A stretch of DNA of 64,000 nucleotides from a virus. The DNA lies in the IMG/VR virus record IMGVR_UViG_3300012936_000003, positions 39,801 to 103,800 of that record, one strand, 5' to 3'. The notes below the pieces were generated by a model that was not told the DNA's origin, did not search any database, and saw nothing but the letters and a program-made list of their open reading frames with translations. The position numbers were made by a program, and so were the translations under genes. Below, in pieces: positions 1 through 64,000 of this stretch (its first letter is position 1; each line of letters opens with the position of its first letter).

Positions 1-85
1 CGTAGTCGTACCCGAACTGCTCTGACCAATACTTTTTGTATTGTTTGTCTTCGTAATTAAGATCTGATTTTTTTAGCTTAGCCAT
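1..85 (-). CDS. N-terminal fragment of an unknown protein (runs off the window)
   Basis: An ATG at 83-85 on the minus strand, preceded by a good ribosome-binding site (AAGGGA, 5-6 bases upstream), opens a frame that reads MAKLKKSDLNYEDKQYKKYW and stays open to the edge. Only 28 residues are visible: basic, then rich in Tyr and charged residues. It follows the 95-1027 gene with a 9-base gap, so it is probably in the same tail-gene operon. No function can be assigned from this fragment. Confidence 0.6.
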   Translation of the reverse strand, partial: MAKLKKSDLNYEDKQYKKYWSEQFGYDY

Positions 86-94
86 CTTTATCCC

Positions 95-1027
95 TTAATT
101 CACATTGTTATATCTAGACAAGATCCACTTCTCGGAGTGACCAGACGTGATATAATTTGCTTTAAATGTCTGTAGATTAACCTTGTTCATAACCAAAGAT
201 AATTTGGTCTGGGTTAAGTGATTAATCATTGTTGAAATACCAATCGGAATTACAGGAATTGATGGAGATGTTGGTAAGCCAAACAGTGGAGACTGATGGA
301 AATGACAAGTGAGCACAGAATTAAACTGCATCTGAATCATAAGCATGTTGTCCACAATCCCATTTAATTTGTCCACGTGTTTAACCAATTGCTGTAAAGC
401 AGTCACAAGTTTTTTACCTTTAACGATTGGTTCCAAACCTTCGTCGTCATTACCTGCAATCAAATCAATTCCATACACAGACTTACTTTCACTTGTTTGT
501 GAGTTCTCCCTGTCAGTTCTTGTCACCAGTTTAATACCTTCTCTACCAATAACTCTTACTGCATCTGCCTTGATGCCAATAGCAGACTTGGCTTTTGATC
601 TGGGCATTGAACCCAAGACAAGATTAAAGTTTGAATCAATGTCAGTCTTTTGACTTAAATAAATTCTAGCAGAATCACGAGTAAAGTCTGGATCACACAT
701 TGCACGTTCGCCGTTCTCTTGCCTCTCAATGGCACGACGACCCATTCTTCCGACCACCAAATCCATCATTCCAGCATGAGTGTGCCCTTTACCACCGTAG
801 CCGCTTGCACGAGAACCGGGGCGGTCTCTGCCCAGCACGACCCATGAGTTGTTTGCACCCTTGATAACTTTTTCACAACCAGCATTAATAAATTGAGGCA
901 CACCCTCTCTCATTGCTTCGCACAAAACACCGCTGGCATCTGTAGAAGAAGGATCTGCATCTTTAATTTTTCTTGCGACGGTTGAATCAACCGAGCTAAT
1001 ATCAATACCTTTTACTCTATCGCTCAT
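95..1027 (-). CDS. Putative tail/baseplate-associated virion protein
   Basis: 310 residues, not recognised as a named family. The N-terminal third is polar, with a Gly/His patch near residues 77-85. The middle (about 140-200) has regular short strands, including KADAVRVIGREGIKLVTRTD, a texture common in beta-structured phage spike and hub proteins. A helical stretch near 205-235 is followed by a Pro-rich segment. The start has the ribosome site AAAGGAATGAG. It sits 12 bases downstream of the hub/hydrolase gene on the same strand, so a tail role is inferred from context only. Confidence 0.5.
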   Translation of the reverse strand: MSDRVKGIDISSVDSTVARKIKDADPSSTDASGVLCEAMREGVPQFINAGCEKVIKGANNSWVVLGRDRPGSRASGYGGKGHTHAGMMDLVVGRMGRRAIERQENGERAMCDPDFTRDSARIYLSQKTDIDSNFNLVLGSMPRSKAKSAIGIKADAVRVIGREGIKLVTRTDRENSQTSESKSVYGIDLIAGNDDEGLEPIVKGKKLVTALQQLVKHVDKLNGIVDNMLMIQMQFNSVLTCHFHQSPLFGLPTSPSIPVIPIGISTMINHLTQTKLSLVMNKVNLQTFKANYITSGHSEKWILSRYNNVN

Positions 1028-1039
1028 CTCATTCCTTTA

Positions 1040-4000
1040 CTAGCATGGTGACCAGTTAACGTCCTTGCTCTTACCAGAGAACCCTAAGTTTCTAAAAACA
1101 CGTCTTTTGTGTTTTGCAACGGGGGAACATCTAAATTTACTATCGCTGTGAATCTTCAGCATCGTGGTTTCCCAAGTCTCGCCAGCAGGCAAGTTGCCTG
1201 CATATTGAAAGTGCCACCATTCGGATCCCATCGTGTTTGAACTACAATTTTTAAAATAACTCTTTCTTCCGCCAATTGGCTTATAATTGAATGCTCTAAA
1301 TAGTTGCGTAAGATTAATAAAGTTGCCAGTAACTTGTTTTATTATGGGCTCTCCCTTTGTTCCTCGTGGGCAAACTCGTGCATCCAGAGTTAATCTTTCA
1401 ACCTTGTGTCCTTCATACTCTGTACCGGGCTCTTTGTTAGAGCGTGCCCAAACAACCCACATTCTATTTCCGGGGTATCCCCCTTCTGGATCGTATGTTA
1501 CCACGAATTCACACTCGTTCAAATTCGCCGACGGATAAAGACTGCCAGCATGTGTGTAAATATCAAACGCCATGAATGTGTAGTGGAAAGATGTGGTGCT
1601 TCTGTTTTTATTATTTGGATCATAATTTGCGAGACCACGACCGGTGCCACCCGAAGGTAGAACGCCACCAAGTTCATTAAGAACCTTCTTAACTCCAATC
1701 ATGTCGTTCGCTGCATCTTCTCGCATGTATGCGTTGTTGCCGCCCTTACCTGCACAGAAGTCTGTTCGGATTGCGTCAAACTTAATCTTCACTTTTTTCG
1801 CCTTTGGTTCTGACAGTGGAACCCCTTCTCCTTGATATGTAGGGTTAGGAGTAGATGGACCACCGCTGAATGCGCCGCCACCGCCGTAGCCGCCGCCGCC
1901 AGAGCCGCCAGCGCCACCACCTCCAGCACCGCCTGCACCGCCGCCGGGTGAACACCCACCTCCATTTGTCGGAGTCGTACCTCCGCTGCCAACCTGTCCT
2001 GACGGTCCTTCCGGAGCCGGTTTTGGTGGTTCTGGTGGGGGAGGAGGAGGCTCTGGTGCTTTGTATTCTTCCCAGTAAGTCAGACCCCCTTTGAAATAAG
2101 CAATTAATTTTTGACAAGGATCAACATAATCCCCAAAAACCTGTGGAACCTGATAATCACGCTGGGGTATAAAATCGCCTGCCGCTGTTTTAACAATAGC
2201 TGGCTTGCCTTCGCCAGCCTTGCAGGGTAGAGCCTCCGCAGATAAATATGGTTTATCAGCATCGCTCATTCCGTTTTGATCTGTAACGATCAAATACGGG
2301 TGTACGGGTGGCATTGGACCACCCTTTTTTCTACTCCTCAGTATATTCTCTGGTGATTTTTCCAGCCACTCGTAAAATAAATCTCTTGGAGTCTTTTTCG
2401 CTTCTTCGCTTTTATTTTCTTCTTTGTTATCTTTAACTGTCGTAGCCCCCTCCGTTTTTGCTTTTGGATCTTCTTTTTCAGAATCAGCCTTTGGGTTAGG
2501 GTCTGTCCTAGTAACTTCTTGTTCTGCCACGCCGGTCTCAGGATTGATCAAACCAGAAATGGAGCCTTTGAGTTTTCCAATAAAACTCGTTTCTTCTTTC
2601 TTTTCGCCGCCTTCAGCGGCTGCTCCATCACTGGTAGTTGCTTCAATGTCTTGCCAACCTTCCGGCTTTAAATCTTTGAACAACGTCGGGCAAAGCTGTT
2701 TTGCCAGTGTGGGTGTCCAAGGAATAAGTGGTCTGCCGTTTGAATGGGGAATGTTGTGCTTATTACACAACTCAATGCACCCAGCCCACGCTTTCTGCAT
2801 TTCTTCAGGCTCATAAACAGCCACAAACATCTTAGAACGCACTTTTTGATGCCAATATGGAAACAGGTGCGATCCTACACCGCCGAAGCTACCGCCCGAC
2901 TCAACCGTCCGGAGAAGACCTCCCGGTCCAATAAACGTAGTCAAAATATGAGTCCCGCCGTGTGGTCTTGGGTTTCTCTGTTCCCGAGGAGTAACTGGTG
3001 AGTTGTGTGACAAAACTTTGTTAGCCTCTGTAATCTTTGCACGGGAACCAATAAAAATCTGATCACCGGGCATAACTGGTGGGTGGTCGGCAGCACCCCA
3101 CTCTGTGTTTGGGTCTGTGTTTGGGTCTTTAATACAAACTAAACTTCTAGCCTGACCACGACGATAGTTAGACACGGCGCAATGGTTGGGACCATTGAAA
3201 CCATATCCATTACCCATGTAGTCACGACCAAAACTTCCATTTGCACGACCTTTCATAGCTGGACCCCAACCCGTGATTCCATACACCACTGAGTGCCATG
3301 GCAAGTCAATTGTGCTACCCTCTGGGACGCAGCCTTTTTCTTGACCTTCCGACAAGTATCCCTTACCTGTCCAGCCACGGAATCTAGAAATCTCTAATCC
3401 ATTAAAATTTGTGTCCTTGCTCATCATAAGCTCTACCATGCACCTTGACAAGTTTGTGAAACCAGAACAATCAATTCCACCCTTTTCATAAAACCAATGT
3501 TTGCAACCCCATCCGTAAGGTCTACCACACTGATCTTCAGCCACTAGACGCTGGGCAAAGATAATTCTTTCATGGTAGGTCGGTAAGCTATTGACACATC
3601 CGATGCCAATATTTGCACTAACGGCAACACCCCTGCCGCCCTTCTCAACATAACGAATAAAAGCCGGTCTGTATAGGTGCGCTTTTCCGTTAGCTTTTGA
3701 GTTTGGTGGGTAAGATGGTGTCGTAGTTTGAAAGCAATTCTCGCACGTCTGAGGCGTAGAAGAACCAAAACTTGTAGCTGGTGGTAGTGGTCTAGACTTT
3801 TTAGGGTGTGAATTACAAACCTGCTTTTGTTTAGCTAGGGGCGCATAAGCCTGAACTGGAAACTTTTTATATACCTCAGCGGCATTGGCTGCTGCTAGTT
3901 TTTGAAACTCAGCCGTGTATTCAACCGCCTCACCGGGAGCGCCTGTTGGACCTCCACCTCCGCTGCCGGGACCGCCGCCGACTGGACCGTTAGCTGCATC

Positions 4001-4588
4001 GGCAGCGCATGTGGTGTCTGCTGGTTTCGGTGACGGCTCCGCAAAGACTTTTCCAATATAATAAGGATCTTCAAACGTCTCAATATTTCCGAAGCTAACC
4101 CAGACTAAATCGCCAGCTTCTGCATCCTCTACGTCTGAAGTTCTCGCAACAAAAGTTGGGTATAAATTTATTTTAGTGTATTCAGGATCTACTGCACCTT
4201 CTTGGTATGGAAGATATTTTTTCACTCTAGGCAGATCAACATGAAGTTCGGGAATGTAAACCTTGAATTGCTTCAACGGGTAAGGCATCTGCTCTTGGTT
4301 TTCACCCTCTTTCTGGTCTCCAAAGTAGCTCTGTAACCAAGAGTCTCTTGGTAGCTCATCTGGATCTTCTCCTGTAATTTCAGGTAGTTTTTGAATTACA
4401 ATTCCACGATATGGACCTGTGCCCGTCCTTGCATTAGGGGTCATTGCTTTCATTGCCGCCATCTTAATGGCACGCATTGAACCACCATTGGTCGGGTCTG
4501 GTGCTCCACTGGTTGGACTGGGGCGTACCGCTGGGTTTAGTACGCCGTATCCAATTTGTTTAACCTCTGCATCTGATAGTTTTCCCAT
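1040..4588 (-). CDS. Tail hub-like protein with NlpC/P60-like and M15 peptidase-like domains
   Basis: 1182 residues. Residues about 105-185 form a short strand-rich segment resembling the OB-fold of contractile-tail hub proteins. Gly-rich linkers lie at about 200-215 and 880-910, with a Pro-rich run before the second. Residues about 340-590 resemble NlpC/P60: the DCSGF cysteine motif near 373 and HGGTHI near 543 would give the Cys/His pair. A charged low-complexity linker covers about 660-740. Residues about 950-1150 resemble a VanY-type M15 D,D-carboxypeptidase: an SFHYTFMAFD element near 999 (SxHxxGxAxD-like, with Phe for Gly) and EWWH near 1123 supply the zinc-binding His/Asp/His set. Such hubs locally digest peptidoglycan during DNA injection. 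Carrying two hydrolase folds is unusual. Catalysis is inferred from motifs only. Confidence 0.72.
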   Translation of the reverse strand: MGKLSDAEVKQIGYGVLNPAVRPSPTSGAPDPTNGGSMRAIKMAAMKAMTPNARTGTGPYRGIVIQKLPEITGEDPDELPRDSWLQSYFGDQKEGENQEQMPYPLKQFKVYIPELHVDLPRVKKYLPYQEGAVDPEYTKINLYPTFVARTSDVEDAEAGDLVWVSFGNIETFEDPYYIGKVFAEPSPKPADTTCAADAANGPVGGGPGSGGGGPTGAPGEAVEYTAEFQKLAAANAAEVYKKFPVQAYAPLAKQKQVCNSHPKKSRPLPPATSFGSSTPQTCENCFQTTTPSYPPNSKANGKAHLYRPAFIRYVEKGGRGVAVSANIGIGCVNSLPTYHERIIFAQRLVAEDQCGRPYGWGCKHWFYEKGGIDCSGFTNLSRCMVELMMSKDTNFNGLEISRFRGWTGKGYLSEGQEKGCVPEGSTIDLPWHSVVYGITGWGPAMKGRANGSFGRDYMGNGYGFNGPNHCAVSNYRRGQARSLVCIKDPNTDPNTEWGAADHPPVMPGDQIFIGSRAKITEANKVLSHNSPVTPREQRNPRPHGGTHILTTFIGPGGLLRTVESGGSFGGVGSHLFPYWHQKVRSKMFVAVYEPEEMQKAWAGCIELCNKHNIPHSNGRPLIPWTPTLAKQLCPTLFKDLKPEGWQDIEATTSDGAAAEGGEKKEETSFIGKLKGSISGLINPETGVAEQEVTRTDPNPKADSEKEDPKAKTEGATTVKDNKEENKSEEAKKTPRDLFYEWLEKSPENILRSRKKGGPMPPVHPYLIVTDQNGMSDADKPYLSAEALPCKAGEGKPAIVKTAAGDFIPQRDYQVPQVFGDYVDPCQKLIAYFKGGLTYWEEYKAPEPPPPPPEPPKPAPEGPSGQVGSGGTTPTNGGGCSPGGGAGGAGGGGAGGSGGGGYGGGGAFSGGPSTPNPTYQGEGVPLSEPKAKKVKIKFDAIRTDFCAGKGGNNAYMREDAANDMIGVKKVLNELGGVLPSGGTGRGLANYDPNNKNRSTTSFHYTFMAFDIYTHAGSLYPSANLNECEFVVTYDPEGGYPGNRMWVVWARSNKEPGTEYEGHKVERLTLDARVCPRGTKGEPIIKQVTGNFINLTQLFRAFNYKPIGGRKSYFKNCSSNTMGSEWWHFQYAGNLPAGETWETTMLKIHSDSKFRCSPVAKHKRRVFRNLGFSGKSKDVNWSPC

Positions 4589-4598
4589 TCATCTTTTG

Positions 4599-4904
4599 TC
4601 AGTCCTCGTCGCCGTTGGACTGATCGCCTCCATTGATAATGTCATAAATCTCATCTTTAAGCTCGGATGAAATCTCTGCTTTTGAGCCACTATCTCGTTT
4701 GACGATTGAGGTTATTTTTACCAACTGTTCATTTGAGCGTTGCAGTGTTTCTAGATATTTTGCAGCAACCAGACCTACCGACTGATGGTCGCCTTGTCCA
4801 GCCATGTTGGAGATAAGATCTGTTAAAAGTTTAGATGCTAAGGCTCTATCGTCACGAATGTTTCGTGTCGCTTCGTCAACATATTCTTTTAGTTTTTTAT
4901 CCAC
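4599..4904 (-). CDS. Small helical protein of unknown function
   Basis: 101 residues starting at a GTG preceded by AGGTCAG. The whole chain is predicted helical, with an Asp/Gly-rich acidic tail. The central AAKYLETLQRSNEQLVKI looks like an amphipathic oligomerisation helix. It lies between the gp55-like sigma gene and the tail hub gene with gaps of only 10-12 bases. Its size and composition would suit a small packaging or late-transcription accessory factor, but nothing in the sequence distinguishes these, so no function is assigned. Confidence 0.6.
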   Translation of the reverse strand: MDKKLKEYVDEATRNIRDDRALASKLLTDLISNMAGQGDHQSVGLVAAKYLETLQRSNEQLVKITSIVKRDSGSKAEISSELKDEIYDIINGGDQSNGDED

Positions 4905-4916
4905 CTGACCTGCCCC

Positions 4917-5639
4917 CTAGATATTACCGTCGTTCCACTCTGACATGAAAACCCTATATTTGGCTCGTAGTTTGTTCAGATTATTAACAACTTGTTTTGT
5001 GTTCAACCCTGTTAATTCTCTAATGTATAAATAAATAGCTTTCTTATTGAAAATTTCAATATCGTCTGGGTTTTCCATCAATACACATATTGCCTTATAG
5101 ACCTTTTCTTCGTTGGTTTTCATAGGCATCTTACCCCACTCACGAATCTCTCCCCATAGAGAATTCCAAAACTCCTCCTGTTCTCTTGTCTTGAGATAAG
5201 GGTTGTTCGTAGACATGTGTTTTTCTTCAATAGATTTGGGAAGTTCGTCAAATGTGATCTCTCTACGGTTCCTATAGGAATTCTTTTTCACCTTGTGGAT
5301 AAACCAGTTTTTCGTGATAACCGAGAAATAAGAGAATGCCTTTGAGCCCTTGCTCGGATCAAACTTTTCTAGAACAGTAGTTAACCAAACTTTGCACTCA
5401 TCCTTCAAGTCATCAATATTGGGAAGTGTCGTAAACTTATACGTGTATACGATCTTATCTACCATCTCGTTGAATGCAGGCTGAATCCACTCCCTATAGA
5501 GATGTTCTCGTTCATCCTTATCTAATGATGCAGAGTATGCAACAATCGCATCCTCATGTTCCTGACGAAAGTAGTGACGACCTGAGCCCCTGCGTCTTCT
5601 TCTTACTTTCTTCTTTGGTTTTTCCTCAGTCTGACTCAT
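4917..5639 (-). CDS. T4 gp55-like late-transcription sigma factor
   Basis: 240 residues from the ATG at 5637-5639, chosen because GGAGG lies 9 bases upstream; a longer reading to 5693 lacks a better site. After an Arg/Lys-rich N-terminus, residues about 55-140 match the sigma region-2-like core of T4 gp55: LPNIDDLKDECKVWLTTVLE, then FDPSKGSKAFSYFSVITKNW and KVKKNSYRNRREI. This is the fold that binds the beta' coiled coil and reads the -10-like late element. The C-terminal third, with a helix-turn-helix-like LTGLNTKQVVNNL, extends beyond T4 gp55 (185 residues). gp55 directs host RNA polymerase to late promoters together with the sliding clamp and gp33, neither of which was recognised here. The start overlaps the upstream membrane-protein gene by 14 bases. 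Confidence 0.82.
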   Translation of the reverse strand: MSQTEEKPKKKVRRRRRGSGRHYFRQEHEDAIVAYSASLDKDEREHLYREWIQPAFNEMVDKIVYTYKFTTLPNIDDLKDECKVWLTTVLEKFDPSKGSKAFSYFSVITKNWFIHKVKKNSYRNRREITFDELPKSIEEKHMSTNNPYLKTREQEEFWNSLWGEIREWGKMPMKTNEEKVYKAICVLMENPDDIEIFNKKAIYLYIRELTGLNTKQVVNNLNKLRAKYRVFMSEWNDGNI

Positions 5640-5943
5640 ATTCTTCATCCTCCGTTTCTTCTTCAAATAAAATGGTAGAGTCAATGTCTGCAAGAGACTC
5701 AGCCAAAGATTTTGTATGGTCTAGCAGACCTCGCAAGGTCTCGTCTCCGTAAAAGGTATCTAAACCGTAAACAGTTTCAAGATGCTCTACGAAGTCACTA
5801 ACTTCTTCTGATAATTCTTTATTTTTTTCAATCATTACTGCCATCTTCATCAGAACTTTCCTAACGTACCACACCATCAGACCTGCGGTAGTCAGAGAAA
5901 AAATAGAAAATAAAATAATAATAATATCTACGGCAGTGCTCAT
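5626..5943 (-). CDS. Small single-pass membrane protein with acidic cytoplasmic tail
   Basis: 105 residues. One hydrophobic segment spans about residues 5-26 (IIIILFSIFSLTTAGLMVWYV). It is followed by a positively charged turn, an amphipathic helix, and a conserved-looking block around VSDFVEHLETVYGLDTFYGD, then a highly acidic C-terminus. The start overlaps the preceding zinc-ribbon gene as ATGA, and its end overlaps the sigma factor start, so the three are translationally coupled. Function unknown; inferred to sit in the inner membrane, N-out/C-in by the positive-inside rule. Confidence 0.7.
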   Translation of the reverse strand: MSTAVDIIIILFSIFSLTTAGLMVWYVRKVLMKMAVMIEKNKELSEEVSDFVEHLETVYGLDTFYGDETLRGLLDHTKSLAESLADIDSTILFEEETEDEEYESD

Positions 5944-6188
5944 GATTCGTACTCCTTTGAGGAACTTTGCCTGTCCTCTTTCAGTGCCTCTCTCGCTTCC
6001 CTGATTGAACGTTTTACGACATCGCCAGCCTTTGATTCGTTAGGCTTTGCGTTGTAAGACACATATGGAAGAACTCTGACAAGCGTTTCTTCACCACACT
6101 CTGGGCACATTGTCAGAGTTTCTTCCATCGTGTGCCTTGTTTGAAACTCATGCTCACATGATTCACAAGCATAAGTATATCTAGGCAT
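5940..6188 (-). CDS. FmdB-type zinc-ribbon protein
   Basis: 82 residues. The N-terminal half is a classic FmdB/CxxC_CxxC zinc ribbon: YACESCEHEF (Cys8, Cys11 region) and MCPECGEE (second CxxC), with the typical aromatic start PRYTY. The C-terminal half is a charged helix. FmdB-type domains are annotated as putative regulatory proteins without a defined biochemical role. It lies immediately upstream of the gp55-like sigma cluster with an ATGA overlap downstream and a TAATG overlap upstream, so a link to late transcription is possible but is only contextual. Confidence 0.8.
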   Translation of the reverse strand: MPRYTYACESCEHEFQTRHTMEETLTMCPECGEETLVRVLPYVSYNAKPNESKAGDVVKRSIREAREALKEDRQSSSKEYES

Positions 6189-6394
6189 TAAGACTCGTCC
6201 GTCTCAGTAAGAACCACCGATGGTGCTTGTGCTTTTACCGTTGGTGGGTTCGTCACTACGAGTTCTGAAGCATCTGGCTCCGAATCAAAAGCAAAGTTCA
6301 TATCCCGAAGAACAGGAACAATGTCGCTCTGCTCCATTAGTGACTTTTGTAGTGCCATCATAAGGGCACCAATAGCTTGATTAGACAATTTCAT
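6188..6394 (-). CDS. Small conserved-looking protein in the sigma-factor cluster
   Basis: 68 residues starting at an ATG preceded by GGAGG with 7-base spacing. The first 40 residues look like two helices (LSNQAIGALMMALQKSLMEQ), followed by a hydrophilic tail ending in acidic residues and the strand-like ELVVTNPPTV. Stop and next start overlap as TAATG. It is part of a tight run of small genes ending in the gp55-like sigma gene, so an accessory transcription role is conceivable, but no family was recognised with confidence. Confidence 0.6.
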   Translation of the reverse strand: MKLSNQAIGALMMALQKSLMEQSDIVPVLRDMNFAFDSEPDASELVVTNPPTVKAQAPSVVLTETDES

Positions 6395-7602
6395 TACAAT
6401 ACCTCCATAATTGAATTAAATAATTTTTGTCCTTGTTCACCTTCTTGAAAAGATGATACAATATGTTTTTGTAACTTCTTGGCGTTCTTTTGAGATTGAA
6501 TATCTCCATTGCGAACAGAACGCATCTTGAATTTTAAATCTTCCAAATCAACATAACACCAGTTTGTACCCTTTTCAATTACCCCATTCCAGACTGCCTC
6601 ATCTTGCACTGGCAAAACCTTATGTTCCACCCCAACGATGTGAGACTTTTCTTTCTTAGAGTTCTTTGCAGGCTTAAACGAAGTGAAATCCGTATAACCA
6701 CTCCACTCGGGAGCAATAATTTGCACCCCTGATGCCGCTGCTTCAAAGATTGGTAGCCCGAAGCCTTCTCCATGAGATGTACTCACATATGCGGAGATTG
6801 CGTCATCAGAATATAGTGACCTCATTTGACCATCAGTCAAATTTCCATGAATTAGGTGAATTTTACACTTTCTATCTGGGAAGTTGTCTAACAAACTCTT
6901 GATTGCCGACTTAGTGTTTTCCCTATCCTTTAGAGAATTGTTCTTAATATTGAGCTTGACAACATAACCAACATCAGAATCATTATGAAACTCCTCAAGG
7001 AAAGCAATGAGTGCTGTTTCAATGTTCTTTCGTGGACTCACTTGCGCCACTGTCAAGAAATTAAAATCGGTCGTGACGTACTTCTCAAACTGTGGAATTT
7101 CTTCTGACTGAACGTTTCTATACGGAAACGACACAACATCAATGTTTGTGTTTGCAGAAATTTCTCTCTCCTCTCCAAACGGATCTTTAAGAAATGTCTT
7201 CGCCTGAAGGAAACCATTTTTTGAATGTTGGGATGGGACAATAATCTTGTCTACCAAGTGCGTTCCCCGGATCCAAGAGTCAGAAATTCTGTCTGTCTCA
7301 ATGCCAGCCGTGATGCCGATGTTTTTCTCACAGATTCGGACCCACTCATTTGGAACTGTAATCTGGATTGACGCATCTGCATTTAAAGAATTACCTGCAT
7401 CAATGGTTTTTAGGAGGAGAGAATCTACCCATTGTCTCTCCTCATCATCTTCAAACTTCCAGCTAGTCGCACCCCAAGGAGTGTTGATAAGATAAATGTC
7501 CACTTTGTCTTCATTCGCCCTTAGAGAGCGCAAAACGAATCGTGCATGTTCACCATACCCAGAACGGGAAAGAACCGGACCTCTTACAATAATTTTTTTC
7601 AT
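6394..7602 (-). CDS. Glycosyltransferase, GT4/GT-B type
   Basis: 402 residues with the GT-B layout. The N-terminal Rossmann half opens with IIVRGPVLSRSGYGEHAR, a GxG-containing first strand. A linker near FNFLTVAQVSPRKN leads to a C-terminal half with GEGFGLPIFEAAASG, the EX7E-type nucleotide-sugar motif of family 4 (group 1) transferases, at about residues 279-293. Such enzymes move a sugar from a nucleotide donor onto an acceptor. In phages the acceptor can be modified DNA, virion protein or host glycan, and the sequence does not say which. Its start overlaps the stop of the next glycosyltransferase (ATGA), so the pair is co-translated. Confidence 0.8.
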   Translation of the reverse strand: MKKIIVRGPVLSRSGYGEHARFVLRSLRANEDKVDIYLINTPWGATSWKFEDDEERQWVDSLLLKTIDAGNSLNADASIQITVPNEWVRICEKNIGITAGIETDRISDSWIRGTHLVDKIIVPSQHSKNGFLQAKTFLKDPFGEEREISANTNIDVVSFPYRNVQSEEIPQFEKYVTTDFNFLTVAQVSPRKNIETALIAFLEEFHNDSDVGYVVKLNIKNNSLKDRENTKSAIKSLLDNFPDRKCKIHLIHGNLTDGQMRSLYSDDAISAYVSTSHGEGFGLPIFEAAASGVQIIAPEWSGYTDFTSFKPAKNSKKEKSHIVGVEHKVLPVQDEAVWNGVIEKGTNWCYVDLEDLKFKMRSVRNGDIQSQKNAKKLQKHIVSSFQEGEQGQKLFNSIMEVL

Positions 7603-8870
7603 AACTGTTCAATACTCCAACTGTTGTAATTTTTTCTGTTATCCCAAGAACCATATTTGTCATGAACTTCTGTCATAATTTTATCCCAACTCTCGTGAAA
7701 CTTGTCAAATGCATAGTTTGTTAAAACGTGCTCACGTCCTGCCTTGCCCATTCGCCGCCGCTCGGCTGGAGGCATGTCGTACATTGCTTTTAAAGTCTTA
7801 ATGAACTGTTCTTTTGACACCCTATCTTCATAAATGTAAGGAACACCCTGTGAACTGTTCAGTGCTCTTGAAGCAGGTTCAATCCCGAGACCAAACCAAT
7901 CAGAGCCGTTCGTAACCTGCTCTTGCAGTCCACCGGTCATGTTAACAATGATTGGTGTCTCGCAAGCGAGAGATTCAAGTGTTGATAATCCAAAACCTTC
8001 TGCATCAGAAATATTAATTGTACAATCTGCCATGTTATAAATCATTGCAAGTTCGTTTGGAAGATATTTTGAAGACGAAATAAGAACTTCGCCGCCTGTT
8101 GCACCACGAGCCGTGATAAGGTGTGACAAATCGGCACCATACGGGTCTTGAGGGTCAGTGTGCATAATAAGAGAAACATTGTCTTTGCCAACTGTTTCTG
8201 CAAATTCAGAAAACCACCAAAGAACCGAAGCACTCATCTTGCGGCGGGCGTTTCTATTGTTCCAAAAGAAAACAAACCTATCTTCTCCACCAAGAGAGTT
8301 GATTTTAAAATCTTTAATTTTATCTTCATCAATCTTGTTAAAAACCTCTGTGTCAACCGTGTGTGGAAGATAATAATTATCTAACTCTGGTGTCACTTTA
8401 TTGACTACATCGTGAGTTAACTTTGAGATTGATACAATTGCATCATTTGAGAGATATGCCTCACGGTTAAAATGCGGGACTGGATAGTTGTCCCAAACAT
8501 GATAGTAAACAATTGGAACCAATGGACGAATCTCGTCTTCCATTTGCCAGAGCCACTGATACCACTTAGGGTCGGTCATGATCCACATAATATCTGGTCG
8601 TTCTGTACGAAGAACCGACCGAATAATTTCTGGTGTTCCAAAATATTCTTCTGGTTTTCCTGTTCCACCAACGGGGAAAATTTTCCAATCGTCTCCGTAC
8701 TTTTCTGTAACGACGGGGGTGTTATTATTGTTGGTAACTGCACCACCCAAGCTGACTACAGAATACTTTCCAGTATCCAACAGCCCCTCAATCGTATATC
8801 TTGACTGAATACCAACACCTGAAGGTGTAAATGGGTGGTCGCCAAGAGTTAAAATTTTTATCTTTTTCAT
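7599..8870 (-). CDS. Glycosyltransferase, GT4/GT-B type (second of a pair)
   Basis: 423 residues from the ATG at 8868-8870, preceded by AAGGAAAT; a longer frame to 8927 runs into the upstream nuclease gene and is not supported. The N-terminus KIKILTLGDHPFTPSGVG fits the glycogen-synthase-like acceptor fold. FFWNNRNARRK marks the inter-domain linker, and EGFGLSTLESLACETP is the C-terminal EX7E donor site. It overlaps the following glycosyltransferase by ATGA. The two are only modestly similar in sequence, which suggests sequential sugar additions by related enzymes, an inference. Acceptor unknown. Confidence 0.8.
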   Translation of the reverse strand: MKKIKILTLGDHPFTPSGVGIQSRYTIEGLLDTGKYSVVSLGGAVTNNNNTPVVTEKYGDDWKIFPVGGTGKPEEYFGTPEIIRSVLRTERPDIMWIMTDPKWYQWLWQMEDEIRPLVPIVYYHVWDNYPVPHFNREAYLSNDAIVSISKLTHDVVNKVTPELDNYYLPHTVDTEVFNKIDEDKIKDFKINSLGGEDRFVFFWNNRNARRKMSASVLWWFSEFAETVGKDNVSLIMHTDPQDPYGADLSHLITARGATGGEVLISSSKYLPNELAMIYNMADCTINISDAEGFGLSTLESLACETPIIVNMTGGLQEQVTNGSDWFGLGIEPASRALNSSQGVPYIYEDRVSKEQFIKTLKAMYDMPPAERRRMGKAGREHVLTNYAFDKFHESWDKIMTEVHDKYGSWDNRKNYNSWSIEQL

Positions 8871-8871
8871 T

Positions 8872-9663
8872 TTATTTCCTTGTACAATGCTTAGTGTTGT
8901 AGAATTCACACATACCATACTGACCACTGCAAGCCAAACGATTCTTAATATGATTCTTGTTCTGAATGTTGTAAATTGCCTTGTTCAAAAGATTCATTGC
9001 ATTATCCGTCTTCTTCTTTCCTGAAGAAACAACAAAAAACTCAACTAAATCTTTCTTTGCTGTTCTCTTTAATAGGGCAAAATGAGTTTCAATATCTGAT
9101 GGTTCTACATCGTGCTTCATCGCATAAAAATTCTTATACAGGGTTAGCTGGTATGTGGTCATCGGCTCCGTTCTCCGTCTCATGTCCCAACCCCAAGAAC
9201 ATGTTTTCCAGTCAATAATATGAACTTTTCCATCTGGCGTTTTTAGAACCAAGTCAATATAGCCCTTGAACTTATAGTCTTCATACCCCGGAATACCTTC
9301 CATGAGGCTTTCCTCGGTTTTTAAAATCTCATATCCATCTGGAAAGTATTTGTTGAGTGCTGGAATTACACGGACTGCAAGTTCTCTCCCTGCGGATCTC
9401 ATCGCTTCCACGGTCTTGCGGTCTAGACCTTCCACAATCTCACGGGGAAGTTTTTTCAGTTCACCAAGGAACGCTATCTCAAACTTCTCAACCTCATTAA
9501 CTGTCTCGTCAAGGAGTTTAGTTTCGCAAACCTCGTGAAGTGCTGTTCCGAAAGCAGTATATTCGTTGCCTTGAAAGATCTTCAGCTTGTCAATGTTGAC
9601 AAGTTTGTGATACCAAGGGCACGTATTCCAATTTTTTAATTCAGAAAAAGATATGTGTGGCAT
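8872..9663 (-). CDS. PD-(D/E)XK nuclease, RecB/Cas4-like with probable Fe-S cysteines
   Basis: 263 residues. The N-terminus HISFSELKNWNTCPWYHKL with TAFGTALHEVCE (residue about 45) is the RecB/Cas4-type alpha motif. The catalytic core is GYIDLVL followed 14 residues later by IIDWKT (Asp and D-x-K), then the Q-containing TTYQLTLYKNFYA helix. One Cys near the N-terminus (NTCPW) and three near the C-terminus (ACSGQYGMCEFYNTKHC) are placed as in 4Fe-4S-stapled Cas4/AddB nucleases. Likely a DNA exo- or endonuclease in replication, recombination or host DNA breakdown. Ribosome site ATAGGTAAC. It lies between the glycosyltransferases and a small unknown gene. Confidence 0.8.
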   Translation of the reverse strand: MPHISFSELKNWNTCPWYHKLVNIDKLKIFQGNEYTAFGTALHEVCETKLLDETVNEVEKFEIAFLGELKKLPREIVEGLDRKTVEAMRSAGRELAVRVIPALNKYFPDGYEILKTEESLMEGIPGYEDYKFKGYIDLVLKTPDGKVHIIDWKTCSWGWDMRRRTEPMTTYQLTLYKNFYAMKHDVEPSDIETHFALLKRTAKKDLVEFFVVSSGKKKTDNAMNLLNKAIYNIQNKNHIKNRLACSGQYGMCEFYNTKHCTRK

Positions 9664-9671
9664 AATGTTAC

Positions 9672-9983
9672 CTATTCAGCCTTCTTTTTGCGCTTCTGCC
9701 TTCTTCTCAGGATAGCTGTCGTGCTGTTCTCTGGTTCTGTGGATGGAATTTTAATTGTCCATTTGCCAGTAACCTCTCCTCTAGCGTTGGTGATTGGGTT
9801 GCCAGAAATAACGGAAATCATGTCTGCACCCCCCTCTTGTGCAATCACCTGTAGCTCTCTCTCTGTTATCCTAGTAGCTGAGACTTTTGGGTGACGACAA
9901 TAAAGAGTAACTGTAATATAAGCCTCACCGATCTCTCTGTCAACCAAAACTTCGCATTTCTTTATGTCTTTTTTAAATTTCAC
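9672..9983 (-). CDS. Small basic protein of unknown function
   Basis: 103 residues from a GTG with an excellent GGAGG site 8 bases upstream. Alternating hydrophobic/polar strands (EAYITVTLYCRHPKVSA, WTIKIPST) suggest a small beta fold, ending in a very basic tail (ILRRRQKRKKKAE) that could bind nucleic acid. No family recognised. It is co-directional with the nuclease 8 bases downstream. Confidence 0.6.
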   Translation of the reverse strand: MKFKKDIKKCEVLVDREIGEAYITVTLYCRHPKVSATRITERELQVIAQEGGADMISVISGNPITNARGEVTGKWTIKIPSTEPENSTTAILRRRQKRKKKAE

Positions 9984-9998
9984 TGTGTGTCCTCCGAA

Positions 9999-10670
9999 CT
10001 AATAAGACAGCACAGATTCAACCTTTGAATATAGTACGGGAGAAACACGCTTTACTTCTTCACGATCTCCATATAGATATTCCTCAAACCCCACAGCAAA
10101 ATACTCTCTAAGAGAAGTCATGGAATAAGCGGTTGGAAAAACATCTACACTTAACATATTCAAATTGTCGTAACCTACGCCCTTATAAAAAAAATAATCC
10201 AACTCTTTAGAATACTCGGTATCTAAGAACTGTACTATATTTACATTATAACCCGACATTGAAAGTATGTCAAGCATTTTTTTTCTTTTTTCTATAAATT
10301 CTCTTTCCAAATATCCATCAGAGTAGATTTCCATACCCATGTAGGATTCAACAGCGTGTGCAACTTCGTGAACAATGTCATCAACCAACTCCTCAACACT
10401 GTCTTGTTCATTGGTGACATAGATAGAAGAATCTTTATAAACAGCCTTAACTTCTCTGCTTATAAGTTCTGGGAATTCTCCTATGAAAATAGATTCAATT
10501 TCTCTTGATAGGTGGTGTGGTACAATTTTCTCAATGTCGGCGATTGCCTTAACCAAATCCACTTCTTGTGGCAATGAGTGAAGAACATATACGGGAACTG
10601 TTCCAAATATACTATACTCTTTTCTCTCCGAGAGAACTCTTTGCGCTCTTTCTGCTATAATTTCTCTCAT
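9999..10670 (-). CDS. Zincin-like protein with HExxH motif
   Basis: 223 residues. The segment VEELVDDIVHEVAHAVESY near residues 112-130 contains HEVAH, the zinc-binding HExxH of gluzincin-type metallopeptidases, within an amphipathic helix preceded by a typical edge strand (SIYVTNEQ). A possible third ligand lies in the downstream helix with EREFIEKR. Family not identified. The protein could be a protease or a catalytically dead structural relative. The start is 2 bases after the preceding stop, so it is coupled to the 78-residue gene. Confidence 0.6.
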   Translation of the reverse strand: MREIIAERAQRVLSERKEYSIFGTVPVYVLHSLPQEVDLVKAIADIEKIVPHHLSREIESIFIGEFPELISREVKAVYKDSSIYVTNEQDSVEELVDDIVHEVAHAVESYMGMEIYSDGYLEREFIEKRKKMLDILSMSGYNVNIVQFLDTEYSKELDYFFYKGVGYDNLNMLSVDVFPTAYSMTSLREYFAVGFEEYLYGDREEVKRVSPVLYSKVESVLSY

Positions 10671-10672
10671 GA

Positions 10673-10909
10673 CTAATCATCCCTGTTGTGTCCGTAGGAA
10701 TCATCCAGACCCTGTTTGTAGCCACGAATCCAGTTTTCCTCTGCAACAACCATCAGGAACTCGGGGAACTCTGACGACATAACGTTAACAATCATCTCTA
10801 CAGTGACTTCATCATTCTCTGGTTTTGCTACGCTGCCAACGTAGTTTACTAGCAACTCCTTCAGACCAGCCTCAGACTTAACCGTCTTTAATAAGATTGG
10901 GTTATCCAT
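10673..10909 (-). CDS. Small acidic protein of unknown function
   Basis: 78 residues with a strong ribosome site (AAAGGAG). Predicted all-helical. The C-terminal half PEFLMVVAEENWIRGYKQGLDD is aromatic-rich and looks like a conserved helix. It sits between PhoH and the HExxH protein in one operon. Function not recognised. Confidence 0.6.
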   Translation of the reverse strand: MDNPILLKTVKSEAGLKELLVNYVGSVAKPENDEVTVEMIVNVMSSEFPEFLMVVAEENWIRGYKQGLDDSYGHNRDD

Positions 10910-10924
10910 ATTAACTCCTTTGTT

Positions 10925-12274
10925 TTATAATACTTTAGCCGCTAGGGATGCAACTTCAGAACGCTCACCCTTTAACAAGGTCACGTGTCCAGTGATAGGA
11001 AAAGATTTTAATTTCTCAACAGCATAAGTTAAACCATTTGAGGTTTCATCCAAATAAATGTTGTCAATCTGTTCAATATCACCAGTCAAAACTATCTTAG
11101 TTCCTTCCCCAACTCTTGTTATTATAGTCTTTAATTCGTGTTTTGTTAAATTTTGTGCTTCATCTACAATGATAAAAGCGTTCGCAATAGAACGTCCACG
11201 AATATATGTAAGAGCCTCAATTTCAATTATACCAGAATCCATATACATTTCAAGTGTAGCTTTGTCATCGCCCAAAAGAAACTGCAAATTGTCTTGAACG
11301 GGCATCAACCATGGTGCCATTTTTTCTTCCAAGGTTCCCGGCAAGAACCCAATATCTTTACCGAGGGGTTGGACCGGTCTCGTCACAATTAGTCTTTTAT
11401 ACGGAGTTTCTTGTTTATCATCTTTTCTCTTTCTTGACTGAGGTTCCAACACCTGCTGTAATCCCGCTGCCAAGGCACATAGAGTCTTACCAGAGCCAGC
11501 CTTACCAATTAAAGAGACAACCTGTACGCTTGTATCCAGCAACAGATCTAAACCAAAGTGTTGTTCTTTGTTTCTAGGTACGACACCCCAAATCCCTTTT
11601 GAATATTCCCCATTGATTCTTTTCAAGGGTCTGTTGTAATCCATAAAACGAGCGAGTGCAGTTTTTTTATTGTTTGTGTTTGACACCAACATTAAAAACT
11701 GATTTGTGTGTAGGTGATATTCATCCTCTGACAAATAAATCGGATCTCCACTGTAAAACCTATCCACCACTGGGTCATCTAATAGAATCTCTCTATATCC
11801 AGTGTAGATTTCCTGTGCGTTCCTAATAATCTTACCCACGATGTAATCTTCGGCAGGAATCCCAAGGGCATCACACTTGACACGCATGTTAATGTCACGA
11901 GATACGATTGAAACTTTTCTGTGTGGTGGTGTTGCAGCCTCAGTAAGCGCAGTTGCAATAATTTGATTATCAGGATCTTCTCTTGGAAATTCTTCCGGTA
12001 AAAGTTCGCTATCATAACCCTTTACGGTTAATATACCCTTCCCCTTTCCAATACGAACACCTTTTTCTAGAGAACCTTTCGCCCTCATTTCATCAAGAAT
12101 TTTAATTATTCTTCTTGCGTTCGTCCCTACAGAATCTTGTCTTTTTTTGTGTTTATCAATTTCTTCTAGTACCTTTAAAGGTACGACAACATCATTGTTT
12201 TTAAAGGCGTATACTGAATTAAAGTCTGTCAGATATACACTGGTGTCTAGTACATACGTTTTTTTACGTGCCAT
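10925..12274 (-). CDS. PhoH2-like protein: PIN domain fused to PhoH ATPase
   Basis: 449 residues. The N-terminus KTYVLDTSVYLTD is the first acidic strand of a PIN nuclease domain, with further acidic residues (EEIDKHK, ATALTEA region). The C-terminal half is a PhoH P-loop ATPase: Walker A GKAGSGKT near residue 254 and Walker B FIIVDEAQN near 366, then LTGDIEQID as sensor 1. PIN-PhoH proteins (PhoH2) are known in bacteria as RNA helicase/ribonucleases. Phage PhoH proteins are often just the ATPase, so the full-length form is notable. A strong ribosome site (AGAGGTAATAA) lies upstream, as does the recurring TATAAATAGT motif 39 bases from the start and a terminator ending the preceding operon, so it has its own transcription start in all likelihood. 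Confidence 0.85.
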   Translation of the reverse strand: MARKKTYVLDTSVYLTDFNSVYAFKNNDVVVPLKVLEEIDKHKKRQDSVGTNARRIIKILDEMRAKGSLEKGVRIGKGKGILTVKGYDSELLPEEFPREDPDNQIIATALTEAATPPHRKVSIVSRDINMRVKCDALGIPAEDYIVGKIIRNAQEIYTGYREILLDDPVVDRFYSGDPIYLSEDEYHLHTNQFLMLVSNTNNKKTALARFMDYNRPLKRINGEYSKGIWGVVPRNKEQHFGLDLLLDTSVQVVSLIGKAGSGKTLCALAAGLQQVLEPQSRKRKDDKQETPYKRLIVTRPVQPLGKDIGFLPGTLEEKMAPWLMPVQDNLQFLLGDDKATLEMYMDSGIIEIEALTYIRGRSIANAFIIVDEAQNLTKHELKTIITRVGEGTKIVLTGDIEQIDNIYLDETSNGLTYAVEKLKSFPITGHVTLLKGERSEVASLAAKVL

Positions 12275-12312
12275 TTATTACCTCTACTTTTTCTTTTGCG
12301 TAATGGCTATAC

Positions 12313-12322
12313 TATAAATAGT
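12313..12322 (-). promoter_or_regulatory. Recurring ACTATTTATA element (late-promoter candidate) before PhoH
   Basis: Plus-strand TATAAATAGT, 39 bases upstream of the PhoH start. Here the element is the near-palindrome ACTATTTATAGT. The same 10-mer occurs in three other gaps and close variants in at least three more. No -35 box is visible, as expected for gp55-type late promoters. On the plus strand it matches the T4 late consensus TATAAATA, so direction is not settled. Confidence 0.45.
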
Positions 12323-12345
12323 CTACTCTGACTAATTCGTTTTGT

Positions 12346-12376
12346 TAAAAAAAAACCCCCTCACGAGGAGGGGGTT
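12346..12376 (-). terminator. Rho-independent terminator
   Basis: Stem AACCCCCTC (354-362) pairs with GAGGGGGTT (368-376) around a 5-base loop. On the minus strand it is followed by a run of about eight T. It ends the transcript of the virion-type genes to the right, before PhoH. Confidence 0.9.
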
Positions 12377-12419
12377 AAAACATTAACTAATGTTTTTATC
12401 ACACTGTATCAGTGATTAA

Positions 12420-14636
12420 TTACGAAACACTGAGGCTTTCACCGGGGTAGCCCTCGCCAGCGTTTGCATCTACTTCCACTCCAGTGTAAAGAGTGACTTG
12501 TAGTGCGATTTCCGCTGGGTCTGCTGGATCATCTTCCAAGTCCTGCATCAAGCTATGCCAACCCATGGCACTGTACTCATCAAGTCTGATGTAGTGATTG
12601 CCCTGATCGTCAGAGTGGACGAACGTTGCTGGGTTATCGCTACTGAAGAATGAAACGAATACACCACGTGGGTGACCCATTTCGTCACGAGGAATGTCAG
12701 TTACTCCAAGATAATCCACTCCAATCGTTGCTGGTACAGAGGCAGCGCCGTGCTGGACAAATAATCTTGAATACATCTGATCGTCGCCTTGTGCTATACC
12801 ATAAGTGTCATATGGTCTCATAAGGTCACGAGCAACGTCAATAGCGGTCTGATCACGGAAACTCAGGTCATTGCTTAACTGGTAGCCGATTTGCCAAGCT
12901 GGTGGATTCCACTCACCCATTGGAAATACGACTTCATGAGTGAAGTAGACATCTTCCGATAGTTCACTAATGCTCTCTACACCAGCGGCAAGTCCATTAC
13001 CGAATTCATTCGTCATGTCAGCGATAACGATGGCACCGTCATTCATAGCGCCAACAAGAACGCCAGCAAGTGAAGGATCGTCTAACTTGATCTTGACGCC
13101 GGTCGCAGTTATCTCAGTTTCTGCATAATCCACGGTGATTTCGTCACCCCCCAAGCCTGCGGTGGTGATTGCATCAGCTAACGTAGATGATACGGTCGGA
13201 ACCTCCGAAGTGAAATCAAGGAGCAAGCCGAGACCTGCTTCTGGATCATATTCCATGGATGCAGCAAGAGGTACTACTGCATCAGTCTGTGCAGTATATG
13301 TTGCGGTGGTATAACCACCACCTGTGCTATCACCCGGCATCTCAGTGCCACCCGAACTAGAACCATCAGAGTAAACCGTACCACCCAAATCAGAATCCTT
13401 CTCAGAATTTTCTGTTAGTGGTTCAGCGCTGAAGTCTGGACAATATAGCTCTGTGGTATCTCCAAGATCAAGCACTGGACCACACCAAATTGCTGTAAGT
13501 TTTACTTGCTTTGGTTCACTGTTAGGCTCACAAGCGATTGCTGACGTTGTTACCTCTAGCTTGCCTTCACTGTTAAAAGTGCTGTCTGCTAGAATATCAA
13601 GGTCATGGCGCAATACCGTCTGAGAATCTTGAACGATAGACACCTGAATCATCCACTTTCCAACATCCTGCATCCCAAAAGGAATAGCTTCGTCGGAAGT
13701 AAATGTCACGGTCGTTGCTGGGCAGTTATCACTAATCACCATATCAGCTACACCGTGAAGACCGAATGATGCAGTCATTGACTCAAGGTTTGCCGTAAAT
13801 GCCGACAACTGACCATCAATGTGTGCCCATGCATCAGAATCAGACTGATCAATGAACGCTTTCAATCTTGATTGCAAGCTCTGTAGATGAGCCTCAAGAG
13901 TAAGAATGTCCGAGTCTAAACGAGCTTCAAGTCTGTCTGCGTCTGCTTCGGTCATGGCGAAACTTTCAGAAGCAACGGTGTGAACCGCACGCTGAAGTGC
14001 TCCCATTTCCTGCATTAGACCAAGAACAGATGTTACAGAATTTTGAGCTTGCATACCATTTACAATATCGTTAATAGCTTTAATCTCAATATACTGTTCT
14101 TCTCCGTCGGCTCTAAGAACTCTCAAGAACCAACCTTTATCAGCATCTGAAATATCAATGCTGGAATCTGGTTGTTCAACATTAAGAACACTAGCGTCAG
14201 AGTCGTGACCCTCACCAGCGTGCATATCTTCAGTCAAATCAGCGTCTGACCCATCAGCATTAAGGTCGTCAATGTCTTTATCGTCAGGAACAGCCTCGGT
14301 GAATAGACCACCACTAAGAGTACCATAAACAAGACCCAACTCTTTTACGAGTCTCTTACCTGCAACACCCTTGACAAAAACGTCTGCATCTGATGAAGTA
14401 ATATCAACATCACCGCAAATTTCTGCGTCAAGTGCAACTCTCATGTGACCAAGCAATCTCTTGATTGGGCAATTTTTAAAACTAAGTTCCGCAGAACCAA
14501 ATTTTTCTTCAGTTCCCTGCTCGGCAGGAATATCTGAAACGGTATCATGAGTTACCGTCTTAGCGGCGTCACGTTGACCCTGTAAGCGTCCTTCTGTGAC
14601 TTCGCCTCTATCATTATTAAATGTAAATTCACTCAT
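12420..14636 (-). CDS. Virion-type protein, paralogue 1 of three
   Basis: 738 residues from the ATG at 14634-14636 with GGAGG 8-9 bases upstream. It shares architecture with the two upstream genes: a short N-terminus (MSEFTFNN), a mid-region with GWFLRVLRADGEEQYIEIKAIND followed by a long helix/coiled coil (about residues 215-290), then a beta-sandwich-like segment ending in VKLTAIWCGP. Beyond about residue 425 it has an extra low-complexity linker and a unique C-terminal beta-rich region of about 300 residues (YDPEAGLGLLLDFTSEV onwards). The composition (Asp/Ser/Thr-rich, few Lys) suits an exposed fibre or decoration protein. Function inferred from context only; no homologue recognised. Confidence 0.65.
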   Translation of the reverse strand: MSEFTFNNDRGEVTEGRLQGQRDAAKTVTHDTVSDIPAEQGTEEKFGSAELSFKNCPIKRLLGHMRVALDAEICGDVDITSSDADVFVKGVAGKRLVKELGLVYGTLSGGLFTEAVPDDKDIDDLNADGSDADLTEDMHAGEGHDSDASVLNVEQPDSSIDISDADKGWFLRVLRADGEEQYIEIKAINDIVNGMQAQNSVTSVLGLMQEMGALQRAVHTVASESFAMTEADADRLEARLDSDILTLEAHLQSLQSRLKAFIDQSDSDAWAHIDGQLSAFTANLESMTASFGLHGVADMVISDNCPATTVTFTSDEAIPFGMQDVGKWMIQVSIVQDSQTVLRHDLDILADSTFNSEGKLEVTTSAIACEPNSEPKQVKLTAIWCGPVLDLGDTTELYCPDFSAEPLTENSEKDSDLGGTVYSDGSSSGGTEMPGDSTGGGYTTATYTAQTDAVVPLAASMEYDPEAGLGLLLDFTSEVPTVSSTLADAITTAGLGGDEITVDYAETEITATGVKIKLDDPSLAGVLVGAMNDGAIVIADMTNEFGNGLAAGVESISELSEDVYFTHEVVFPMGEWNPPAWQIGYQLSNDLSFRDQTAIDVARDLMRPYDTYGIAQGDDQMYSRLFVQHGAASVPATIGVDYLGVTDIPRDEMGHPRGVFVSFFSSDNPATFVHSDDQGNHYIRLDEYSAMGWHSLMQDLEDDPADPAEIALQVTLYTGVEVDANAGEGYPGESLSVS

Positions 14637-14680
14637 TGTTTTTTCCTCCAATTAATAAATAAGCGTATTCGTAACTCATA

Positions 14681-15757
14681 TTATGAGTTGCCGTTGATGG
14701 CACTTGCTCTTGAGATTTTATTAGCCTCAGACTCAGCAGTCGCCAAAGTTCCCGGATGATCCGTACTGTTATAGTTTGGAACAAAGACAGCACTTTCAAA
14801 AGGTACACCTGAAAAATCTGGTGCAATTTGGTCACGAGCCTGTTCACATGCGTCGTCAAGATCAGAGTCTGGACCTGCGTAAACGCCGGTAATAACAATC
14901 CTATCTTGTGCCAATGCATGATCTGGACAAGTTTCTAAGTCAATATTGCACTTTAACTTATCACCATCGGTGTAAAGAACATGTGCAATGTCGGCAGAGC
15001 GAATGTGCTCATCTTCACCAGTTTTGTGTAAGTGGACTCTAACGTCCCAAAGAGAAACATTACCTCTCATTGAGTCAAGAGAACCATTTTCTTGAGGAAT
15101 ACTATAAACCTCAGCGTCCAAACCTTGAGCAGCCTCGGCGATTTGTGCTGAAAGACAGAATCTATCTCTAGAAACTCTGAGTTCGTAACATTCTTCTGTT
15201 TTATTAATTTTTTCCATTGCCTTAGCCATAAGAATAATATCTTTAGCTGAAGCATAATCTAGAATTTCAGTTTTGAGTTCTTCAAGGCTCGCCTGAAGCG
15301 TAACCAAGAAATTGTCAAATGAATTATCAAGTTTAGTGACCTCAACCTCACGACCAATCCTCATACTGTTAACCACAGTATCAATTGCCTGTGACAACTT
15401 GTCCAACTGAGCTTTAACCTCTGGTAGAGATTCAACTTTGTCGTCGCCGTCGTCTGGAAGCAAAAGGTCATCTACACCCTTTACTGCCTTGTAAACAACG
15501 TCTCCCCAGTTTCTTGTTAATCTCAAGAAAGCCTTTTCGCCGTGACCAGCATCCACGTTGTTTCCTTCTGCATCAAAATTTGGTTCGCCTTCTGCATCTA
15601 CAAAAAGATTACCGACGAATTCCGCATCTTTAACCATTGAGGTGATTGCAGAACCATCCCCAATGAACATATCATGTCCTCCCTTGATTGTCATGCCGCC
15701 GCAAATATCAACACCTTGCGCCGCCAAAGCATAGAGAGCTTTTTTTGTCATACTCAT
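14681..15757 (-). CDS. Virion-type protein, paralogue 2 of three
   Basis: 358 residues from the ATG at 15755-15757, with the same TTGGAGGAAAA ribosome site as its neighbours. The N-terminus has a Gly-rich strand pattern (DICGGMTIKGGHDMFIG). The middle has a coiled coil (about 115-185), and the C-terminal beta region ends in RIVITGVYAGP, matching AIWCGP and AIYAG in the other two copies. It lacks the long C-terminal extension of paralogue 1. Probably part of the same surface structure; no named family recognised. Confidence 0.65.
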   Translation of the reverse strand: MSMTKKALYALAAQGVDICGGMTIKGGHDMFIGDGSAITSMVKDAEFVGNLFVDAEGEPNFDAEGNNVDAGHGEKAFLRLTRNWGDVVYKAVKGVDDLLLPDDGDDKVESLPEVKAQLDKLSQAIDTVVNSMRIGREVEVTKLDNSFDNFLVTLQASLEELKTEILDYASAKDIILMAKAMEKINKTEECYELRVSRDRFCLSAQIAEAAQGLDAEVYSIPQENGSLDSMRGNVSLWDVRVHLHKTGEDEHIRSADIAHVLYTDGDKLKCNIDLETCPDHALAQDRIVITGVYAGPDSDLDDACEQARDQIAPDFSGVPFESAVFVPNYNSTDHPGTLATAESEANKISRASAINGNS

Positions 15758-15814
15758 TTTATTTTCCTCCAAGTTTGTTTAAAATGATTAAATGTTGTTT
15801 ATTCACAACTTTCA

Positions 15815-18484
15815 TTAATTGCCCTGATCGCCTACACCAGCAGTACCGAGATCATCAATCTTTCTCAAATCATCTGCACCTCCGATGGACTGGTTAAGAG
15901 CAAGAGGTAAATCTGGGGTAGCCTCAGCTTCCGTCGTTTCACCCTTCGGATTATTGCTAACCTTGTTATCAATCGTTCCTGCGTAAATTGCGTTAACTCT
16001 TAGAGTAGGAACAACGCTGATCGCATCACCGTTAACATCATCCATCAATACGCAACCTTCGGAGAATACATCAACCTTGATACCCTTGAGTACCGCTTCG
16101 CCTTCTTCCGCTGGCATATCAACAAATCTTGCTTCAAACTGAGCTTCAATATCACCACGAGCAACGCCGTTAACGATAGCAGAAACATCAAATTTCCAAC
16201 AAGCAAGGTCTGAATCTTGCATTTTTGAACCAAGTTCAGCAGTGAAAGAAAGGACTTCTGGGATGTTACCGTCTTCAATCTGAGCTTCACCAGTGAATCT
16301 GATTGCAGACTCTAAATCTCTAACTTCATCAGCAAGGTCGTCAATTCGCTCCAATGCAAACTCAGCAATTCTTTCGTCTTCTCTCTTGATATATGCACCC
16401 AATTCAACCTCAACGTGGTTAATGTGTTGCATGAGAGCCAACATGTCCGCTGTCATTTTGTCTTCAAGATCATCAATAGCGTCAATGCTTGCAAGACCTA
16501 ATTCAGCAAACATGTAACGTGCTGCATCCTGAAGATCTTTAATGCTTCGCATTCCTGCAAGAACAGAATAGACACTTCCAAGTTCACCTACTTGCGAAAC
16601 AAGATCGTTAACAGGCTTAAACTCGCTATAGCGAACGCTACCGTCAGCCATGGTGTTTCTCAAGTACCATTTTTGATTTTGGAGAGGAATCTCTGTAACA
16701 ACTCCAAACTCACTCCATGATTTGCTAACACCTTCTGCCTGAAAAGGAGTTAGGTGTGAAGGAGTCAAATGCGGCGAACTCGCCGGGAGCAGATCTGTAC
16801 CGTCTAATTGTCTAGAACCGTTAAGACTATCTGCGGTTCTACCATCGCCAGACTGCTTATCGTTGATGCTCGTGCGAGCGAAATCAACGCTAGAGTCTCC
16901 AACGAAGCCCTCGCCGGGGGGGGTAACGGTCCCATTAAAGACACCATGCATCAATTCCAAACCAACGTCAGTTGAACGAATTGTTTTGATTCCTCTTTCA
17001 GATGGATCAATAGGTTGGAAAAACACATCGTTTTGCCAGTTATTAATTTCTTCTGGATCTTCTACAATGTTCCATGAACCATATCCAGCGTCATCACCGT
17101 TCTCGTCTACGAGTGGTCCGTACTTGATAAACACGCCGTGTACAAATTGAACTTCAGTGATTAGGTCACCGAAGGCGAAGGTGTCACCGTTTTTGTCAAA
17201 CACCAAGTCTCCGTGAATGTTAATGTCTTCACAAGACTGAATTCCCATGGTCTTTAAACCACCAAGGTAGTCTTTACCACTCTTAGAAGTTGTGGTTTCA
17301 GTATGCACATCAGCAACACCATTGGCAAAGTAACCAAAATCAACCGGTAGGTTGGAAGGGTAAAAAGACGTTGCGTTTTCCCAGAGCATTTTTGCCTGTC
17401 TAAGCACTGCAATAGCTGATTCATTGGTGTCCAACAAAGCATCCTGTAAGGTTGCATACTTAAAATCACCATTTTCATCAAGAAGCGCAACATCCTGACC
17501 GTCACTAAGAATATTTTCCTTAGATTGGTAAACCGGGAATCCCTGTACGGCGTAACGACCGTGCACAGGAATGTTCGCCGGATCCGAAGGCGCAAGTTGC
17601 GAAAGTGTGTCAATCATATCTTGAAGCTGACTAACAAGTTCTGTCGGTGTTAGGTAAACGTTATCAAAACTAGCCTTTTCGGCTGAATCAAGATCGTACC
17701 TATTACCAAATGTAAATTTACTCATAATATTTTCCTCCATGTTTTGAGCATCCCCATTATCGGGGCTACTATCGTCCTCATCGGACGTATCTTCGGTTGC
17801 TGATACAACCGTTACTATTCTATCTATTTCACTGGATACACCAGTAACATTGCTTGTCGCTGAAATTAAAACGACAAATTCTGTATTAATTGGATCGTTA
17901 CTGTTTACAACATCACCCGAAGTGGTTGTAGATAGTATCGCTCCATCTAAATCATATGCTGTGGCTCCAAGATCAGAATATTCCTGACCTTGAACAACAG
18001 TTGTGGTTGCGTCTCCGTTTAAAACCAGTTCTGGTCCTGTCGTAGAGAGACGATCCACAGTGCCATCTTCCGTGTTCCACAAATATACCAACGGTGATTC
18101 GCCAGCAGTTAAGTTGACATTACCGTCCGCACCATTGTTTAATAAATTCCAAAATGTAACCTTGATTAAAGGCTGTGAACTTACACCGGACCATCCAATT
18201 TCTGTTAGATAATTACCCACATCAAAGGGGGATCCCTGTGTATATTCAGGTGGAAGGTTTTCCCACCCACTCGTCCAAGTTCTTAAAGTTCTGGATGCGG
18301 ACCAAGTGGTTCCGTTCCAAAACTGTATATTTATTCTTAGTTGAGCGTGTTGGGCTGCATCTCCGTCATGAAAATTCCATGATTGAGCGCCACCCGAGGT
18401 GTCTGCCCATGTCCACCCTAATTCAGAACTATTTGGAACTACGTTAAATGCCACTTCAAGTGGTAAATTAATTCCAATAGTCAT
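15815..18484 (-). CDS. Virion-type protein, paralogue 3 with N-terminal Ig-like domain and internal start
   Basis: 889 residues as a single frame. Residues 1-155 are beta-rich with many Trp (WTWADTSGGAQSWNF). Residues about 155-235 resemble a DUF5011/HYR-type Ig-like domain (LVLNGDATTTVVQGQEYSDLGATAYD). At residue 254 an in-frame ATG (17723-17725) is preceded by GGAGG with 8-base spacing, the same signal that starts the two paralogues, and the protein from there (MSKFTFGNRYDL) aligns with their starts. Two products, of 889 and 636 residues, are therefore likely, or the gene is a fusion that kept its old start. The mid and C-terminal regions carry the family coiled coil and the AIYAG motif. 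Ribosome site of the long form: GGGAGGATATTGC. Confidence 0.7.
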   Translation of the reverse strand: MTIGINLPLEVAFNVVPNSSELGWTWADTSGGAQSWNFHDGDAAQHAQLRINIQFWNGTTWSASRTLRTWTSGWENLPPEYTQGSPFDVGNYLTEIGWSGVSSQPLIKVTFWNLLNNGADGNVNLTAGESPLVYLWNTEDGTVDRLSTTGPELVLNGDATTTVVQGQEYSDLGATAYDLDGAILSTTTSGDVVNSNDPINTEFVVLISATSNVTGVSSEIDRIVTVVSATEDTSDEDDSSPDNGDAQNMEENIMSKFTFGNRYDLDSAEKASFDNVYLTPTELVSQLQDMIDTLSQLAPSDPANIPVHGRYAVQGFPVYQSKENILSDGQDVALLDENGDFKYATLQDALLDTNESAIAVLRQAKMLWENATSFYPSNLPVDFGYFANGVADVHTETTTSKSGKDYLGGLKTMGIQSCEDINIHGDLVFDKNGDTFAFGDLITEVQFVHGVFIKYGPLVDENGDDAGYGSWNIVEDPEEINNWQNDVFFQPIDPSERGIKTIRSTDVGLELMHGVFNGTVTPPGEGFVGDSSVDFARTSINDKQSGDGRTADSLNGSRQLDGTDLLPASSPHLTPSHLTPFQAEGVSKSWSEFGVVTEIPLQNQKWYLRNTMADGSVRYSEFKPVNDLVSQVGELGSVYSVLAGMRSIKDLQDAARYMFAELGLASIDAIDDLEDKMTADMLALMQHINHVEVELGAYIKREDERIAEFALERIDDLADEVRDLESAIRFTGEAQIEDGNIPEVLSFTAELGSKMQDSDLACWKFDVSAIVNGVARGDIEAQFEARFVDMPAEEGEAVLKGIKVDVFSEGCVLMDDVNGDAISVVPTLRVNAIYAGTIDNKVSNNPKGETTEAEATPDLPLALNQSIGGADDLRKIDDLGTAGVGDQGN

Positions 18485-18684
18485 GCAATATCCTCCCGCA
18501 AATTAATGCAAACGTATTGCAAGATACACCAGTACCCTGACAAACACGAACTTTAGAATGATGTTTGCTATTTAGTGCACGTTCTATAGGGAAGAAATGT
18601 GTGCGGTTTCTCTGCTATCCATCAACGCTTATAATTAGTGTGTGGAAAAATGAAGCTCCCGATCCTAAAGCAGAAACTTTACGA
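18485..18684. other. 200-base untranslated gap with one promoter-like element
   Basis: No supported gene. It holds the TATAATTAGT element at 18630-18639, which would leave a leader of about 140 bases for the 889-residue gene, and the ribosome site of that gene. No terminator hairpin with a T-run was found. Confidence 0.5.
18630..18639 (-). promoter_or_regulatory. ACTAATTATA element (late-promoter candidate)
   Basis: Coding-strand ACTAATTATAAG, a variant of the recurring motif. The same 12-mer recurs at 19577-19588 in front of the 105-residue gene. No -35 box. Confidence 0.4.
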
Positions 18685-19215
18685 TCAACCCATCACAGTG
18701 ACACGATATTGCCCAATCTCGTCGCAATGTGCCATATATAAAGTGATTTTTTCTTGTTCAATTTCTACCGATACGTCAACGATCTGATCGGAGTTGGAGG
18801 TATCCACAATCTGCACGAAAACATCTTTACTTTGGAAAGGATTTTCAACTTCGTAGATGTTGGTCCCGTGCTCATCTACGGTGTGCGATATGACGCCATC
18901 ACTGCCCATTTGAAGAACATATGAGACCTTTTGTAGAGTCTGTTCAATAATAGAAGCAACCTCTTGTTCAAGTTCTGTAAGGGCAGTCTGAAGACCATCG
19001 GTAATGGTTTCAAAAATATCTAACTGGTTAACCAAGCCCGCAATCGTTGAGTAGATATTACTCAGATTTGATTGGACGGCATTAACCTTTTGAGTAAGAA
19101 GCTGAATCTGGGAAGCGGTATCTCCAATTCCAATGGCAGAAATCTGCTTTCTTAATTTCTTCTCCAACAGTTGTCTCGTTACTGCTGAATGTACCAGTCC
19201 ATTGTTCCTACTCAT
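18685..19215 (-). CDS. Coiled-coil protein with beta C-terminus, probable fibre/virion component
   Basis: 176 residues. Residues about 1-105 form basic then heptad-like helices (IQLLTQKVNAVQSNLSNIYS, LTELEQEVASIIEQ). Residues about 108-176 are short strands (VFVQIVDTSNSDQIVDVSVEI, ITLYMAHCDEIGQYRVTVM), a layout typical of trimeric fibre stalk plus head. Ribosome site AGGTGG. It lies between two virion-type genes. No named family recognised. Confidence 0.6.
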   Translation of the reverse strand: MSRNNGLVHSAVTRQLLEKKLRKQISAIGIGDTASQIQLLTQKVNAVQSNLSNIYSTIAGLVNQLDIFETITDGLQTALTELEQEVASIIEQTLQKVSYVLQMGSDGVISHTVDEHGTNIYEVENPFQSKDVFVQIVDTSNSDQIVDVSVEIEQEKITLYMAHCDEIGQYRVTVMG

Positions 19216-19225
19216 TTTTTACCAC

Positions 19226-19543
19226 CTACAGTAAATTGGCTCGGTTCACGTCTAAAACGCCGTCTCCCAAACTATTGCTAGAAATTCCTGTTAATTCTAC
19301 CACAGCGGTAGCGGTTCCAGCAAGAGTGAAACCAAGCACTGCAACTTCAAATCTTACAACCGAATTCGCCGGAATTGAAAAAGCGTTTCCGTCATCTCCG
19401 GCAAAGGCGATTGAACCCGGTCCAGCAGCGGTAGACACCGTGATGGCTCTAGACACTCTCTTTAATGAGTGTGATCCGGCTGCGTTAATCACCAGTGGTG
19501 TACCAGATTTTTGAAAGGTTGCTGAATTGTGTAATCCTGACAT
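19226..19543 (-). CDS. Small beta-rich virion-type protein
   Basis: 105 residues with a strong ribosome site (AAGGAG). Almost entirely short strands rich in Ala, Gly, Ser and Thr (AITVSTAAGPGSIAFAGDDGNAF, VVRFEVAVLGFTLAGTATAVVEL), like decoration or fibre-tip jelly-roll proteins. No cysteines. It is the first gene of the leftward operon after the plus-strand unit. Role inferred from composition and neighbours. Confidence 0.55.
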   Translation of the reverse strand: MSGLHNSATFQKSGTPLVINAAGSHSLKRVSRAITVSTAAGPGSIAFAGDDGNAFSIPANSVVRFEVAVLGFTLAGTATAVVELTGISSNSLGDGVLDVNRANLL

Positions 19544-19578
19544 TATTTTGATCTCCTTGTTGGCTCACATAGCCTTCT

Positions 19579-19619
19579 TATAATTAGTTCGCTGAAAAAG
19601 TAAAAGAAAAATATTTATA
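19579..19619. promoter_or_regulatory. Divergent regulatory gap with ACTAATTATA and TATAAATA elements
   Basis: The minus strand reads ACTAATTATAAG (at 19577-19588), 36 bases before the 105-residue gene, and TATAAATA at 19612-19619, identical to the T4 late core. On the plus strand the same AT-rich block lies about 75 bases before the lipoprotein operon. No good sigma-70 pair was found for the plus-strand operon in 19544-19696. Confidence 0.4.
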
Positions 19620-19696
19620 TTTTCTTCTTTTTTAGTTGCACGGAGATAGTTAATTTATAAGGGATTGAAATATTAATGCTTTAGGGTGGACTATGA

Positions 19697-20614
19697 ATGG
19701 AGAGATTCATAAAACTTACTAAATTGATTGGGATTTTTACTCTATCAATAACACTTGTCGGATGCGCTAGTACAAAAGTAATTGCTCCAACTGACTCGTT
19801 CGTAAGACTTTATTCCGACCATGAACTCAACGTTTGTGCCTCAAAGAAAATAAAAGAAGATAAAGGTTGGCAATCCTCCGGAATGCCGGAATGTATACAA
19901 TACAACGTAAGAAGTTCCGCAAGCGGCTCAATCATTGACCACTATAAAGATCCAAGCACAAAAGAAGACAAGAGTCTTGTTTTGAGCGTTGCTCATTTTT
20001 GTTCTCTATCTGAAGGACAGCTAATCAACATGATACCATCCGAAGGTCTACAACAGATGGTACAGCTTGGACTATATGAAATTAAATCACACAAAATTTC
20101 TCAACAGTCTTTAACCACGATTTACAGTAAAAACTATCGTGTAATTAAGAACATTGCATCTGACGCACAGGTAGATGTTTGTCTGCTTGAATCTGAGAGG
20201 TTGCCAGTCAAGAGGTTGCCGATTTTAAAATCAAACGCAGAGTATGGTGAAAGGATCCTCAACATGGCAGCGCCGTGGGGATACTTTAACCCGCCAAATA
20301 TTTTTATTGATGAAGGTTTATATCTGGGTGAGTGTGGCAATACAAACACGTGCCTCAATTACGGCTCTTTTGCTATTTCCGGAGTATATGCTGGTCAAGG
20401 TAGCTCGGGTTCTCCAATCCTTGTCAGGAGGGCAGGTAGGTGGTATATCGCAGGTATTATTCACACAGTAAAGATTGCTCCGTTTGGCGGCACATACTTA
20501 CCAATGGGCGCTTCGGTTGAGCAAATACAGAAAGTAATTCAATCAAATTTTATTCCATACAAAAACTCTAGGGACATAGTTATTTCAGATCCCAAGGAAC
20601 CTTCCATGAAGTGA
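19697..20614 (+). CDS. Trypsin-like serine protease lipoprotein
   Basis: 305 residues on the plus strand. The N-terminus is a lipoprotein signal: basic start, hydrophobic core and lipobox LVGC with Cys23, so it should be membrane-anchored and outside the cytoplasm in a Gram-negative host. The remainder reads as a chymotrypsin-fold protease: SVAHFC gives His100, VDVCLL gives Asp160, and GSSGSP (235-240) gives Ser237, in the correct order and spacing, followed by GRWYIAGIIH as in the S1 family. Several paired cysteines fit an oxidising compartment. The ribosome site is weak (AGGGTGG). The stop overlaps the next gene as GTGA. A lipid-anchored protease is not standard phage cargo. It may alter the host surface, process a virion protein, or block other phages; these are inferences. 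Confidence 0.75.
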   Translation: MERFIKLTKLIGIFTLSITLVGCASTKVIAPTDSFVRLYSDHELNVCASKKIKEDKGWQSSGMPECIQYNVRSSASGSIIDHYKDPSTKEDKSLVLSVAHFCSLSEGQLINMIPSEGLQQMVQLGLYEIKSHKISQQSLTTIYSKNYRVIKNIASDAQVDVCLLESERLPVKRLPILKSNAEYGERILNMAAPWGYFNPPNIFIDEGLYLGECGNTNTCLNYGSFAISGVYAGQGSSGSPILVRRAGRWYIAGIIHTVKIAPFGGTYLPMGASVEQIQKVIQSNFIPYKNSRDIVISDPKEPSMK

Positions 20615-21636
20615 TTAAAAATATAGCCAACTCTGTACTTGCAACAACACTTTTCTTATCAGGTTGTGTTACAGATTATGCTGTGGTCGCCCCCAAAGAA
20701 TATATTGAAGTTGTGGTTGAAGTGGAAGTGCCCGTAGAGGATACCGGAGACCACGGGTGGGACGGCGATGTTTGGGTAGATCATTTCTACCAATCAGCAT
20801 CTATGGACGGTATTGATATTCTATGGGTTATTGATCGTTCCGGTTCAATGGACATACACAATACCAGATTATTATTTGGCATTGAATCAATGCTAAACGT
20901 GTTAAACAGTCTACCAATAACAACACAGTGGAGACTCGCCATGATGAGCGCAGATGCAACAAAGAGTGTTAACGAGACACAGTTCCCTTTGACATATGGC
21001 GCAGACATTGTAGATGCAACAGACATGTTCAATGCGATTCTTGTGGGTGGATATGAAGAAGGTTTTGATGCATCATACGAATATATCATAAACAATTCAT
21101 ATTCAAGCACTTGGATGAGAAATGATGCTGCATTATTAATTGTTTTTGTTTCTGATGAACCAGAGCAGAGTTCGGGATTTACAGGAGCGTCTGACTATAT
21201 TAGTTGGCTGACAACACTCGGAAGACCACAAGTATATGTATCAAGCATTGTAAATCTTAAACCAGACGACTCAACATGCAATGGCTTAATGAGTAATGTA
21301 GGTACAGAATATATTGATGCTACAAACATGCTTAGTGGGGTTGTCGTAGACATATGTTCTGAAGATTGGAGTCCCGGCATGACAGATGCAGCAAACCAGC
21401 TAGAACCAGTGCTAAAATTCAAACTCTCTCACGAGCCATACGAAGACTCTATTGAGGTCTTTGTGGATGGTCAAATTTATGACAAAACTTTGTGGTATTA
21501 TGAATCTTCTATCAACAGCGTGATATTTACTGCGACCGATAGTGCTGGTGAACTAATAGGACCACCAGCTAGTTCTCTAGTGGAGGTTGGATATGTATAT
21601 GAAAAAGATGATGAAGAAAGCGACACAGGCAATTAA
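20611..21636 (+). CDS. VWA-domain lipoprotein
   Basis: 341 residues starting at GTG, coupled to the preceding gene by GTGA, with AAGGAA upstream. A signal with lipobox LSGC (Cys19) is followed by an acidic linker (EVVVEVEVPVEDTGDHG). A VWA domain begins at about residue 66, with the MIDAS DRSGSM at 75-80 and a later VFVSDEPEQS as a further metal-site strand. Residues about 265-335 form a separate small beta domain. VWA lipoproteins bind protein ligands through a metal ion. Paired with the protease lipoprotein, it could present or recognise a partner at the cell surface. This arrangement resembles surface lipoproteins of host bacteria more than phage structural genes, suggesting acquired cargo (inference). 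Confidence 0.78.
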   Translation: MIKNIANSVLATTLFLSGCVTDYAVVAPKEYIEVVVEVEVPVEDTGDHGWDGDVWVDHFYQSASMDGIDILWVIDRSGSMDIHNTRLLFGIESMLNVLNSLPITTQWRLAMMSADATKSVNETQFPLTYGADIVDATDMFNAILVGGYEEGFDASYEYIINNSYSSTWMRNDAALLIVFVSDEPEQSSGFTGASDYISWLTTLGRPQVYVSSIVNLKPDDSTCNGLMSNVGTEYIDATNMLSGVVVDICSEDWSPGMTDAANQLEPVLKFKLSHEPYEDSIEVFVDGQIYDKTLWYYESSINSVIFTATDSAGELIGPPASSLVEVGYVYEKDDEESDTGN

Positions 21637-21733
21637 AAACGTTGGAGCTTTTTCAGCAGGAATGTTTGTAGGGACAGTTTACGGCTCAGTGGTTGCCGCA
21701 ATTACTTCATACGCCGTTCTATCTACTTTCTAA
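21593..21733 (+). CDS. 46-residue membrane peptide, third gene of the plus-strand operon
   Basis: A short frame in a different phase from the VWA gene it overlaps. The ATG at 21593 has GGAGG at 21582-21586 with ideal 6-base spacing. The product begins with a strongly basic MYMKKMMKKATQAIKN, then a hydrophobic segment (AFSAGMFVGTVYGSVVAAI) and ends VLSTF. It ends 11 bases into the convergent HNH gene. Size and layout would fit a holin-like or inner-membrane accessory peptide, but no family is recognised. Confidence 0.55.
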   Translation: MYMKKMMKKATQAIKNVGAFSAGMFVGTVYGSVVAAITSYAVLSTF

Positions 21734-22235
21734 ACCCTACAAGATAAGGTAGCCATTTCTCGTGTACCTTTTCCTTTTCAATAATATGAAACATCTGTGA
21801 GCTTGGCTGCATCGGCTGTTTTAATGGTTGCATACCTGCTTGAAATGGGAGCTTATCTCCCTTTATTTGGTTACACTTTTTACAGCACGTCACAATGTTC
21901 TCCCATGTCTTTGGACCGCCCTTGCTTCTGGGTGTCACGTGATCCAAGGTAAGTTTGTCTGTTGGGAATTGACCTCCACAATATTGACAAACGTTTCCAT
22001 CTCGCCAGAAAACATTCTTTCTATTACACTTCAGAGTTAATTTGTCCCTTTTGATATATCTGTTTAGGGAGACAACACTGGGTACTGGGAATTTTTCATA
22101 AGCAGAGTGTATAAACTCATCGTCATAAACTTCAACTATGTTTGCACGCCCCATATATATTAAACAGAAAGCCTCAAAAGAATTAATTATCTGAACAGGT
22201 CTGTATGATGAGTCTAATTTTAAAGTTCTTCTCAT
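21723..22235 (-). CDS. HNH endonuclease
   Basis: 170 residues with a perfect AGGAGG site. The N-terminal 75 residues form a basic beta domain. The C-terminal HNH domain has CQYCGGQF (Cys83, Cys86), LTLDHVTPRSKGG (catalytic His99), the Asn of WENIVTCC, and CKKCNQIKGDK as the second zinc pair. This is the McrA/5-methylcytosine-nuclease-like branch common as free-standing genes in bacteria and phages. Role could be homing, packaging nicking or host-DNA attack; nothing discriminates. It converges with the plus-strand operon, overlapping by 11 bases. Confidence 0.88.
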   Translation of the reverse strand: MRRTLKLDSSYRPVQIINSFEAFCLIYMGRANIVEVYDDEFIHSAYEKFPVPSVVSLNRYIKRDKLTLKCNRKNVFWRDGNVCQYCGGQFPTDKLTLDHVTPRSKGGPKTWENIVTCCKKCNQIKGDKLPFQAGMQPLKQPMQPSSQMFHIIEKEKVHEKWLPYLVGFRK

Positions 22236-22252
22236 CCAAACCTCCTGTTAAT

Positions 22253-22504
22253 TCAACGAACAATTTCAACATCAACTACGTCAGTGTCTGTCTCAATCCA
22301 AACTTTAGCTCCGCAACTTAAAGGCTTTTTGGAATTATACACTACCTTGGCGACAAGCTCGCCGTCCTTATTCTTGATGTGGACTTCTTTAGCGTATTTA
22401 TTTTCCTTATACGTCTTTACAGATATTACTGGATATGTTTCTGAGTTTAAAGTATTGTTTTTCCTAATGTTGTGTGCATTAACATGTATAACTTTTTTCA
22501 TCAT
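22253..22504 (-). CDS. Small beta-rich protein of unknown function
   Basis: 83 residues, start ATGATG with AGGAAAAT upstream, directly after tRNA-Pro. Alternating strands ([49 protein letters not shown]) suggest a small barrel, basic in the first half. No family recognised. Confidence 0.6.
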
Positions 22505-22514
22505 ATTTTCCTAA

Positions 22515-22592
<78 letters not shown>

Positions 22593-22638
22593 ATAAATTG
22601 GCTGGGGTGAGGTAATTCCCATCACCCCTTGCCAAACT

Positions 22639-23253
22639 CTAGATAATCTCGTCAATCAGTCCATAACTTAAACACTTTTCTGCGTCCCACCACAGGTCAT
22701 GTTTAAGAATCTTATCTAGTTCTTTTTTTGGAATCTTTGTGTGTTCTTCATAAATTTCTTTAATGACCTTCATGAAATTGTCACAGTTTTCCATGTCATC
22801 TTTAATTTCTTCATACTTCCCCCAAAAACCGGAAGAAAGCTGATGAATAAGCATATAGGCGTGTTTATGCATCTGGCGATGACTGGCACATACACTCATA
22901 ATAGTACCAGCAGATGCAGCGCATCCATCAATAACTGATGTTACTGGTGTCTTTGATTTTAGAATATAATCAGAAGAAGATAATCCAGCAAAAACACTTC
23001 CACCGTATGAATTGATGTGTACAAAGATTCTTCCGGGATCTGTGCTTAGGGCGACAGCCCTGTTCTGAAGACTTACGTCTAGACTATGTAATGCCTTATT
23101 AAGTTCTAGGTTCTTAGCCCTGCTTACTTCTGAATAAAAATAGATTCTGTTATTGACAGTCTCTACCCTGTTGTTATCATCTGAAGAAGCATTTTCAGAT
23201 CCGCAAATTGCAGATTCTTTCTTTGAACTTAACCAGTGAATATCTTTTTTCAT
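22639..23253 (-). CDS. clpP-like: ClpP-like serine protease (S14)
   Basis: 204 residues with ribosome site AAGGAG. After a variable N-terminus of about 30 residues the ClpP fold follows: FVHINSYGGSVFAG (oxyanion strand), GCAASAGTIM with nucleophile Ser114, MLIHQ with His137, and KHDLWWDAEKCLSYGLID with Asp186, all at family spacing. ClpP forms a tetradecameric barrel fed by ClpX or ClpA unfoldases, which are not seen here, so a host unfoldase would be needed. ClpP relatives also serve as phage prohead proteases, but T4-type phages usually use a different protease. Placement between two tRNAs and about 400 bases from a tmRNA suggests a role in protein quality control of infected cells (inference). 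Confidence 0.9.
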   Translation of the reverse strand: MKKDIHWLSSKKESAICGSENASSDDNNRVETVNNRIYFYSEVSRAKNLELNKALHSLDVSLQNRAVALSTDPGRIFVHINSYGGSVFAGLSSSDYILKSKTPVTSVIDGCAASAGTIMSVCASHRQMHKHAYMLIHQLSSGFWGKYEEIKDDMENCDNFMKVIKEIYEEHTKIPKKELDKILKHDLWWDAEKCLSYGLIDEII

Positions 23254-23280
23254 CGTTTCTCCTTATTGTCGTTGAAAAAG

Positions 23281-23357
23281 TGGCACGCCCGAGAGGACTT
23301 GAACCTCTAACCCTCGGTTTAGAAGACCGATGCTCTATCCAGTTGAGCTACGGGCGC
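23281..23357 (-). tRNA. tRNA-Arg (anticodon TCT)
   Basis: Minus-strand cloverleaf: acceptor GCGCCCG pairs with CGGGCGT, D-arm AGCTCAACTGGATAGAGC, anticodon stem-loop CGGTCTTCTAAACCG with TCT, and T-arm AGAGGTTCAAGTCCTCT. CCA is encoded. It decodes AGA, a codon frequent in AT-rich phage genes. Confidence 0.95.
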
Positions 23358-23370
23358 ATATCTTTCTATT

Positions 23371-23399
23371 AATATAACACGAGTTGCAGCAATTGTCAA
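23371..23399 (-). promoter_or_regulatory. Sigma-70 type promoter for tRNA-Arg/ClpP/tRNA-Pro
   Basis: TTGACA (-35) and TATATT (-10) with a 17-base spacer, 13 bases before the tRNA-Arg 5' end and just after the terminator of the upstream unit. Confidence 0.8.
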
Positions 23400-23401
23400 A
23401 T

Positions 23402-23444
23402 AAAAAAACTACCTTACAGACAAAAAATCTCATAAGGTAGTTTT
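23402..23444 (-). terminator. Rho-independent terminator
   Basis: Twelve perfect base pairs (AAAACTACCTTA with TAAGGTAGTTTT) around a 16-base loop, with a T-run on the minus strand. It ends the tmRNA/small-protein transcript before the tRNA-Arg promoter. Confidence 0.85.
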
Positions 23445-23471
23445 CAAAAGTTCGGACATCAAAGAATTTAA

Positions 23472-23642
23472 TTATTCTTCTTCTACAGCGTCTTTAGCTT
23501 TTCCTAGTAGCTTCGCAACTGATGCACGAAGTTTTCCCACAGGACTAATCATGTGCTCTAAAATAAGACCGGTGCTTAGACCAATGGTCAGAGTAATTGA
23601 ATGAGCGGCTACGAATTCTACAATTTGGTTTAAAGTTTCCAT
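23472..23642 (-). CDS. 56-residue membrane protein
   Basis: Starts at the ATG at 23640-23642 with GAGGAAAC upstream. Any longer reading would run into the 3' end of the tmRNA and is rejected. The product has a hydrophobic stretch (IVEFVAAHSITLTIGLSTGLI) followed by a basic amphipathic helix (KLRASVAKLLGKAKDAV) and an acidic end. Likely inner-membrane; function unknown. It is immediately downstream of the tmRNA in the same transcript. Confidence 0.6.
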   Translation of the reverse strand: METLNQIVEFVAAHSITLTIGLSTGLILEHMISPVGKLRASVAKLLGKAKDAVEEE

Positions 23643-23662
23643 AATAGTTTCCTCTTTTTTGT

Positions 23663-24031
23663 TGGTGGAGGTGGTGGGAGTTGAACCCACGTCCGCAATA
23701 GTTTTAATATCAAGTCATTCACAAGTTTATTTAGTTTACTATCACAAACTAACAAAGATAGACAGAAAATCCCGGTGCTTACTGCCCTGTTGCACTCCAC
23801 CTATAAATAGGGAACCATTTTGGTTTTGTTTGTTTCAGTGGAACCACCCACTTAATCAGCTTTGGTTACAAGGTTGCTGATCACCCCGTCGCATCAATAC
23901 TGTTTAAGCAGCAAGTGCGAAGTCAACGTTGTCGTTGGCATTTAAAGTTTTGCTACACTGTCAAGCTATGTGTTGCCGTTAGCTACTTGCACTCTCAACC
24001 TCTACTACCCCGTCAAATCCACGTCACCCCC
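23663..24031 (-). ncRNA. ssrA: tmRNA (transfer-messenger RNA)
   Basis: A one-piece tmRNA of 369 bases. The 5' end GGGGGTGACGTGGATTTGAC carries the tRNA-like D-loop hallmark. The 3' end has T-arm GTGGGTTCAACTCCCAC and acceptor CACCTCC-ACCA with CCA encoded. The seven acceptor pairs include G3:U70, the alanine-charging identity element. The tag frame at 23904-23939 starts at GCC and encodes ANDNVDFALAA followed by TAA; the ALAA end is the ClpXP/ClpAP degron. tmRNA rescues stalled ribosomes and marks the product for degradation. The partner protein SmpB is not in this window. The first 27 bases overlap the 3' end of the Fis-type gene. Confidence 0.96.
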
Positions 24032-24358
24032 GTTAATGTATTGTTCAATATTGAACTTCTTATATAGTTGTCTGAATCTTTTTGGTGTGAGACCCAAGAA
24101 CCTACTTGCTTCTGATTTTGTCTTAGCAGAAGACACCGCAAATAATAGTAGTGATTCTTTGATCATGTCTTGAAGTGAATACCATATTGGAAAACCATAG
24201 AACTTATTACCTGCTGCTCTAGCACTTAGTTCTAGCTTCATGGCGATGATTTCTTCAAGAGTTAGTGAGTTTAGTAATACTTCTAAATCATATGAGAGTC
24301 TTTTCTCTTTTTTTAGTTTCCTAATTAGAGAAAATCTCTTTACATTATTTGAAGACAT
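24005..24358 (-). CDS. Fis-type helix-turn-helix protein overlapping the tmRNA
   Basis: 117 residues. The C-terminal TKSEASRFLGLTPKRFRQLYKKF (quoted span 79-101) has the Fis/NtrC-type HTH pattern, with the recognition helix around TPKRFRQLYKK. The N-terminal 75 residues are helical and basic and may dimerise. The ribosome site is weak (GGTATAC). The last nine codons are the same bases as the tmRNA 5' acceptor and D-loop region. Probably a DNA-binding regulator; its target is unknown. It is the gene directly upstream of the tmRNA, so the two are transcribed together unless the tmRNA has an internal promoter. Confidence 0.7.
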   Translation of the reverse strand: MSSNNVKRFSLIRKLKKEKRLSYDLEVLLNSLTLEEIIAMKLELSARAAGNKFYGFPIWYSLQDMIKESLLLFAVSSAKTKSEASRFLGLTPKRFRQLYKKFNIEQYINGGDVDLTG

Positions 24359-24370
24359 TAGTATACCAAC

Positions 24371-24643
24371 TTATTCTTCTTCGGATTGAGCTTCTTCTTC
24401 AACAGGCTGTTCTTCTGCCTGTGGTTCCTCTTGTGCTTCTTCTGCTTCCACAACTTCTTCTTGTGGTGCAGCTTCAACCTCAACAGGTTTCACAGACTTT
24501 GCCTTGCGTCTCCTTTTTGGTTCAGCTTTAGGTTTTTCTTCAACCTTAGCTTCTACCTTTGGAGCCTCTGCAACTTGAACCGCCTCTTGAGACGCTGCTC
24601 TTTTATTTGCTTTCTTTAGTCTTCTTACTCTTGGACTAGGCAT
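24371..24643 (-). CDS. Charge-segregated disordered protein
   Basis: 90 residues with a strong AAGGAG site. The first half is Lys/Arg/Ala/Pro-rich (KPKAEPKRRRKAKSVKPVE), the second half Glu-rich, so it is probably unstructured with a basic nucleic-acid-binding arm and an acidic arm, reminiscent of histone-H1-like or scaffold tails. No domain. First gene after a sigma-70 promoter, upstream of the Fis-type gene and tmRNA. Confidence 0.65.
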   Translation of the reverse strand: MPSPRVRRLKKANKRAASQEAVQVAEAPKVEAKVEEKPKAEPKRRRKAKSVKPVEVEAAPQEEVVEAEEAQEEPQAEEQPVEEEAQSEEE

Positions 24644-24695
24644 CGTTTTGTTCTCCTTTTTTTTCTTTTCTCTTTACTATCTTTGTATAGTTAAG

Positions 24696-24724
24696 ATTAT
24701 AGCATATTTTTTTTCAGATGTTAA
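24696..24724 (-). promoter_or_regulatory. Sigma-70 type promoter for the tmRNA operon
   Basis: TTAACA and TATAAT with a 17-base spacer, 53 bases before the 90-residue gene; likely drives that gene, the Fis-type gene, the tmRNA and the 56-residue gene up to the terminator at 23402. Confidence 0.75.
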
Positions 24725-24750
24725 ATAAAACACGAAAATTTTACCATTTT

Positions 24751-25623
24751 TTACAGATCTAGATCTAACTCGTCATCGGCTTCTGCATCATCCCCTAAAT
24801 CTAGTTCATCACCCCCTTCATCGGATGCTGCTTCTTCACCTTCTTCTCTATCTGCTTCTTGGCTATCCTTTTCTGTTTCATACTCTGAAGTAGTCGGCTC
24901 GGGTAACACACTCGCCAACTCGTCCTCAAACTTGTCAAAATAAAGTTTAAGGTTCGTTAGTAAGTAGTCGTAAAATAATTCTCTGTCCTCATCTGCGGAA
25001 AGTAAACCGTAAGCATCAATAATACTTTTCTCAACTCTTTCAAATGCATGGAATGCCATGTTCCTTCCGGTCTCGTCGCCATCAGTACCTGCACCAAACT
25101 TTTCCTCGTCGCTAAGTTCTTCATCACCTTCGCTTCCCGAGTCGTCAATATCAATAAATGCTTCTTCGTCTGGTGACTCTCCTCCGAGTTCGTCCGCTGG
25201 CTCCTCACCAACGTTCAATTCAATTTCTTCTTCGTTAATATCAATTGCTCGCTCTTTTTCTTCTTCTGTCTCTGCCTCGGCTGATGCTTTAGTAGGAGCC
25301 AATGCATTCTGAACTGCGTTGATAATATGTGAGCGGAAAGACTCTCTCTGATCTTCAGAGGTTGTCAATTTTTTATATTCTTGTTCTAGTTGAGGAACGA
25401 TTTTCTTTAGCAAATCCTCAAGGACGTTAATGCCTGTTGATTTGTGTGGGGTCTTCTCGTCAGATTCAGAAATTAGTTTCTTTACTATAGCCCTAAGTTT
25501 TCTCTCCTCCACGAGAGTGCTTCGTCTCGTTACGGATTTAGCCTCATAAACTTTTTCAATAGCTTGCCTAAGATTCATTCTTAGTTTGTATTCTTCAATC
25601 AATTCGTTTCTATCAATAATCAT
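24751..25623 (-). CDS. Acidic helical protein, unknown function
   Basis: 290 residues, ribosome site TAGGAGC. Residues 1-110 form basic helices (LRMNLRQAIEKVYEAKSVTRR). The centre (about 115-185) is extremely acidic and probably disordered. Residues about 188-240 form another helical block rich in Phe/Tyr/Asp (LFYDYLLTNLKLYFDKFEDEL), and the tail is again acidic (ELDLGDDAEADDELDLDL). The layout resembles phage core or scaffold proteins and nucleic-acid mimics, but there is no specific match. It overlaps nothing and starts 2 bases after the fusion enzyme's stop. Confidence 0.6.
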   Translation of the reverse strand: MIIDRNELIEEYKLRMNLRQAIEKVYEAKSVTRRSTLVEERKLRAIVKKLISESDEKTPHKSTGINVLEDLLKKIVPQLEQEYKKLTTSEDQRESFRSHIINAVQNALAPTKASAEAETEEEKERAIDINEEEIELNVGEEPADELGGESPDEEAFIDIDDSGSEGDEELSDEEKFGAGTDGDETGRNMAFHAFERVEKSIIDAYGLLSADEDRELFYDYLLTNLKLYFDKFEDELASVLPEPTTSEYETEKDSQEADREEGEEAASDEGGDELDLGDDAEADDELDLDL

Positions 25624-25625
25624 CT

Positions 25626-28580
25626 TTAAGCTCCTACGTTATATGTCTTCTGGCTACCGCCCCCGAAATTATCTGTCCTGAATTCGTCTTTTCTCATGAC
25701 AGTGATAATTTTAATTTTGTCTGGACCTTTCTTCATATCCAAGGCAGCAATAACGTTTAGTGCTGGAACCTTGTTTGACTTACCCTTCATTCTAATGTGA
25801 AAGGCTTCCCCATTCTCAATTTCTCCGTTGGCGTAATCATTCATAATTAGTCCCAGAGATCTGTCAACAGCCGAAATAATAGCATCTTTTGAAATTTTAT
25901 GACCACCACCTCCGGGCTTCGTATGTCTGAATCTTCTTTCTTCACCGTGTTTTGATGGGATTAGTTCCATGTCTTCAATATCAAGAATAACGGAACCAAC
26001 TTTTAGAACTTTTGATTGTCCACCAAAGTTCTCATACCCCTCTTGTAGTAGAATGTCTTCAAGGATTTCGTTAACCACATTCTCATCAACCATTGATTTG
26101 TAGCTGACTTTTGGAAATTCATTCGCCATGGAAATAAAATCTTCAAAGTTCGCTTTAACACGAACGCTCTTGATAGTGTTCTTTGAATCATCAACTAGAA
26201 GCGCAAACCACCTGTGGTGTCCGTCAACCAAATAATCATCTTCTGTGACAAGAACAGGTTTTGAATTTGAGAGTTCGTCAATAGATTTCTTAGCCAACAT
26301 GCCCTTCACCTTATCAACATTAATCTTTGATTGTGAAGGTTTTAGATCATCAACGGTCATGGCGACAGTTTTTGAATCTACACCCTTGTTAGTTTTTAAC
26401 CATTGCACGAATTCTGTCATATCGCTAGATTTAATTTGAGGCATCTCCTCTCTTGGAATTCCAACATCGGTTTCTACATCAATTTGATCGGATTCTTCTT
26501 CCAATTCTTCTTCTTCGTCCCATGGGTCATATTTGTTTGTCCTCTTTGAGACTCCAACACTGCCTTGCACACCGACAACACTCCCACAACCACCAGAGAC
26601 ATTTAATTCTTCTAGGCTTTCTGAAATAAGCTGGATGATTAAACGTGAGGATTCTTGGATTTCTTCTTTATCTTTTGGTGTTAGTTTATTCATTAGTGAT
26701 TCTGCTTCGCCCTTTAAGGAGTCTGGTAAATATTCAGTAAACGTTTCAATATCACCTGATGAGATAGCAGACCTCATAGTGCTTGCACTTAAAGGCTCTC
26801 CCGTGCGGGAGTCTGTGAATGCACCGCCCGATACATTAACTGTGTATTCTGGACCTGCTAAAACGGTAACGCCTTCGGCAGCATATTTCTGCGCCTTGTC
26901 ACTGAAGCGACTGTCGTCTCCCCCTTTGTTAGAAACACCGAGCACGACCGACTCTCCGGGTTGTGCCCAATCTGGGTTCTGTTCTTCGTTGGCTACAAAC
27001 TTAAACGTTGCCCCAACGGGAGAATTAACCGGAGACTCTAGAACCTTTACATTTGTCAACCCTGCTGAGTTCAGATAAGGTTGCCAAAGCTGATAAGCCA
27101 TGTCAAACCCCATTTCTCTGCCGTCGTCTAGTTTTCTCGGCAACGGAGACATAAATACAATAACACGCTTCGCCATCTTTGCATATTCTGCAACCATAGC
27201 TAGATGACCACGGTGAGGTGGCTTAAACGCCCCCGGTACAACCGCAACATCCACTTCTGCACCTTCTTCACTCAGTACACCAAAATATCTATCGTTATCT
27301 CTCTGTTCCACGTCTTCTTCTTTAACCATGGCGGGAATATCGCCCCTTCCATACTTAAATAGTCCCAAAATCTGGTTTATCGGCGCAAAATTGCCTGTAA
27401 ACTTATAAGTTACCCCATCGTAGTCAAAAACGAAGCCTTCAGATGCTGTAGACACGTTCTCAACAGATTTTAACTTTTTTAAATGTTGATTTAGGATTTT
27501 CATGGCTGCTTCGTTGTTTGAGCCCTCAATTGCGGCGATTGCGGACGATACTTCGCCCCTTAGCCTCTCCACCTCTCTTGTGTTGTCCAAAATGAAGGCA
27601 CTTTGCAACCCACGCAACATTTCAACGGAAAAATCATGAATAATTTCTTCAACAGGTTGAATTGCAGCTTTTCTTAGCTCTTTTTCGCTTTTAATGATGG
27701 CTCTTACGATTTCTTTCTGTTCTCTGTCCAAACCTTTGACAACTTGAGTGAATTTTGTTCCATCTTTCATAAGTCGCCTGATAATAAGCTGGTGTACAGC
27801 CTCATCAACGCCCGGAGCGGATTGTTGGACGTGAGGCTTCAATCTTTCAATCATCCACTGGTTAATTGTAGCGGTATCTGAGAGCCCCACGGAAGTCACA
27901 GCGGAATCTAGTGAGTCAATGGCATCCTGAAGTGCTTCATCGTCCTCAAGAGCCTCTAAGCGCCTCACAGCGTTAATCTGAACAGTATAATCGTCCTCGG
28001 CTGTAGCTTGTTGCATTTGTTCAAGGGCAGATTGCAAAACTTTGGCGTTTGCTGACACATCTTTTGTATTTTCTCCGTCCTTGACCTTCTCGCCGGTAGC
28101 TTTATCGTATTCTGCGTGCCCGACTTGGTGAATCACTAGACTTTTCGTGTCATAGTTAACCACATTCGGAGATCTCGGGTCCATAATCTCTGCATTATAA
28201 TAAATATTTGCATCTGGACCGAATATATTAATTTGTGTTTCTGGATCTAGGGATCTGACAGCTTTTTCAAACGTTTCAAAGGATTCTACGAAGGTTTTAG
28301 TTAGTTCTCCACGACCCTCAAACTTTGCGGCGAGTTCTTCAGCCGTTAAACCGCCTTGTTTGATGTTTCCTTTGTTTCTTGCAGCACGTGCGTTGCCATT
28401 CTGGACCGAATAAGAAATAAAAAGGTTTTGACCGTCTGTTTTTTCGGTTCCTTCAATCTCTCCGTTGGATGCTGCTGTAAATATCTCTTTTATTTTTGCA
28501 AAAGTCAGTTCACCGTTATCATATAGGTGATTCATATGACCCGCAACACCGCCTTCGGTCAAAAAAACGTTCGTGCCCAT
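25626..28580 (-). CDS. Fusion: ligase-like domain, HIGH-type nucleotidyltransferase, ParB-like domain
   Basis: 984 residues with at least three recognisable parts. (1) Residues 40-400 carry motifs in the order of covalent nucleotidyltransferases (DNA/RNA ligases): motif I EKTDG with Lys47, motif III YYNAEI (127-132), motif IV EGFVF (381-385) and motif V YKFTG (392-396), with a helical insertion of about 230 residues between III and IV. (2) Residues 443-620: VVPGAFKPPHRGHL (HxGH of the NMNAT/cytidylyltransferase superfamily) and LSASTMRSAI (the SxxxxR signature). (3) Residues 735-825: VLVTEDDYLVDGHHRWFAL, a ParB/Srx-like NTP-binding core. A separate C-terminal domain follows (855-984). The first two parts would use ATP to transfer AMP. 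The overall reaction is unknown; RNA repair or NAD-type cofactor chemistry are possibilities. Coupled to its neighbours by 1-2 base gaps. Confidence 0.72.
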   Translation of the reverse strand: MGTNVFLTEGGVAGHMNHLYDNGELTFAKIKEIFTAASNGEIEGTEKTDGQNLFISYSVQNGNARAARNKGNIKQGGLTAEELAAKFEGRGELTKTFVESFETFEKAVRSLDPETQINIFGPDANIYYNAEIMDPRSPNVVNYDTKSLVIHQVGHAEYDKATGEKVKDGENTKDVSANAKVLQSALEQMQQATAEDDYTVQINAVRRLEALEDDEALQDAIDSLDSAVTSVGLSDTATINQWMIERLKPHVQQSAPGVDEAVHQLIIRRLMKDGTKFTQVVKGLDREQKEIVRAIIKSEKELRKAAIQPVEEIIHDFSVEMLRGLQSAFILDNTREVERLRGEVSSAIAAIEGSNNEAAMKILNQHLKKLKSVENVSTASEGFVFDYDGVTYKFTGNFAPINQILGLFKYGRGDIPAMVKEEDVEQRDNDRYFGVLSEEGAEVDVAVVPGAFKPPHRGHLAMVAEYAKMAKRVIVFMSPLPRKLDDGREMGFDMAYQLWQPYLNSAGLTNVKVLESPVNSPVGATFKFVANEEQNPDWAQPGESVVLGVSNKGGDDSRFSDKAQKYAAEGVTVLAGPEYTVNVSGGAFTDSRTGEPLSASTMRSAISSGDIETFTEYLPDSLKGEAESLMNKLTPKDKEEIQESSRLIIQLISESLEELNVSGGCGSVVGVQGSVGVSKRTNKYDPWDEEEELEEESDQIDVETDVGIPREEMPQIKSSDMTEFVQWLKTNKGVDSKTVAMTVDDLKPSQSKINVDKVKGMLAKKSIDELSNSKPVLVTEDDYLVDGHHRWFALLVDDSKNTIKSVRVKANFEDFISMANEFPKVSYKSMVDENVVNEILEDILLQEGYENFGGQSKVLKVGSVILDIEDMELIPSKHGEERRFRHTKPGGGGHKISKDAIISAVDRSLGLIMNDYANGEIENGEAFHIRMKGKSNKVPALNVIAALDMKKGPDKIKIITVMRKDEFRTDNFGGGSQKTYNVGA

Positions 28581-28581
28581 T

Positions 28582-28827
28582 TTACCTGTCCTCTTTAGAC
28601 TCTAATAATTGTTCTTCTAATACTTTTACTTTTTCTTCTAATCTTTTAACACTTTTCTTGATTTCACGCAAGTGATTTTTTGCGATTTCTACCCGTCTCG
28701 CCTCTTTTTGAGTGCGAGGAGATAAACTAAGAATAATTTCCTGCAAAGATTGAATATAACTAGCTAAGCTCGGAGGATTGTGACCCTCGTTTAGAACAAA
28801 TCGTCTTGTAATGTCGTTTAAATTCAT
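28582..28827 (-). CDS. Small coiled-coil protein
   Basis: 81 residues with ribosome site AAAGGATAC. Residues 20-78 form long charged helices with heptads (IKKSVKRLEEKVKVLEEQLLES). One base separates it from the fusion enzyme, and a sigma-70 promoter lies 14 bases upstream. Function unknown, perhaps an oligomeric adaptor. Confidence 0.65.
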   Translation of the reverse strand: MNLNDITRRFVLNEGHNPPSLASYIQSLQEIILSLSPRTQKEARRVEIAKNHLREIKKSVKRLEEKVKVLEEQLLESKEDR

Positions 28828-28840
28828 ATCTGTATCCTTT

Positions 28841-28869
28841 ATTTTATCACATTATCTTATCTTTGTAAA
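28841..28869 (-). promoter_or_regulatory. Sigma-70 type promoter
   Basis: TTTACA and TAAAAT with a 17-base spacer, just beyond the stop of the giant 2898-residue gene. It would drive the coiled-coil protein and the 984-residue fusion enzyme, separating them from late virion transcription. Confidence 0.7.
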
Positions 28870-31800
28870 CTATAATTGTGGTAAATTACCTCCGAGGCTT
28901 TGCCCCCAAGTTTCCCACTCCGAGCCACCAACCGTATTGTTGTACCAAGAATATTGCTCAAATGGACCTTCAATATTTGTATCAGATGGAATGTTGTTTC
29001 CGTCAATGGTTACTCCCGGCGTTGCATCATCCAGATCTCTACAATCGGTGCCACATGTGTTCTGTTCAACACCAGCCGTTAGCCATGCCTTGACGTTTGT
29101 TAAATTCCAGTTGTTGATTCCAAGCATATTGCTCCACTTTTGGGTCTGGCTGACAATAGCGACGACGGAGGCACCGTCCGCTCCACCGCTCACAAACGAG
29201 TTTGTAATAAAAGATCTTGCTGGACCGCACAATTGCACGTTCAGTTGACCCAAATTATAAATATAGACTGCAAAATGTTCAACCACTCTCTGAATTACTT
29301 CGCATTCTCCCTCAAAACTATTTCTTTGAGTATAGTCTTTGATGTAGTGGTGTAGGTTTGCAATTGCTTCATAAATCTTTTCAGCAACGTCTGAACCCGC
29401 TGGTACAGCCGGTAGTACAATACCCTTATATCCCGTATCATATTCCGCAAGGCTCAAATTATTTGGGTCACTATCTGAAGATAAAAATCCTCTGGACAGC
29501 TTAATCAACCAGTACAATTCGCTTGCTTGACTGGTCAACTTCCGATCCCCATTCGGACCCCAATATCTACCAGTGTAAGCACCTAATTTTAGTTGCTGCC
29601 ATTGCGACAAGCAATTATAAATACCGTAGCCGCCGTGAGGCATAATCTTAATATCTGGTGGTGCCTTGCTCATCAGTTGACTGTGGATTCTATCCGTTCT
29701 AACGTTTGCATTCGGTTCTTCAATACTGTCGTAACCGATGACCGAGAGACTGGTTGAATTTAGTCCGTCCCACATGTGTGATTCACTAAAGCAACACTTT
29801 GGAAGCTCACAAGAGCCATCATCAGTGTTGGCGAGACTGTCATAGTTGCACGCTGTCGGATCCGTGCATCCTAGAAGCACGGGAGTGCAAATACCGTCAT
29901 TGATGAGGGCATTTTCATCATAATTAAACGCAATAGGGTCCATACAACCGACTGGGACGATTCTCTGATGTTCTTCAAACTCAACGATAATAGCCATCAT
30001 GGCTTCGGGGCACGTGCCATTCTTAGCAAACACAACCAGTGCTCTATTTGGAGCAGATTGCGTCTCAATCGTGGCTCTCCCTTCAGCCGCATTGACCCTA
30101 GTTCTCAGCCTCATAGTCACCGCCGAGGTTCCGGTGTGGTAACCCAATTCAAAGGCGGGTGATGAGTTACTGCGTTGGGCTTCTTCTTTATATGTACCAC
30201 TTGCGTCATCCCAATCAAATACCTGTGTTTGATATGTTGTTAATTCGTCAACGCTGTTATAACAATCATCAAATGGAATCGTCATTCTTAGTCCACCGGT
30301 GGTGCTGCCTAAATTCAATGAATCGGAAGCATCCCAATGTCTGGTAATCCATTCATCTGGAAAATTAAAATATCCATCCTCAAATTTCAGTCGCACTACC
30401 GGCAGAGCGCCGATACCCTCAAACTGCGGAGCACCGCTGCCGGTAGTCCAAGAAACTGATAGTTTGCTGGCATCAGCAACGGCGAATGGGGCACTGGGTG
30501 TGTTGCCCGCTTCAAAGTTAAATGAAGTTTCCAGCGCACTTGCCATTGCTGCCCGGACTGCCGTAGTGTTTGATGGTTGTATACAGGTAGATTGTTCTTG
30601 AACTTCAACCAAGATCTTAACCTCGTCGGACTCAATCACATCATCACATTCATCACAAGAAGTGTTAATTGCTTTAACTGTGTATAGAATCTCAGAGTCT
30701 CCCTGAGCAGATGCGATACGCTGTCCACCAACGTTTTCGGGACTTGAAATTGAGTGTCTATAAGAATCACTTCCAAAGAGCCAATCATTTATACCAATGA
30801 ATAACTCAAGTTCACCACCTTGTGAGATGGTGTTACCTGTGCTGCCGCCTGAACCGTCAACAGGGTTGGCTCCGACGCTCCAAGAATACTCAAGAACATC
30901 GCTTTGTCTTACTGGTGAGAACAGTTCGTCAAGTCTGAGACCGATGTGGTTCCCGACTGCATGAGATACTTGTCCAGTAATAGGGAACGCTCCATTACCG
31001 ATGGTTAATTTAATATCGTATTCTTGACCACCGGAAGATGTTCCACCGTTTAAGTCCCAAGACAGGCTTTGTTGATCTATATAACCAATGGATTCATTGT
31101 TCACTAAATCGTTTTCTGTTGTGTCTGTAACGTTAACACCGAAACAACACAAGTCTGGGTTGTGCACCTGCCCAGTCGCAGCGAAGCCTTCAGAACAAGG
31201 TGTGGTGTCTTCAGGCGACTGCTTTCTACACGTTGCCACATACTGATGAGTGTCAACGAACACTCTGATCAAAATTCTTCTTACAGCTTCAGGACACTCT
31301 GGGTCGTGGGCTTCCACTAGATAATACACAGCACCTAAAGAAGCGGCTTGACTCTTAATTGTATTCCTATAATCTCCACCTACTCCATCATGTATAACAT
31401 CCCAGTCAGAAGATAGTTGACAATCACTAGCATCAATTCTGGCAGCTTCAAACTTCGCAAAGTTTACACCGTTTGACGTTGACGTGAAAAATTCGGGTGT
31501 CTGGTTCATAGGGTGTCTAGATGAAATACCCTGTTCTCCATGAGGTTCGCCAAATCGGATTCTCAACATAGAGCCATCAATGATGGTGCCTGCACAACCT
31601 TCTTTAACGTTTGGACCAACTAGAGTTCTGTAGGACAAATCGTCAACACCATTACCTACGCTATAGTTGAATAGCTTCTTGAGGTCTAGTTTTAAAAATC
31701 CACTGCCCGTCAACATAGTTCCCGCACCCGCTGTCGCTGCGGTGTCATCTAGCTGAAATGGCGTACCGAGTCGGATGGTTACCATCTCAATCGCTCCCGG

Positions 31801-34800
31801 AGCATTGGCGTTTCCATATTTAATTTCTCCGTCCCACAAAACAGCAATATCGTCCAAGAAATCACTTCTCAACCCAGTAAAATCATGTTCTGCCGGATCT
31901 GTGCCGATCATCTCGTCTTTCACAACAGTGTTAATTGCGCTACTTGCAAGCTCCACTTCTGCACAAACACACACAGGTTGATACTGAGGGTCGGTTGCAT
32001 TTAGACCGGTGAATGCATTACCAATGTTTGCATTCAAGTAATAGTTGGACGCATTCTGGTTAGTACCACAACCCGTCTTCATATCAAGCTCCAAAGTGAA
32101 GCTCTTAACGCAGTTCTCGCCACCAGCGAGAGCGCCTTCATAGTTACCCCAATCAGCTTGATTGTAAACTTCTAGTGGTACAGAGATTGTTTCATCTACA
32201 CCGTCTAGTTCTGTCAGAGCAGTAATCACTAGAGTAGGAACAGTGTTTCCGTTTTGATCTAGTTTTAGTTGTGCGTTAAAGTTTGAACTGGTGTGTCCGC
32301 TAAACATAAACTTAGGAACCCAATTGCCGCCGAACTGAGGACCAATGACAAACTGAGTAAGGTTGATTTCCATCACATTGCCGAGCGCAGCAGCGCCATC
32401 AACGCCGTCTTGCGGAGCATACGTGTACACAGGGTTGCTCGCAGTAATATCATCCCACGAATAGCTATCATCTAGGTCAATAGGTGGGCAAGGGCAGTTT
32501 CCGAGCGGATTCCCATCGTAGTCACGTCTGATATAGCTACCGTCCCAACACTGCTGGTAATCTGCATAAGCAAAAATAGGCGTCTCGGAATCAGCCGTCG
32601 GATCCAGTTTTGAAGCCTCGCAATCATCGGAGGTTGTAATAAGAACTCTGTATGACAACTCCTTGGCGAAGTTTGCATAACTACCAACATTAGGTGCGAT
32701 ATTAATGGAACCGTAGAATTCTCCATCAAAAGATGCGGAAGGGCTGGAACTATAGTTTTCACTTACATCATATTCACACTCAAACCTAATAACGGTTAAC
32801 AAATGTGGGTGTGCTGTGACTGTTTCGGAAATGACCTCAAAAGGAACATTTTCAGTGATAATCTCGCCATCAACATCAACACCAATCGCCCGTGTTAATT
32901 CGTGCACAATAGTTGTGTTTGGATTTGTAAGTTCTCCACACTCATCGTTTAGACCTGTTTCTAGTCGTGCTTCATAAACAACCGTGCCAGTACCGCCTGC
33001 TTCAATCGTGTTAGGAGCAGAAATAATTTCTACTGAGTCACAATAAGTTCCAGTAAGCTGGCATGGGTCTCCCACCACATTGAACACAACAGTTGCGTTA
33101 GTGGTTGCAGAATCTCCGTTCGCCCACGTTGAAAACACTTTAAACTGTTGTGTGCGCTGACCTGTACAATCAACCATTGGTCTGTAACTAATCTGTCTCG
33201 GGTAGGCAGAAGACTGACCGTTTATGGTGCCGATAGCAATATTAAAGTAGTCTCCGCTTGCCACAGTACCTGCAACAACATTGGTAATTCTTCTCAGACC
33301 CTTGTGATTATCGTTTGTAACTTGTGTTTGATTCTGCTCTACCATCACGCCGCTTGACGCAAGAATGGCACGCAGTGTAATTTCGTAAACATAACTGTTT
33401 GCTTCTTCACTCACCAAGTTGCTGTTCGCAGAGGAGAGATCTGAAGATGTAAAATCTGGGGCTTTGCCATTTAGTGAAGTCAAGATACCTGTACTAAATT
33501 CGCCCATGAGTGCGCCATTGTCTGGGTGTCTAACGGCGACGTGCCACTGCCAACGATATTCATCAGGATCAACAGCCAACCAATGAGGATCTTCTAAGTT
33601 TGGTGTATGCTGTGCCAAGATTTTAAAAGTCCCGTGAGGATCAGAATCGGCAGTGTTGACAAAAAGGATAGAAGGATTATCTGTATCCGAGTCTACCTCA
33701 TTGGTAAACCAGAACTCGTTATCCGTTCCCGGATAAGCATCAATAATTACACCTTGGTGGTTGTCTCCGAGTGCGTCAGATTCAATCTGTGCAGTACCAG
33801 TAGTAATTTCTCCATAGATGGTATCCGTGAAACTGTTGTCAAAGGTTAAGTCAAGAACAGGACATACTGGAACGTCGTAGGATTGTTGCCATACTATGCC
33901 GCCGCTGGTCTCGTCTTCAGACTTCCACCTTAGCATGAGGTCATAAGACTCGCCAGAAATTAAATTAATATTTCTTGTGTTTGCTGAAGTGCCGACGCCG
34001 CCCGCAAACTCAACCGGATTCGCACCGGTTCGGTTAACCTGCCAAACCCATCTTACGGTGCATTCGTTAAATGGGTTGACGTGTGACAGTTCAACTGGGA
34101 ACTGGCTAAAGTTCTGAATATCGCACTCGCCGGGAATCATGTTTGCAATACCGTCTCTTGGGCTGCATGGACAAGTTACAGACTGTTGGCGATAACATTC
34201 ACAAACCGAAAGTGCGGTGAAGCCATCTTGAGATGAGAACCATGGAGTCACGCCATCCCAACCTTCAATTCTAGCCCGTACAACCTCATCACATGAAGCA
34301 GCGTAAGACATTAGGACAACTTCAGCGTTGGTTACGTTATATTGATCTGGGTTTCTCTCAACACAGAGCACCGATGCTGCTGGTTGCAGACCCACTCCTC
34401 CATAATACGGAACAAATCTGTCGTTAATGTCGCTGCGAACGAGCCAGACCCAAGATAAATCACATACCGCCTGCGAAGCATCGTCTGGTTTCACAAAGAT
34501 GCAACAGCAGTCTTCAACTCCGACATAAATATCGTTGCTGTCAATGACAGAAATAATTCCAAATACAAGATCTTGAATCATCTTTTCTGCGCCTTCAAAG
34601 TCGCTCGCTTGGACAGATGCAATAGCACTGTCTCTGATGGCTTCTAGATCGCCTACGCTTAATCCATAGTTGGACTTAATTTCTTGAACAACGAGGTTCG
34701 CTCTGTTAATAATTGAGTTAAATTCGTTAAAGTCTGTAGAAGTATTTCTTTCGCCGTCAAGATATGATACAAATTCTTCATAGAATCTTTCAAGATCGGT

Positions 34801-37566
34801 GTATACCTCCGCAATAGCCGAACTTGGAGCGGCTGCTCTCCGACCTGTTGGGTTATCAGGTGTCTTCTCATCACACCAGTTGTATGCTTCTGCCATAGCA
34901 GCCTCAACACCATCCCAGACCTCAACAGAGAATCCACAAGATAGTTCTAATTCTTTTTCTTGAGACTGGCACCACGACAACACTCGGTTAGATTCAGATG
35001 CTCGTGCTTCTAGTGTGAAAATCCAAGTGTTCGGGTTAAAGTTATTTACGCTGCTGTCTTCGCAACCCACAGGCAATAGAGGGACGCTTGCTACTACAAT
35101 ATTACTCGTCTCGTCAAAACTGTCTCCGGGAGCATAACCGAAACTTTCTACTACAACATCATCTGCCATTCCATAAACGTTTCTTGCGGTAAATGTCCAG
35201 ACATATTCGCACTGTGACTGATTAAGTTCATACAGTGCTCCAACCTTAACTCTTGCATCACAGTCTTTATCATCACACAAGAACTGGTCGCTGATTGTAA
35301 AGTCACAAATCGGAGCATCGTTTTCGCAATCAATTGTACATTTTCTCCAGATAGTTTCTGCGGCTTTGCCCGGTTCTGGGTTGCAGTCGCCCGCACAAAT
35401 ATCAATCATTGCTTCGTAACACGCTTCGCCGGACTTACTTATTACAATGTCGCCCTCGGTGTATGAACAGTCTGCTGACCATCTTCCGCACGCAAATTCA
35501 CAGCAATCATCAAATGTAAGCATGATGCCACATGACGAATCAATTAGGTCACAACACTCAACACACTCCCCAACTGATGAATCAACCGGAAGGGAAATCT
35601 TAGGAGAGTTTGAGTTGGTTCCAAAAGTCCAGTTAGATAAGCTAAATCTAGATCTCGGTGGACTGTTTTTATGAATAAGTGGCAGAATATTTAGAATTCT
35701 GTTTAAACCTCTATCTACAAACCAGTCATTAAAGCCGTCCTCAACATCCAGTGGTGTAGAATTAAAATATCTTACAATAAGATCTACAAATGCATTTCCA
35801 AAAAGAATTTGACCTTCGTGAGTGTACCTTAGTGGATCCCCTTCATATCGTTTGTCATATGGGAGTTTTAAATATAAATTATCTTGGTGTAGTCCATACC
35901 ATTCTTTGAACCACTCGGGAATTGTCACCGGACAATCGCCAATATCAAAGCAGTCTGGAAGTTCTGGTGGACCGCAACATTCAATCTTGCAATCTTCGTC
36001 GTGGTGGGAACCTTCTTCGTGATCGTCACAGTGTTTAGCTCTGTTTACAAAATAATCTCCAATGTGATAGGGAATTAATTCGTGGCGAGCAAGTTCGTCT
36101 CGTAAGCTGTTGGGTTTTTCGCACATGATGTGGAAGCCATCTTGCATAACGTGAAAAATTCTATTGTTTCCGATAAATCTCGGATTAATCATTAATTGTG
36201 GAAGTGTGGGATCTGTAAAGTTATCAAACCATCTACCAACGATGCCGCTTACGGCAACTCTGGCGACTTTCTCTCCGTCTGCCCAAACATCGCCCCTCTT
36301 GTCAATCAATAAGGTGTCAGGTTTATTATACAGAGAAACAAATCTTACATTGTTCGCAACTCTTGATTCGTCAACAAGAATATCTCCATCTTCAGAGTAT
36401 TCCCACCCGAGAAGACAGTCTGGACCTTCTTCTGAGTTTTCTGTTCCTGCACGAATAATTCTCCAAGTACCACACTCATCACAGTCGGACATAATTTGGC
36501 TTAAAAATCTTTCTGCTTCAGCTTTGTCTTGTGCGTTCCGATATAGAGAGTTTGAAATATTAGTAATTACGGCTCTTATAGTTGCAGCGTCGTTTGATGT
36601 AGCTGCTACCTTTTCAAGTGCTTCTACCACATCTTTTTCCAAGTCAACGAGTTCGCCTTTAGTTGCTTCAATGATTTCCGTGCCTTCATTAATTTCTTTC
36701 TGCTTTTGGATTTTTAACAGATCAAAAGCAGCATTTTGTTCATCTCGGAAGGTTGTGGCAGCAGCGAGATTGCCCTCTGCTTCAGAAATTTTTTGAGACA
36801 GTTCGTTAATGTCACCCTGCTTGCTTCGCATCACGTCACCAGTTGCTTGGCATGGACTACCTGCATCACCAATGGGGTAGCCATCGTTGTCCGTGTCACA
36901 TTTTCTTAGTTCTTCTGTCCACAGAGCATTGATTTCGTCATCTATGTTTCCTGCCGCTTCTTTCATTGAGCCAATTTCTGCGTTTAGATTGGTTTTAAAA
37001 TTCGTGAATGCTTGTGCTCGCTCGTCTTCCAGTTTGATAGCTTCTTCAAGTTCTTTTTCTGCTGCTGCCACTATGTCTTCGTGGTCATCAATCAAAATGT
37101 TTGCTTCTTCTCGTCTCTTTTCAGCTTCGTTAGACTCCAAGATAAACTTTCGCAATTCTTCTTCAGTTTCAGATAACAATCTTTCATTGTCTGTCAATTC
37201 TGAATTAAGCTGCTCTCTCTCCTCATTAATATCTCTGATTTGTTCTTCAATAACATCTTTTTGAATCTCGTCAATTTCTGAGTTGTCACACTCTGGGCAT
37301 TCTACGACACATAAAGGAATCACACCCGGCTCTCCATGGATTGCCCAAGAAGCGCCGACCACAGCCTCACCATCTTCTACAGATGCGAGGAGTTCTTCCA
37401 TTCTTTCAATAATTTTTTGTTGCTTCTCTAGTTCGGCTGCGGCAGATGATTTATCTTTACCGTCAGCAATTCTTTCTTCATTATATCGTTGATCAAGGGT
37501 TGCGAGTTGACGCATGGCGTCATCCTTCATTTTCTTCAACACTTCAACATTAATCGGTGCAGCCAT
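28870..37566 (-). CDS. Giant virion-type protein, 2898 residues
   Basis: Residues 1 to about 360 are long charged coiled coils (KQQKIIERMEELLASVEDG, REQLNSELTDNERLLSETEE) with one Asp-rich calcium-like loop (CDTDNDGYPIGDAG) near 225. The rest is mostly beta-rich modular sequence with many Cys-x-Cys and Trp residues, resembling successive Ig/PKD-like units (repeats of VWLVRSDIND / VWQVNRTGAN / WQWHVAVRHP type edge strands around 1070-1340). At about 2540-2570 are two repeats of the GCMDPIAFNYDENA / GCTDPTACNYDS type, known from large secreted and fibre proteins in marine microbes. The C-terminal 300 residues are globular. The start overlaps the preceding stop (TAATG). Probably a long tail fibre or tail-surface protein, by size and neighbours only. 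Confidence 0.65.
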   Translation of the reverse strand: MAAPINVEVLKKMKDDAMRQLATLDQRYNEERIADGKDKSSAAAELEKQQKIIERMEELLASVEDGEAVVGASWAIHGEPGVIPLCVVECPECDNSEIDEIQKDVIEEQIRDINEEREQLNSELTDNERLLSETEEELRKFILESNEAEKRREEANILIDDHEDIVAAAEKELEEAIKLEDERAQAFTNFKTNLNAEIGSMKEAAGNIDDEINALWTEELRKCDTDNDGYPIGDAGSPCQATGDVMRSKQGDINELSQKISEAEGNLAAATTFRDEQNAAFDLLKIQKQKEINEGTEIIEATKGELVDLEKDVVEALEKVAATSNDAATIRAVITNISNSLYRNAQDKAEAERFLSQIMSDCDECGTWRIIRAGTENSEEGPDCLLGWEYSEDGDILVDESRVANNVRFVSLYNKPDTLLIDKRGDVWADGEKVARVAVSGIVGRWFDNFTDPTLPQLMINPRFIGNNRIFHVMQDGFHIMCEKPNSLRDELARHELIPYHIGDYFVNRAKHCDDHEEGSHHDEDCKIECCGPPELPDCFDIGDCPVTIPEWFKEWYGLHQDNLYLKLPYDKRYEGDPLRYTHEGQILFGNAFVDLIVRYFNSTPLDVEDGFNDWFVDRGLNRILNILPLIHKNSPPRSRFSLSNWTFGTNSNSPKISLPVDSSVGECVECCDLIDSSCGIMLTFDDCCEFACGRWSADCSYTEGDIVISKSGEACYEAMIDICAGDCNPEPGKAAETIWRKCTIDCENDAPICDFTISDQFLCDDKDCDARVKVGALYELNQSQCEYVWTFTARNVYGMADDVVVESFGYAPGDSFDETSNIVVASVPLLPVGCEDSSVNNFNPNTWIFTLEARASESNRVLSWCQSQEKELELSCGFSVEVWDGVEAAMAEAYNWCDEKTPDNPTGRRAAAPSSAIAEVYTDLERFYEEFVSYLDGERNTSTDFNEFNSIINRANLVVQEIKSNYGLSVGDLEAIRDSAIASVQASDFEGAEKMIQDLVFGIISVIDSNDIYVGVEDCCCIFVKPDDASQAVCDLSWVWLVRSDINDRFVPYYGGVGLQPAASVLCVERNPDQYNVTNAEVVLMSYAASCDEVVRARIEGWDGVTPWFSSQDGFTALSVCECYRQQSVTCPCSPRDGIANMIPGECDIQNFSQFPVELSHVNPFNECTVRWVWQVNRTGANPVEFAGGVGTSANTRNINLISGESYDLMLRWKSEDETSGGIVWQQSYDVPVCPVLDLTFDNSFTDTIYGEITTGTAQIESDALGDNHQGVIIDAYPGTDNEFWFTNEVDSDTDNPSILFVNTADSDPHGTFKILAQHTPNLEDPHWLAVDPDEYRWQWHVAVRHPDNGALMGEFSTGILTSLNGKAPDFTSSDLSSANSNLVSEEANSYVYEITLRAILASSGVMVEQNQTQVTNDNHKGLRRITNVVAGTVASGDYFNIAIGTINGQSSAYPRQISYRPMVDCTGQRTQQFKVFSTWANGDSATTNATVVFNVVGDPCQLTGTYCDSVEIISAPNTIEAGGTGTVVYEARLETGLNDECGELTNPNTTIVHELTRAIGVDVDGEIITENVPFEVISETVTAHPHLLTVIRFECEYDVSENYSSSPSASFDGEFYGSINIAPNVGSYANFAKELSYRVLITTSDDCEASKLDPTADSETPIFAYADYQQCWDGSYIRRDYDGNPLGNCPCPPIDLDDSYSWDDITASNPVYTYAPQDGVDGAAALGNVMEINLTQFVIGPQFGGNWVPKFMFSGHTSSNFNAQLKLDQNGNTVPTLVITALTELDGVDETISVPLEVYNQADWGNYEGALAGGENCVKSFTLELDMKTGCGTNQNASNYYLNANIGNAFTGLNATDPQYQPVCVCAEVELASSAINTVVKDEMIGTDPAEHDFTGLRSDFLDDIAVLWDGEIKYGNANAPGAIEMVTIRLGTPFQLDDTAATAGAGTMLTGSGFLKLDLKKLFNYSVGNGVDDLSYRTLVGPNVKEGCAGTIIDGSMLRIRFGEPHGEQGISSRHPMNQTPEFFTSTSNGVNFAKFEAARIDASDCQLSSDWDVIHDGVGGDYRNTIKSQAASLGAVYYLVEAHDPECPEAVRRILIRVFVDTHQYVATCRKQSPEDTTPCSEGFAATGQVHNPDLCCFGVNVTDTTENDLVNNESIGYIDQQSLSWDLNGGTSSGGQEYDIKLTIGNGAFPITGQVSHAVGNHIGLRLDELFSPVRQSDVLEYSWSVGANPVDGSGGSTGNTISQGGELELFIGINDWLFGSDSYRHSISSPENVGGQRIASAQGDSEILYTVKAINTSCDECDDVIESDEVKILVEVQEQSTCIQPSNTTAVRAAMASALETSFNFEAGNTPSAPFAVADASKLSVSWTTGSGAPQFEGIGALPVVRLKFEDGYFNFPDEWITRHWDASDSLNLGSTTGGLRMTIPFDDCYNSVDELTTYQTQVFDWDDASGTYKEEAQRSNSSPAFELGYHTGTSAVTMRLRTRVNAAEGRATIETQSAPNRALVVFAKNGTCPEAMMAIIVEFEEHQRIVPVGCMDPIAFNYDENALINDGICTPVLLGCTDPTACNYDSLANTDDGSCELPKCCFSESHMWDGLNSTSLSVIGYDSIEEPNANVRTDRIHSQLMSKAPPDIKIMPHGGYGIYNCLSQWQQLKLGAYTGRYWGPNGDRKLTSQASELYWLIKLSRGFLSSDSDPNNLSLAEYDTGYKGIVLPAVPAGSDVAEKIYEAIANLHHYIKDYTQRNSFEGECEVIQRVVEHFAVYIYNLGQLNVQLCGPARSFITNSFVSGGADGASVVAIVSQTQKWSNMLGINNWNLTNVKAWLTAGVEQNTCGTDCRDLDDATPGVTIDGNNIPSDTNIEGPFEQYSWYNNTVGGSEWETWGQSLGGNLPQL

Positions 37567-40178
37567 TACGCAAATCCCCCTCTATCCTCATGATTTTTAA
37601 TTGCAGTATTTATTGCGCTTATCGTTTCTAATACTCGTTGGCGCTCCACCAACCAATCACTCCTTTTGTCATCCATTTGCCTTTGTTTACTTTCAACAAG
37701 TTCTTCTGCTCTTTCGGCGGCATCTTGCGCTGCTCGTAGCCTTGCACGTATTTGAGTTTCGGAGAGTGTTTCTTCAATTCTTCTAGCAAAAAGAATACCA
37801 GCTTCTTCTGGGTCGTTTGTTCCCGCTGGGAAATCTCCGTCGCCGTCGTATCTCGTCACGATGGTCTGTTCTTCAGTTTCATCGCAAACATCAGACCAAC
37901 TTCCATACAGGATTTGATTTAAAAGCTCATTAAGCGTGTTCAGCCTCTCTGTTGCTTCTCTTAAACGCTCAGTTTCAGCAGCAATTAATTCTTCTTGTGC
38001 TTTTTCTGCTTCGGCGATTTGTCTAATCTTTTCATTTACGTCGCTGAGACCAGCCTTTAGCTCACCCTCTCTGCTACTGAGTCTGTCAAGCTCTTGTGTG
38101 GCGCTAGTGTAGGCTTGGTCCGCTGCGAGAATTTCTCCTCGCTTATCCTCAACCCTGCCATAATATTCTTTTCTTTCTGAAATGGGTCTGGTTGGATCTT
38201 GGGCAATTGCTAGAAGATCCTTTTCTTCATCTTTTAGTTTTTCAAGATTTTCTTTTAGTTCTGCTGGGTTGCCGCCGGACAACACCTGAGTTCTCTGTTC
38301 TTCCAGATCTACTAATTCGTCTTCAATGGTCTGTTTATTTTGTTCTGCCGTCACTCTTGCATCATCAAGGTCGTCTAGTTTCTGGGCAGAAGTGTTAATA
38401 GTGTTTTCCGACAACAATATTTGTTCTTCAGCGTCAGAAATGTCTTGTCTTACAGCCTCCTCAGATGGCATCTCGCAATCAAAGATACCGCAGGATCCCT
38501 CAAGCTCTACCTTGATGCATTCAGGTTCAATACTGTTATAATAATCACAAAAAAGCTCCTCTACGACTGGACCACACGCTGAGTCGGGATGGAGAAAACC
38601 AGCAAAGTTAGAACCTTTAAGGTTCATCCACCCGATAGATTGGAGAACTGTGAAAGCCTCCATGAGTTCTGGTCCTAAGTTTCTTTTGTGCCAGTCTTTA
38701 AAATATGCAAATGCGGTCTTAGCGTATTCGTTACCTGCGACGGGAGCGCCTGACGAATCAATCTCCATACCTCTCGCAGACCATCTGACGACCTCTGGGA
38801 AACTTCTTCCACGGGCAGCTTCAGCAGATGCATAAATTGGAATTACACATCCGGGAGCATAATCTTCTTCGCTCCTGTTATAAATCGCACCGCTTCCCAA
38901 AACCCTTAGTCTTAGATCCTCGCTCCACACAACAGAGTTTTGGAAATCCAAGATTACAGACCTGTTGTCTGCTCCAACATATACGGCTACTGGTGTATTC
39001 GGCTCAATCAAATACTCAGTAGCGGTTAGAACGCTCGCTTCGGATGACAGTGGTTGGGTAAATTCTACTCTTACATTATTGTCTTGTGTAATATGTGCTT
39101 TGTGTACGGAGAAACTTCTGAACGGACTGCGATAAGTATTAAAGAACTTTTCTCGCAATACAGGATCTTCTGCATAATATTCTTCAAGTAAAGATGCTTG
39201 TTCGGCGAAACCAATCGGTGGAACCCACTTAATTTTTTGGTTATCTGTACTGGACTCTGGTTCTTCTTCGTATCCCCACTTGGCTCTCGCACCACCGATA
39301 AGAAAGCTGAAAGACATTGCAAGCACAACGTTAACAATAATCCACAATCCGCTTGGATAGTTGGGCATCTTTTCGCCAAAAGAAAGGGCAGAATCTTCAT
39401 TTTCTTCAATCTGATTAATTGCTGGCAACAAGGTTGAAACTAGCCAATCAAAAAATGAATAGACCGATTCTTCCGAGATAACAACCTCATCTCTAGCCAA
39501 CTCCTTGGCTTGTGGGGTCATAAAGTGAGAAGTCATTTCTTCATTAATATCTTCAAGATAGACTCTCCAGCTTGATGCGTCTGAACCTAAAACATCCTTT
39601 ACGATTACATCTAAAATCCCATCAACACTTGACTTGTCCGACGAAAAAGAACTGCTGTTCAGGTGAAGTACGGGATCTCCGAACACAACGTAGATAAGGA
39701 AAGACGTTACACCATAAACGAGTTCGTGAAAGTTTGGGTTGTCTGATTCTTGAAGACCAAGAAAATCAAAAATCCAGTTTACTAATTTAGCTGGGTATTC
39801 GTCCGATAGTGCACGAACCATTCTGTTGTCAACAGATTTCCACCACTTTTTGACACTTCTGTTTGACGGAACCTTGCTGATTCCCAAGTTTGATAGTGTC
39901 GTAAGGATTGCTACTTTTTTTAATTCTTCTTCTGTACTGTAGCCACCGGGAGGGTCGTATTCAGTCTTTACTTCGCAGACTTCTTGACAACATCCATAGT
40001 TACTATCTTCATATGCTTCTAAACCATATTCTAAAAGTTCAAGAACAGAAACCACAAAGTTTCTCTGCATATCTGTTAATGGCTGAAGCTCAACGCCGTC
40101 CTCAACATCTTGTTTTGCGAACGAGATTCTAGATAATAAATTGTTAATATAATTGCTGTCTACGCTACTGTCTGACAT
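37566..40178 (-). CDS. Large virion-type protein with C-terminal coiled coil
   Basis: 870 residues. The N-terminal half is globular and helical, with a Cys pair (CCQEVC) near 65 and a hydrophobic segment (GLWIIVNVVLAMSFSFLIGG, about 278-297) that could be membrane-spanning or a buried core helix. Residues about 355-450 look like a beta domain. From about 560 to the end there is a strong coiled coil broken by a short Asp/Gly loop (DGDGDFPAGTND) near 770. It is joined to the 2898-residue gene by TAATG; that protein also begins with coiled coil, so the two may pair. A TATAAATAGT element lies 42 bases upstream. No family recognised. Confidence 0.6.
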   Translation of the reverse strand: MSDSSVDSNYINNLLSRISFAKQDVEDGVELQPLTDMQRNFVVSVLELLEYGLEAYEDSNYGCCQEVCEVKTEYDPPGGYSTEEELKKVAILTTLSNLGISKVPSNRSVKKWWKSVDNRMVRALSDEYPAKLVNWIFDFLGLQESDNPNFHELVYGVTSFLIYVVFGDPVLHLNSSSFSSDKSSVDGILDVIVKDVLGSDASSWRVYLEDINEEMTSHFMTPQAKELARDEVVISEESVYSFFDWLVSTLLPAINQIEENEDSALSFGEKMPNYPSGLWIIVNVVLAMSFSFLIGGARAKWGYEEEPESSTDNQKIKWVPPIGFAEQASLLEEYYAEDPVLREKFFNTYRSPFRSFSVHKAHITQDNNVRVEFTQPLSSEASVLTATEYLIEPNTPVAVYVGADNRSVILDFQNSVVWSEDLRLRVLGSGAIYNRSEEDYAPGCVIPIYASAEAARGRSFPEVVRWSARGMEIDSSGAPVAGNEYAKTAFAYFKDWHKRNLGPELMEAFTVLQSIGWMNLKGSNFAGFLHPDSACGPVVEELFCDYYNSIEPECIKVELEGSCGIFDCEMPSEEAVRQDISDAEEQILLSENTINTSAQKLDDLDDARVTAEQNKQTIEDELVDLEEQRTQVLSGGNPAELKENLEKLKDEEKDLLAIAQDPTRPISERKEYYGRVEDKRGEILAADQAYTSATQELDRLSSREGELKAGLSDVNEKIRQIAEAEKAQEELIAAETERLREATERLNTLNELLNQILYGSWSDVCDETEEQTIVTRYDGDGDFPAGTNDPEEAGILFARRIEETLSETQIRARLRAAQDAAERAEELVESKQRQMDDKRSDWLVERQRVLETISAINTAIKNHEDRGGFA

Positions 40179-40219
40179 ATTTTATTTCCTCTTGGCGCAA
40201 TGGCATTTATTCTCTAATG

Positions 40220-40229
40220 TATAAATAGT
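40220..40229 (-). promoter_or_regulatory. Recurring ACTATTTATA element (late-promoter candidate)
   Basis: Plus-strand TATAAATAGT in the 86-base gap between two giant virion-type genes, 42 bases before the 870-residue gene start, a distance usual for a T4-type late promoter. No -35 box. Confidence 0.45.
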
Positions 40230-40264
40230 GGGAATGAAGTAATAAACACCCACAAATCATTTTT

Positions 40265-43200
40265 TTAATCGCCATCTTCTCCATTTTTGCTTTCATCACA
40301 TGTGATGTTTGTGATTCCCATTTTTTCAATTACTTCTTCTTTACAGTCGTTAATTTCTATACTCTCGTCACACTTCAAGTTTGCTTCAGGGACTCTCTCA
40401 ATCTTAAACGGTTTGCAGTTGGTAAACGATATTTCATTCTCGCAAGAAATAGCAGTGGCAGGAATACCATCAACTCTCTTGTCTTTACATTCGGAGAAAT
40501 AAACATCATCATCACAGGTCATGTTGACCAGCGGTAACACATATGTTGTGATAACTGTATCTGCCGCATAAATACAACCGTCTTGAGATAGAGCAAAATT
40601 GCTTGGGTTTATGCTCGTTGTTAGAGCATATGCACCACACCTCTTTCTCAAAGAAGGTACACCCTTGTTGTTCAGGGAGAAGGGAACCTGTGGAACACCT
40701 TCTTTTCTCGCTCTAGAATTAACGTTATCTTGTTGGTCCGTTAGATAACTAAGGCTTGCATTGCAAATGATATAATCATCTTCATTACACTCTCCGGGAT
40801 TAACAAGGATTAAGGTTACTGTAGCAGAAGCAGTGTTGCCACAAGAGTCACCAACGATCCATTCAAAACTGGTCTCTCCTTCAAATTTGGAGCTTGGAGC
40901 AAAACTAAATGTTCCTGCTTCGCTGTCAAAGCTAAAAATCTCGCCGGAGTCTGAAACGGGCTCGCTCAACAATTCGTAATAAACTATGTCTGAGTCCTTA
41001 TCCCACGCTTTCAGTTTTTTATTAATTAAGATTTTACTGTCCTCAATTATTATTTCCTGATCAGAGGCGATAGGTCCAGAATTACAACACTCAAAGGTGA
41101 CTGCATGAAGTTTTGAATATTCTTCATCAATCACACCCTCACCAGCGGCAGTAACGCTTGTGACCGAATACTCTACGTCAAAAACACTACATCCGGAACA
41201 CGACATAATTTTCCCGTCTGTCCATTCAATATTTTCTCCCTGAACTGCATTGGCATCGTCAGAGTGTGATCCAATCCGCTCCCAGTCTGAGTATGTTCCT
41301 GTTGATTTTCTGTATCTTCTATAAATGTGATAAACGTTGAAATCACCTAAATCTTTCCACAACAAAGTAACGACACCATTTTGACGCTCTTTGTTTTCGT
41401 CGCAAATATCTCTGTCTTTTCTCGTGAAGAACTCTGGATTTTCAATTTCACCGCAACACTCAACCTCAATATTTATTTCAATCGGGGCAGTGTATAGTTC
41501 CTGATCTCCTTCAAGGTAGCATGGTGCTACAGCATATCGGTAGCTCAAGTTTGGCAAATTGCAATTTCTCTGGGTGTCTTCAATAATCTCTGTGTCTACG
41601 AACTTTCTATCTTGATCTGGGTACACCTTTGAGATTTCAATACCATCTCTAAAGATCTTGTAGTAAGTAATACCATCAATGGGTTCCCATTTTAAGACCG
41701 CCGAACCTCGTTCGTCACCTGAACCACAATCGCCGCCTTCGCCCCACACTTTTGTAATTGGAGGGTAGACAACAAAATCAATAGTGCCTGCGTCAGAACA
41801 CCAATCTTCCCAGCGAGCCGCCCTGTAGTTCTCAACAGTTGCATAAAACCTAAAACTATCCTTCCCATAAAACCCACGCTTTGGGGTGTATCTAAAACTT
41901 TTAGCATTCGCCCTACCGAGGCGACCAAACGAATCTACTGGTGGTCCGCTCTTTACGGTTACCGTTCCGCCCATGGTCGTGTCTGCTTTGTTAGATCTGA
42001 AGTTTACATAAGTGTAAAAATTAGAATTTTCGTCCTTGAGTTCAACATCAAAAATGCCAGTAAAGCTAGATCCTCCGGGGATTTTATATACCCTGCTTTT
42101 CACCTTGGGTGGGAAATTGGTACAAGGGAGTTTACCAGTTACACTGTTGCTTCTAGTTTCTCCGCAGTCGTTATGGGCAACCACATAATATTCATAGGTC
42201 GTCTTGCTTTCTTCTTGTCCGATACATGAGCTATCTTCTTCATCACACCAGTCACAACATTCTTTAATATTTGGAGGTGGAAAATCTACCCAAACAGTGG
42301 AATCAATCTGGATGGGTTTTCTACTGACAGAAGACTTTTTAACTTGATAACTAAACGAATCAGTATTCGCAATTACCCCAACCTTGGAACCAATAACCGG
42401 TATCGCTCGTGACCCCGGAGTAGAACTCTTTCTATATACAATATAATATTCGCAATTCTTCGCAGGAGTCCATGCAAGAATTATACCACCTTCTGTTTTG
42501 TTGCCTCGCCCCAATCTTGACACACTGTATGTTCTGTCTTTACCCCAGCCCGAATCCGCACTTAGTACAAGGTCGCCACTTGCGAAGTCAGCAGATGCTA
42601 ACTTGAATCCTTCGGGGGTGTCGCACGGACAACAGACTGTCGGGACAACTTCGTCATCCCCCATACCAAAACTTGTTGGATTTAAAGCGTGATAAGAAGA
42701 CTGAACATCAATTAAATCTATCTTGCCGTCACCGTTTGAGTCATACGCAGCGTCATAGATTTTCTTTTCAAACAAATCAACGCTTACCTCTGAATCTGAG
42801 GCAACAAAGTCTTCAGCAGTCTCACTCAAAATCTCGTTGGTGGTTAAGAAGTGTGCAGACACTCTCATGCCAAACTTTCTAAAAGAAATAATTTCGCTAG
42901 TATTTCGTGATACCGAATATAGAGAGTCCATCGGGCTGTATGACGTAGCGCCCAAAGTCGGAACAGCCGAAGCCAGCTTATTAAGAGTGTATCCGTTTGT
43001 ACTAATAAAAGATCTGCGAACCTCTCTAGGTGTCAACTTTCCATATACGGATTTCTTTTCTACTTGTATGTAGGTTAGGATGCCGGATCCCGGTTCAATA
43101 TAGCCATCAGACGAGGTAGCGTGAGCGATTACAACATCCTTGGTTGCATCTCTAGATGATGAAACAAGATGTGTAGTCCATCTTTTTCTAGAAACCTCGT

Positions 43201-46200
43201 CAGGTGCATCTGCTTCTGAGGATACACAATTAAGTAACCCTTCTCCAATTAAGCCGGAAATTTTAAACTGGGCTCCTGAAATAGATGCTTCGTCACACTC
43301 CGTTGCATAAGAGACTTCTAACAAAAGACTGTCGTCTGACTCAACAATATCTGAAATCCAAACCTTGGAAAAACACTTTGGTTTGACACAGAAATCAGAG
43401 CACTCATCTGGCACGTAGAATTCAAGATCAATCCCGTTAGATATTGTACACAGTTCTGTTGGAACAATATTCTTAATAGAAGATGCTTCTTGTCTGGATA
43501 CCACCGCCTTGCCCAAAGTGGCAAAAAGGTTTCGGATGGTTACCACATCTGAAATGTCAGCAACACCATCACCGTTGGCATCAAAGTAGTCTAGGACATA
43601 TTCTTGAAAATTCTCATCGTCCCGACCAATAAACGTTTCGGGATTGTATGTGATATTTGATAGATCATACGCCGACCCGCCAAAATATTTTGTAGTGACA
43701 CTCTCACCGTCAGGTAAAACAATAATACTGTCAGGAAAGCTGAGTTCCCCAGAACCGCCTGAGCAAAGAATAACCGAAACCAAGAAGTCTCGGACATTTA
43801 CTTGATTCTCTTGGTCAACGTTGTACCAGTCTCCGTTCCATTTTCTAGAAGGGTCTGTTCTGTTCGTGTTGGTGACAAGTTTGGCACTTGAAATTTCTGT
43901 ATCACCACCAACTACAATGCCCAACACTGATTGGATTTGTGATAATGACGGTGCGGTTCCTGAACCAGTATAACTGAGCTTAAATTTTGTTAACAGTCTT
44001 GGTTGATCATCGGGTGAAGAAGTTAAGTATGCAGCGCCCGCCGTTGGAACCTTCGTCATTCCATAGTCATATACAGCCAAGTAAGAACCATTGTTTCCTA
44101 GAGCCTGCAAGAACTTTTTATTTTTTGCATCCCCCTCTAAGCCATCTCTTACAATGACGAAATCATTAGGAACGTTTACATCAAACTGTATGCCTGACAC
44201 CTGTGACGATGGGAACTTATATTTAATTGATATTTCATACTCACCTTCGGAACCATCTGCCTCAAGAAATAAATAGTTGCCACACAATGACTCACCGAGT
44301 TCTGCGATTCTGTCAAGTTTTTTATTTATTTCTTTACTTTTTGCGATTGACAAAGAAGAAAACATTGTTATCATCATAACAAAAAGCTGGGTTGAGTAGG
44401 TGACCCTGTAAATTTCCTCTTGAGAAATTCCAGAGTTTGGAAGGTTTGCTTTTTCCAAGAATAATTGATAGGCATCCTTCAGGCAACAAACAATCTCTTT
44501 AAATCTTGGATCAATATTGCTTGCGATATTTTGTAGTCCGGAAACAACAGGGTTTGATGTGGCTTGATAAAACCCATAAGTAGGCGAAGCCGCAGTCATT
44601 GCATATGTCGGTGTTGCCATGTATGACGCATTTGTTCCATAACTGGTTGCATTGTTGGGGCTGGTTGCGTCAAAGTTGCCAGAAAGGTTCTGGACGTTTT
44701 GCCAAAGATCGCCCAACTTCAAAAAGAATGGGAAAACGCACACGCAAGAATCTATATCTCTGTTGATTGAAGCATCGGAGAGCCCTACTCTCAATAAGGT
44801 GTCATATCCCGACGAACGAATGGCGTTGGAGCCGTTGCCCATAATAACGCTGATTCCCGGAGAAATGTTTCTGAATGTAACACTCCACCCGTTATTTATT
44901 GCGATGCCGATCAGTGGATCTACCTGCTCAATTTCCGTTTTAAAGTCTGTGTTTAACACAACGAGAATAAAGGTATCAAAGTCGTCTCTACTTAGGCAAA
45001 AATTAACATCAAAGGTTTTAAGATCAATTGCTTGGAGATCAATCAGGTAGTCGCCATAACCCATGTCTACTTCATCTGTACACACGGAAAGCGGAGGTCC
45101 AGATTGCCACTCTTTGTTCTCTGTGTCTGGATTTATAGCATTGTTATCCCAGTTGTATTCAAAATCTTCTAGGCTTTCAGTCACTGTAAAAGCAGTTTGT
45201 TCTTCTAGGAAAGAAATTCTTTTTGTTCCGATTGGTTTATCAATAAAAACTTTACACAGTGTGCCGTGAGTTGGTTTTGCTTCGGTCCAACCGCTGGCAG
45301 ATGAAATTGTCCAAAGAGACAAGTCTAAACCACCGGAAAAAGCCGATGCTGTTTCGGTGTCTCCGTGTTCGCTCTGCGTCTCCACAATAGAAACACCCTC
45401 TGGCATTTGGAGATATAAATTAAAATCCGAGAGACCCTGTGCACATTTGTTTGAGATACAATATTTAATATCAAAAGACGCTCTAGGGTCTTCGCTAAAA
45501 GGATCTTCAGAATAGTTTTCCATCCATATTAATAACTCTGGATTGAATGCTGCCTCTGTATCTGTTTCGCAATCTACGTCGCCTTCTTTTCTAATCCAGC
45601 ACTTGTCGGCGCAAAGATTTGGAACATCGTCACAGATACAGTCTTCTACTTCGTGAACAACTGTAAAACTTTCTACAGTTGACACCGGCTCGCCTAGTGC
45701 TAGGGAGTTAATAGTTGCGGCGACCTTATAGGATACCTCATCTCCAACATCATAAACGTTTCCAGTGTCTGTCAAGCTCCTAACGTCTGTTTCAAGTTCG
45801 TACTGTACTACCTCACTACCTTTTGTCTTAAAGAGTGTAAGTTCTGAAATCTCTGAGTTTGGAGGGAGAGAAATATTCCACGACAGAGACACCTCTCCAT
45901 ATTCGCTAGTCCAACATTGACCAACGGATGTTATTGACAGAGAAATGTTTGCACCTTCACAGGATGGCACGCCGTATTCATTAAATGTTGAGGGTTGATT
46001 TACAACATCAAACTCTGAAGAAGTTGTAGAGATATTTGATCTCCACGAGACATAATATTTTGGATACTCAGGAATTCCAGTAGCAACACTGTCTAAATCA
46101 TGAACAAAGTTAAATACTTCTTGTTCTTCGTTTGCGATTGTGGCGAGAAGTTCTTTATCTGACTCTGGATCGTTTTTTGCATAAAGAAGATATTCTACAA

Positions 46201-47068
46201 CTTTAATTTCTGGATTGAACGGGGTGACCGCACCCCAACTGACGTTTGATTGGAAACCTAGCTCACAATCTCCATCAAGAAGTGCCTGCGCTTCTACCTC
46301 AATAAAAGCCTCGTCAGAATTAACATAACTAAACAGAGCCAAGATGTTGTACGTGTCTTTTCTTGCTCTATCATCAGAAGTTTCCTCAACGCCGCTTGGT
46401 AGGTTGATGTTTTCGGATAGTGCGAGTTTTAAATCATGGTACTGTACGTCTTTTAAGTTCTTTTTGACTCCACCATCCCAGACTTCGTTTCTTATCTGGG
46501 CAAATGGATCTACCGGCATATTACGACCTAGAACTACGTCTTCAAAAAACTTCCAATTGTAAACTTCTTCAAGGATTTGCTTTAAATCGTCACTAATCCA
46601 CCAGCCTCGTCGCATTGTATCGGGCGATGGTAACACATCGTAATGGTAGTGGCGATTGTCTTCGTCTGGCTGGTTTGGCTCATACGTTCCACGAACCATT
46701 CCGCTTTCAATCAGGACCATGACGTTGTTTGGAATGTTGTTCAGTTCTGGTCGGTCAATAGAAAGAAAATTTTCGTATCCTACAACTTCCGACACCATGC
46801 AAGAACCATTAAAATATTCTTTTCTGATTGCATGAAGACATTCTGACCAATCTTCACATTCCAAGATTTCATTAATAACACTGTCAAAGTTGTATACGTT
46901 TAAATAACTGCCGAGTTTGTATCCCGGTGCCTGCCGTTCCTCATAGAAATACTCTGTGTCGGGACCGGGCTCTGGGAGTGCATAATCCGGTCGTTCGGTC
47001 GGACCCCTTCCCTGAATTGTGTCTGGACCGACAAGTGTTAAGATATAGTTTTTGTTTTCTTCAGCCAC
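40265..47068 (-). CDS. Giant modular virion-type protein with cohesin- and dockerin-like units
   Basis: 2267 residues. The N-terminal 230 residues are unique and aromatic. Then come several Fn3/Ig-like units. Around 945-1075 (YEISIKYKFPSSQVSGIQFD, LLTKFKLSYTG) and 1245-1350 (GAQFKISGLIGEGLL) are strands in the pattern of cohesin domains; each is followed by an F-hand calcium loop as in dockerins, DANGDGVADISDVVTIRNLF near 1160 and DSNGDGKIDLIDVQSSYHAL near 1442. Further Fn3-like units follow (VLKWEPIDGITYYKIFRDG; VTLLWKDLGDFNVYHIYRR), with two cadherin/Big-like units (RYTPKRGFYGKDSFRFYATV; SFAPSSKFEGETSFEWIVGD). The C-terminus has short repeats based on xxCDxxxxxxxCK (2150-2260). Cohesin-dockerin modules bind each other through calcium in cellulosomes; here they could join tail subunits or fold internally (inference). 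Confidence 0.68.
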   Translation of the reverse strand: MAEENKNYILTLVGPDTIQGRGPTERPDYALPEPGPDTEYFYEERQAPGYKLGSYLNVYNFDSVINEILECEDWSECLHAIRKEYFNGSCMVSEVVGYENFLSIDRPELNNIPNNVMVLIESGMVRGTYEPNQPDEDNRHYHYDVLPSPDTMRRGWWISDDLKQILEEVYNWKFFEDVVLGRNMPVDPFAQIRNEVWDGGVKKNLKDVQYHDLKLALSENINLPSGVEETSDDRARKDTYNILALFSYVNSDEAFIEVEAQALLDGDCELGFQSNVSWGAVTPFNPEIKVVEYLLYAKNDPESDKELLATIANEEQEVFNFVHDLDSVATGIPEYPKYYVSWRSNISTTSSEFDVVNQPSTFNEYGVPSCEGANISLSITSVGQCWTSEYGEVSLSWNISLPPNSEISELTLFKTKGSEVVQYELETDVRSLTDTGNVYDVGDEVSYKVAATINSLALGEPVSTVESFTVVHEVEDCICDDVPNLCADKCWIRKEGDVDCETDTEAAFNPELLIWMENYSEDPFSEDPRASFDIKYCISNKCAQGLSDFNLYLQMPEGVSIVETQSEHGDTETASAFSGGLDLSLWTISSASGWTEAKPTHGTLCKVFIDKPIGTKRISFLEEQTAFTVTESLEDFEYNWDNNAINPDTENKEWQSGPPLSVCTDEVDMGYGDYLIDLQAIDLKTFDVNFCLSRDDFDTFILVVLNTDFKTEIEQVDPLIGIAINNGWSVTFRNISPGISVIMGNGSNAIRSSGYDTLLRVGLSDASINRDIDSCVCVFPFFLKLGDLWQNVQNLSGNFDATSPNNATSYGTNASYMATPTYAMTAASPTYGFYQATSNPVVSGLQNIASNIDPRFKEIVCCLKDAYQLFLEKANLPNSGISQEEIYRVTYSTQLFVMMITMFSSLSIAKSKEINKKLDRIAELGESLCGNYLFLEADGSEGEYEISIKYKFPSSQVSGIQFDVNVPNDFVIVRDGLEGDAKNKKFLQALGNNGSYLAVYDYGMTKVPTAGAAYLTSSPDDQPRLLTKFKLSYTGSGTAPSLSQIQSVLGIVVGGDTEISSAKLVTNTNRTDPSRKWNGDWYNVDQENQVNVRDFLVSVILCSGGSGELSFPDSIIVLPDGESVTTKYFGGSAYDLSNITYNPETFIGRDDENFQEYVLDYFDANGDGVADISDVVTIRNLFATLGKAVVSRQEASSIKNIVPTELCTISNGIDLEFYVPDECSDFCVKPKCFSKVWISDIVESDDSLLLEVSYATECDEASISGAQFKISGLIGEGLLNCVSSEADAPDEVSRKRWTTHLVSSSRDATKDVVIAHATSSDGYIEPGSGILTYIQVEKKSVYGKLTPREVRRSFISTNGYTLNKLASAVPTLGATSYSPMDSLYSVSRNTSEIISFRKFGMRVSAHFLTTNEILSETAEDFVASDSEVSVDLFEKKIYDAAYDSNGDGKIDLIDVQSSYHALNPTSFGMGDDEVVPTVCCPCDTPEGFKLASADFASGDLVLSADSGWGKDRTYSVSRLGRGNKTEGGIILAWTPAKNCEYYIVYRKSSTPGSRAIPVIGSKVGVIANTDSFSYQVKKSSVSRKPIQIDSTVWVDFPPPNIKECCDWCDEEDSSCIGQEESKTTYEYYVVAHNDCGETRSNSVTGKLPCTNFPPKVKSRVYKIPGGSSFTGIFDVELKDENSNFYTYVNFRSNKADTTMGGTVTVKSGPPVDSFGRLGRANAKSFRYTPKRGFYGKDSFRFYATVENYRAARWEDWCSDAGTIDFVVYPPITKVWGEGGDCGSGDERGSAVLKWEPIDGITYYKIFRDGIEISKVYPDQDRKFVDTEIIEDTQRNCNLPNLSYRYAVAPCYLEGDQELYTAPIEINIEVECCGEIENPEFFTRKDRDICDENKERQNGVVTLLWKDLGDFNVYHIYRRYRKSTGTYSDWERIGSHSDDANAVQGENIEWTDGKIMSCSGCSVFDVEYSVTSVTAAGEGVIDEEYSKLHAVTFECCNSGPIASDQEIIIEDSKILINKKLKAWDKDSDIVYYELLSEPVSDSGEIFSFDSEAGTFSFAPSSKFEGETSFEWIVGDSCGNTASATVTLILVNPGECNEDDYIICNASLSYLTDQQDNVNSRARKEGVPQVPFSLNNKGVPSLRKRCGAYALTTSINPSNFALSQDGCIYAADTVITTYVLPLVNMTCDDDVYFSECKDKRVDGIPATAISCENEISFTNCKPFKIERVPEANLKCDESIEINDCKEEVIEKMGITNITCDESKNGEDGD

Positions 47069-47074
47069 GCTATT

Positions 47075-47359
47075 TTAACCCTTTAGATTTTTACCAATTC
47101 CGCTCACTCTGACAACCCTAGAAACATCCTTCTTGATTTCTTCATTGGAGTCGTCGGTAGGTTTAGGCATGTCATTTGTCTCGCAATTTAACCTAATGTT
47201 GCAAGAATTTCCCCCAACATCTTTTTGGCTTTCAATAACTAAATAGTCATTTTTCAGGTTCTTCACATTATTAGTGTGTGCGAGAAACCCTAAGAATCCT
47301 AGAAACCCGAACAACCCTGCTACGATTGCAATTATTGCTACAACTTCAACACCACTCAT
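47075..47359 (-). CDS. Small membrane protein upstream of the giant gene
   Basis: 94 residues from the ATG at 47357-47359; no clear ribosome site is visible (AATAATTATTAAC precedes). A longer GTG reading would start inside the terminator hairpin and is rejected. One hydrophobic segment at about 5-27 (VVAIIAIVAGLFGFLGFLGF), then a hydrophilic domain with two Cys (NSCNIRLNCET). Likely a single-pass membrane or virion-associated protein; function unknown. Confidence 0.5.
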   Translation of the reverse strand: MSGVEVVAIIAIVAGLFGFLGFLGFLAHTNNVKNLKNDYLVIESQKDVGGNSCNIRLNCETNDMPKPTDDSNEEIKKDVSRVVRVSGIGKNLKG

Positions 47360-47384
47360 GTTAATAATTATTTGTTTTATAAAG

Positions 47385-47409
47385 AAAAAAGGCACCTTTC
47401 GGTGCCTTT
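47385..47409 (-). terminator. Rho-independent terminator
   Basis: Perfect stem AAAGGCACC with GGTGCCTTT and a 4-base loop (GAAA on the minus strand), followed by a T-run on the minus strand. It ends the transcript of the 862-residue gene before the giant-protein operon. Confidence 0.92.
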
Positions 47410-47432
47410 AATTCATTAGTGTTTTATTACAC

Positions 47433-50021
47433 TTACTTAGTTGCCCAACTCATTAGGGTCTCGTTCAATCTTGAGTGTCTTAATTGCGAGTGAGCAGCGC
47501 CAGTATCTTCTTCTACGGACTCGTCGTCATCTTCTTCTTTACCCATGGCTTTCTTGATAGCCTTATCTTTCTTAGCCATGTAGTCGTCTGAATCAACATC
47601 TCCGTCGCCATCTTCGTCGGTGCCCTTTGATTCATACATGCCAGACTCATCGGCGTGTTCTTCCGAGTAGATAGAAAATGAACCGTCCTGATTTCTATCA
47701 ATTGCCAATCCCATATCTGACATGGCAACACCATCTTGTCGTTTCATCCGTGCGAGAGTTTCCCCATCACAATAAGCCATCAAAGTTCCATCATTGTCAC
47801 GAGTGACTTCACATTCTGGGTACTTGTTCATCAACTCCATGAATCCACCACTTTCTTCTTTCATGACTGTGGGCTCCTCATCGTCTTCTGCCTCAGCATC
47901 AAACTCTCCCATTGAGTCCCGCTCAGCCGCAGCCTCTGCGTCCGCATCGGTTGGCGCAGCATCACCATCAAGTTTGTACTTCTTCAACAACTGTGCGATC
48001 ATCTCATCTTCTTCGCTTGGCTCGCCGTACTCATCGTCAAAACCAAACTCATCGTCAAAACTACCAAACCCTTCTTGAAGTTTGGAGTGTACTTGTTCGG
48101 TAACCAGATCACCTAAACTTTTATTCTTTTTTAATTTCATTTTGTTTTTCTCCATAAGTTTGTTCTTAACTCCTTCTTTGAGGCTGTTAATAAAATATTC
48201 GTTATTTAAAATCTGTGGATACTTTTCAAATACTTCGGACAGCCGAGCTTTGATTACATCTTGTAAATTTTCCATAGTAACTTCTGCCGCCTCATCATTG
48301 TCAAGGTACATATCCTTGCCCCTGTCATAATACTTTCCAGCTTTTGGATCATAATAGAGGACAGCGCCGGAGCGGAACTGGAACGGACCTTCCATGCCGG
48401 GAATCTCATCCATGTCTCCCTTGAGATTAGGGACAATATGTCTGTCACGAGTTACATACTTATAAAACTCTTTGTTTGACATCTTCTTCATCATTTCTTT
48501 TTCCTCGTCAGAGCCAAAGAAATCTGGAATTCTGTGACGGGCTTCACCTTCTTGTAAGTTACCTGATTCAGCCGCCATTGCTAAGTCAATTCTGTGGGTT
48601 GGATCTTCACTTGAAATATCTGACCACACGAGAAGTTCCCAAGAGTTACCATTTTTTTCAAGATAGATAGGTGCTCCACCTTGTTCGCTCATAGTTCCTA
48701 AACCGGGGATGAATATTTCTATACCTCCGGGTCCACTTTCCATGCGAGGCATCCCCCCTTCGTCTTCTGTCATGTGTTCTTCTTTTTTCATTTGATTGTC
48801 TCCCTCTCCGTTTACAAATTTAATAATTCTTTGGTTAAATTCTTCATCTGAAAGACCTAGTTGTTTTTGAACGTCTTTGAGGGTTTGCTTGAATGTTTCT
48901 TTGTCCATTCCTGACATAGCTTTGCCTAGCTCACTTGTGGAATCCCACTTGTACCCCTCTTGGTAGTGTGCCCTGTGACCTACCCAGTTATAATCATCTT
49001 CTGGATTATCAGAGTCATCATAATCTTGAATACCCCTGTCAACTTCAACAAATTTAGGCTGAACGATTACCTCATCCCCCGGTCCACCATAAATGCGCTT
49101 ATCGGCAGCTTTAGTGAGCCTGACAACAATAGCAGGTAAGCCGCCCTCAATACCAATGCCGCCTGTGGTTGTAAGCTCAATTACTTCACCTTCGGCACCA
49201 GTAAGTGTTCCACCGATAATTCTTACATCATCGCCTTGCGCTGGACTTGTGGATGATTCAGTTAGTTTATATCCAAAACTCTCCATGAGTTTGAGATTTA
49301 ATTTTGCCCTTCTATTATCAAACATGCTTGTTCCCTCTCTTAATCCACGACCAAAGCCGGACTGAGTAGGCATCATGTCGTATTCTGTATCAAAACCGAG
49401 TTCTTCGTCTTCTTTATCCTTTATAGCTTGTTGCATATCCTGCGCTTCAGGAGAGTCAAACATGCCATCATAATAATCTTTCAACTGCTCATCGGTCATT
49501 CTATCAAGTTTTTCAATATCTCCGTAGGTTTCTCTCCTACCTGTAAGTTCTTTGGAATAGTCTCGGATCATTTGAATAAGATCGCCTCTATCCTCTGATT
49601 CGTATAAGTTGCCACCATTCATTTTAATTCCGTCCTCCCAATCTCGGAAGCATAGATTCCCTTGCTCGTATGCTTCTCTTTCCATTTCTCTAAGGTGTTC
49701 ATCGTTTTGAGCATAACCCTGCTCGCCAGCAGCACTAACATGCTGAAGGTCTCCACGCACGTTCTGAGCGTGATGAACCATCTCGTGGGCGATGGAGCGC
49801 ATAATGTCTTTCACATGTCTCCCATCCACGTACACCGTGATCCTGCTGTGTTGTGGTTCATAATAAGCAGTTTTACCAAGAGGATCTTTTGCATTCTCAG
49901 GATCTCTGGCAAGTCTAATGTCTGGCGAGTTGTCATACCCCAGTCTTTCTTTCGCAAATGGCATAAAACTTTGAAGAAGTTTATCTACGGCTTTAACGTT
50001 TTTTGGATAAATTAGACTCAT
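47433..50021 (-). CDS. Large protein with N-terminal HExxH zincin-like domain
   Basis: 862 residues. The N-terminal 130 residues hold a zinc-peptidase signature: ITVYVDGRHVKDIMRSIAHEM, then HEMVHHAQ at 79-86 and, about 30 residues on, EREAYEQGN, which could supply the third Glu ligand. The middle consists of charged linkers with small beta units, for example a KOW/SH3-like DDVRIIGGTLTGAEGEVIEL near 255. The end has an acidic region with an EF-hand-like DEDGDGDVDSDDY near 820. Phage-encoded zincins in large virion proteins often process other virion parts or cell wall. Proteolysis is not proven here. It is followed by a terminator and preceded by the 74-residue gene with 9 bases between. Confidence 0.62.
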   Translation of the reverse strand: MSLIYPKNVKAVDKLLQSFMPFAKERLGYDNSPDIRLARDPENAKDPLGKTAYYEPQHSRITVYVDGRHVKDIMRSIAHEMVHHAQNVRGDLQHVSAAGEQGYAQNDEHLREMEREAYEQGNLCFRDWEDGIKMNGGNLYESEDRGDLIQMIRDYSKELTGRRETYGDIEKLDRMTDEQLKDYYDGMFDSPEAQDMQQAIKDKEDEELGFDTEYDMMPTQSGFGRGLREGTSMFDNRRAKLNLKLMESFGYKLTESSTSPAQGDDVRIIGGTLTGAEGEVIELTTTGGIGIEGGLPAIVVRLTKAADKRIYGGPGDEVIVQPKFVEVDRGIQDYDDSDNPEDDYNWVGHRAHYQEGYKWDSTSELGKAMSGMDKETFKQTLKDVQKQLGLSDEEFNQRIIKFVNGEGDNQMKKEEHMTEDEGGMPRMESGPGGIEIFIPGLGTMSEQGGAPIYLEKNGNSWELLVWSDISSEDPTHRIDLAMAAESGNLQEGEARHRIPDFFGSDEEKEMMKKMSNKEFYKYVTRDRHIVPNLKGDMDEIPGMEGPFQFRSGAVLYYDPKAGKYYDRGKDMYLDNDEAAEVTMENLQDVIKARLSEVFEKYPQILNNEYFINSLKEGVKNKLMEKNKMKLKKNKSLGDLVTEQVHSKLQEGFGSFDDEFGFDDEYGEPSEEDEMIAQLLKKYKLDGDAAPTDADAEAAAERDSMGEFDAEAEDDEEPTVMKEESGGFMELMNKYPECEVTRDNDGTLMAYCDGETLARMKRQDGVAMSDMGLAIDRNQDGSFSIYSEEHADESGMYESKGTDEDGDGDVDSDDYMAKKDKAIKKAMGKEEDDDESVEEDTGAAHSQLRHSRLNETLMSWATK

Positions 50022-50030
50022 GGTTTTCCT

Positions 50031-50255
50031 TTACTTATCGTAACCCATGATAGGGTGTAATTTCAGCGCCTTGGCTACGTCGCCTTCGTTGGCATTCGGA
50101 TTATCTTTTAAAAAGGAATTAACAGCCTGACTAATGTCCATTTCTGACTCAAGCCTGTTGGAGATTTCCGAAGAAATAAAGCTGTAATCAACCTCGCCAC
50201 TTTCTTTGAGTGCTTCACGGATGATTGATTTAAGATTCTTAATGGTCATCTTCAT
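50031..50255 (-). CDS. Small helical protein of unknown function
   Basis: 74 residues, site GAGAGGAATT. It starts with KMTIKNLKSIIREALKESGE, a basic amphipathic N-terminal helix of a kind seen at the start of many large-phage proteins (recollection, not searched). The rest is a helical bundle (ISNRLESEMDISQAVNSFL). It shares an operon with the HExxH protein. Function unknown. Confidence 0.55.
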   Translation of the reverse strand: MKMTIKNLKSIIREALKESGEVDYSFISSEISNRLESEMDISQAVNSFLKDNPNANEGDVAKALKLHPIMGYDK

Positions 50256-50280
50256 TAGACAAATTCCTCTCTACTCCCAG

Positions 50281-50289
50281 ATAAATAGT
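50281..50289 (-). promoter_or_regulatory. Variant of the recurring ACTATTTAT element
   Basis: Plus-strand GATAAATAGT (coding strand ACTATTTATC), 26 bases before the 74-residue gene and within an AT-rich gap that also contains TATATA. Nine of ten positions match the other copies. Confidence 0.35.
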
Positions 50290-50314
50290 ATATAACACCT
50301 GAATTATACTTTTT

Positions 50315-50620
50315 TTAAGACAAAAACAAATAAAAGCCGGTCATTAAAGAAAGGTAGCTAATGAACGCCACATATGTGCCGACCATAGCAAGGCTTTTTT
50401 TTCGGTTTTCCCATAAAACATAAACCCCCATGCTGACGATGAGGGTTTTTGCAATGACGAACGGAACATCTCCCATCGTCATTAATAAGTTTGCTATTGG
50501 GTTTGCTTCTTCTAGGACTGCGAGGTGTTTAATGAATATAAGAGAAGCTATAGCGTCTACAGCATTCATGACAAGAACGGACGATAGTGCCCACTTTATC
50601 ATCTTTTCTCTTAACCACAT
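50315..50620 (-). CDS. DUF5658-like multi-pass membrane protein
   Basis: 101 residues with three hydrophobic segments: about 10-30 (SSVLVMNAVDAIASLIFI), 53-70 (VPFVIAKTLIVSMGVYVLW) and 78-100 (AMVGTYVAFISYLSLMTGF). The pattern NAVDAIASLIFI, EANPIANLLM and an AKT helix fits the DUF5658 family of short membrane proteins of unknown function. Three transmembrane helices and small size would also suit a holin, but the DUF5658 signature is the better fit. Confidence 0.6.
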   Translation of the reverse strand: MWLREKMIKWALSSVLVMNAVDAIASLIFIKHLAVLEEANPIANLLMTMGDVPFVIAKTLIVSMGVYVLWENRKKSLAMVGTYVAFISYLSLMTGFYLFLS

Positions 50621-50627
50621 AAACTAA

Positions 50628-50858
50628 TTAAATGTCAATTATGATGACACCCCTTTCCTCGTCTTCTTCTTCGGGCTGATCTCTGTAGTAGTCATCAATA
50701 TGTGGAGGCGGCTCCAAAGGGATTTGTAATTCTGGTCTCCTTTGTTCTTCTTGTCTTCGCCTTTCTTCTTCTAGTTTTTCGTGAATGATTAGATCGTTAA
50801 GTTCTTCATCACTCCAAATTTCACGAATTCTCTCCCAAATCTGATCTAAGATACTCAT
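50628..50858 (-). CDS. Small charged protein of unknown function
   Basis: 76 residues, site GAGGAAAT. N-terminal amphipathic helix (ILDQIWERIREIWSDEEL), charged helix (EKLEEERRRQEEQRRP), a Pro-rich acidic middle and a hydrophobic end (RGVIIIDI). Its first 38 bases overlap the end of the HAD gene in another frame. Function unknown. Confidence 0.5.
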   Translation of the reverse strand: MSILDQIWERIREIWSDEELNDLIIHEKLEEERRRQEEQRRPELQIPLEPPPHIDDYYRDQPEEEDEERGVIIIDI

Positions 50859-51693
50859 CAGCTATTTCCTCTAACCGTTGCAGTGTTTCGTCACAACTCC
50901 CTTCATGAAGAACGCCAAAACCACCATGCTCTCTGAAAGGAACAACCTTTCGGGGGTAATCATCAATCAGAACGCAAGGCTTATTTTCTTGCAAGGCGTA
51001 ATCATATTTATCATGAGAGAAGATAACTCTTTTGTCCCACCTATTAATATCTAGTCTGTTTAAATTCTTTTGTATCCATAAAATCTTACCCTCTGCCGAG
51101 GCTGTCCCACCATTGTGATCCATTGGTGAAGTTAACAGCTTTGGCAACGGTTCAATCTTAGAAATTACAGACCACAACTTCTGTCCTTCTGGCAAGAATG
51201 GAAGATTCGCCCACCACTCCTTGTCGTTCTCAAACAGTTCTCCTATAAGAAGTTTTAATTCGTGTGGTCTTTTCTGTTTTCCGACCTTAATATCTGTTAG
51301 GTCCAAACTATCCCCATAGAAGGCTCTCACAGCCTCACAGAGAGCTTCTGTGCCTTCGGGTGGGTTCAGCAGCGCCTCGTTGATAGAAACCGTAGCAGCG
51401 CCTTCAAAGTCCACTAACACGCCATCCATATCGCAGAAGATTTGGTATGGAAATTGCTTTAGCTTTGATAGTTTCATGAGTCTCCCTTGGTTTTCTGGCG
51501 ATCTTTTTACAAGCTGTAAATCTGACACACGGTAACTTTTTACAATTCCGTCAACCAAGACGTGTGCTGTGCCGAAAATAGATTCATACGACACTAGAAC
51601 ACCTGTTTTATTAAAATCGTCTTTTGTTATATCTCTTGGGTGTTTGCTCCTACTCTCAAACGAGAGTATTCTTACTAAGTCTCCTGATTGCAT
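50821..51693 (-). CDS. SH3-like domain fused to HAD-superfamily phosphatase
   Basis: 290 residues. Residues 1-65 form a small GDLV-type barrel (SGDLVRILSFE, GVLVSYESIFGTAHVLVDG, VSDLQLVK) like the free-standing small proteins nearby. From about 80 it is a HAD hydrolase: FCDMDGVLVDF (Asp88, Asp90), Ser/Thr motif LLTSPMD, and VLIDDYPRKV with the final acidic pair, as in 5'(3')-deoxyribonucleotidase-like and phage HAD enzymes. Probably dephosphorylates a nucleotide or sugar phosphate. An in-frame ATG at 51475-51477 with AAGGGAG 4 bases upstream begins just before the HAD domain, so a shorter HAD-only product is likely as well. Confidence 0.75.
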   Translation of the reverse strand: MQSGDLVRILSFESRSKHPRDITKDDFNKTGVLVSYESIFGTAHVLVDGIVKSYRVSDLQLVKRSPENQGRLMKLSKLKQFPYQIFCDMDGVLVDFEGAATVSINEALLNPPEGTEALCEAVRAFYGDSLDLTDIKVGKQKRPHELKLLIGELFENDKEWWANLPFLPEGQKLWSVISKIEPLPKLLTSPMDHNGGTASAEGKILWIQKNLNRLDINRWDKRVIFSHDKYDYALQENKPCVLIDDYPRKVVPFREHGGFGVLHEGSCDETLQRLEEIADEYLRSDLGENS

Positions 51694-51706
51694 AGTTTAC
51701 TCCATG

Positions 51707-51949
51707 TTACAATTCCTTTGCGCTGTTGATTAGTTCCAACCTTTTAGTTTGAATTAATTGAGGTCCACCTCTGTGCAGCAGGAATCCCCGAGCCTTAGAT
51801 GGTTGCCAAAGAACATATGTGAAGTCTTCGGTCTTAATATTTGACGCTAAAAATTCGTCCATTGGCATGACGAGACCATATCTAAAAACCTGACCTCCGT
51901 CATTCTGAACATACACCAACTCTTTAACTAGAGATCCCACTTTCATCAT
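51707..51949 (-). CDS. Small GDLV-family (SH3/KOW-like) protein
   Basis: 80 residues starting at ATGATG with AGGAGG 9 bases upstream, which decides against the longer reading to 52000. The pattern KVGSLVKELVYV ... RYGLVMPMDEF ... YVLWQPSKARGF ... LIQTKRLELI is a five-stranded small barrel as in the other GDLV proteins here. It overlaps the end of the 70-residue gene. Function unknown. Confidence 0.65.
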   Translation of the reverse strand: MMKVGSLVKELVYVQNDGGQVFRYGLVMPMDEFLASNIKTEDFTYVLWQPSKARGFLLHRGGPQLIQTKRLELINSAKEL

Positions 51950-52136
51950 CGCTGGATTCCTCCTCAAGATCTTCGCCAACCTTGACGAGACCCTGTTCAA
52001 TTAAGTGCATGGCTGTTCTACCGTAGTGCCCCTGTAGGGACCACGCAAGCCCAGTGTTTACAAGCCCTTGAAAGAATTGAATCATTTCTTCCTCGGACAT
52101 ATCTCCTTCTTCGTACCTGATAATGTTGTCAATCAT
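51924..52136 (-). CDS. Small conserved-looking helical protein
   Basis: 70 residues from the second of two close ATGs, favoured because AAGG lies 6 bases before it. Features EGDMSEEEMIQFFQGLVNTG and WSLQGHYGRTAMHLIEQG, a helical motif I associate with a widespread small phage protein family of unknown function (DUF7417-like; from memory). It has its own sigma-70 promoter 27 bases upstream and is the first gene of the 50.6-52.1 kb operon. Confidence 0.65.
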   Translation of the reverse strand: MIDNIIRYEEGDMSEEEMIQFFQGLVNTGLAWSLQGHYGRTAMHLIEQGLVKVGEDLEEESSDDESGISS

Positions 52137-52162
52137 AGTCATCCTTTTTCCTTTCTGTACAC

Positions 52163-52191
52163 ATCATAACAAATTTGTTTTGCCGTGTCAA
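52163..52191 (-). promoter_or_regulatory. Sigma-70 type promoter
   Basis: TTGACA and TATGAT with a 17-base spacer. The start of the helical small protein lies 27 bases downstream. The -35 box touches the stop of the upstream gene. Confidence 0.75.
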
Positions 52192-52442
52192 CATTGAATC
52201 ATAATTTTATCTAATATTTTTTCATCAATAGAATTGAAAAGTTTGATAAGACTGTTGTCAGTAACGCTCATCATTAGTTCTACAATGATTTGTCTTTGAC
52301 TGGAAACAGACTTACTTGAATTGATTAGGACTACAACCGCCTTGAGTTCCATTGCTGTCAACTCAATAGGTTCTAGATCTAGAAGTTTTAAATCTACTTT
52401 GTGCCATGCCATGTAATAACTAGGAGTCATATCTTGGATCAT
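52188..52442 (-). CDS. Small helical protein of unknown function
   Basis: 84 residues. The N-terminal 20 residues are aromatic (PSYYMAWHKVDLKLL); the rest is helices with Val/Ile/Leu (ELTAMELKAVVVLINSS, IIVELMMSVTDNSLIKLFNS). It overlaps the exonuclease 3' end by 23 bases, with no clear ribosome site, so translation would depend on coupling. The start is uncertain (Met1 or Met5). Confidence 0.5.
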   Translation of the reverse strand: MIQDMTPSYYMAWHKVDLKLLDLEPIELTAMELKAVVVLINSSKSVSSQRQIIVELMMSVTDNSLIKLFNSIDEKILDKIMIQC

Positions 52443-53016
52443 ACGGACTTTCGTAAGAATAAATTTGATAATCTGGACATTCCTCTAATAGCTTGTCAAA
52501 AACCAACATTGTTCTTTCGCAATCTACGAGAGCAGTGTGTGCAAGACCTTCAAACTGAATGCCGAAGTGTTCGCACAAATAATCCATTCCGCTTTTTTCA
52601 ATAAGGTTTTTGTTTCTAAGAACGTCTGCCATTGCCTTCGTGTCAATGTAGGGTGGGAAGCTAACCTCGTCCTCATCCCCATAAATCTTGTTGCAGGCTT
52701 CTCCGATAAACCGAAGATCAAAGATTAAATTTTGACCAATCAGGAGATCGGAGTTTTCAATAATTCTTCGCACCTCTGGGAGCACTTCCCTGTGCATTGG
52801 TGCTGTAATATAATCTTCTTCTTTGTAGTGGTTAATTTTGAGTGCAAATGGGTTTGCTGTCTCAATGTGTGCAGGTTTGATCTTTGAATTAAATTTTCCG
52901 ACAACGTATCTCTGACCATCTTCAGAGAGCACGTACTGGATTAGAGCAATGTCAATAATCTCGTGTCGGCTGGCTTCAAGACCTGTGGTCTCTGTATCAA
53001 TAACTGTTAAAATCAT
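52420..53016 (-). CDS. DnaQ-like DEDDh 3'-5' exonuclease
   Basis: 198 residues from the ATG with AAGGAG five bases upstream; the longer reading to 53073 would cross the promoter. ExoI DTETTGLEASRHEIIDIA (Asp7, Glu9), ExoII GQNLIFDLRF, and ExoIII HTALVDCERT (His and Asp) give the full DEDDh set. This is the fold of the proofreading subunit of polymerase III, RNase T and phage DexA-type nucleases. T4 DexA is the nearest conceptual relative. It could trim single-stranded DNA or RNA; no polymerase is fused. The catalytic residues look intact. Confidence 0.88.
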   Translation of the reverse strand: MILTVIDTETTGLEASRHEIIDIALIQYVLSEDGQRYVVGKFNSKIKPAHIETANPFALKINHYKEEDYITAPMHREVLPEVRRIIENSDLLIGQNLIFDLRFIGEACNKIYGDEDEVSFPPYIDTKAMADVLRNKNLIEKSGMDYLCEHFGIQFEGLAHTALVDCERTMLVFDKLLEECPDYQIYSYESPYDPRYDS

Positions 53017-53044
53017 CAGTTCTCCTTTAAACAAACTTGCCATA

Positions 53045-53073
53045 ATAATAACACGTTGCAAATCATTTGTCAA
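53045..53073 (-). promoter_or_regulatory. Sigma-70 type promoter for the exonuclease
   Basis: TTGACA and TATTAT with a 17-base spacer, 29 bases before the exonuclease start. Confidence 0.8.
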
Positions 53074-53086
53074 GTATTATTTTTTT

Positions 53087-53623
53087 TTATTCTCCACCAC
53101 CAGTAGCTGCCCACTCAATATAGGTCATAACATTTTCGCTAATGAGGGAATCGTAAACTTCATCATTCAAGGCGTGCCCAAGTCTCTTGGCAAGTCTCCT
53201 GCCACGCTTCCACGCTTCAATTTCTTCGGCAACGGTAGAGACAAGATAAGCCCTGCTTCTAGAAACACGCTTATCACAGCTTGTAGCAAACATAGGGTTG
53301 TCCTTTTCAAAGGACTGCCAATTCTTGTCAATTAGGAGATGACCACACTCATGAAGAAGGGTGTAGTATTTTCTCTCGGGCTTGATTCTAGAGTTGATGA
53401 AGATTGTGTTGTCCGAAGATTCATAACGATCTTCTGCATCGGTTTGGAACACAATCTTGGTGTTGTACTTTTTTGACCACTCTACAATATCATTTATCTG
53501 TTTTTTAAACGTGTCATTTTTCAAGCGTTTTACCTTTTCTGTGGAATCTGTGATCCCTATTACAGTCAAAGCATAGCACATTAGAAAAAGGTTGTCAACA
53601 GTATTCGTTGTGTTGTTTGACAT
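53087..53623 (-). CDS. ImmA/IrrE-like (DUF955) metallopeptidase-type protein
   Basis: 178 residues. The segment YYTLLHECGHLLIDK holds HECGH (HExxH) after a strand TIFINSRI, the order seen in ImmA/IrrE-type peptidases. The later helix EEIEAWKRGRRLAKRLG may provide the third ligand (Glu). Relatives cleave repressors or take part in toxin-antitoxin and stress responses; phage versions have varied roles. The N-terminus (VDNLFLMCYALTVIGI) is helical. Weak ribosome site. Confidence 0.65.
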   Translation of the reverse strand: MSNNTTNTVDNLFLMCYALTVIGITDSTEKVKRLKNDTFKKQINDIVEWSKKYNTKIVFQTDAEDRYESSDNTIFINSRIKPERKYYTLLHECGHLLIDKNWQSFEKDNPMFATSCDKRVSRSRAYLVSTVAEEIEAWKRGRRLAKRLGHALNDEVYDSLISENVMTYIEWAATGGGE

Positions 53624-53681
53624 TTTTTACCCAATAAAAACACGTACTTATATTTTAACTAACGCAGCATGATGCATTGCG

Positions 53682-53939
53682 TCACAGGAGACGGTAAATT
53701 AAATTACCATAAACAAGTCCCACGGCAAATGCCATAAGAATACCAACCAAAAAAACAGTATCTTCGTCCGAAGTGTGGCGTTGATCTGATACCTGTGCGG
53801 GTGGTTGTTCTACAAAGTCGGCTTCAAACTTAACATACTTAGGTTCATCGTTAACCCGATCTTGGCTCATCTGATATTGCCTGATAGCGTGCACTTTGTA
53901 TTCCGGTGATTTTCTTACCGGTGAAACTCTTAACTCCAT
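53682..53939 (-). CDS. Tail-anchored small membrane protein
   Basis: 85 residues, site AAAGGATG. A basic then acidic hydrophilic N-terminal 58 residues, followed by one hydrophobic segment at the C-terminus (TVFLVGILMAFAVGLVYGNLI) ending YRLL. Predicted C-terminally anchored in the inner membrane. Function unknown. Confidence 0.6.
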   Translation of the reverse strand: MELRVSPVRKSPEYKVHAIRQYQMSQDRVNDEPKYVKFEADFVEQPPAQVSDQRHTSDEDTVFLVGILMAFAVGLVYGNLIYRLL

Positions 53940-54209
53940 CTTTCATCCTTTAGGTTATTAAAATAAACTGAGGGGGCAATCTCTTGATCATGCCGCTCAA
54001 AGTCACCCTTCGTTTTCATCCACCTAGACAAGTTAACCTCATGGCGGGAGAAGTTATAGGTTCGTTGTGACGTGGAACCTGTCCTCTATAATATATAAAA
54101 TCATGACCCTCAGTATTCGCTTATCTCAACCTACTTCAACATAAACTCCTTATCCTGACCGTTGGTATAGAGGCTGCTATTAATAAATATAGCCTCGGAT
54201 AAAGAAATC
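53940..54209 (-). other. 270-base gap with two perfect hairpins; possible structured RNA
   Basis: Inverted repeats on the plus strand: GAGGCT-G-CTAT / ATAG-AGCCTC at 54170-54196 (ten pairs, one bulge), just after the stop of the zinc-ribbon gene, and AGGTTC / GAACCT at 54058-54080. No T-run follows the first, so it is not a standard terminator. A 29-codon frame (54019 to 53930, MKTKGDFERHDQEIAPSV...) could be translated and overlaps the next start, but its ribosome site is badly spaced. No promoter was found. Confidence 0.4.
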
Positions 54210-54419
54210 TTAATTTTGCTGATAATAATCTTCATTTAATGTTCCACAGTTAAGACACTTGAAGATAGGAATGGGTACAACGGCATCCTTTCCAGTTGGA
54301 GATACGGATGCTGGGACTTTCTTCAACGTGACAACGGTTTCATACACATTTGTTCCACAGTTCTTGCACGGAACATCTTCCGCTTTTGTAAAATCAAAAT
54401 TTTGTAGATGCTGATTCAT
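54210..54419 (-). CDS. Small zinc-ribbon protein
   Basis: 69 residues, site AAGGAG. Two CxxC knuckles, CKNCGTNVYE and FKCLNCGTLNE, separated by about 30 residues with a strand pair between, form a zinc ribbon. Possibly binds nucleic acid or another protein. A sigma-70 promoter lies just upstream. Confidence 0.75.
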   Translation of the reverse strand: MNQHLQNFDFTKAEDVPCKNCGTNVYETVVTLKKVPASVSPTGKDAVVPIPIFKCLNCGTLNEDYYQQN

Positions 54420-54436
54420 TTGCTACTCCTTGTATA

Positions 54437-54465
54437 ATAATATCACTAGAACTCTAGTTTGTTAA
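54437..54465 (-). promoter_or_regulatory. Sigma-70 type promoter for the zinc-ribbon gene
   Basis: TTAACA and TATTAT with a 17-base spacer, located between the GT2 stop and the zinc-ribbon start (18 bases downstream). Confidence 0.7.
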
Positions 54466-54468
54466 GTT

Positions 54469-55302
54469 TTATTTTCTTCTGTGACGGGTTCCGGCTCTGG
54501 CTGCATTAGAAACTCGGAGTCTTGGCAGTCCACGAACAGAAAGCGGGTGAACCCCAAAGGGTCTTCTTTTCAAGGGGAAGGATCGGAAAGCCTCGCTCAG
54601 ACCCTGCTTGGTCGTTATCTTATGCCACCTGCTATACATTCTAACATAATGTTTTCGGGGTTCCGACTGAAATCCGGTTTTGGAATTACCAGTAAGGCTT
54701 GTATCCCTTCTATTCACCAAATAAAGAGTCTTTTTTATTCTAAGGACAGAACTCTTTCCAAAGATTGCAATGCACCTTTTATAATATTCGCTGTCGGCTG
54801 CAAACCTCACTGAATCAAAATACCCTATTTCTTTAACGAGGCTCTTTGGAAAACATTGGGATATACAGCAAAAAACAGTGGTTTTTCTAGTTGCCGTAGC
54901 CGAGCGACCAGCACATTCAACCGCTGTAATTTTTACACCGGGCTGTTTATTGATGTGAGGTTTCATCAACTCTGTGACGTAGTTTTTCTCGGCAGTGTCA
55001 TCGGAGTCGTGACCAGTAATATATTCTCCCGAGGCAAGCTGAATTGCCTTGTTTTTGGAAACATAAGTTCCTACGTTTCTGGAATTTCGTATATACTTAA
55101 TATCATGTCTGTGGTCTTTATATTCCTGAACTAATCTACGAATGATCTTCACTGTGTCGTCTGAAGATTTGTCGTCTACGATCAGAAGTTCCAGAGAGGG
55201 GTAGTCTTGCTGCATCACGGATGCGACAGCAGCTTCAACCGTTTCGCTACTATTGAAAGTGGTCATGATTACTGTAACGGTTGGGTATTCTTCTTTACGC
55301 AT
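54469..55302 (-). CDS. Glycosyltransferase family 2 (GT-A)
   Basis: 277 residues. TVTVIMTTFNSSETVEAAVAS is the canonical GT2 opening. LELLIVDDKSSDDT supplies the first Asp, GEYITGHDSDD the DxD metal/UDP-sugar site, and the later FAADSEYYKRC the acceptor-side Asp. The C-terminal 50 residues are basic. It overlaps the stop of the sugar dehydrogenase by 8 bases, so both belong to one sugar-handling operon. The acceptor is unknown; virion or host-envelope glycan, or DNA base modification, are candidates. Confidence 0.85.
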   Translation of the reverse strand: MRKEEYPTVTVIMTTFNSSETVEAAVASVMQQDYPSLELLIVDDKSSDDTVKIIRRLVQEYKDHRHDIKYIRNSRNVGTYVSKNKAIQLASGEYITGHDSDDTAEKNYVTELMKPHINKQPGVKITAVECAGRSATATRKTTVFCCISQCFPKSLVKEIGYFDSVRFAADSEYYKRCIAIFGKSSVLRIKKTLYLVNRRDTSLTGNSKTGFQSEPRKHYVRMYSRWHKITTKQGLSEAFRSFPLKRRPFGVHPLSVRGLPRLRVSNAARAGTRHRRK

Positions 55303-56026
55303 ATTTCAGCACCAGCTTGATTGCATCACTAAACGTAATTCCATCAAGAAGCTGAGCGTTTGGAACCACACAGTGACCTCCAATTTTTTCGCCGGGAGGC
55401 GTAAGGGTGGGTCGGATAACATTGTCTTTACCCAAGGCGGCATACCCGGTATTGTAAGTGTCATTAAACATGGTCACAGCTTCGTTAAAATCAACACCGA
55501 TCTCGTCACAGATTTTTTTCATTTCTCCGTGCCATGCAATAACGACACCATAATAGGTTGTACTCAAGAGTTTTCCAAGCTCAGAAGCTCGGGAGGATGA
55601 AACAATTTCAGTTGTAATACCCAGAGACTCAAAGTGTTTAGAAGCAAGCTCTGCATCATCAGCAGTGTCTCCACCTATGAATTTCGTAAAGGTCATGATA
55701 CCTTCATACAGATTGGGGTGGACTCCCCTTACGGGACTGTGCACAACTCTCATCTCGGTCGTATCAGATATGATGTTGGTGGTTCCCGGCAGGACGGTGG
55801 AATGGATTATGGTTAATTTTGGATTAGATTCAACGATTTGTTTACACACTGCATCTACAAACTGATCAGAGGAAACGAATGGAATACAAATGTTCAAAAC
55901 ATCTAATTCTTTTAATCCATCGTCTCGGTTTAGATCTTTAATAAAGATCTCTGCATCAGAGTGAGCCTTATATACTGATTCAACAGAACTTCCAATTTCA
56001 CCGTGTCCTAATATTCCAATCTTCAC
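55295..56026 (-). CDS. Nucleotide-sugar dehydrogenase-like protein (UDP-glucose/ManNAc dehydrogenase type)
   Basis: 243 residues from a GTG with GAGGG 7-8 bases upstream. KIGILGHGEIGSS is a Rossmann NAD-binding loop; LNICIPF and TIIHSTVLPGTT follow as in UDP-sugar dehydrogenases. The central helix ELGKLLSTTYYGVVIAWHGE matches the dimer-core region, and EKIGGHCVVPNAQ resembles the GGHC(I/L)P catalytic-Cys motif. It is shorter than bacterial enzymes (about 400-430), lacking the full C-terminal UDP-binding domain, so it may be a divergent or partial-function version. Coupled to the GT2 gene. Confidence 0.72.
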   Translation of the reverse strand: MKIGILGHGEIGSSVESVYKAHSDAEIFIKDLNRDDGLKELDVLNICIPFVSSDQFVDAVCKQIVESNPKLTIIHSTVLPGTTNIISDTTEMRVVHSPVRGVHPNLYEGIMTFTKFIGGDTADDAELASKHFESLGITTEIVSSSRASELGKLLSTTYYGVVIAWHGEMKKICDEIGVDFNEAVTMFNDTYNTGYAALGKDNVIRPTLTPPGEKIGGHCVVPNAQLLDGITFSDAIKLVLKYA

Positions 56027-56045
56027 AGAACAACCCTCGCTTGTT

Positions 56046-56055
56046 TATAAATAGT
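56046..56055 (-). promoter_or_regulatory. Recurring ACTATTTATA element
   Basis: Plus-strand TATAAATAGT, only 20 bases before the dehydrogenase GTG. At this distance a minus-strand promoter would put the transcript start inside the ribosome site, so another role or direction must be considered. Confidence 0.4.
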
Positions 56056-56056
56056 T

Positions 56057-56311
56057 TTAGCAAGATTTTATGTGCGCTGGAATTTCTCTTTTAAGGAGAG
56101 AGTTTCTTTTTTCTATGGCGTGAGCCCGACTAGAGTATTCTTTTTCTAGGACTTTGCCGTTGAGATACCAGACAACTTTACACACTGGTCCTACTGGGTA
56201 GTCGTGCGTTTCAAAGTTGACGTAATCTCCCAACTCCCAATTGTCGGGGCAGTAGTTCGGACGGAGTTCTTTTTCTTGCTCCGTGAGGTGCTTGTGTTGG
56301 TTAGGATCCAT
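56057..56311 (-). CDS. Small GDLV-like protein
   Basis: 84 residues from the ATG at 56309-56311, with GAGGAGG 12 bases upstream. A longer GTG reading would include that ribosome site. The middle ELGDYVNFETHDYPVGPVCKVVWYLNG has the strand order of the local GDLV family, followed by a basic helix (SSRAHAIEKRNSLLKREI). The start overlaps the 74-residue gene. Function unknown. Confidence 0.55.
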   Translation of the reverse strand: MDPNQHKHLTEQEKELRPNYCPDNWELGDYVNFETHDYPVGPVCKVVWYLNGKVLEKEYSSRAHAIEKRNSLLKREIPAHIKSC

Positions 56312-56525
56312 CTTCTTTCGTATCCTCCTCACTGGCTGGCTCCTCTTTGTTGTTGGCAGGGTTCTGGGCTAGGTTGTTAAACATGCCCATGAAAGCCCCT
56401 AGAGCGTCGTTGAAGCCGTTCCAGTTACTATTAAGTAGCTCAGCTTGCAGTTCCATCTGGCGCTTCATCAGCGTTTGCATTTCGGCGACAATCTCCTCGG
56501 CAGACTTTTTATTTTCATCACTCAT
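56301..56525 (-). CDS. Small helical protein with acidic tail
   Basis: 74 residues, site AAGGAG. Helix EEIVAEMQTLMKRQMELQAELLN (residues 10-32) with heptads, then a Met/Phe-rich stretch (FNDALGAFMGMFNNLAQ) and an acidic end. Function unknown. Confidence 0.6.
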   Translation of the reverse strand: MSDENKKSAEEIVAEMQTLMKRQMELQAELLNSNWNGFNDALGAFMGMFNNLAQNPANNKEEPASEEDTKEDGS

Positions 56526-56618
56526 TTTGGTATCTCCTTTTTTACCTTACTCATATGCAAAAAGCGTGCCAACTTAACGACACACTTGTTTTAAATAATT
56601 AGTTTTTTGATTTAAAAA

Positions 56619-56828
56619 TTAGGTTTTTCTTTCACCCAAGGTTTCTAATGATTTCCAACTGCACCATTCGCTAGTACCAGCACCACACGACTCTAGCGAA
56701 TGCCCGGTAGTTTGCCACAATACTTTGTATGACTCGGAAGACGAGTTTCCCTCTATAACCACTCCAATCTTCTCTGTAAGCCAGTCTTGTACGAGATCCC
56801 CAACACTGATTCGCTGCTCACCCTTCAC
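56619..56828 (-). CDS. Small GDLV-family (SH3/KOW-like) protein
   Basis: 69 residues from a GTG preceded by GGAG with 7-base spacing; readings further upstream belong to the neighbouring gene's frame. ISVGDLVQDWLTEKIGVVIEG, SYKVLWQTTG and WCSWKSLETL give the family strand pattern. It overlaps the 62-residue GDLV gene by 11 bases. Function unknown. Confidence 0.6.
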   Translation of the reverse strand: MKGEQRISVGDLVQDWLTEKIGVVIEGNSSSESYKVLWQTTGHSLESCGAGTSEWCSWKSLETLGERKT

Positions 56829-57006
56829 TGACCATCTCCATGTCACAAGACTGGACAAAAGTGAAATAATCAGCATCAAGACGCTTAACCTTCCACTCTG
56901 TCCCGTATGTGCGATACTGCTGACTGACAACGATGGCAAGTTTCTTGCCCTCGTGCTTTGTCCACACTTTTACGAGATCGCCAACCCCTGCTAACGAACT
57001 AGCCAT
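56818..57006 (-). CDS. Small GDLV-family (SH3/KOW-like) protein
   Basis: 62 residues. AGVGDLVKVWTKHEGKKLAIVVSQ is the family N-terminal half; TEWKVKRLDADYFTFVQ follows, ending MEMVSEG. Its start shares a base with the end of the 91-residue gene, and its end overlaps the next GDLV gene, so three small genes are coupled. Function unknown. Confidence 0.6.
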   Translation of the reverse strand: MASSLAGVGDLVKVWTKHEGKKLAIVVSQQYRTYGTEWKVKRLDADYFTFVQSCDMEMVSEG

Positions 57007-57281
57007 TAGCGATCCTCCCAGACACGCCAGCCAGCTTGGGTGATGGCACCAGTGCCACCGTTCTTCTGCTTCTTGTGAGAGGCGAAGATCTCCTCACCGT
57101 TCGGCATACGAAGAACATACTGAGAGCCCCGGACGTGCTCAATAACAAGAGCACCCTGAAAACCTTCTTGGGTGATGAGTTTGCCGACGATTGCCTGACG
57201 CTCTTTTGCAAACTGTCGTCGCTGTTCTGCTGTCAGACGCTGACGACCACCACGGTTTTTACGACGATTATTGTTTTCCAT
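57006..57281 (-). CDS. Small basic, probable RNA/DNA-binding protein
   Basis: 91 residues from the ATG with GGAG 6 bases upstream. The N-terminus is very basic (NNRRKNRGGRQRLTAEQRRQ), followed by a helix and a KOW/OB-like set of strands (GALVIEHVRGSQYVLRMPNGEEI). Likely binds nucleic acid. Part of the early small-gene operon started by the promoter at 57833. Confidence 0.6.
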   Translation of the reverse strand: MENNNRRKNRGGRQRLTAEQRRQFAKERQAIVGKLITQEGFQGALVIEHVRGSQYVLRMPNGEEIFASHKKQKNGGTGAITQAGWRVWEDR

Positions 57282-57291
57282 TTTAATCTCC

Positions 57292-57777
57292 TTACGCTGC
57301 TGCCGAGACAAGCTCAAGGTCTCGCTCGGGGTAACTGTTGTATTGATTCTTCTCTCTACCTACCCAATCTACACGGCAGTATTTGTTGCCACCAGCTTCA
57401 ACAACGAGACCGACGGCACCAGCATATCCTTGACGCTGGGCTCGCTTGTTCTGCTTACCACGCACAAGAGACCCAACAGGAAACTTGGCAGGAGGAGGAC
57501 AGAAATGATTGCAGAACTGACCAGCATTGTCAAGAAAGAAGCCAGCGAAATAATCTGTCATCAGGTCAGACACATCATCCACACGACGAACGTGGAAACC
57601 ACGAGCTTCTTGAACACCCTCAAGGCGTTGATACTTGCCATCAACATCGCCCCAAGCATCTTCGTAACGCCAAGAGCCGACATAGCCATCTTTCTCAATA
57701 TAACATTTGCCGTTGTAGCCTTCTTGAATCTCAAGACCAAGTTTAGCAAGTTTCTTTTCAAATCTTTCTTTTCTCAT
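57292..57777 (-). CDS. Two-part small protein with C-terminal GDLV-like domain
   Basis: 161 residues, site AAGGAG. Residues 1-95: helices and a WRYEDAWGDVDGKY strand pair. Residues 97-161: a family-type domain FPVGSLVRGKQNKRAQRQ, AVGLVVEAGGNKYCRVDWVG, RDLELVSAA. The leader upstream has AACCTTTCCCCAAGGAG, in which CCTT can pair with the AAGG of the ribosome site. Driven by the 57833 promoter. Function unknown. Confidence 0.65.
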   Translation of the reverse strand: MRKERFEKKLAKLGLEIQEGYNGKCYIEKDGYVGSWRYEDAWGDVDGKYQRLEGVQEARGFHVRRVDDVSDLMTDYFAGFFLDNAGQFCNHFCPPPAKFPVGSLVRGKQNKRAQRQGYAGAVGLVVEAGGNKYCRVDWVGREKNQYNSYPERDLELVSAAA

Positions 57778-57832
57778 TTTATCTCCTTGGGGAAAGGTTA
57801 ATGAGTAGTCTCAACGACCACCCTACATACAT

Positions 57833-57861
57833 AATATAGATCATTATGACCTAGAAGTCAA
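57833..57861 (-). promoter_or_regulatory. Early sigma-70 promoter
   Basis: TTGACTTCT...TATATT with a 17-base spacer, then ATGTATG, the same extended sequence as at 58606 and 63328. It drives the 161-residue gene and the coupled small genes to its left. Confidence 0.85.
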
Positions 57862-58118
57862 GCATTATTTTTGTTTTTTTTAAGATTTTTGTACTTTTCT
57901 GGGGAGACCAAATAACATTGATACTCCGTTGTCCGCTTTCCGTCAGCCCATTGGACAAGCCATTTAGGTTGGCGACTGCCGACACCCATTGTCTGGGTCT
58001 TATGTTCCAGTATGATGCCGGGGTTGTGGTAGTTCTCCGCAGCGTGCATAAAGGGTTGTGCGGTTGTGTGCCAACACACGAGGTCTCCAACTTTATATTC
58101 TACATCATAAATATTCAA
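57858..58118 (-). CDS. GDLV-family (SH3/KOW-like) protein, TTG start
   Basis: 86 residues beginning at a TTG that overlaps the stop of the next gene as TTGA, with GAGG 7 bases upstream. YKVGDLVCWHTTAQP, NPGIILEHKTQ and WLVQWADGKRTTEYQCYLV follow the family pattern; the C-terminus is Lys/Asn-rich. Its 3' end overlaps the -35 of the promoter at 57833. Function unknown. Confidence 0.6.
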   Translation of the reverse strand: MNIYDVEYKVGDLVCWHTTAQPFMHAAENYHNPGIILEHKTQTMGVGSRQPKWLVQWADGKRTTEYQCYLVSPEKYKNLKKNKNNA

Positions 58119-58309
58119 GCACAGACCTCAAGTTTCTTAGCGGGTTGCCAAAACACCTGACCGTCAATCTGACTTGCCTCGGTCCAGCAAACTTTAGCCC
58201 ATCGCTCTCCGGTTGTTTCGTTTGTGTCAAACTCAAGAACGATGCCTGTCCATGTCTTATAGGACCAGCCCTTGATTGTCTGAACAAGATCTCCAACTTT
58301 TATTTCCAT
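58115..58309 (-). CDS. GDLV-family (SH3/KOW-like) protein
   Basis: 64 residues, site GGAGAG. It is the most compact copy: EIKVGDLVQTIKGWSYKTWTG, GIVLEFDTNETTGERWAKV, VCWTEASQIDGQVFWQP, KKLEV. Coupled to the next gene by TTGA. A structured leader (58331-58452) precedes it. Function unknown. Confidence 0.68.
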   Translation of the reverse strand: MEIKVGDLVQTIKGWSYKTWTGIVLEFDTNETTGERWAKVCWTEASQIDGQVFWQPAKKLEVCA

Positions 58310-58470
58310 AATCTCTCCAAAAGAAATGTCAAGGGTTCCCAGCTTCCCTTAACCGACTGTAGCCTGCCCTGAGAATCACTCTCACGCTTACGCAACCACG
58401 GGACACCCTTATTGCTCGGAAGACTTACCGAATGTCCGCTCTGGTCTACAGCCCCCACGGGCATATTACT
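58310..58470 (-). ncRNA. Candidate structured RNA or leader between two small genes
   Basis: This gap of about 160 bases is packed with nested inverted repeats. An outer pair CTGTAG (357-362) / CTACAG (446-451) encloses a hairpin TGAGA / TCTCA (370-374, 380-384) and a helix GGACA / TGTCC (401-405, 433-437), which itself contains TCGG / CCGA (416-419, 428-431). Next to it is AAGGG / CCCTT (331-350). This closed multi-helix layout suggests a folded leader or small RNA. A 54-codon frame also exists here but has no ribosome site. Confidence 0.4.
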
Positions 58471-58575
58471 TTATTTCTTGGTGGCAGCAAGCAAGGCTTC
58501 GGCAGCCTCCTTGTCACCCTTCTCCCAAACTTTTAAAAGAAGTTTTAAAGCCTGTTTGATTTGTTCGTCTGTCAT
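58471..58575 (-). CDS. 34-residue helical peptide
   Basis: Starts at ATG 58573-58575 with GAGG 8 bases upstream, 31 bases after a strong promoter. The product is MTDEQIKQALKLLLKVW then EKGDKEAAEALLAATKK, one or two amphipathic helices with no cysteine. Too short for a domain call. Promoter, ribosome site and codon pattern make it a likely real gene. Confidence 0.55.
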   Translation of the reverse strand: MTDEQIKQALKLLLKVWEKGDKEAAEALLAATKK

Positions 58576-58605
58576 AACAATAACCTCACTCTCAATCACA
58601 TATAC

Positions 58606-58634
58606 AATATAGCAGGTGAGGCACCAGAAGTCAA
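58606..58634 (-). promoter_or_regulatory. Early sigma-70 promoter
   Basis: TTGACTTCT ... TATATT with a 17-base spacer followed by GTATATG. Drives the 34-residue peptide and perhaps the leader and GDLV genes to its left. Confidence 0.88.
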
Positions 58635-58736
58635 GTAAAAAACGCAAAACGAACGAAAAAAATTTCCTGTTATTTTTCGCTTATTTAGCCGTTTTTGATT
58701 TTGGCGGGAAAAAAATTCCGGGTGTTAAAAAATTTT

Positions 58737-58979
58737 TCAGTAATCCCAACGATCTTTTACACCAAAATACTGTAGAACTGATCTACGAATCATATGCTCT
58801 GATGGGTTAGATGAAGGGATAATATGGTTAGGGGCAACATACATTGTTCCGTGAGGGCAATCGCAAATACCGGGTGCGATAGAAGTGAAGCCAACCCCAA
58901 TTTCGCCGGTAAAAATTTTCTCACTTGGTATGTCCTCCCCTACGACATAAATAAAATAATTTAGTTCGTCAGGTCTCAT
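58737..58979 (-). CDS. Small protein of unknown function
   Basis: 80 residues. Start ATG 15 bases after the end of the terminator T-run, with only a weak, distant AGGG. Strands NYFIYVVGEDI and GEIGVGFTSIAPGI, then a CxC (CDCPHG) and helix SEHMIRRSVLQYF. Because it lies just past a terminator, its transcription must depend on read-through, or a promoter was not found. Function unknown. Confidence 0.5.
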   Translation of the reverse strand: MRPDELNYFIYVVGEDIPSEKIFTGEIGVGFTSIAPGICDCPHGTMYVAPNHIIPSSNPSEHMIRRSVLQYFGVKDRWDY

Positions 58980-58995
58980 AAAATAATTATGCCCT

Positions 58996-59026
58996 AAAAA
59001 AAAAGAAGCCCGACTTTCGTCGGGCT
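58996..59026 (-). terminator. Rho-independent terminator
   Basis: Stem AGCCCGAC with GTCGGGCT (eight pairs), 4-base loop, then TTCTTTTTTTTT on the minus strand. It ends whatever is transcribed from the 59027-59327 gap. Confidence 0.93.
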
Positions 59027-59327
59027 CCTAGAAGTTAGTATTATCGTGCTTAGCCTTCCGGGCGGGTTCCTCACCTTGCCGCCTTGCTTACTTACCTTTT
59101 ACAACTCCCTTCCGGGACACATTCATGGGTAAGATTGAACGTGGAATGCATCGTGGGTAACGCACTCTATGCACATTCTCAATCTAGGTTCATCCTATCC
59201 GGATATTCCGCTGATGTGCATTCCTACCATTAGTTTCGGCAAGGGTAAGCACAGATGCTTCATTCATAGAATAAAAGAATCATACTCTTATTTCCTATTT
59301 TCCTGTTACGAGCAAGGCGCTCTGTTG
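59027..59327 (-). ncRNA. 300-base gap ending in a terminator; candidate small RNA
   Basis: No supported protein gene; only frames of 12-25 codons without good ribosome sites. It contains GGCGG / CCGCC (59061-59083), a long inverted repeat GGAATGCA (59143) with TGCATTCC (59217-59224), a second arm TGCACATTC, and a direct repeat CCTTCCGGG at 59055 and 59108. On the minus strand it runs directly into a strong terminator. A weak ACTAATTA-type sequence at the right edge (59331) might start it. No known RNA family is recognised. Confidence 0.4.
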
Positions 59328-59552
59328 TTAATTAGTGTTGGGCTTTGCAATTTGACCACCGCAATCTAAGAGAAGATTAACTTGACCTAGACACTGCTCA
59401 TATAAAAATTTATAATCGCTGTCGTCCAAGTTCATCCGTGCCTCAATGAATACGGCGTGCAATTGCTCTGGTCCTTTTGCTTCTCTGACCATGCGGATAT
59501 ATTCTATAGCACCAATGTTAGAACTCCAAACATCAATATTCTTAACGCTCAT
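59328..59552 (-). CDS. Small protein of unknown function
   Basis: 74 residues from the ATG with AAGGAC 4 bases upstream, overlapping the previous stop as ATGA. Mixed helix: NIDVWSSNIGAIEYIRMV, LHAVFIEARMNLDDSDYKF, CLGQVNLLLDCGG with two Cys. Coupled to the 65-residue gene. Function unknown. Confidence 0.6.
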   Translation of the reverse strand: MSVKNIDVWSSNIGAIEYIRMVREAKGPEQLHAVFIEARMNLDDSDYKFLYEQCLGQVNLLLDCGGQIAKPNTN

Positions 59553-59746
59553 AAGTGTCCTTTCTTGTTGTCCGCCAAAGCGATAGATGCAATCTGCCAC
59601 TCGTGAAAATGACCTTGCCGGGTTCGCCAGACATACGCACGTGATACCGCTTCTTCAAAGCAGAATGCTTTGAGAGCGACACGGCGAAATTTGTACGGCT
59701 CACCAGTACGGTAGGCAACCACATCAAATTCTTTTTCGTCAACCAT
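59549..59746 (-). CDS. Small beta/alpha protein of unknown function
   Basis: 65 residues, site GAGGTTAAC. EFDVVAYRTGEPYKFRRVAL followed by helix EEAVSRAYVWRTRQGHFH and WQIASIALADNKKG. First gene after the promoter at 59782. Overall like a small dodecin/ferredoxin-like fold, but no family recognised. Confidence 0.6.
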   Translation of the reverse strand: MVDEKEFDVVAYRTGEPYKFRRVALKAFCFEEAVSRAYVWRTRQGHFHEWQIASIALADNKKGHL

Positions 59747-59781
59747 GTTAACCTCGTTTGTTAGGATTAATTGTTATACCC

Positions 59782-59810
59782 AGTATATCATAGGAGCTAG
59801 GAGTTGTCAA
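59782..59810 (-). promoter_or_regulatory. Early sigma-70 promoter
   Basis: TTGACA and TATACT with a 17-base spacer, 36 bases before the 65-residue gene. Confidence 0.85.
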
Positions 59811-59828
59811 GGATATAATTGCTTTTTT

Positions 59829-60125
59829 TTAGGCTTCCGTTAGGCGATTAACCAGAACCGATAAACGACCAAGAGTATCGTCTACTCTTTCCTGTAGCTT
59901 ACTGGCATTATCGCCATGCTTAGCCCATTCAGCAATATCCGACTTTTTAATCTCCTCTAACATGAACCATAGGGATTCGTTCTCATCTTGTAATAAATTA
60001 ATTTGGGAATTCTGGGTCTCCACAATATTTCTAATCTGCAAGACCAACTCTAGAACCTTGTTGTCTAACTCATCTATTTCCATGAGTAGATTATTTACTT
60101 CTTCAAACATTTTCTGATGTGCCAT
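59829..60125 (-). CDS. Small coiled-coil protein
   Basis: 98 residues with a perfect AAAGGAGG site. Almost entirely coiled coil with Leu/Ile heptads (LLMEIDELDNKVLELVLQIRN, INLLQDENESLWFMLEEIKK). It overlaps the end of the 137-residue gene by 23 bases. Function unknown. Confidence 0.65.
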   Translation of the reverse strand: MAHQKMFEEVNNLLMEIDELDNKVLELVLQIRNIVETQNSQINLLQDENESLWFMLEEIKKSDIAEWAKHGDNASKLQERVDDTLGRLSVLVNRLTEA

Positions 60126-60516
60126 CTGGCACCTCCTTTATTCTTAAAACTATTTGAAGGTCTGCTGGGTGTTCTATATAAGTCTCGCCGTTTGTCCACA
60201 CCACTTTTATTAAATATGTTTCTGATAGTGGCGTGCAATCCTCCTCATCCCAAAGCAGCATCTTTTCTAGTAGTTGCTGCCTGTCCCAAGGATAGGTCTC
60301 TGGTTTCGTTTCTACTGTCCGTAGTGCGTGATACATTCTTAGTTCTTCTAGGAAACCTTTTGCATACTCTGGACTTCTTTCTTCTTCTAACCTTTTCCAC
60401 TCTTGCTTGAAACTAAGTATCTCAACCACAACGCCAACATTGTTTCTGTTCTTAGCAAACGGAAGCTCCTCTGTGTACTCTACCAAATCACCTATTGAAA
60501 ACTTATTTTTATGCAC
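60103..60516 (-). CDS. GDLV-family protein with helical insertion
   Basis: 137 residues from a GTG with GAGGG 7 bases upstream. FSIGDLVEYTEE, NVGVVVEILSFK, then a charged helical insertion of about 55 residues, then YLIKVVWTNGETYIEHPADLQIVL restores the family barrel. The start region lies inside a large inverted repeat (60519-60556) carrying the TATAAATAGT motif, so expression is probably controlled there. Function unknown. Confidence 0.65.
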   Translation of the reverse strand: MHKNKFSIGDLVEYTEELPFAKNRNNVGVVVEILSFKQEWKRLEEERSPEYAKGFLEELRMYHALRTVETKPETYPWDRQQLLEKMLLWDEEDCTPLSETYLIKVVWTNGETYIEHPADLQIVLRIKEVPDGTSENV

Positions 60517-60518
60517 AT

Positions 60519-60556
60519 GTAGACCCTCACGAATATAAATAGTCCGTGGGGTCTAC
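60519..60556. promoter_or_regulatory. 12-bp inverted repeat with TATAAATAGT in its loop
   Basis: GTAGACCC-T-CACG (519-531) pairs with CGTG-GGGTCTAC (545-556): twelve pairs and one bulged base around a 13-base loop that holds the recurring motif at 534-543. The left arm includes the ribosome site of the 137-residue gene. As DNA it looks like an operator; as RNA it would hide the ribosome site. Confidence 0.6.
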
Positions 60557-60565
60557 TTTGGTACT

Positions 60566-60865
60566 TTATTCTTTTGTCAGCTTCGGTAATCCGTTTGGCA
60601 GTTCGCCCGATACCATGCCACCGTGCTTGGCGATGACTAGGGTTACGACAGGGACTGGCACGTAGGCGTATACGGTATCGGTCGGCTTACTCTCATTCTC
60701 AACCCATGGCATAAGCAGTTCCTCTCGCTCGCTGGGGTATCCTACCTCTACCTCGGTGTATCGCTCTGCATCGTCTATCCTTGGTGCACAGTACGCCCCA
60801 TCATGCGCCTGTACAGACATGCTAAAACCATCAGCACAAACAACCTTTTCATTTCTCTTGAACAT
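60566..60865 (-). CDS. Small conserved-looking protein of unknown function
   Basis: 99 residues, site AGGGTAAA. RNEKVVCADGFSMSVQAHDG, then CAPRIDDAERYTEVEVGYPS, LLMPWVENESKPTDTVYAYV and VVTLVIAKHGG. The repeated Asp/Tyr turns give it a defined-fold look, and I associate similar proteins with other large marine phages (memory only). Function unknown. Confidence 0.6.
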   Translation of the reverse strand: MFKRNEKVVCADGFSMSVQAHDGAYCAPRIDDAERYTEVEVGYPSEREELLMPWVENESKPTDTVYAYVPVPVVTLVIAKHGGMVSGELPNGLPKLTKE

Positions 60866-60905
60866 TTTTACCTTACCCTGTGTAAACTTTTCTTTACAAT
60901 TAACT

Positions 60906-61226
60906 TTAACGTTTAAAGATCTCTGTCTCCGGCGCAGGATGCAGCCATGGACCTGATATATAACTTAACCTGTTGTACATATTTACATTTAAAACTCCGT
61001 ATCGCTCGTTACCGTCCGCTTCTTGATATAATGTGTCTCCACCCTTTCCGGGTGTCCACAAGAGCCGTAGCGTCATCTGTGGACCGTATTTGCCCTTACC
61101 CTGATACCTGTCAAAGACTTCTGTCACTAGGGCAGTCTCGCCATTCTTGTATACAAATAAATCTCCAACCTTGAATACATCTGGTTTGCGATCTCCCTTG
61201 ACGAGATATTGTCTAGACCGTTTCAT
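60906..61226 (-). CDS. GDLV-family protein
   Basis: 106 residues from the ATG with GGAGG 6 bases upstream, overlapping the previous stop as ATGA. FKVGDLFVYKNGETALVTEV and MTLRLLWTPGKGG match the family core, with a longer variable loop and a C-terminal extension ending PAPETEIFKR. Function unknown. Confidence 0.6.
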   Translation of the reverse strand: MKRSRQYLVKGDRKPDVFKVGDLFVYKNGETALVTEVFDRYQGKGKYGPQMTLRLLWTPGKGGDTLYQEADGNERYGVLNVNMYNRLSYISGPWLHPAPETEIFKR

Positions 61227-61330
61227 GGCAATCCTCCACCTGTGTGTACTTTCACATAATACCAAATGCCCACAGCTAGTACCGCAGCTACAAACATAAG
61301 TTTATATTCTGGTTCTTTATTTTTGGGCAT
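61223..61330 (-). CDS. 35-residue membrane peptide
   Basis: ATG at 61328-61330 with GGAG 9 bases upstream; stop overlaps the next start as ATGA. The product has a polar N-terminus (MPKNKEPEYK), one transmembrane segment (LMFVAAVLAVGIWYYV) and a short Gly-rich tail. It is the first gene after the 61459 promoter. Function unknown. Confidence 0.6.
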   Translation of the reverse strand: MPKNKEPEYKLMFVAAVLAVGIWYYVKVHTGGGLP

Positions 61331-61458
61331 TTTTTAAATCTCCATTTTTTTCGCCGCTATTGAAAACGTACTTAGGCAGGATCCGTGCCAGTAGTAGGGG
61401 GGTGGGACTTAGATTCCGGTCCCCGGTCCCGGTGGGGGTGGGGCTACTCCCCCTACCC
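61331..61458 (-). other. GC-rich leader between promoter and the 35-residue gene
   Basis: About 128 untranslated bases, far richer in G and C than its surroundings, with C/G runs and the repeats ACCGGGACCGGGGACCGG and GGGGAGTAGCCCC that can fold into strong short hairpins. No gene seen in it. Confidence 0.45.
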
Positions 61459-61487
61459 CTTATAACATATTGCTATATCCTTGTCAA
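61459..61487 (-). promoter_or_regulatory. Early sigma-70 promoter
   Basis: TTGACA and TATAAG with a 17-base spacer. It would drive the 35-residue membrane peptide and the GDLV gene, after a long structured leader. Confidence 0.75.
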
Positions 61488-61498
61488 GTATAAACTTA

Positions 61499-61786
61499 TT
61501 AATTGAATACCGCTTGGGCTGTGTGCTTACACTGCTTGCGGTACTTGAACCCTTGGCACGTGCAGTACCGTTTGCCATTAGGGTAGCGTGTCACTGTGTA
61601 CTCACCTACCTTAGCTGTCTGCTTACCACGACGGTTAGCACGTCGTCGTATCTCTCTGTTGTAGCAGTCAATACAACCTGTGAAGTCGTGCTCGGCTTTA
61701 CCACCGCAGACACCACAGTATCTGTAATGGTAGCCCTCGTCATTCTCTATCCACTGACCACCACGTTTCCATTTAATTAATTCCAT
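61499..61786 (-). CDS. SWIM-type zinc-finger protein
   Basis: 95 residues, site AAGGAG. An N-terminal zinc knuckle (YCGVCGGKAEHDFTGCIDC), a basic linker (NREIRRRANRRGKQ) and a C-terminal CTCQGFKYRKQCKHTAQA, which fits the SWIM CxCxnCxH pattern for DNA or protein binding. The leader has TAACCTTCCCCAAGGAG, a small hairpin covering the ribosome site. Single gene between two sigma-70 promoters. Confidence 0.75.
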   Translation of the reverse strand: MELIKWKRGGQWIENDEGYHYRYCGVCGGKAEHDFTGCIDCYNREIRRRANRRGKQTAKVGEYTVTRYPNGKRYCTCQGFKYRKQCKHTAQAVFN

Positions 61787-61830
61787 ATCTAACTCCTTGG
61801 GGAAGGTTACTATCTCTTACTTACATATAC

Positions 61831-61859
61831 ATTATAGTTGCTGGAGTTGGTAAAGTCAA
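61831..61859 (-). promoter_or_regulatory. Early sigma-70 promoter, near-consensus
   Basis: TTGACT and TATAAT with a 17-base spacer, followed by GTATATG. Start of the SWIM gene lies 45 bases downstream. Confidence 0.9.
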
Positions 61860-62058
61860 GAACTATTTTATTTTTTATTACCCTCGGGATCCTTTTGATC
61901 CTCACCCAAATAAAATTGCACGGGCGACCCTCCAACCCGTGACTCACTGATCTTCCCCCGAGACCTTGTGTCTAAGACACCCTACCCATCTGACTTTCAT
62001 TGGGGGGAGCGACGTGCTCTACCTCGCCCACTGTCAGACTCTCACCAATCCCCCTCCC
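61860..62058 (-). other. 200-base gap with several hairpins after the DUF2201/VWA gene
   Basis: Inverted repeats on the minus strand: GAGC-ACGTC-GCTC, GTGTC-TTA-GACAC, CACGGG / CCCGTG (11-base loop, followed by CAATTTTATTT, a possible weak terminator), and GGATC / GATCC. It resembles a tRNA region superficially but no cloverleaf forms. No supported gene. Confidence 0.35.
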
Positions 62059-63297
62059 TTAGTCGTCAATAGCGATTACTCGCTCATTGGTTTGGAAGTA
62101 AGGATGCTTTGCGTAGTATGGAGTGGTCATCCACATTCGCTGGCACTTACTTGCCACTGGCTTTGGAGCCATCATGTCAGTCAGGATGATGTGACCGTCA
62201 AAGTCACGCTCGTTGACGTACTTGGTAGGAGCATCAAAGTCCGTACCTCCGTACATCACACGCTCACGCTTACGGTTCTCACCCTTCTTCCAAACATAAA
62301 TCTTGTCTTCACCCACGGCACTGTCAAAAGGAATCACCGTGAACTCTGCCAGCTTGGCGAGCTTGTTAAGCTCAGAGAAGAACTGGGCAAGCATCCCATC
62401 ATCAACAGAACCAGACTGGTCAATGCTGATGGCAATCTTAGCCGTTCGGTTAACCTTGCGACCGGGATGGACATAGGCGTACCGACGATTAATTCTTTTA
62501 ATCGTTGAAGACTTGTTAGCCTTCTGGCTGGTCTTGATGAAGTAACGAAGGACTTTCTTCCAGTCAATCTTTGCCGTCAAGCGGTCCATGATTTCCGTTC
62601 GGACAGACTGGCTAACCGTACCCCAACTGTTACTCTTGGCAGCTTCTTGAGCAGCCTCCTTGAGAGATTCCTTGAGACGCTGCTTAGCGATCTCGTTGGC
62701 AGTGTTGTCGCCAGCAGCCTCACCCCAACCAGAGTGGTCATCCCAAGGCTGGGGCTCACCGCCACCTTGACCTTGACCTTCTTGACCCTCACCGGGTTGA
62801 CCCTGACCGCCACCTTCACCGGGCTCACCCTGACCATCGCCAGACTGACCCTCACCATTTTCGTTTTCTTTATTATCTCCCTCGGGAAGATTTGCGTAGT
62901 ACCACTCAGCAGACTTGCCCTTGGGCAGTTCGGCGAAATGACCTTCACCCGGAATCAGAGCACCTTCGGGAAGGTTATCAATGTGAGAGTTAATCGCTAG
63001 GTCAGTAGCGAAGTTCCACTTCTTGGACATACCGGCATCAGGCAGACGACCCGTGACATGCTCAAAGATCAAGTGGTAGAACTCGTGCTTGAGAACTGCG
63101 GTACGTTCTTCGTCGGTCAACCCATTAAAGAACTCAGGGTTGTAGACCATCTCAAAATGACCGGTCTCTGGATTGACACGCACACCAGCAGTAGGAACGC
63201 CAGTGTTAGCTTTCTTGTCAATCTTGCGTGACAGCGCCGCAAAGAAGGGCTCTTTTATCAAGAGGCGGGCTGTGTGTTTGTTCAAATCAAAAGTCAT
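62059..63297 (-). CDS. DUF2201-like protein: metallopeptidase-like domain plus VWA-like domain
   Basis: 412 residues from the second of two close ATGs, preceded by GAGAGAAACG. N-terminal half: VLKHEFYHLIFEHVTGR contains HEFYH, an HExxH zinc motif. Gly/Gln/Glu-rich low-complexity linker at about 155-190. C-terminal half: a VWA-like domain with AISIDQSGSVDDG (MIDAS DxSxS) and GHIILTDMMA. Proteins of this layout (DUF2201) are typically encoded next to MoxR-type AAA ATPases, as here. They are thought to act as ATPase-driven maturation or chaperone pairs, though the substrates are unknown. It has its own promoter at 63328. Confidence 0.82.
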   Translation of the reverse strand: MTFDLNKHTARLLIKEPFFAALSRKIDKKANTGVPTAGVRVNPETGHFEMVYNPEFFNGLTDEERTAVLKHEFYHLIFEHVTGRLPDAGMSKKWNFATDLAINSHIDNLPEGALIPGEGHFAELPKGKSAEWYYANLPEGDNKENENGEGQSGDGQGEPGEGGGQGQPGEGQEGQGQGGGEPQPWDDHSGWGEAAGDNTANEIAKQRLKESLKEAAQEAAKSNSWGTVSQSVRTEIMDRLTAKIDWKKVLRYFIKTSQKANKSSTIKRINRRYAYVHPGRKVNRTAKIAISIDQSGSVDDGMLAQFFSELNKLAKLAEFTVIPFDSAVGEDKIYVWKKGENRKRERVMYGGTDFDAPTKYVNERDFDGHIILTDMMAPKPVASKCQRMWMTTPYYAKHPYFQTNERVIAIDD

Positions 63298-63327
63298 TCG
63301 TTTCTCTCTCATCCTCAGTACATATAT

Positions 63328-63356
63328 AATGTATCATAGGATCTCGCAGAAGTCAA
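63328..63356 (-). promoter_or_regulatory. Early sigma-70 promoter
   Basis: TTGACTTCT ... TACATT with a 17-base spacer, then ATATATG. Thirty-one bases before the DUF2201/VWA gene. Confidence 0.85.
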
Positions 63357-63377
63357 GCAATAAATGTCAAATCCATG

Positions 63378-63445
63378 AAAAAAGTGAGGAATGGGCAGAG
63401 GGCGATCCCGCCATGCCCAGACCTCTAATCCTTCCCCAAGGATTA
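63378..63445 (-). terminator. Possible terminator region after the MoxR-like gene
   Basis: An 8-bp hairpin TAATCCTT / AAGGATTA with loop CCCC (426-445) starts at the stop codon, and a second GGGCA / TGCCC plus GGCG / CGCC hairpin (393-418) precedes six T by about 10 bases. The T-run is rather distant, so termination may be partial. Confidence 0.35.
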
Positions 63446-64000
63446 AGCACCCTCACCAGTGAGGAGGGCAACGATGTGACCCGCAACCGGAACACCGTCA
63501 ACCACGCTCTGGTGGAGCGCAACAGTATTGTCAATGTGACCGTCACCAAGGACCGTCCACAACTTCATAGCGACCTCAGACGGAAGCGTCAAGAAGTAAG
63601 CCGCCAAGTTGTTGATTTGCTCAACAGGCAAGGCTTCGGCGAAGACCTTCTGGCTTTCCATCTTGTCAACGAGAGCACAGTGGTCATTGATGCCGAACTC
63701 GGCAACCTTCTCAAGCTCACCATTGACGATAACCATCTCAACAGTGACCTGACGTTCGTACTTCTCAGCGAAGTCACGGAACGCAACACCAGCCTCAAAG
63801 CCGATGAAAGCGCAACCAAGCTCAAAGATGGTGGCAGCGTTAGCCTTCCGATTCTCATCGGTCAGGAACCCAGCACCCTCAAGGCACTCGTTGAAGCGAT
63901 CCCAAGAGCGGCGACTCGGGTAAACCTTGTTAGGCTCAAAGTCACCTCGGTGCTCAAGGTGGTCACGATTCTGGTTAATGAAGTCCCAGACGATCTCGTT
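63443..64000 (-). CDS. MoxR-like AAA ATPase, C-terminal part (runs off the window)
   Basis: The frame is open from the window edge to TAA at 63443, 185 codons, with no start needed inside. The visible part has WDFINQNRDHLEHRGDFEPN, the PSRRSWDRFNECL segment typical of the MoxR sensor-2/lid region, and a long helical C-terminus ending VALLTGEGA. The Walker motifs would lie beyond the edge. It precedes the DUF2201/VWA gene on the same strand, the usual MoxR-VWA arrangement. An internal ATG at 63734-63736 is not the true start. Confidence 0.7.
   Translation of the reverse strand, partial: NEIVWDFINQNRDHLEHRGDFEPNKVYPSRRSWDRFNECLEGAGFLTDENRKANAATIFELGCAFIGFEAGVAFRDFAEKYERQVTVEMVIVNGELEKVAEFGINDHCALVDKMESQKVFAEALPVEQINNLAAYFLTLPSEVAMKLWTVLGDGHIDNTVALHQSVVDGVPVAGHIVALLTGEGA

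What the first reader, a model, noticed from the sequence alone, without database searches (positions are those of the whole stretch)
25626..28580. Ligase-like / HxGH nucleotidyltransferase / ParB-like three-domain fusion
Motifs I, III, IV and V of covalent nucleotidyltransferases appear in order (K47TDG, YYNAEI, EGFVF, YKFTG), followed by an NMNAT-type PPHRGH / SASTMR domain and then a ParB/Srx-like DGHHR core. Joining two different AMP-transferring folds with a ParB-like NTPase core is unusual. It could form, remove or transfer adenylated or NAD-like caps on nucleic acid, or repair damaged tRNA or RNA.
Basis: partly seen in the sequence, partly recalled or inferred. Interest (0 to 1): 0.76.

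Follow-up and report, generated by a model that had tools for sequence, protein, structure and literature searches.

The report
Phage head-borne ligase-like/adenylyltransferase fusion protein
A large marine T4-like virus of bacteria carries one protein that joins a previously unrecognised RNA-ligase-like enzyme to an NAD-synthase-like enzyme, probably packed in the virus head and injected with its DNA, which may let the virus mend or tag RNA as soon as infection starts.

Summary
ORF 25626-28580(-), 984 aa, has ligase motifs I, Ia, III, IV and V in order; the key residues are essentially invariant in 67 non-redundant homologues. A confident AlphaFold model (pLDDT 94, pTM 0.91) finds as its only plausible PDB matches RNA ligases, DNA ligases and capping enzymes, though weakly. 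A NMNAT/PPAT-type HIGH domain follows. The pair is the conserved core. The ParB/Srx-like part is a rare accessory (5 of 67), swapped for other tails, most often the product of the next gene. Cyanophages carry an analogous pair as adjacent genes: DUF6267 plus 'cytidyltransferase'.

I add a delivery hypothesis. Half of the homologues have a leader ending hydrophobic-x-E|GG, the T4 prohead-protease consensus; most of the rest start exactly at M|GG. The cyanophage adenylyltransferase has textbook capsid-targeting leaders (33 of 64), and mass spectrometry has found such proteins in cyanophage virions. tRNA and tmRNA genes cluster directly downstream.

Best reading: a T4-like phage 'internal protein', injected with the DNA, carrying two AMP-transfer active sites, most likely for repair or adenylylation of RNA ends. 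Fold and motifs are well supported; packaging is inferred; the substrate is unknown. New variant of a known kind.

The parts
28554..28580 (-). N-terminal leader MGTNVFLTE| (res 1-9), capsid-targeting/prohead-protease-like (L-x-E|G)
   Evidence: 38 of 79 homologues have a leader ending hydrophobic-x-E|GG, 38 start at M|GG, 3 other; neighbouring unrelated proteins share N-terminal MK..W-R-K-Y-L-x-E leaders. Function inferred.
27321..28553 (-). Ligase-like (covalent nucleotidyltransferase fold) domain, res 10-420; K47 codon 28440-28442
   Evidence: Invariant motifs I, Ia, III, IV, V; AF2 pLDDT 94.3, pTM 0.91; Foldseek best plausible PDB matches are all ligases/capping enzymes
27471..28055 (-). 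Helical insertion between motifs III and IV (res ~176-370), specific to this family
   Evidence: Secondary structure of the models
26661..27254 (-). HIGH-superfamily adenylyltransferase domain (NMNAT/PPAT-like), res 443-640; PGAFKPPHRGH and SASTMR
26031..26483 (-). ParB/Srx-like accessory domain (res ~700-850), DGHHR core
   Evidence: phrog_2859 1e-25, phrog_620 4e-4; PF08857 0.0068 sub-threshold; in 5 of 67 homologues; stand-alone in Ackermannviridae and Aeromonas phages
25629..26030 (-). C-terminal segment (res ~851-984), unnamed, mobile
   Evidence: Separate 228-aa ORF, 71% identical over 141 aa, in L024; no Pfam hit for the segment or for L024, no PHROG hit for L024
24751..25623 (-). Acidic partner protein (290 aa), next gene; fused to the C-terminus in 20 of 67 homologues and the next gene in 33 of the other 47
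   Evidence: no relative in 50,697 phage records
28582..28827 (-). Upstream coiled-coil protein (81 aa) with leader-like MNLNDITRRFVLNE|G; its cluster is present in 37 of 78 loci, median position just upstream
23663..24031 (-). Phage tmRNA downstream of the operon (tRNA-Arg 23281-23357 and tRNA-Pro 22516-22592 follow)
   Evidence: conserved position in homologous loci

Best explanation
This is a T4-like phage 'internal (head) protein' with two AMP-transfer active sites. The N-terminal domain is an RNA-ligase-type covalent nucleotidyltransferase that would adenylate Lys47. The second domain is a NMNAT/NadD-like adenylyltransferase. A short L-x-E|G leader would bring the protein into the prohead core and be cut off by the prohead protease, so that the enzyme is injected with the DNA. 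In the cell it most likely repairs or adenylylates RNA ends (tRNA, tmRNA) cut by host defence RNases, before phage genes are expressed. The C-terminal ParB/Srx-like and other tails are exchangeable accessory modules. Shown by computation: fold, motifs, pairing of the two domains, leader pattern, tRNA/tmRNA neighbourhood. Inferred: packaging and injection of this protein, catalysis, RNA as substrate.
For: Ligase fold and invariant catalytic residues. HIGH domain. Domain pairing in nearly every relative, with order swapped in Microcystis phage Mel-JY01 (L028) and split into adjacent ORFs in a jumbo phage (L031). No OB-fold after motif V, as in RNA ligases rather than DNA ligases or capping enzymes (plus family knowledge). 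In nine large relatives and S-PM2 no PF09414 or PF09511 RNA ligase was found, and no NadV in any of the 12 records searched, so the domain may be the phage's own RNA ligase and is not part of a NadV salvage route. In 78 loci all 19 tmRNAs and 86-88 of 103 tRNAs lie downstream, nearly all within 6 kb. Leader: 38 LxE|GG against 38 M|GG; shared leader type in 43 of 1471 neighbouring ORFs against 1-4 in control windows; T4-type prohead protease PF03420 in all nine large relatives, S-PM2 and Mel-JY01. Cyanophage HIGH proteins: 33 of 64 with CTS-like leaders against 13 of 375 other ORFs, p about 1e-21. S-SCSM1 encodes one HIGH protein in its whole genome; it begins MKSFLQFLKE|A, and a NMNAT of that phage was detected in virions by mass spectrometry (PMC9602691). 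A cytidylyltransferase was detected in S-CREM2 virions (PMC10665884). T4 CTS biology: PMC9026906, PMC3012670.
Against: PDB fold matches for the ligase domain are weak (best E 8e-3, TM about 0.2), and motif V has one lysine instead of K-x-K. Half of the homologues have no leader. The cyanophage DUF6267 proteins, the ligase-like half there, lack leaders (1 of 89). The window's own record (103.8 kb, incomplete) shows no PF03420 match. The window's leader is shorter than the T4 CTS. The proteomics papers allow that the protein was a contaminant of the virion preparation. The tRNA/tmRNA neighbourhood may be inherited synteny. No activity is known.
Confidence: 0.42

Rival explanations
1. NAD-centred enzyme: the ligase-fold domain uses NAD+ as its AMP donor (as LigA does) and the NMNAT-like domain rebuilds NAD+ from the released NMN; or the protein mainly supplies NAD+ against host NADase defences.
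For: NMNAT-type signature PGAFKPPHRGH...SASTMR; single lysine in motif V as in LigA (own knowledge); authors of the virion proteomes propose NAD supply (PMC9602691, PMC10665884).
Against: No NadV in any of 12 records, whereas every NadM phage has NadV (PMC9503650); no room for a LigA Ia (NMN-binding) domain before K47; HIGH-domain substrate not tested.
Confidence: 0.2
2. Nucleic-acid or protein tagging: one site makes a dinucleotide or NAD-like cap and the ligase-like site attaches it to RNA, DNA or protein during early infection.
For: Two different AMP-transfer folds kept together in nearly all relatives and, independently, as adjacent overlapping genes in cyanophages.
Against: No direct evidence of any cap or substrate.
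Confidence: 0.15
3. Structural or scaffold role: a catalytically idle head protein whose domains are relics.
For: Late-gene neighbourhood with large structural-looking ORFs; first HIGH histidine altered in the exceptions inspected among 14 of 67.
Against: Ligase active-site residues essentially 67/67 invariant.
Confidence: 0.1
4. DNA ligase or genome-end repair enzyme acting on the injected phage DNA.
For: African swine fever virus DNA ligase is among the fold matches; DUF6267 lies beside gp41 and UvsX replication genes in cyanophages.
Against: No OB-fold/motif VI needed by DNA ligases; the best fold hits are RNA ligases.
Confidence: 0.13

Closest known systems
DUF6267 (PF19782, T4-like GC71) plus 'cytidyltransferase' (T4-like GC190) of Kyanoviridae; phrog_455, phrog_3041, phrog_395
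   Same: KxDG...(Q)GD/E...EGxV...K order, N-terminal HxxHxxD, followed by a HIGH adenylyltransferase: fused in one ORF (L160/L167, phrog_455) or the next, often overlapping gene in 61 of 74 testable loci
   Different: No significant profile-profile match to the window's N-domain (4-7% probability); separate genes there, fused here; leader on the HIGH gene there, on the fusion here
RNA ligases Rnl1 (T4), archaeal Rnl3, fungal Trl1 ligase domain
   Same: Motifs I, Ia, III, IV, V; fold; no OB-fold
   Different: 200-residue helical insertion between motifs III and IV, no C-terminal Rnl-type domain, single motif V lysine, fused HIGH domain
NadM / NadR / CoaD (HIGH adenylyltransferases)
   Same: GxFxPxHxGH and S-x-x-R signature, fold
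   Different: Partner domain is ligase-like, not Nudix or kinase; no NadV in the phages
Capsid-targeted T4 internal proteins (IPI-III, Alt) and polyvalent injected proteins (PMC9026906, PMC5512222)
   Same: LxE leader, head packaging (inferred), multi-domain with variable modules including ParB-like
   Different: Enzyme content (ligase-like plus HIGH) not described for either class in the papers read

Membership tests
Covalent nucleotidyltransferase (ligase/capping) superfamily | Motif I KxDG lysine, motif Ia Arg, motif III Glu, motif IV Glu, motif V Lys in order | tested here: met
   essentially invariant in 67 homologues; motif V has one Lys (YKFTG), not K-x-K
Covalent nucleotidyltransferase (ligase/capping) superfamily | Ligase nucleotidyltransferase fold | tested here: met
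   pLDDT 94.3 model; best plausible matches in PDB are all ligases/capping enzymes, E 8e-3 to about 1; viral library RNA ligases E 5e-4 onward after the family itself. Weak scores, so moderate strength
DNA ligase / mRNA capping enzyme | C-terminal OB-fold with motif VI | tested here: not met
   only two short helices follow motif V in the model
RNA ligase (function) | Lys-AMP formation and RNA joining | not testable with these tools
   needs biochemistry
HIGH-superfamily adenylyltransferase (NMNAT/PPAT) | GxFxPxHxGH and S-x-x-R motifs, Rossmann-like fold | tested here: met
NAD-salvage NMNAT (NadM/NadR) | Accompanied by NadV, or fused to Nudix/kinase | tested here: not met
   PF04095 absent in 12 of 12 records; the window's record is incomplete
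DUF6267 (PF19782) | Match to the family profile | tested here: not met
   No PF19782 match in the relatives' records searched nor for P0001 in the Pfam scan; hhalign 4-7%. Similar motif order only
ParB/Srx superfamily | DGHHR-type core and profile match | tested here: inconclusive
   DGHHR present; PHROG ParB 4e-4, Pfam sub-threshold; free serine kinase (ParB/Srx) aligns at the motif with E 0.4-0.9
T4-type capsid-targeted internal protein | N-terminal leader ending (L/I)xE|(G/A) | tested here: met
   FLTE|GG in the window; 38 of 79 homologues
T4-type capsid-targeted internal protein | Prohead protease (PF03420) in the same phage | tested here: inconclusive
   Present in all nine large relatives; no match in the incomplete window record
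T4-type capsid-targeted internal protein | Found processed in virions | not testable with these tools
   Literature only: HIGH proteins in S-SCSM1 and S-CREM2 virions

The most novel reading that the evidence does not exclude
A large, so far unnamed class of phage enzymes (this fusion family plus the cyanophage DUF6267/cytidyltransferase pair) in which an unrecognised RNA-ligase-type enzyme and a dinucleotide-making HIGH enzyme work as one device, carried in the capsid and injected at the start of infection to repair or cap RNA against host tRNA-cutting defences.
Probability: 0.22. Interest if true: 0.85.

Novelty: new variant of a known kind. Interest (0 to 1): 0.6.

Why it matters
The 'cytidyltransferase' of T4-like cyanophages is widespread (530 phage records match) and has been seen in virions without a role. 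Linking it to a ligase-type partner and to a head-targeting leader gives a testable role: a pre-loaded RNA-repair or adenylylation machine. It would also assign a likely fold and chemistry to a new phage domain family and, by analogy, to DUF6267, and supply a simple leader signature for finding other injected proteins in uncultivated T4-like phages.

Tried and rejected
Single-sequence search against PDB: nothing. Ligase-domain profile against PDB sequences: only chance helical hits. The first AlphaFold job on both domains let the HIGH domain dominate Foldseek, so the ligase domain was modelled alone. Homology of the N-domain to DUF6267 by profile alignment: not significant even with 89 DUF6267 sequences; kept as analogy. 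Defence-system library: no hit. Vibrio phage 2.275.O: the neighbour of its HIGH gene is a repeat protein by eye, not a ligase. ParB as a core part: rejected, in 5 of 67 only. Acidic partner in named phages: no match. Bacterial genomes: only two metagenome-assembled-genome contigs, so the family is essentially viral. No paper describing this pairing was found.

Full report
What is there. The window is bases 39801-103800 of a 103.8 kb virus record. ORF 25626-28580(-) encodes 984 aa in a tight operon with an 81-aa coiled-coil protein upstream (28582-28827) and a 290-aa acidic protein downstream (24751-25623). A tmRNA and two tRNA genes follow.

Anatomy. Residues 1-9 are a leader; 10-420 a ligase-like domain; 443-640 a HIGH adenylyltransferase; ~700-850 a ParB/Srx-like part; ~851-984 an unnamed segment. 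I collected about 80 distinct homologues from uncultivated viral contigs. In 67 non-redundant sequences the residues expected in the covalent nucleotidyltransferase active site are essentially invariant: K47, D49, G50 (motif I), R68 (Ia), E131 (III), E381-G382-x-V384 (IV), K393 (V). The AlphaFold model of this domain from 65 sequences has pLDDT 94.3 and pTM 0.91. Foldseek against PDB gives, in order, archaeal RNA ligase, fungal Trl1 ligase domain, African swine fever virus ligase, T4 Rnl1 and capping enzymes, and lower down other ligases, with weak scores (E 8e-3 to about 1); interspersed with these, from about E 0.9, are long unrelated proteins such as spike glycoproteins at probability below 0.05. 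Against viral models the first hits are uncharacterised or 'Cytidyltransferase-like' phage proteins of the same family, then many RNA ligases from E 5e-4.

The HIGH domain matches archaeal NMNAT (2.3e-10) and folds as NMNAT/PPAT. Both domains occur together in nearly every homologue; the order is reversed in Microcystis phage Mel-JY01 (L028), split into neighbouring ORFs in a jumbo phage (L031), and interrupted by a large insert in L021 and L096. The C-terminal part is not conserved: ParB-like in 5 of 67, homologue of the acidic neighbour in 20 of 67 (and in 33 of the other 47 it is the next gene). The acidic protein is therefore the closest functional partner; the ParB-like part is an accessory that is also a stand-alone gene in Ackermannviridae, Aeromonas and Tenacibaculum phages.

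A parallel pair in cyanophages. Synechococcus phage S-PM2 carries DUF6267 followed by a 'cytidyltransferase'. Of 74 DUF6267 loci with room downstream, 61 have the HIGH gene within 2.5 kb, mostly overlapping or abutting; two encode both in one ORF, and phrog_455 spans both. DUF6267 shows HxxHxxD, KWDG, (Q)GD, EGxV and K in the same order, but profile comparison with the window's domain is not significant. I therefore call it analogous and possibly homologous, not a member.

Delivery. The homologues fall into two N-terminal classes: 38 with a short leader ending hydrophobic-x-E directly before GG, and 38 that start M-GG; 3 differ. (I/L)-x-E|(A/G) is the cleavage consensus of the T4 prohead protease (own knowledge; CTS leaders reviewed in PMC9026906 and PMC3012670). 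All nine large relatives tested, S-PM2 and Mel-JY01 encode the T4-type prohead protease; the window's incomplete record shows no match. Unrelated neighbouring proteins share a longer leader of the type MKxLLExWRKYLxE: 43 of 1471 ORFs in the first 70 residues against 1-4 in control windows. In cyanophages the HIGH protein, but not DUF6267, has CTS-like leaders (33 of 64 against 1 of 89; other ORFs 13 of 375). A profile scan of the whole S-SCSM1 genome finds one HIGH protein, with N-terminus MKSFLQFLKE|A; a NMNAT of S-SCSM1 (ORF91) was detected in virions by mass spectrometry (PMC9602691), and a cytidylyltransferase in S-CREM2 virions (PMC10665884). I infer that ORF91 is this single gene; accession numbers were not matched. 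Packaging of the window's protein is an inference from these.

Function. In 78 loci all 19 tmRNAs and most of the 103 tRNAs lie downstream of the gene, nearly all within 6 kb. No canonical RNA ligase was found in the nine large relatives or S-PM2 (Mel-JY01 has one), and no NadV in any of 12 records. That argues against NadV-type NAD salvage (PMC9503650 reports NadM always with NadV) and fits RNA repair or adenylylation, but synteny by descent cannot be excluded. Probability by step: ligase-type fold 0.9; catalytic competence of both sites 0.75; head packaging of leader-bearing members 0.6; RNA as substrate 0.45.

Novelty. The architecture exists in databases under uninformative names; I found no paper that recognises the ligase-like half or the pairing. 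It is a new variant of known enzyme folds.

Noticed in passing
window 23663-24031 and 78 homologous loci: Phage tmRNA genes, rare in phages, recur 0.3-6.5 kb downstream of this gene in about a quarter of loci and are never upstream.
   Followed up: partly
N-termini of neighbouring ORFs, e.g. L016:298-849, L011:16682-17230, L094:4881-5669: A shared N-terminal leader MKxLLExWRKYLxE|(G/A/S) on many unrelated proteins (28 clusters); a candidate capsid-targeting signature for finding injected proteins in T4-like phages.
   Followed up: partly
C-termini of homologues, e.g. L018, L016, L021, L025; also L013:12115-13707: A recurring module EISSMAGGSVxGY...LIREEE at C-termini, also in an unrelated protein; possible second processing or packaging tag.
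   Followed up: partly
L021:113-4828: A 1572-aa version with an N-terminal metallopeptidase-like part (GHELVHHKQ, by eye) and a tandem HEAT-like repeat block between the ligase-like and HIGH domains, resembling a polyvalent protein.
   Followed up: no
window 25629-26030; L024:7737-8420: The C-terminal ~140 aa (FRHTKPGGGGHKISKDAI...ITVMRKDEF) is a mobile domain with no Pfam hit, possibly RelE/BECR-like by eye.
   Followed up: partly
window 53087-53623 and 22639-23253: A metallo-protease-like protein (phrog_87) and a ClpP-type protease (head-maturation-protease PHROGs) in the same window.
   Followed up: no
L217 (CP070664.1, WOR-3 MAG chromosome 151927-169147): A homologue inside a 2.8 Mb bacterial MAG chromosome; probably a mis-joined phage contig.
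   Followed up: no
L114:1489-2067 and 1958-3268 (S-PM2): The S-PM2 DUF6267 gene is split over two frames relative to other cyanophages (frameshift or sequencing error).
   Followed up: no
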